Notes under the pieces: generated by a model
Told to the model about the DNA's origin: nothing
The model's database searches: none
The model's input: only the letters and a program-made list of their open reading frames with translations
Position numbers and translations under genes: made by a program
From: Actinomycetota bacterium
GTDB taxonomy: Bacteria; Actinomycetota; Thermoleophilia; Solirubrobacterales; Solirubrobacteraceae
Direction: 5' to 3'
Length of the DNA: 10,452 nt
NCBI GenBank assembly: GCA_005788585.1
Contig: SYBY01000349.1
Coordinates: 1-10,452, forward strand
In this document: piece by piece, positions 1 through 10,452 of the stretch
Layout: each line of letters starts with the position of its first letter
Numbering within the stretch: the stretch's first letter is position 1

Positions 1-160
1 CAGATTTACTTGCGCACTTACTGCATAATCCATAAACAGCAAAGTGGGTAACATCTGTTTTAAATCCATAATCATCAGATAATGTGTTAACAAAGTTTGC
101 AGCTGTCTCAATTGGAGCATCTCCAATATCTCCGCAATCAGAGCAAACTAAATGCAGATT
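1..160 (-). CDS. Fur-family metalloregulator, C-terminal fragment (truncated at both ends)
   Basis: Read on the minus strand from about 160 down to the window edge, one frame stays open through the whole AT-rich block. It begins around LHLVCSDCG and ends around GLCSKCASKS. This is the dimerisation/zinc part of a Fur-family repressor (Fur, Zur, Nur or PerR): a His-x-Val-Cys-x-x-Cys-Gly strand, a helix (residues like APIETAANFVNTLS), a Gly-Phe turn, a V-Y-G-x-C strand and a second Cys-x-x-Cys. Together the four cysteines form the structural zinc site. The N-terminal winged helix is missing because the sequence changes at about 155-165 to very GC-rich DNA in which this frame no longer looks like Fur. 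The C terminus runs off the window at base 1. Codon use is AT-rich and unlike everything downstream, so this DNA comes from another genome. The subtype cannot be decided. The family call is fairly sure. Confidence 0.75.
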
Positions 161-168
161 CGGGCGGC
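152..168. other. Abrupt composition junction (37% GC to more than 75% GC)
   Basis: Bases 1-160 hold about 59 G/C (37%), while 181-240 hold about 50 of 60 (83%). The change happens within about ten bases. Two unrelated coding fragments are cut at the same point: a minus-strand Fur gene loses its 5' part, and a plus-strand Gly-rich gene loses its 5' part. No inverted repeats, target-site duplication, tRNA end or recombinase gene is visible here. A chimeric read or misassembly is the simplest explanation. Real recombination is possible but has no supporting signature. Confidence 0.75.
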
Positions 169-309
169 CCGGACGGCGCGCCCGGCGGCGGCGGAGGCGG
201 CGGCGCCCCGGCGGGAGACCCGATCCCGTTCCAGAACCGCAACGGGGCCGACGGCGTTCCCGGCATCACCGGCGGATCGGCGATCGTCGATGTCATCCCG
301 AACACCTGA
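158..309 (+). CDS. Gly/Pro-rich small protein, 3' end only
   Basis: From the junction to the TGA at 307-309, frame 1 reads DSGGPDGAPGG, then a run of glycines, then APAGDPIPFQNRNGADG and finally a hydrophobic tail ending VIPNT. Nearly every third position is G or C, as in the true genes here, so I take this as a real C terminus. It is about 50 residues, with the 5' end lost at the join. An ATG at 97 lies in frame, but its first 20 codons belong to the foreign AT-rich DNA. The stop overlaps the start of the prenyltransferase-like gene by 20 bases, so the two were probably one transcript. No family is recognised. The Gly-rich linker followed by a short polar/hydrophobic tail could be the end of a secreted protein or of a small peptide precursor. 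The sequence does not decide. Confidence 0.5.
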
Positions 310-1396
310 CCACCGCTCGCCGGCGCACCACGGTGCGCCGGCGGACCGGCTCGCCGCCCGGTGGGCCGCCCGCGCCGGGGCCATCGACCCCGACGTCCTG
401 GTCCTGCACGACGCCCTGCTCGCCGCCGCGCTCGACGTCCCCCGCGGCCGCGCCGTCCGGCGCCCGTCGATGTGCCACGACGGCACCCCGGTCACATACT
501 CCGCCGCGCTGGACGCGGCGGGCCCGGCCTCGCCACTGCGGCTGCTCGTCGAGCCTGGCGGGTGCGCGATCGGGGTCCCCGAGCAGCTCGACGGGACGCT
601 CGGCCTGCTCCACGCCCTGTTGGACGAACGCGGCTGGGACGCCGCGGGTGCCCACCTCAGCCGCGTGTGCGACGCGGTCCTGCCCGCCCAGCGCGAGCTC
701 ACGGGCTCGTGGTGGGGCGGTGCATGGCTCGGGCTGGTCGCCGAGCCCGGAGCGTCCACCCAGCTGCGCTGCTACCTCAACCTGCGGTGGGGCTCCCCGC
801 AGGCGCGCTGGCAGCGGGCACTGGACGCCATCTGCGGCGCGGCCGACGCCACGCTCACCCCGACGCTCGACGGGCTGCTGCGGACGTGCGCGCCGATCGG
901 CGTGCCGGTCGGCCTCGGGCTTGCGTTCGCCGCCGGCGACCTGCGCGCGCTGCGGCTGTACGTCGGCGTCCACGCGCCCGCCCGCTGCGGGCTCGCGGCG
1001 CTGCTGCCGCCCGAGCTCGCCCACCAGCAGGAGGTCGCCCGCCGGTTCGGGGTGCTGGCCACGCAGCGCCTGGGTCCCCCGCCCGCCCAGGGCGTGACCG
1101 CGGGCTACGACCTGATGCTGCGCGACGGGGTCGTGCAACCCGGCGTCACCCGCTGCAAGGTCGACCTGTCCTGCCAGCCGCTGGACGGCCCCGGCCGGGT
1201 CCAGGCCGACCTCGTCGCGCGGGAGTTCGCCGCGGCCCTCGGCCTCGACGGTGGCGAACTCGACCGGTTCGAGGCCGACCTCGAGGACGCGTACGGCGGC
1301 AGCACGCTGGAGTTCGTCAGCCTGGGAATCCGCCCCGACCGCACGGGAATGAGCGCGTATGTCAAGCCTCACGGCCTCGCGCCCGCGGACCGCTGA
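290..1396 (+). CDS. ABBA-fold (DMATS-like) aromatic prenyltransferase candidate
   Basis: This is a 368-residue protein, close to the length of bacterial indole prenyltransferases. Members of that family (tryptophan dimethylallyltransferase type) are soluble, lack DDxxD, and transfer a prenyl group from an allylic diphosphate to an aromatic acceptor. Their ten-stranded barrel holds the diphosphate with inward-facing Lys/Arg/Tyr residues on alternating strands. A matching rhythm of strands is visible: LRCYLNLRWG (159-168), LRLYVGV (221-227), RCKVDLSC (288-295) and MSAYVKP (354-360). The last is preceded by LEFVSLGI (340-347), which is like the terminal strand pair of DMATS proteins. There is no signal peptide or membrane segment. 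I chose ATG 290 because codon use is good from there and it overlaps the upstream stop; upstream of 290 this frame is a shadow. The gene overlaps the next by 38 bases. Assignment is by pattern only, and the acceptor is unknown. Confidence 0.5.
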   Translation: MSSRTPDHRSPAHHGAPADRLAARWAARAGAIDPDVLVLHDALLAAALDVPRGRAVRRPSMCHDGTPVTYSAALDAAGPASPLRLLVEPGGCAIGVPEQLDGTLGLLHALLDERGWDAAGAHLSRVCDAVLPAQRELTGSWWGGAWLGLVAEPGASTQLRCYLNLRWGSPQARWQRALDAICGAADATLTPTLDGLLRTCAPIGVPVGLGLAFAAGDLRALRLYVGVHAPARCGLAALLPPELAHQQEVARRFGVLATQRLGPPPAQGVTAGYDLMLRDGVVQPGVTRCKVDLSCQPLDGPGRVQADLVAREFAAALGLDGGELDRFEADLEDAYGGSTLEFVSLGIRPDRTGMSAYVKPHGLAPADR

Positions 1397-2336
1397 CCCG
1401 GTCCGCGCCGGCGACGCGTGGCTGCTCGCCGCGCAGGACGCCGACGGCGCGTGGCGCGACTACGCGCTGGAGCCTGGCGCCAGCGACGCGTGGGTGACCG
1501 CCGTGGTCGCGCACGCACTCGCCGCGCCGCCGGTCGCGCCCGAAGCGGTCGCCGCGATCGGGCGCGCCACCGGCTTCCTGCACGCGGTCCGACGCCCGTC
1601 GGGCTGGGGCTACAACGACCGCGCGGCAACCGACGCCGACTCGACGAGCTGGGCGCTCGCGCTGCTGCTCGCGGTGGACGACCTGCGCGGGATCGATCCC
1701 GTCGCGCTGCTGGCCCCGCGGCTCGATGCGCGCGGCGGTGCGCACACGTTCGCGGGTGCGCGCTTCGGGGGCTGGGCGGGTGAGCATCCCGAGGTCACGG
1801 CCATCGCCGCCGACGTGCTGCGCACCGCCGACCCCACGAGCCCCGCAGCCGCGGAGGCGATTGCGCGTATCCGAGCGACGCAGCGCCGCGGTGGCAGGTG
1901 GCCGGCGTACTGGTGGACGTCCGACGCCTACGCGACCGCACGCAGCCTCCTGACGCTCCACCGCGCCGGCGCGCTGGATGGCCGCACCCGGTACGCCGCG
2001 CGGCAGTGGCTGGCGTGTGCCCCCTGCGCGGCGCGCACCCCGTTCGACCTCGCCCACGTCGTGCTCGCCGCGGTCGCGCTCGACGCCGACCCCGCGGCGC
2101 GCGAGACGCAGGCCGATCGCCTCCGCGCGCTCCAGCGCCCCGACGGCGGGTGGCCGCCGTCGGCGACACTGCTCGTCCCGCCTCAGCACACCCCCGGCCG
2201 GGGCACGGCCAACGCCGACGCTCGAGGCCTCATGAGCACCGCGACCGCGGTCATGGCGCTGAAGGCAATGCACGGAACCTCTAGGCTGGCCCGCGGATGG
2301 ACCTGGGCGACGCACTGGCAGGAACACGCGTGGTGA
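1359..2336 (+). CDS. Squalene-cyclase/prenyltransferase-like alpha-alpha barrel (QW repeat) protein
   Basis: A 325-residue protein built of terpene-cyclase-type QW repeats: QDADGAW (26-32), RPSGWGYND (79-87), QRRGGRW (175-181) and QRPDGGW (259-265), with helices between them such as STATAVMALKAM (293-304). Squalene-hopene cyclases are about 630 residues with two such domains. This protein has room for one, like class II diterpene cyclase gamma/beta pieces or protein-prenyltransferase beta subunits. The segment DADSTSWAL (92-100) stands where cyclases carry DxDD, but the final Asp is Ser, so proton-initiated cyclisation is doubtful. There is no signal peptide or membrane helix. The start at ATG 1359 follows a weak GGGA and overlaps the preceding gene by 38 bases, implying coupling with the prenyltransferase candidate. 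The C-terminal 13 codons overlap the start of the ArsA-like gene. The fold is fairly sure; the reaction is unknown. Confidence 0.7.
   Translation: MSSLTASRPRTADPVRAGDAWLLAAQDADGAWRDYALEPGASDAWVTAVVAHALAAPPVAPEAVAAIGRATGFLHAVRRPSGWGYNDRAATDADSTSWALALLLAVDDLRGIDPVALLAPRLDARGGAHTFAGARFGGWAGEHPEVTAIAADVLRTADPTSPAAAEAIARIRATQRRGGRWPAYWWTSDAYATARSLLTLHRAGALDGRTRYAARQWLACAPCAARTPFDLAHVVLAAVALDADPAARETQADRLRALQRPDGGWPPSATLLVPPQHTPGRGTANADARGLMSTATAVMALKAMHGTSRLARGWTWATHWQEHAW
2282..2287 (+). promoter_or_regulatory. TAGGCT -10 box, probably leaderless promoter of the ArsA-like gene
   Basis: TAGGCT fits the TANNNT -10 motif of actinobacterial vegetative promoters. It lies nine bases before ATG 2297, inside the end of the cyclase-like gene. 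No Shine-Dalgarno sequence is visible before that ATG, so transcription starting at or next to the ATG is likely. The -35 region is poor (CTGAAG near 2259-2264). The same hexamer sits at nearly the same distance before crp. Confidence 0.45.
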
Positions 2337-3424
2337 TCGTCGCCGGCTCCGGCGGCGTGGGCAAGACCACGACGTCCGCGGCGCTCGCCATGGGCCTGGC
2401 CTCGCGTGGGCAGCGCGTCGCCGTCGTGACGATCGACCCCGCCAAGCGCCTGGCGACGTCGCTCGGCCTCGAGGACCTCGACAACGAGCCGCGGCTCGTC
2501 GACCCGTCCCGGTTCCAGGGGCACGGCATCGAGATGGAGGGCGAGCTCTGGGCGATGATGCTCGACGCCAAGCGGACCTTCGACGACCTCATCGAACGGC
2601 TCTCCCCCGACGCGAAGACCCGCGACGAGGTGCTGAGCAACCGGATCTACCAGGAGCTCTCCAGCGCCGTCGCCGGGTCGCAGGAGTTCACCGCGATCGC
2701 CAAGCTCTACGAGCTCGACCGCGAGGGCGGGTTCGACGTGCTGATCCTCGACACCCCGCCGTCGCGCAACGCGCTCGACTTCCTCGACGCGCCCGACCGC
2801 CTCACCGGCTTCCTGGAGGGCCGCGCGCTGCGCGTGTTCCTCACCCCGGGCGGGCTGGCCGCGAAGGTCATGGGCCGCGGGACGAGCGTCGTCTTCGGGG
2901 TGCTCGGCAAGGTCACGGGCGTGGACCTGCTCAACGACCTGTCGACGTTCTTCCGCGCGCTCGGCGGGCTGCTCGACGGGTTCCGTGAGCGCGCCCGCGG
3001 CGTCAAGCGGCTGCTCGCCGACCCCGCGACGACGTTCCTCATCGTGACCTCCCCCGAGCGCGAGCCGGTCGAAGAGGCCATCTTCTTCCGCGGCAAGCTC
3101 CGCGAGGCGGGGATGCCGTTCGGCGGGCTGATCGTCAACCGCGTCCACACGCTGCCCGAGGGCCTCGAAGCCGGCGCTTCGGAGACCATCGCCGACGAAC
3201 TGACCGACGCGCTCGGCGAGAACCTGGCGGGGAAGGTCGCCGCCACCGTGCGCGACGCCGAGCTGCTGTCGGCGCGCGACGCGGCCGCCATCGCGCGGCT
3301 CGGGCGTGAGGTCGACGACCCCGACCCGGTGCTCATCCCGGAGCTCGACGACGACGTCCACGATGTCGACGGCCTGGTGCTCGTGCACCGACATCTCTCC
3401 CGCTCCATCGACGGCGCGGCGTAG
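2297..3424 (+). CDS. ArsA/Get3-like ATPase
   Basis: A 375-residue SIMIBI-class P-loop ATPase of the ArsA/Get3 family. Visible motifs are the deviant Walker A GSGGVGKTT (17-25), switch I DPAKRLATSLG (48-58), switch II LDTPPSRNALDFLDAP (151-166) and the late NRV nucleotide contact (281-283). Eukaryotic Get3 delivers tail-anchored proteins and ArsA energises arsenite export. Actinobacterial homologues (the mycobacterial Rv3679/Rv3680 pair) are neither clearly one nor the other, and they lie close to crp, as here. No CxxC or other arsenite-binding cysteine cluster is seen, which argues against an arsenic role. The protein is cytosolic with no membrane segment. ATG 2297 gives the usual short N-terminal lead before the P-loop; GTG codons at 2330 and 2333 would leave almost none. 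It overlaps the cyclase-like gene by 40 bases. The usual second ATPase is not next to it. Confidence 0.88.
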   Translation: MDLGDALAGTRVVIVAGSGGVGKTTTSAALAMGLASRGQRVAVVTIDPAKRLATSLGLEDLDNEPRLVDPSRFQGHGIEMEGELWAMMLDAKRTFDDLIERLSPDAKTRDEVLSNRIYQELSSAVAGSQEFTAIAKLYELDREGGFDVLILDTPPSRNALDFLDAPDRLTGFLEGRALRVFLTPGGLAAKVMGRGTSVVFGVLGKVTGVDLLNDLSTFFRALGGLLDGFRERARGVKRLLADPATTFLIVTSPEREPVEEAIFFRGKLREAGMPFGGLIVNRVHTLPEGLEAGASETIADELTDALGENLAGKVAATVRDAELLSARDAAAIARLGREVDDPDPVLIPELDDDVHDVDGLVLVHRHLSRSIDGAA

Positions 3425-3427
3425 GCT
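3422..3427 (+). promoter_or_regulatory. TAGGCT -10 box, probably leaderless promoter of crp; its TAG is the ArsA stop codon
   Basis: TAGGCT lies eight bases before the crp ATG at 3436, and there is no Shine-Dalgarno in the 11-base gap between the genes. Its first three bases are the stop codon of the preceding gene. The hexamer and spacing match those before the ArsA-like gene, which suggests both are transcribed as leaderless messages. No convincing -35 is seen. Confidence 0.45.
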
Positions 3428-3435
3428 CTCGCACC

Positions 3436-4098
3436 ATGGAGTGGAAGATCCTCGAAGGCGTGCCGGAAGAGGATGTCCAGCGCGTGCTCGACATGGCCCG
3501 CCGGCGGACGTTCCGCAAGGGCGAGATCGTCTTCCACGAAGGCGACCCCGGGGACACGCTGCACCTGGTACGCAGCGGCCGTTTCGCGGTGAAGGTCAGC
3601 ACGCAGTACGCCGACGAGGCGATCCTCGCGGTGCTGCGCTCCGGTGACATCTTCGGGGAGCTCGCACTGCTCAGCCCCGGAGCGCCGCGCAGCGCGACGG
3701 TCGTGGCGCTGGAGGCCGGCGAGACGATGTCGGTCCACCAGCTGGACTTCGGCCGGCTGCGCCGCGAGCAGCCCGGCGTGGGCGACGTGCTCATCAGCGT
3801 GCTCTCGGCCCAGGTCCGGCGGTTGTCGCGGCACCTGCTCGAGGCGCTCTACACGCCCGCGGACACCCGCGTGCGCCGCCGGGTGCTCGAGCTCGTCGAC
3901 ATCTACGCGGGAGATGACCCGTCGCTGCCGACGACGATCCCGCTGACCCAGGACGACCTCGCCGACCTCGCCGGGACCTCCCGCGCGACGGTCAACCGCG
4001 TGCTGCGCGAGGACGAGGCGCGGGGGATCGTGGAGCTCGGGCGCGGGCGGACGCTCGTGGTGGATCGGGGGGGCCTGCAGAAATGGGCGGGGCTTTGA
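3436..4098 (+). CDS. crp: Crp/Fnr-family transcriptional regulator, cAMP-binding type
   Basis: A 220-residue protein of standard CRP length. Residues about 8-110 form the cyclic-nucleotide-binding barrel. The phosphate-binding cassette reads FGELALLSPGAPRSATV (73-89), keeping the Glu (75) and Arg-Ser (85-86) that in E. coli CRP hold the ribose and phosphate of cAMP. A long dimer helix follows (about 112-140), then the winged helix-turn-helix (about 169-210) with recognition helix TSRATVNRVLRE (181-192). Arg183 and Arg188 match CRP Arg180 and Arg185, but CRP Glu181 is replaced by Ala. There is no cysteine cluster for an Fe-S site, so it is not Fnr-like. A TGTG-N8-CACA operator lies 270 bases downstream, before the dab operon. 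The stop codon lies in the stem of the first 56-bp repeat. The family is sure; cAMP as ligand is likely. Confidence 0.9.
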   Translation: MEWKILEGVPEEDVQRVLDMARRRTFRKGEIVFHEGDPGDTLHLVRSGRFAVKVSTQYADEAILAVLRSGDIFGELALLSPGAPRSATVVALEAGETMSVHQLDFGRLRREQPGVGDVLISVLSAQVRRLSRHLLEALYTPADTRVRRRVLELVDIYAGDDPSLPTTIPLTQDDLADLAGTSRATVNRVLREDEARGIVELGRGRTLVVDRGGLQKWAGL

Positions 4099-4121
4099 GT
4101 CGCTAGCGCTCCTCAAAGCCC
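4090..4121 (+). terminator. Hairpin at the end of crp (repeat unit 1), possible terminator
   Basis: GGGCTTTGAG (4090-4099) pairs perfectly with CTCAAAGCCC (4112-4121) around a 12-base loop that itself holds the palindrome CGCTAGCG. The crp stop codon (4096-4098) is in the left arm. No T-run follows, so it would act as a U-less terminator or as a 3' end stabiliser. Confidence 0.5.
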
Positions 4122-4235
4122 TTGGGAGTTCCTCGCCAGAGGCTGGGGTTTTGACTCGCTGACGCTCCCCAAAACCCTTGGGAGTTCCTCGCCAGAGGCT
4201 GGGGTTTTGACTCGCTGACGCTCCCCAAAACCCTT

Positions 4236-4266
4236 GGGAGTTCCTCGCCAGAGGCTCAGAACTCCC
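4236..4266. terminator. Hairpin closing the repeat block
   Basis: GGGAGTTC (4236-4243) pairs perfectly with GAACTCCC (4259-4266). Inside the loop the repeat's own CCTC/GAGG forms a second short stem. Only the last unit has the pairing right arm, so this hairpin is specific to the end of the array. It could stop read-through from either side. No U-tract follows. Confidence 0.4.
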
Positions 4267-4370
4267 GGGCTGGGTTGGGGCTTTCACTCGCTGACGCTCT
4301 CGGGCGTCGCCACATCGACGTAGGACGGCCGCGGCCATGCAATGGCGGGCGGCGTGCGGGCCCCTGCGTC

Positions 4371-4386
4371 TGTGCATCCCGTCACA
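4371..4386. promoter_or_regulatory. CRP-type operator upstream of the dab operon
   Basis: TGTGCATCCCGTCACA matches the CRP consensus TGTGA-N6-TCACA at nine of its ten defined positions; only the fifth base differs. Its centre is at 4378.5. From the promoter at 4413-4440 the transcription start should fall near 4447, placing the site at about -68, close to the class I activator position around -71. A crp gene with intact cAMP contacts is immediately upstream. Binding is inferred, not shown, and the Glu-to-Ala change in the recognition helix of that Crp may alter the preference. Confidence 0.6.
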
Positions 4387-4404
4387 CATATGCGCGATGC
4401 AAGA

Positions 4405-4422
4405 CCGGTTTCTTGACACCGG
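4405..4422. promoter_or_regulatory. Inverted repeat over the -35 element, possible second operator
   Basis: CCGGT (4405-4409) and ACCGG (4418-4422) are perfect inverted half-sites eight bases apart, centred on the -35 hexamer. A protein bound here would block the promoter. The arms are only five bases in a GC-rich genome, so this could be chance. Confidence 0.25.
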
Positions 4423-4440
4423 AATTTCATATCGTGTATT
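4413..4440 (+). promoter_or_regulatory. Promoter of the dab-pur operon
   Basis: A perfect -35 TTGACA (4413-4418) is followed after 16 bases by TGTATT (4435-4440), which agrees with TATAAT at four positions. The spacer is locally AT-rich in an otherwise GC-rich region. The inferred start near 4447 leaves a leader of about 32 bases, with Shine-Dalgarno AAGGAG at 4468-4473 before the first gene. I see no riboswitch or attenuator in the leader. Confidence 0.6.
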
Positions 4441-4478
4441 TGTTAGCGCCCATCTGTTCCCGTCATCAAGGAGCCGAC

Positions 4479-4751
4479 ATGCCGCCCACTGCCGTCACCG
4501 CGCTGCCCGACCTCGCCGAGCCCACGCCCGAGCCGTCGTTCGCGCCGCTCGCCACGGACGTCGCCATCGCCACCGACCCGCCGGACGCCCGCCGCGTCAC
4601 GGCGCAGGCCATCGGCGCCCACATCGCCGAGCAGCTGCGGGCGGGCCGCTCGCTCTTCAACGTCGTCATGGACGCCGAGGTCTGCGAGCGCATCGGCGCC
4701 GACGGACGCGCCCGGCTCACCCGGATGCGCGCGGTGGAGTCCGGCGCATGA
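4479..4751 (+). CDS. Small uncharacterised protein, first gene of the dab operon
   Basis: A 90-residue soluble protein that I do not recognise. The N-terminal 37 residues are rich in Pro, Ala and acidic residues and probably disordered. Residues 38-90 look helical and amphipathic, with the compact segment SLFNVVMDAEVCERIGADG (58-76) and a basic end. There is no membrane segment, no signal peptide and only one cysteine. ATG 4479 has the best Shine-Dalgarno in the window (AAGGAG, five bases away) and follows the operon promoter; longer upstream extensions of the frame would run through the promoter. The stop overlaps the dabB start as ATGA, so the two are translationally coupled. Position suggests an accessory or regulatory partner of DabAB, but the sequence gives no proof. 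Codon use matches the neighbours, so it is very likely a real gene. Confidence 0.75.
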   Translation: MPPTAVTALPDLAEPTPEPSFAPLATDVAIATDPPDARRVTAQAIGAHIAEQLRAGRSLFNVVMDAEVCERIGADGRARLTRMRAVESGA

Positions 4752-6202
4752 GCGTCCTCGTCCTCATCGCCTGGGCCGCGCCCGCCCTCGGCGGTCTGCT
4801 CGCCGCCCTCGCCTCCGGCCGTGCCGGCGCCGCGGCCGTGGCCGGCCCCGCGACGACCGCGCTCATCGGCGCGGCCGTCCTCGCCGGCGTGCCGATCGGC
4901 ACCGTCGACCCGGTCGGCGGGATGCTGCTGGTGCTGGTCGGCGGCCTCGCCGCGACCGTGCAGAGCTATGCGCTGCGCCAGCTGCGCGGCGCGTCCGGCG
5001 CCCGTGCCACCACCGCGCTGCTCGGCGTGGTCGCAAGTGGCAGCGCCGTCTTCGTCACGGCCACCGCGCTGCCGGCCATGGCCGCGGCATGGACGGCCAC
5101 CGGGGCCGCCTTCCTCGGCGTCCTCGCAGTCCACCGGGCGCTGCCCGGAGGCCGCGACGCGCTGCGGCGCACGCTCCTCGCGTTCGTCGTCGCCGATGTC
5201 GCCCTCTGGAGCGCAGTCGTGCTCGACGCCAGCGGGGTCGCCCTCGACGTCGCGGCCGTGCTGCTCGTCGTCGCCGCTGCGGCACGTGCCGCGCAGCTCC
5301 CGCTGCAGGGCTGGCTCGTCGCCACCGTCGCGGCGCCGACCCCGGTCTGCGCATTCCTGCACGCCGGCATCGTCAACGCCGGCGGCATCCTGCTGCTGCG
5401 CCAGACCGACCTCTTCGGTGCCTCCAGCATCGCGATGGGCGCCGCGATCGCGATCGGTGCCGTCACGATGGTCGCGGCCGCCGTCGCCATGGCGGTCCGC
5501 TCCGACGTCAAGGGCATCCTCGCCTGCTCGACCAGCGCCCAGATGGGCTTCATGCTCGTGACCTGCGGACTCGGGGTGTGGGCCGCGACGCTCATCCACA
5601 TCGCCGGCCACGCGATGTACAAGGCCGCGAGCTTCCTCGGCGCGGGCTCGGCGATCGCCGCCCACGCGCGGCGGCGCTCGGTCCCGGCCGCACCCGCCCG
5701 GCGCCACCCCGCCCGTGACGCGGCCACCGCCGCGCTCGCACCCGCCGCCGGGCTCCTGGTCGTCGCGGCGACCGTCCCCGCCGTCGGTGAGAAGCCCGTC
5801 CTGCTGGTCTTCGCCTGGATCACCGGCGCCGCCGCCCTCTGGGGGGCGCTGCCTCGCGTGCAACGCGCGGGCGGCACCGTCGCCGCCGGCATGCTCGCGG
5901 TCGGTGCGGGCGCCGCGTACCTGGGTGCGACCACGGCACTCGGTGCGCTGCTCTCACTGCCCGACGCGGTCGGACATCCGCCCGCGTGGCTCGCCCTGCT
6001 GCCCATGGCCGCCGCCGCCGGCGCCATCGCCGTCTGGCAGCACGGCGGAGCCGTGCGCGACCGCCTGTACGTCCGGGCGATGCGCCTGGGCAGCCCGCGG
6101 CCGCTCCCGCGTCCCGTGCCCTCCTCCCTGGGCGTGACGGTCCCGCTGCGCCACGCGCTCGCCGGCCGGTCCACGACCGTCGCGGAAGGGGGTGCCGCAT
6201 GA
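4748..6202 (+). CDS. dabB: DabB, proton-conducting membrane subunit of the DAB inorganic-carbon pump
   Basis: A 484-residue polytopic membrane protein of the complex I antiporter-like (NuoL/MrpA, Proton_antipo_M) family. Conserved segments are RAAQLPLQGWL (180-190), APTPVCAFLHAGIVNAGG (196-213), SDVKGILACSTSAQMGF (252-268) and HAMYKAASF (288-296). These hold the helix-bundle lysines and histidine that relay protons in this fold. Hydrophobic helices begin at residue 5. The HAGIVNAGG form and the shortened length, without the long lateral helix of NuoL, are typical of DabB rather than of complex I, and no other nuo genes are nearby. In characterised DAB systems DabB is thought to conduct cations that energise DabA. 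It starts on the ATGA shared with the upstream gene, with GGTGGAG eight bases before, and ends on the ATGA shared with dabA. Confidence 0.9.
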   Translation: MSVLVLIAWAAPALGGLLAALASGRAGAAAVAGPATTALIGAAVLAGVPIGTVDPVGGMLLVLVGGLAATVQSYALRQLRGASGARATTALLGVVASGSAVFVTATALPAMAAAWTATGAAFLGVLAVHRALPGGRDALRRTLLAFVVADVALWSAVVLDASGVALDVAAVLLVVAAAARAAQLPLQGWLVATVAAPTPVCAFLHAGIVNAGGILLLRQTDLFGASSIAMGAAIAIGAVTMVAAAVAMAVRSDVKGILACSTSAQMGFMLVTCGLGVWAATLIHIAGHAMYKAASFLGAGSAIAAHARRRSVPAAPARRHPARDAATAALAPAAGLLVVAATVPAVGEKPVLLVFAWITGAAALWGALPRVQRAGGTVAAGMLAVGAGAAYLGATTALGALLSLPDAVGHPPAWLALLPMAAAAGAIAVWQHGGAVRDRLYVRAMRLGSPRPLPRPVPSSLGVTVPLRHALAGRSTTVAEGGAA

Positions 6203-8709
6203 GCGCAGTCACCGTCATGCCCACGGGCACGGTCGCCGATCGCGCGACCGCCATCGCCGCCGAACTCGCTCCGGCGTGGCCGCTCGAGCGCTTCGTCGCG
6301 GTCAACCCCCTCGCGGGGCTCGAGCACCTGCCGTTCGCGGAGGCGGTCGCGCGCGTCGGCACCACCGTCGGCGCGCCTGGCTGGCGCGCGGAATCCGCCC
6401 TGCGCGCGGCCGAGCAGGCCGGACGCATCACGGATGCGGACCTCAGGGCCGCGCTGCGCGACCATGTCGGGCCCGCCTGCGAGGAGGCAGTCGAGCTCGC
6501 ACCGGGACGCAGCACCACGCTGGAGTTCGTGCTGCTCGCCGACCTCCGTCACGCCCCGGCCGCACCCGCGCCGCAGCGCCGCGTGCTGACCCCCGCCGAG
6601 GCGTGGGACGCGGCCCACGGGACCCGGTTGGCCGACACCGCCGACACGCTGATGTCCGGCTGGCTCGCCGCGTACCTCGACGAGGGGCAGGCCCGCTGGG
6701 CGCTGCCGCGCCGCGACCTCGGCCTGTACGGCGCGTGGCGCGCGCTCAGCCCCCACGACCCGGCGTTCTCGCGCGCCGCACGCCGTGAGCTGGCCTCGCT
6801 CCCCGACGAGGCGGAGACGGCCCTCGCGCAGCTCCTCGACGAGTCGGGAGACGATGGGGACGCGCTCCTGCGCGCGCTGCTCACCCGACAGCCGGGCTGG
6901 ACCGCGTACGCCCGGTGGCGCAGCGAGCACGTGGGCGACCTGGACGCCGCCGAGATCGCCGCGCTGCGCCTCGCGTCCGAGCGGGCGCTGCTCCTGCCGG
7001 TCGCCGGCGCCGAGCCGCTCGCACGGATCCCCGACCCGCCTCGGGAGGCGGCGCCGGACCCGCAGGCGCGGATCGACGCGGTCGCCGCGGCGCTCGAAGC
7101 CGATCCGGGAGCGACGGCGCTCGCCGACGCGCTGGCGCGTGTGCGGCCCGCCGACCGTGCCGCGATCTGGCAGGACGCGCTCGAACGCGGGTACCGGCGC
7201 GATCTCCTCGGCCGCATCGCGACCGCGCCTCCGCGCCCGGCGCCGGCGACGGTCGCGGCGCAGGCCGTCTTCTGCATCGACGTGCGGTCCGAGCCCCTGC
7301 GCCGTGGCCTCGAGGCCGCCGGCCCGTACGAGACCCTCGGCTTCGCCGGCTTCTTCGGCCTGCCGGTCGCGGTCCGCGCGCTCGGCGGCGAGGTCACGAC
7401 CGAGCAGTGCCCGGTGCTCGTCTCCCCCGCCGCCACGCTCGACGAGGTCGCGGCGCCCGGAGCCGAGGCCGACGCGGCCCGGCGCATTCAGCGGGTCGAC
7501 CGGGTCGCCGCGGCCCGCGACGCCTTCGCCGGCGCGAAGAAGGGGCTGGCCGCGAAGTACGCGTTCGCCGAGGCCGTCGGCTTCGTCATGGGCCCCGTGG
7601 CGACCGCGCGGACGCTCGCACCCGACCGCGCCGCGGCACTCGCCGGGCGCGCCGGGAGCACCCCGCCGGTCGGCACGCACCTCGACCTGTCGGCGCTGTC
7701 GGTCGAGGACCGCGCGGCGGCGGCACGCGACGCGCTCACCGCGATGGGACTCGTCGCGGTCTTCGCGCCCGTGGTCCTGCTCTGCGGCCACGGGAGCACG
7801 ACCACGAACAACCCCCACCAGGCGGCGCTGGACTGCGGCGCCTGCGGCGGGCATCGCGGCGCGGCCAACGCGCGGGCGATGGCGGCGGTGCTGAACGACC
7901 CGGCCGTCCGGGCGCTCCTCGCCGGGGACGGGATCGCGATCCCCGCGTCGACCTGGTTCGCCGCGGCCGAGCACGACACCGCCACCGACGTCGTCACGCT
8001 GCTCGACACGGACGTGCCGGCCGAGCACCGGGAGGTCGTGGCCCGGCTGGCCGACGACCTCGCCCTCGCCGGGGCGTGCACCGCGGCCGGCCGCGCACGG
8101 GCCCTGCCGGGAGCCGACCCCCGCCGGGACGGCGTCGACGAGGTGCGCACGCGCAGTCGCGACTGGGCGCAGGTCGCGCCGGAGTGGGGGCTCGCCGGGT
8201 GCGCCGCGCTCGTCGTCGGCTCCCGGGAGCTCACCGCCGGCTGCGACCTCGGCGGCCGGGTGTTCCTGCACTCCTACGACGCGGCGGCCGACCCCGACGG
8301 GGCGGCGCTCGAGGTCATCCTCACCGCACCGCTCGTCGTCGCCCACTGGATCGCGAGCCAGTACTACTTCTCGTCGGTCGCGCCCGAGCACTTCGGGGCG
8401 GGGACGAAGATCAGCCACAACGTGGTCGGCGCGGTCGGGGTCCTGAGCGGCCCCGGCGGGGACCTGCGCGGCGGTCTGCCGTGGGAGTCGGTCGGCGCCG
8501 GAGCGGAGCTCGTCCACGAGCCGCAGCGGCTGCTGGCGGTGGTCGACGCGCCGCACGACCGGATCGACCGCATCCTCGACGGGGCGCCGCAGGTGCGGAC
8601 GCTCGTCGACGGCCGGTGGGTCACGCTCGTCGCTCGCGACGAGCCCGGCGCGCCGTGGTGCCGCCGCCTGCCGGATGGCGGCTGGATCGCCGAGGAGGTG
8701 TCGGCATGA
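6199..8709 (+). CDS. dabA: DabA, zinc-dependent CO2-hydrating subunit (DUF2309/UPF0753)
   Basis: An 836-residue protein of normal family length. DabA is a beta-carbonic-anhydrase-like protein that, with DabB, converts CO2 to bicarbonate vectorially in the cytoplasm. The four residues corresponding to the zinc site and aspartate of Halothiobacillus DabA (Cys351, Asp353, His524, Cys539) are present: FCIDVRSEP gives Cys359 and Asp361, CGHGSTTTNNPH gives His531, and DCGACGGHRGAANARA gives Cys546. The spacings agree to within one residue. Other family landmarks are ERFVAVNPLAG (30-40) near the N terminus and GFAGFFG (381-387). An Arg follows the Asp in the CID-R motif, as in carbonic anhydrases. 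It is predicted soluble and membrane-bound only through DabB. It starts on the ATGA overlap after AAGGGGG (6186-6192) and ends on another ATGA overlap with purK. All key residues are intact, so it should be active. Confidence 0.93.
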   Translation: MSAVTVMPTGTVADRATAIAAELAPAWPLERFVAVNPLAGLEHLPFAEAVARVGTTVGAPGWRAESALRAAEQAGRITDADLRAALRDHVGPACEEAVELAPGRSTTLEFVLLADLRHAPAAPAPQRRVLTPAEAWDAAHGTRLADTADTLMSGWLAAYLDEGQARWALPRRDLGLYGAWRALSPHDPAFSRAARRELASLPDEAETALAQLLDESGDDGDALLRALLTRQPGWTAYARWRSEHVGDLDAAEIAALRLASERALLLPVAGAEPLARIPDPPREAAPDPQARIDAVAAALEADPGATALADALARVRPADRAAIWQDALERGYRRDLLGRIATAPPRPAPATVAAQAVFCIDVRSEPLRRGLEAAGPYETLGFAGFFGLPVAVRALGGEVTTEQCPVLVSPAATLDEVAAPGAEADAARRIQRVDRVAAARDAFAGAKKGLAAKYAFAEAVGFVMGPVATARTLAPDRAAALAGRAGSTPPVGTHLDLSALSVEDRAAAARDALTAMGLVAVFAPVVLLCGHGSTTTNNPHQAALDCGACGGHRGAANARAMAAVLNDPAVRALLAGDGIAIPASTWFAAAEHDTATDVVTLLDTDVPAEHREVVARLADDLALAGACTAAGRARALPGADPRRDGVDEVRTRSRDWAQVAPEWGLAGCAALVVGSRELTAGCDLGGRVFLHSYDAAADPDGAALEVILTAPLVVAHWIASQYYFSSVAPEHFGAGTKISHNVVGAVGVLSGPGGDLRGGLPWESVGAGAELVHEPQRLLAVVDAPHDRIDRILDGAPQVRTLVDGRWVTLVARDEPGAPWCRRLPDGGWIAEEVSA

Positions 8710-9857
8710 GCGCCACCGTGACGGCGGCGCCCACCGCCCGCGTCGGCATCGTCGGCGGCGGGCAGCTCGCCCGGATGTCCCACGCCGCCGCCACGGGTCT
8801 GGGCATCGAGGTCCACGTGCTCGACGCGCCGGGCGCGCCGGCAGCCGCAGCGGGCGCCCGGCTCGTGGCCGGGGACGCGGGCCGCCTCGACGATCTCGTG
8901 CGCCTGGCGTCGCGCGTCGACGTCGTGACGTTCGACCACGAACACGCCGATCCGGCGGCGCTGCGCGCGCTCGTCGATCGCGGCGTGGCCGTCCGGCCGG
9001 GGCCCGTGATCAAGCGCCTGGCCCAGGACAAGCTGCACGCCCGCTCGGTGCTCGGCACGGAGCTCGGCATGCCGGTCCCCGCATTCGCGCGGGTCGAGGA
9101 CGCCGGGGACGTGGCGGCCTTCGCCGCCTCCCACGGCTGGCCTGTCGTCCTGAAGGCGATCACCGGCGGGTACGACGGGCGCGGCGTGCGGATCGTCGCC
9201 ACGCCGCACGAGGCCGAGGGCGCACTGGCCGCGCTCGGCCGGCCGGCGCTGGCGGAGGCGCACGTCGCCATCGACACCGAGCTCTCCGTCCTCGTCGCAC
9301 GCGCGGCGGGCACCGGGGAGACGCGGGCCTATCCGGTCGTCGAGACGCTCCAGCGCGACGGGATCTGCCATGAGACCGTCCTGCCGGCGCGCGTCGAACC
9401 CGACGTCGCGGCGTGCGCGCGGGCGCTGGGTCTGGCCCTCGCGGAGGCGATCGAGCTCGAGGGGCTGCTCGCCGTCGAGCTGTTCGTCAGCGGGGGCGAC
9501 CTGCTCGTCAACGAGCTCGCCCTGCGGCCGCACAACTCGGGCCACGTCACGCTCGATGGCTGCGTGACCTCGCAGTTCGAGCAGCACCTGCGCGCGGTGC
9601 TCGGCTGGCCCCTCGGCGCGACCCGCGCGATCGCCCCGGCGGCCGCGATGGTCAACGTCCTCGGTCCCGCCGACGGCAGCGACCCCGGCACGCGGGTGGC
9701 GCAGGCGCTCGCCGTCCAGGGCGCCCATGTCCACCTCTACGGCAAGGCGCCGCGCCCCGGGCGCAAGCTCGGGCACGTCACCGCCCTCGGGCCCGACGCG
9801 GATGCCGCGCTCCACGCCGCCCGCGCCGCGGCGCACACCCTGGAGGGACGGCGATGA
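8706..9857 (+). CDS. purK: N5-carboxyaminoimidazole ribonucleotide synthase
   Basis: A 383-residue ATP-grasp enzyme that joins AIR and bicarbonate using ATP to give N5-CAIR in de novo purine synthesis. Motifs are the N-terminal [12 protein letters not shown] (13-24), TFDHEH (75-80, the actinobacterial version of the usual TYEFEN), QDKLHAR (107-113), the ATP-grasp lysine and glycine loop [13 protein letters not shown] (148-160), and the signature [22 protein letters not shown] (from 273 on). The C terminus [16 protein letters not shown] (343-358) is typical. ATG 8706 overlaps the dabA stop as ATGA and has a strong GAGGAGG seven bases before. It overlaps purE the same way. The notable point is its context: a bicarbonate-consuming enzyme coupled directly to a bicarbonate-supplying pump. 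Confidence 0.95.
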
Positions 9858-10360
9858 GCGCACCACGCGTCGGAATCGCGATGGGCAGCCGCTCGGACCT
9901 GCCCGTCATGGAGGCTGCGGCCGAGGCGCTCGAGGAGTTCGGGATCGCCCACGAGCTGCGCATCGTCTCCGCCCACCGCACCCCGCGGGAGATGCTGGCC
10001 TACGGCGAGGAGGCCGAGAGCCGCGGGCTGCAGGTCATCATCGCCGGGGCCGGCGGCGCGGCGCACCTCCCGGGGATGCTCGCGTCCGTGACCCCACTGC
10101 CCGTCATCGGGGTGCCCGTGCCGCTGCGCCACCTCGACGGCGTCGACAGCCTGCTGTCGATCTCCCAGATGCCGCGTGGCGTCCCGGTCGCGACGGTCGC
10201 GATCGGCAACGCGCGCAACGCCGGACTGCTGGCCGTCCGGATCCTCGCCGCCGCCGACCCCGAGCTGCGAGCGCGGGTGGCGGCCTTCCAGACCGAGATC
10301 GCGCAGGCGTCGCTGGGCGACGACCGCGCACTTCGCACCTCCGACCCCGAAGGGACCTGA
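9854..10360 (+). CDS. purE: N5-carboxyaminoimidazole ribonucleotide mutase (class I PurE)
   Basis: A 168-residue protein, the usual length. It moves the carboxyl group of N5-CAIR to carbon to give CAIR, the step after PurK. Visible are [10 protein letters not shown] (10-19) with the Ser and Asp of the nucleotide site, SAHRTP (39-44) holding the catalytic His41, and [20 protein letters not shown] (65-84), the class I glycine-rich loop with HLPGM. The presence of purK beside it confirms the bicarbonate-using class I route rather than the CO2-using class II one. The start overlaps the purK stop as ATGA, with GGAGGGA five bases before. The C-terminal tail is polar and probably disordered. Confidence 0.96.
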
Positions 10361-10363
10361 CCC

Positions 10364-10452
10364 ATGCTCTCGTCCAAGCGCCTGCTCATCACGGGCCTCG
10401 TGACCACGGACAGCATCGCGTTCGCCGTCGCCGAGCGCGCCCAGCTCGCCGG
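10364..10452 (+). CDS. fabI: Enoyl-ACP reductase (FabI/InhA-like), 5' end only
   Basis: The first 29 codons run off the window. They read MLSSKRLLITGLVTTDSIAF then AVAERAQLA. This is the N-terminal strand and glycine-rich turn of the FabI/InhA group of short-chain dehydrogenases, where the NADH-binding motif has the form GxxxxxSIAxxxA (Gly11, Ser17-Ile18-Ala19). These enzymes reduce the enoyl-ACP double bond in fatty-acid elongation. AAGGGA (10350-10355) lies eight bases before ATG 10364, and only three bases separate it from the purE stop, so it probably belongs to the same transcript. The catalytic part is outside the window, so completeness cannot be judged. Confidence 0.75.
   Translation, partial: MLSSKRLLITGLVTTDSIAFAVAERAQLA

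Follow-up and report, generated by a model that had tools for sequence, protein, structure and literature searches.

DAB2, the solved homologue of the system considered here, is described as a vectorial CO2 hydratase driven by proton motive force (PMC13144422), and MpsAB of Staphylococcus as a DAB homologue of a heterotroph that is required in ordinary air (PMC6689103; PMC8552792). Published sources also describe S. aureus as possessing MpsAB and lacking a carbonic anhydrase (PMC8567241), some Firmicutes as carrying a carbonic anhydrase gene downstream of MpsAB (PMC8552792), and cyanobacterial purK mutants as requiring high CO2 (PMC10880623). Here we describe a window (the whole stretch of 10,452 nucleotides that was analysed) in which the genes of a DAB system are followed directly by purK and purE. 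The retention of DAB systems by bacteria without CO2 fixation is, to our knowledge, little explained, and among the papers listed by open-library searches of titles and abstract beginnings, none reports DAB or SbtA linked to purK.

Five intact open reading frames were found on the plus strand (Table 1), in the order small ORF-dabB-dabA-purK-purE that the initial annotation had given, and with the four ATGA overlaps that it had described. By ORF reading of the window, the ATGA common to each adjacent pair lies at 4748, 6199, 8706, and 9854. The genes share one strand, are contiguous, and overlap, as is characteristic of a single operon, and they are probably co-transcribed. Neither a consensus promoter nor a terminator-like site was found by sequence scan inside 4479-10360, and an Rfam search of the window gave 0 matches. 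The leader upstream of the small ORF terminates in the ribosome site AAGGAGCCGAC, and its element TTGACA-N17-GTATYT is kept in the window and in three related loci (L001, L002, and L102). It is regarded as a candidate promoter only, because the sigma-70 scan matched no consensus promoter there. The Crp-family gene is a constant upstream neighbor, being found in the same place in these three loci.

Table 1. Features of the window, with positions counted from its first nucleotide.
Feature	Position	Strand	Description
Crp-family regulator	3436..4098	+	PF00027 and PF13545; upstream of operon
AT-rich promoter-like leader	4413..4478	+	TTGACA 4413-4418, 17 bases, GTATTT 4436-4441
small ORF	4479..4751	+	90 aa, putative DAB-associated protein, motif GRSLxxVVxD..GxDGRA
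dabB	4748..6202	+	484 aa, NuoL-like membrane subunit; PF00361
dabA	6199..8709	+	836 aa, beta-CA-like cytoplasmic subunit; PF10070
purK	8706..9857	+	383 aa, N5-CAIR synthetase (HCO3- and ATP); TIGR01161
purE	9854..10360	+	168 aa, N5-CAIR mutase, type marked by 11-residue stretch; TIGR01162
fabI-like ORF start	10364..10452	+	cut by window end; fabI-like gene matched here in L001, L002, L102

The adjacency of dabA, purK, and purE extends beyond one assembly, since the same three relatives keep the gene order. All four overlaps are present in L001 and in L102, the dabA-purK overlap of the latter as GTGA. Three of the four (sORF-dabB, dabA-purK, and purK-purE) are present in L002 (Svornostia abyssi), where dabB appears frameshifted; a DabB-DabA fusion was considered for this locus and rejected, as the translation shows a frameshift-like stretch within dabB. 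Overlaps at the purK junction were also found in L004, L022, L154, and L108. At E 0.001, the small ORF had no match in either Pfam or NCBIfam. It has 135 database relatives, and no Pfam domain was found in the 120 of them that were listed. Its predicted structure, a weak model with a mean pLDDT of 72, consists of one long and two short helices. Homologues of the small ORF precede dabB in 10 of the 109 dab loci examined, in addition to the window; at least one locus is duplicated among the 109 (L143 repeats L012).

DabA was assigned to PF10070 with 785 bits against a cut-off of 25, and DabB to Proton_antipo_M (PF00361) with 86 bits against 21.5. Residues C359, D361, R363, H531, C546, E458, and L665 of the window DabA align with C351, D353, R355, H524, C539, E444, and L658 of DabA2, so that the Cys/His/Cys zinc ligands and the Asp-Arg dyad expected of a DAB/DAC enzyme are in place. 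The other part of that definition, a NuoL-like DabB adjoining dabA and carrying proton-path residues, was likewise found: six of the eight DabB proton-path or ion-pair residues checked are identical to those of DabB2 (PDB 9rd0), the two changes being K235 to R180 and S256 to C201 in the window. The term bicarbonate pump, used in the initial annotation, was not retained. DAB2 is presented as a vectorial CO2 hydratase (PMC13144422), and by analogy this would be the better name for the window system. Mobile origins were considered for DabA and set aside: its matches in 123 plasmid records, of which 10 were listed, are all below 60% identity, and its sole phage match is partial.

The window PurK passes TIGR01161 (349.4 bits, cut-off 318.4) and contains both PF02222 and PF17769 (ATP-grasp and PurK_C), which places it in the PurK family; in 9 of 9 genomes searched, the dabA-adjacent purK encodes the sole PurK over the cut-off. 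PurE passes TIGR01162 (212 bits, cut-off 149.6), and its best PDB matches are 3lp6 and 1o4v. In the PDB comparison, 34 PurE chains score 117-203 bits and 3rg8, 5c5d, 2h31, and 4ja0 score 45-57 bits; the operon PurE is far closer to the bacterial N5-CAIR mutases of class I than to class II.

Relatives of the window possess a second PurE downstream of purD, which gives the operon the appearance of an additional route to CAIR that is fed by bicarbonate. Both PurE types are present in G001, G002, and G254. Within the first class surveyed, no more than 6 of the 12 DabA genomes have both types; the AAHLPG type is alone in 5 of the 12, and the other type is alone in G374. The type found after purD, on which 18 of 20 PurK-less relatives rely, presumably uses CO2 directly. 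These genome-wide statements rest on relatives, chiefly G001, whose DabA is 94-95% identical to that of the window.

The dabA-purK link recurs in several DabA lineages and is a minority arrangement: among the DabA genomes, 5 of 12 in the first class and 2 of 19 in the second have it. DabA proteins about 43-54% identical to that of the window also run into purK, some via an intervening PII-like gene (dabA-PII-purK-purE), and these recurrent links show overlapping or near-overlapping junctions. In a DabA tree of 107 rows, from which pieces shorter than 380 aa were excluded (L154 among them), the purK-side label requires 6 changes, at least 3 of which are forced by well-supported branches. L072 is labeled linked in the DabA and PurK trees and was counted here as near only, because opposed ORFs separate its purK from dabB. 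The contig of G169 ends within dabA, where linkage is not judgeable, and in G374 purE does not follow purK. In L064, from a single MAG of 2.3-fold coverage, DabA and PurK lie in one frame. Such a fused frame would achieve direct hand-over of bicarbonate to PurK. A database search (7989 candidates scored) gave no second DabA-PurK fusion among 41 matches; the long PurK proteins P0122-P0125, with two ATP-grasp stretches, were rejected as DabA fusions and appear by eye to consist of PurK and a second PurK-like half.

A similar arrangement was found with SbtA, a putative single-protein bicarbonate transporter of a family unrelated to DAB. In five further genomes, all from the first class, SbtA lies immediately 5' of purK-purE or purE-purK. 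As in the window, a bicarbonate-transporter-family gene directly precedes purK-purE in G029, G248, G352, and G186 (in the last as a fragment), and the order after SbtA is purE-purK in G159. In G082, which is without DabA, an ORF named by eye as 2-oxoacid:acceptor oxidoreductase-like lies between sbtA and purE. In G352, fabI comes after the SbtA-linked purK-purE, just as a fabI-like ORF does in the window, and this bears on the improbable explanation that a dab cassette arrived by neutral insertion in front of a pre-existing purK-purE-fabI cluster and was retained for steady expression. The cluster purK-purE-fabI does occur without DAB in G109 and G124, so DAB looks like the newcomer. However, a neutral insertion predicts neither the SbtA gene that occupies this site in G352, nor the other linked arrangements such as dabA-PII-purK-purE, nor the presence of PurK in 12 of 12 DabA genomes.

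The last count comes from the first class, where PurK over the curated TIGR01161 cut-off was found in 89 of 399 genomes overall, in all 12 DabA genomes versus 77 of 387 others, and in 18 of 21 SbtA genomes versus 71 of 378 others (Fisher tests, which ignore kinship). For the second class, the corresponding figures for DabA are 16 of 19 versus 87 of 277 (Fisher, likewise ignoring kinship); of the 3 DabA genomes without PurK over the cut-off, G416 has a sub-cut-off PurK. Six genomes scored as PurK-less in the first class carry a truncated or sub-cut-off PurK (G326, G250, G393, G312, G347, and G282), none of them with DabA or SbtA, and several more PurK proteins of the second class fall just below the cut-off. 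A DabA match below cut-off in G259 was left uncounted.

Carbonic anhydrase was surveyed in 80 genomes, from 89 chosen. The initial annotation had looked to the absence of a separate carbonic anhydrase, and the survey gave the opposite result: in the first class, a beta-CA accompanies DabA in 12 of 12 genomes, and the CxDxR..HxxC pattern is kept in 6 of 6 loci read. DAB is therefore not replacing carbonic anhydrase, and a role of the S. aureus type was rejected. A beta-CA was also present in 24 of 25 PurK genomes having neither DabA nor SbtA; other bicarbonate sources thus exist, and DAB is dispensable for PurK. A serious rival reading, to which we give a substantial but minority chance, is that DAB is a general bicarbonate supply in air (for acetyl-CoA, propionyl-CoA, and pyruvate carboxylases and for carbamoyl phosphate), that purK-purE is a convenient always-on neighbor, and that a shared low-CO2 habitat selects PurK, carbonic anhydrase, and DIC uptake separately. 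It agrees with the finding that beta-CA likewise tracks PurK (50 of 54 PurK genomes versus 12 of 26 PurK-less ones) and that most dab loci examined do not adjoin purK, and two papers report that MpsAB supports carboxylations broadly in heterotrophs (PMC8552792) and that the mode of AIR carboxylation in autotrophs is related to low- or high-CO2 habitat (PMC10880623). It is opposed by the same purK-purE neighbor for two unrelated transporters, the overlapping or near-overlapping junctions, and the one fused frame.

As the initial annotation had stated, no carboxysome or RuBisCO genes are visible: family profiles found none among the nine window proteins scanned. A DAB system feeding autotrophic CO2 fixation, as in Halothiobacillus, would represent the best-known role of the family (PMC13144422), but is very improbable here. 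A search of 9 genomes in which dabA adjoins purK, several of them MAGs and one (G006) with purK merely in the vicinity, gave no RuBisCO large chain, so the RuBisCO of a carboxysome-linked CO2-concentrating mechanism was not seen in these relatives; autotrophy was rejected on this count for RuBisCO alone among the CO2-fixation pathways.

We favor, with a probability of roughly 0.55, interpreting the operon as a purine module for low CO2. The observations behind it are gene content, overlaps, conservation, repeated linkage, and co-occurrence. DabB would admit protons that drive the one-way hydration of CO2 by DabA and so yield cytoplasmic bicarbonate, PurK would use this bicarbonate and ATP to convert AIR to N5-CAIR, and PurE would convert N5-CAIR to CAIR. 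A single message for the pump and its consumers would match the bicarbonate supply to a purine step sensitive to CO2 shortage, and the module would form a second, bicarbonate-fed route to CAIR beside the purD-cluster PurE of the window's relatives. Purine synthesis is probably the main client of DAB. The earlier proposal that DAB here serves a biosynthetic carboxylation is partly supported, by the recurrent linkage, the DabA-PurK frame, the SbtA parallel, and the strong enrichment of PurK. It is unlikely, in our judgment, that DAB (or SbtA), PurK, and PurE constitute one assembly that passes fresh bicarbonate directly to PurK, which would make purine synthesis a dedicated client of the carbon-concentrating machinery and would provide a CO2-independent bypass of the resident CO2-using PurE. 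The reading of the operon as a low-CO2 purine module suggests that some bacteria without RuBisCO CO2 fixation concentrate bicarbonate for the building blocks of DNA and RNA. With two unrelated uptake systems tied to purine carboxylation, one concrete client of DAB would be at hand that is testable by growth, and the presence of PurK may serve as a marker for low-CO2 life beyond autotrophs.

The window system resembles DAB2 (DabA2-DabB2) of Halothiobacillus neapolitanus (PDB 9rd0) in being a two-subunit complex and in the zinc ligands, Asp-Arg dyad, finger glutamate, and conserved leucine of its DabA. It differs from DAB2 in that the operon includes purK-purE and a small ORF, in the R and C of DabB where DabB2 has K235 and S256, and in its hosts, since a search of 9 relatives that carry the dabA-purK link gave no RuBisCO. 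Like MpsAB of Staphylococcus, it is a DAB homologue in a heterotroph; unlike the situation in S. aureus, the DabA genomes also carry beta-CA, and where some Firmicutes have a carbonic anhydrase gene downstream of MpsAB, purK-purE stands downstream of dab here. In mycobacteria, a SulP-carbonic anhydrase gene is presumably located near purE-purK, which would again place a bicarbonate-related gene by purEK, as in the window.

The five genes small ORF, dabB, dabA, purK, and purE, proposed initially as an ATGA-coupled row, were found to be intact on the plus strand, with ATGA common to all four junctions. Their coordinates are presented in the table. The order bagB-crp-small ORF-dabB-dabA-purK-purE-fabI is kept in the closest kin of the window, the loci L001 (a Solirubrobacteraceae MAG, genome G001), L002 (Svornostia abyssi, G002), and L102 (G254), and a fabI-like gene was matched in these kin at the position that follows purE in the window.

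Features of the dab-purK gene row and its flanks
Feature	Position	Strand	Remark
BagB-like ATPase	2297-3424		upstream of row; best NCBIfam match, below the model's cut-off
Crp-family regulator	3436-4098		upstream of row
small ORF	4479-4751	+	intact ORF
dabB	4748-6202	+	intact ORF; family confirmed by profile search
dabA	6199-8709	+	intact ORF; family confirmed by profile search
purK	8706-9857	+	intact ORF; family confirmed by profile search
purE	9854-10360	+	intact ORF; family confirmed by profile search
fabI-like ORF	starts at 10364		3 bases after purE

A 56-base repeat in three tandem copies (4089-4256) overlaps the end of crp, and its 22-base core occurs twice in the corresponding gap of L002. 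The sequence TTGACA-N17-GTATYT (4413-4441 in the window) precedes the small ORF in four of four clade members, in very GC-rich surroundings. An apparent frameshift within dabB of Svornostia abyssi (L002:9502-9591) is either a sequencing error or a broken gene. The small ORF belongs to an unnamed family of proteins, mostly of about 80-155 residues, with the motifs GRSL..VV.D and G.DGRA. The family has 135 database relatives, with no Pfam match among the 120 listed, and the structure model, with a mean pLDDT of 72, contains one good helix plus two that are short. Homologues lie 5' of dabB in 10 of 109 dab loci, both with and without purK, and the protein is a candidate DAB accessory protein.

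The alignment of DabA with DabA2 of Halothiobacillus (PDB 9rd0) spans nearly the full length. Residues C351, D353, R355, H524, C539, and E444, shown to be important for DabA2 (PMC13144422), correspond to C359, D361, R363, H531, C546, and E458 in the window, and the conserved L658 to L665. Six of the eight residues checked in DabB are identical to DabB2, with K235 replaced by R and S256 by C. The earlier term "bicarbonate pump" is loose, since the same paper describes DAB2 as a one-way CO2 hydratase driven by the proton motive force; CO2 enters and bicarbonate is made inside.

The dabA-purK adjacency extends beyond the assembly of the window. In a scan of species genomes for DabA, tblastn placed purK beside or near dabA in 6 of the best 80 loci (L001, L002, L004, L022, L064, and L072, the last with purK upstream and opposed ORFs in between). 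Of 399 genomes drawn around Svornostia abyssi from its class, Thermoleophilia, 12 had DabA above the cut-off, and purK follows dabA in five of these (G001, G002, G254, G003, and G374); the contig of another, G169, ends inside dabA. A second class draw, around G005, gave DabA in 19 of 296 genomes, with purK following in two (G005, the source of L064, and G633). A candidate purK start overlaps the preceding gene by 4 bases in L001, L002, L102, L004 (from G003), L022, L154, and L108. A PII-like gene separates dabA from purK in L004, where Pfam P-II was confirmed, L022, and L154. Of the 109 dab loci (L110, a second copy of L004, excluded), 35 carry such a gene shortly downstream of dabA, these three included; none was found in the clade of the window among these loci.

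The DabA tree (107 rows) puts the nine rows that have purK adjacent to dabA or close by in several positions. Four of them, the window included, form one clade; L022, L064, and L072 belong to another assemblage; and L004 and L108 lie outside both. The purK-side label requires 6 changes, at least 3 of them forced by well-supported branches. Because the gene orders differ, dab and purK appear to have been joined repeatedly; a single gain with later losses is also conceivable. In L064, a single MAG with 2.3-fold coverage, one open frame (2-2926) spans DabA and PurK with no stop and 51 residues between the Pfam matches, and a purE frame follows directly. No second fusion was present among the 41 matches listed in a search for long PurK proteins.

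A survey of purK without adjacent DAB revealed, in G029, a gene similar to that of SbtA, an unrelated single-protein bicarbonate transporter, ending one base 5' of purK. SbtA (PF05982) is present in 21 of the 399 first-class genomes. It lies directly 5' of purK-purE in G029, G248, G352, and, as a fragment, G186, and directly 5' of purE-purK in G159; it is about 4 kb from purK/purE in G082. The loci with the direct arrangement are L157, L191, L192, L193 (purE-purK), and L194 (fragment). A beta-carbonic anhydrase match lies within about 350 bases of SbtA on the same strand in G019, G073, G095, and G106. The order sbtA-purK-purE-fabI of G352 is that of the window with another transporter, and the PurK tree groups L004, which is DAB-linked, in one clade with four rows linked to SbtA and three that have neither transporter at purK. 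Since purK-purE-fabI occurs without a transporter in G109 and G124, both transporters look like additions to it.

PurK exceeded the cut-off in 89 of the 399 first-class genomes: in 12/12 with DabA versus 77/387 without (Fisher 8e-9), in 18/21 with SbtA (all but G101, G140, and G277) versus 71/378 without (3e-10), and in 29/32 pooled versus 60/367 others (6e-18). In the second class it was counted in 103 of 296, with 16/19 DabA genomes versus 87/277 others (7e-6); it is absent from G540 and G627 and below the cut-off in G416. The Fisher values disregard kinship and assembly gaps and hence overstate the evidence. Collapsed to events, the adjacency has a chance value of about 1e-6 for DAB (three events in 12 genomes) and 6e-4 for SbtA (two in 21), on the rough assumption of six neighboring genes per 3500.

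The absence of a separate carbonic anhydrase, suggested beforehand as a check, was not borne out. Among 80 of 89 picked first-class genomes, the beta-type enzyme was found in 12/12 with DabA, and therefore DAB does not substitute for a missing one. It was also found in 14/17 with SbtA and PurK but not DabA, 24/25 with PurK and neither transporter, and 12/26 without PurK. This tracking of PurK fits its bicarbonate demand and equally fits a shared low-CO2 habitat.

Two types of PurE were distinguished. In 18 of 20 PurK-less first-class genomes searched, PurE is without the His of an 11-letter stretch, which reads AGAG-xx-A-A-LPG or similar; of the other two, G032 gave a LarB-like match only, and the PurE of G021 is of the AAHLPG type. 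With neighbors recognized by eye or short motif, and the PurE motif itself not found in L269, a purD-like sequence precedes the second type in 15 of 15 loci examined, and in 8 of these a purB-like one comes next. One His-less variant still resembles the structures of N5-CAIR mutases much more closely than those of class II PurE. Both types occur in G001 (L212/L236), G002 (L243/L265), and G254 (L248/L268), where the AAHLPG type adjoins purK and the variant comes after purD. G003, G218, and G376 also have both (on contig C40 of G376 they lie within 1.1 kb on opposite strands), G143, G145, G169, G200, and G224 have AAHLPG alone, and G374 has the His-less type alone. As only 6 of the 12 DabA genomes have both, the proposed second route holds for the clade of the window and not for every DAB genome. 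The PurE after purD probably works without PurK and would therefore use CO2, and dab-purK-purE would be an added bicarbonate route in this clade.

PMC10880623 gives bicarbonate as the PurK substrate, reports that cyanobacterial purK mutants require high CO2, and notes that at very high dissolved inorganic carbon PurE can carboxylate AIR with CO2 and no PurK. At low CO2, DabAB would make bicarbonate in the cytoplasm, PurK would consume it, and PurE would complete CAIR. We infer that purine synthesis is the main client of DAB; that DAB supplies all carboxylases is a little over half as likely. No link of DAB or SbtA to purK was reported in the titles and abstract openings of the open-access papers that literature searches listed. 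The parts of this system are known, and their arrangement is new.
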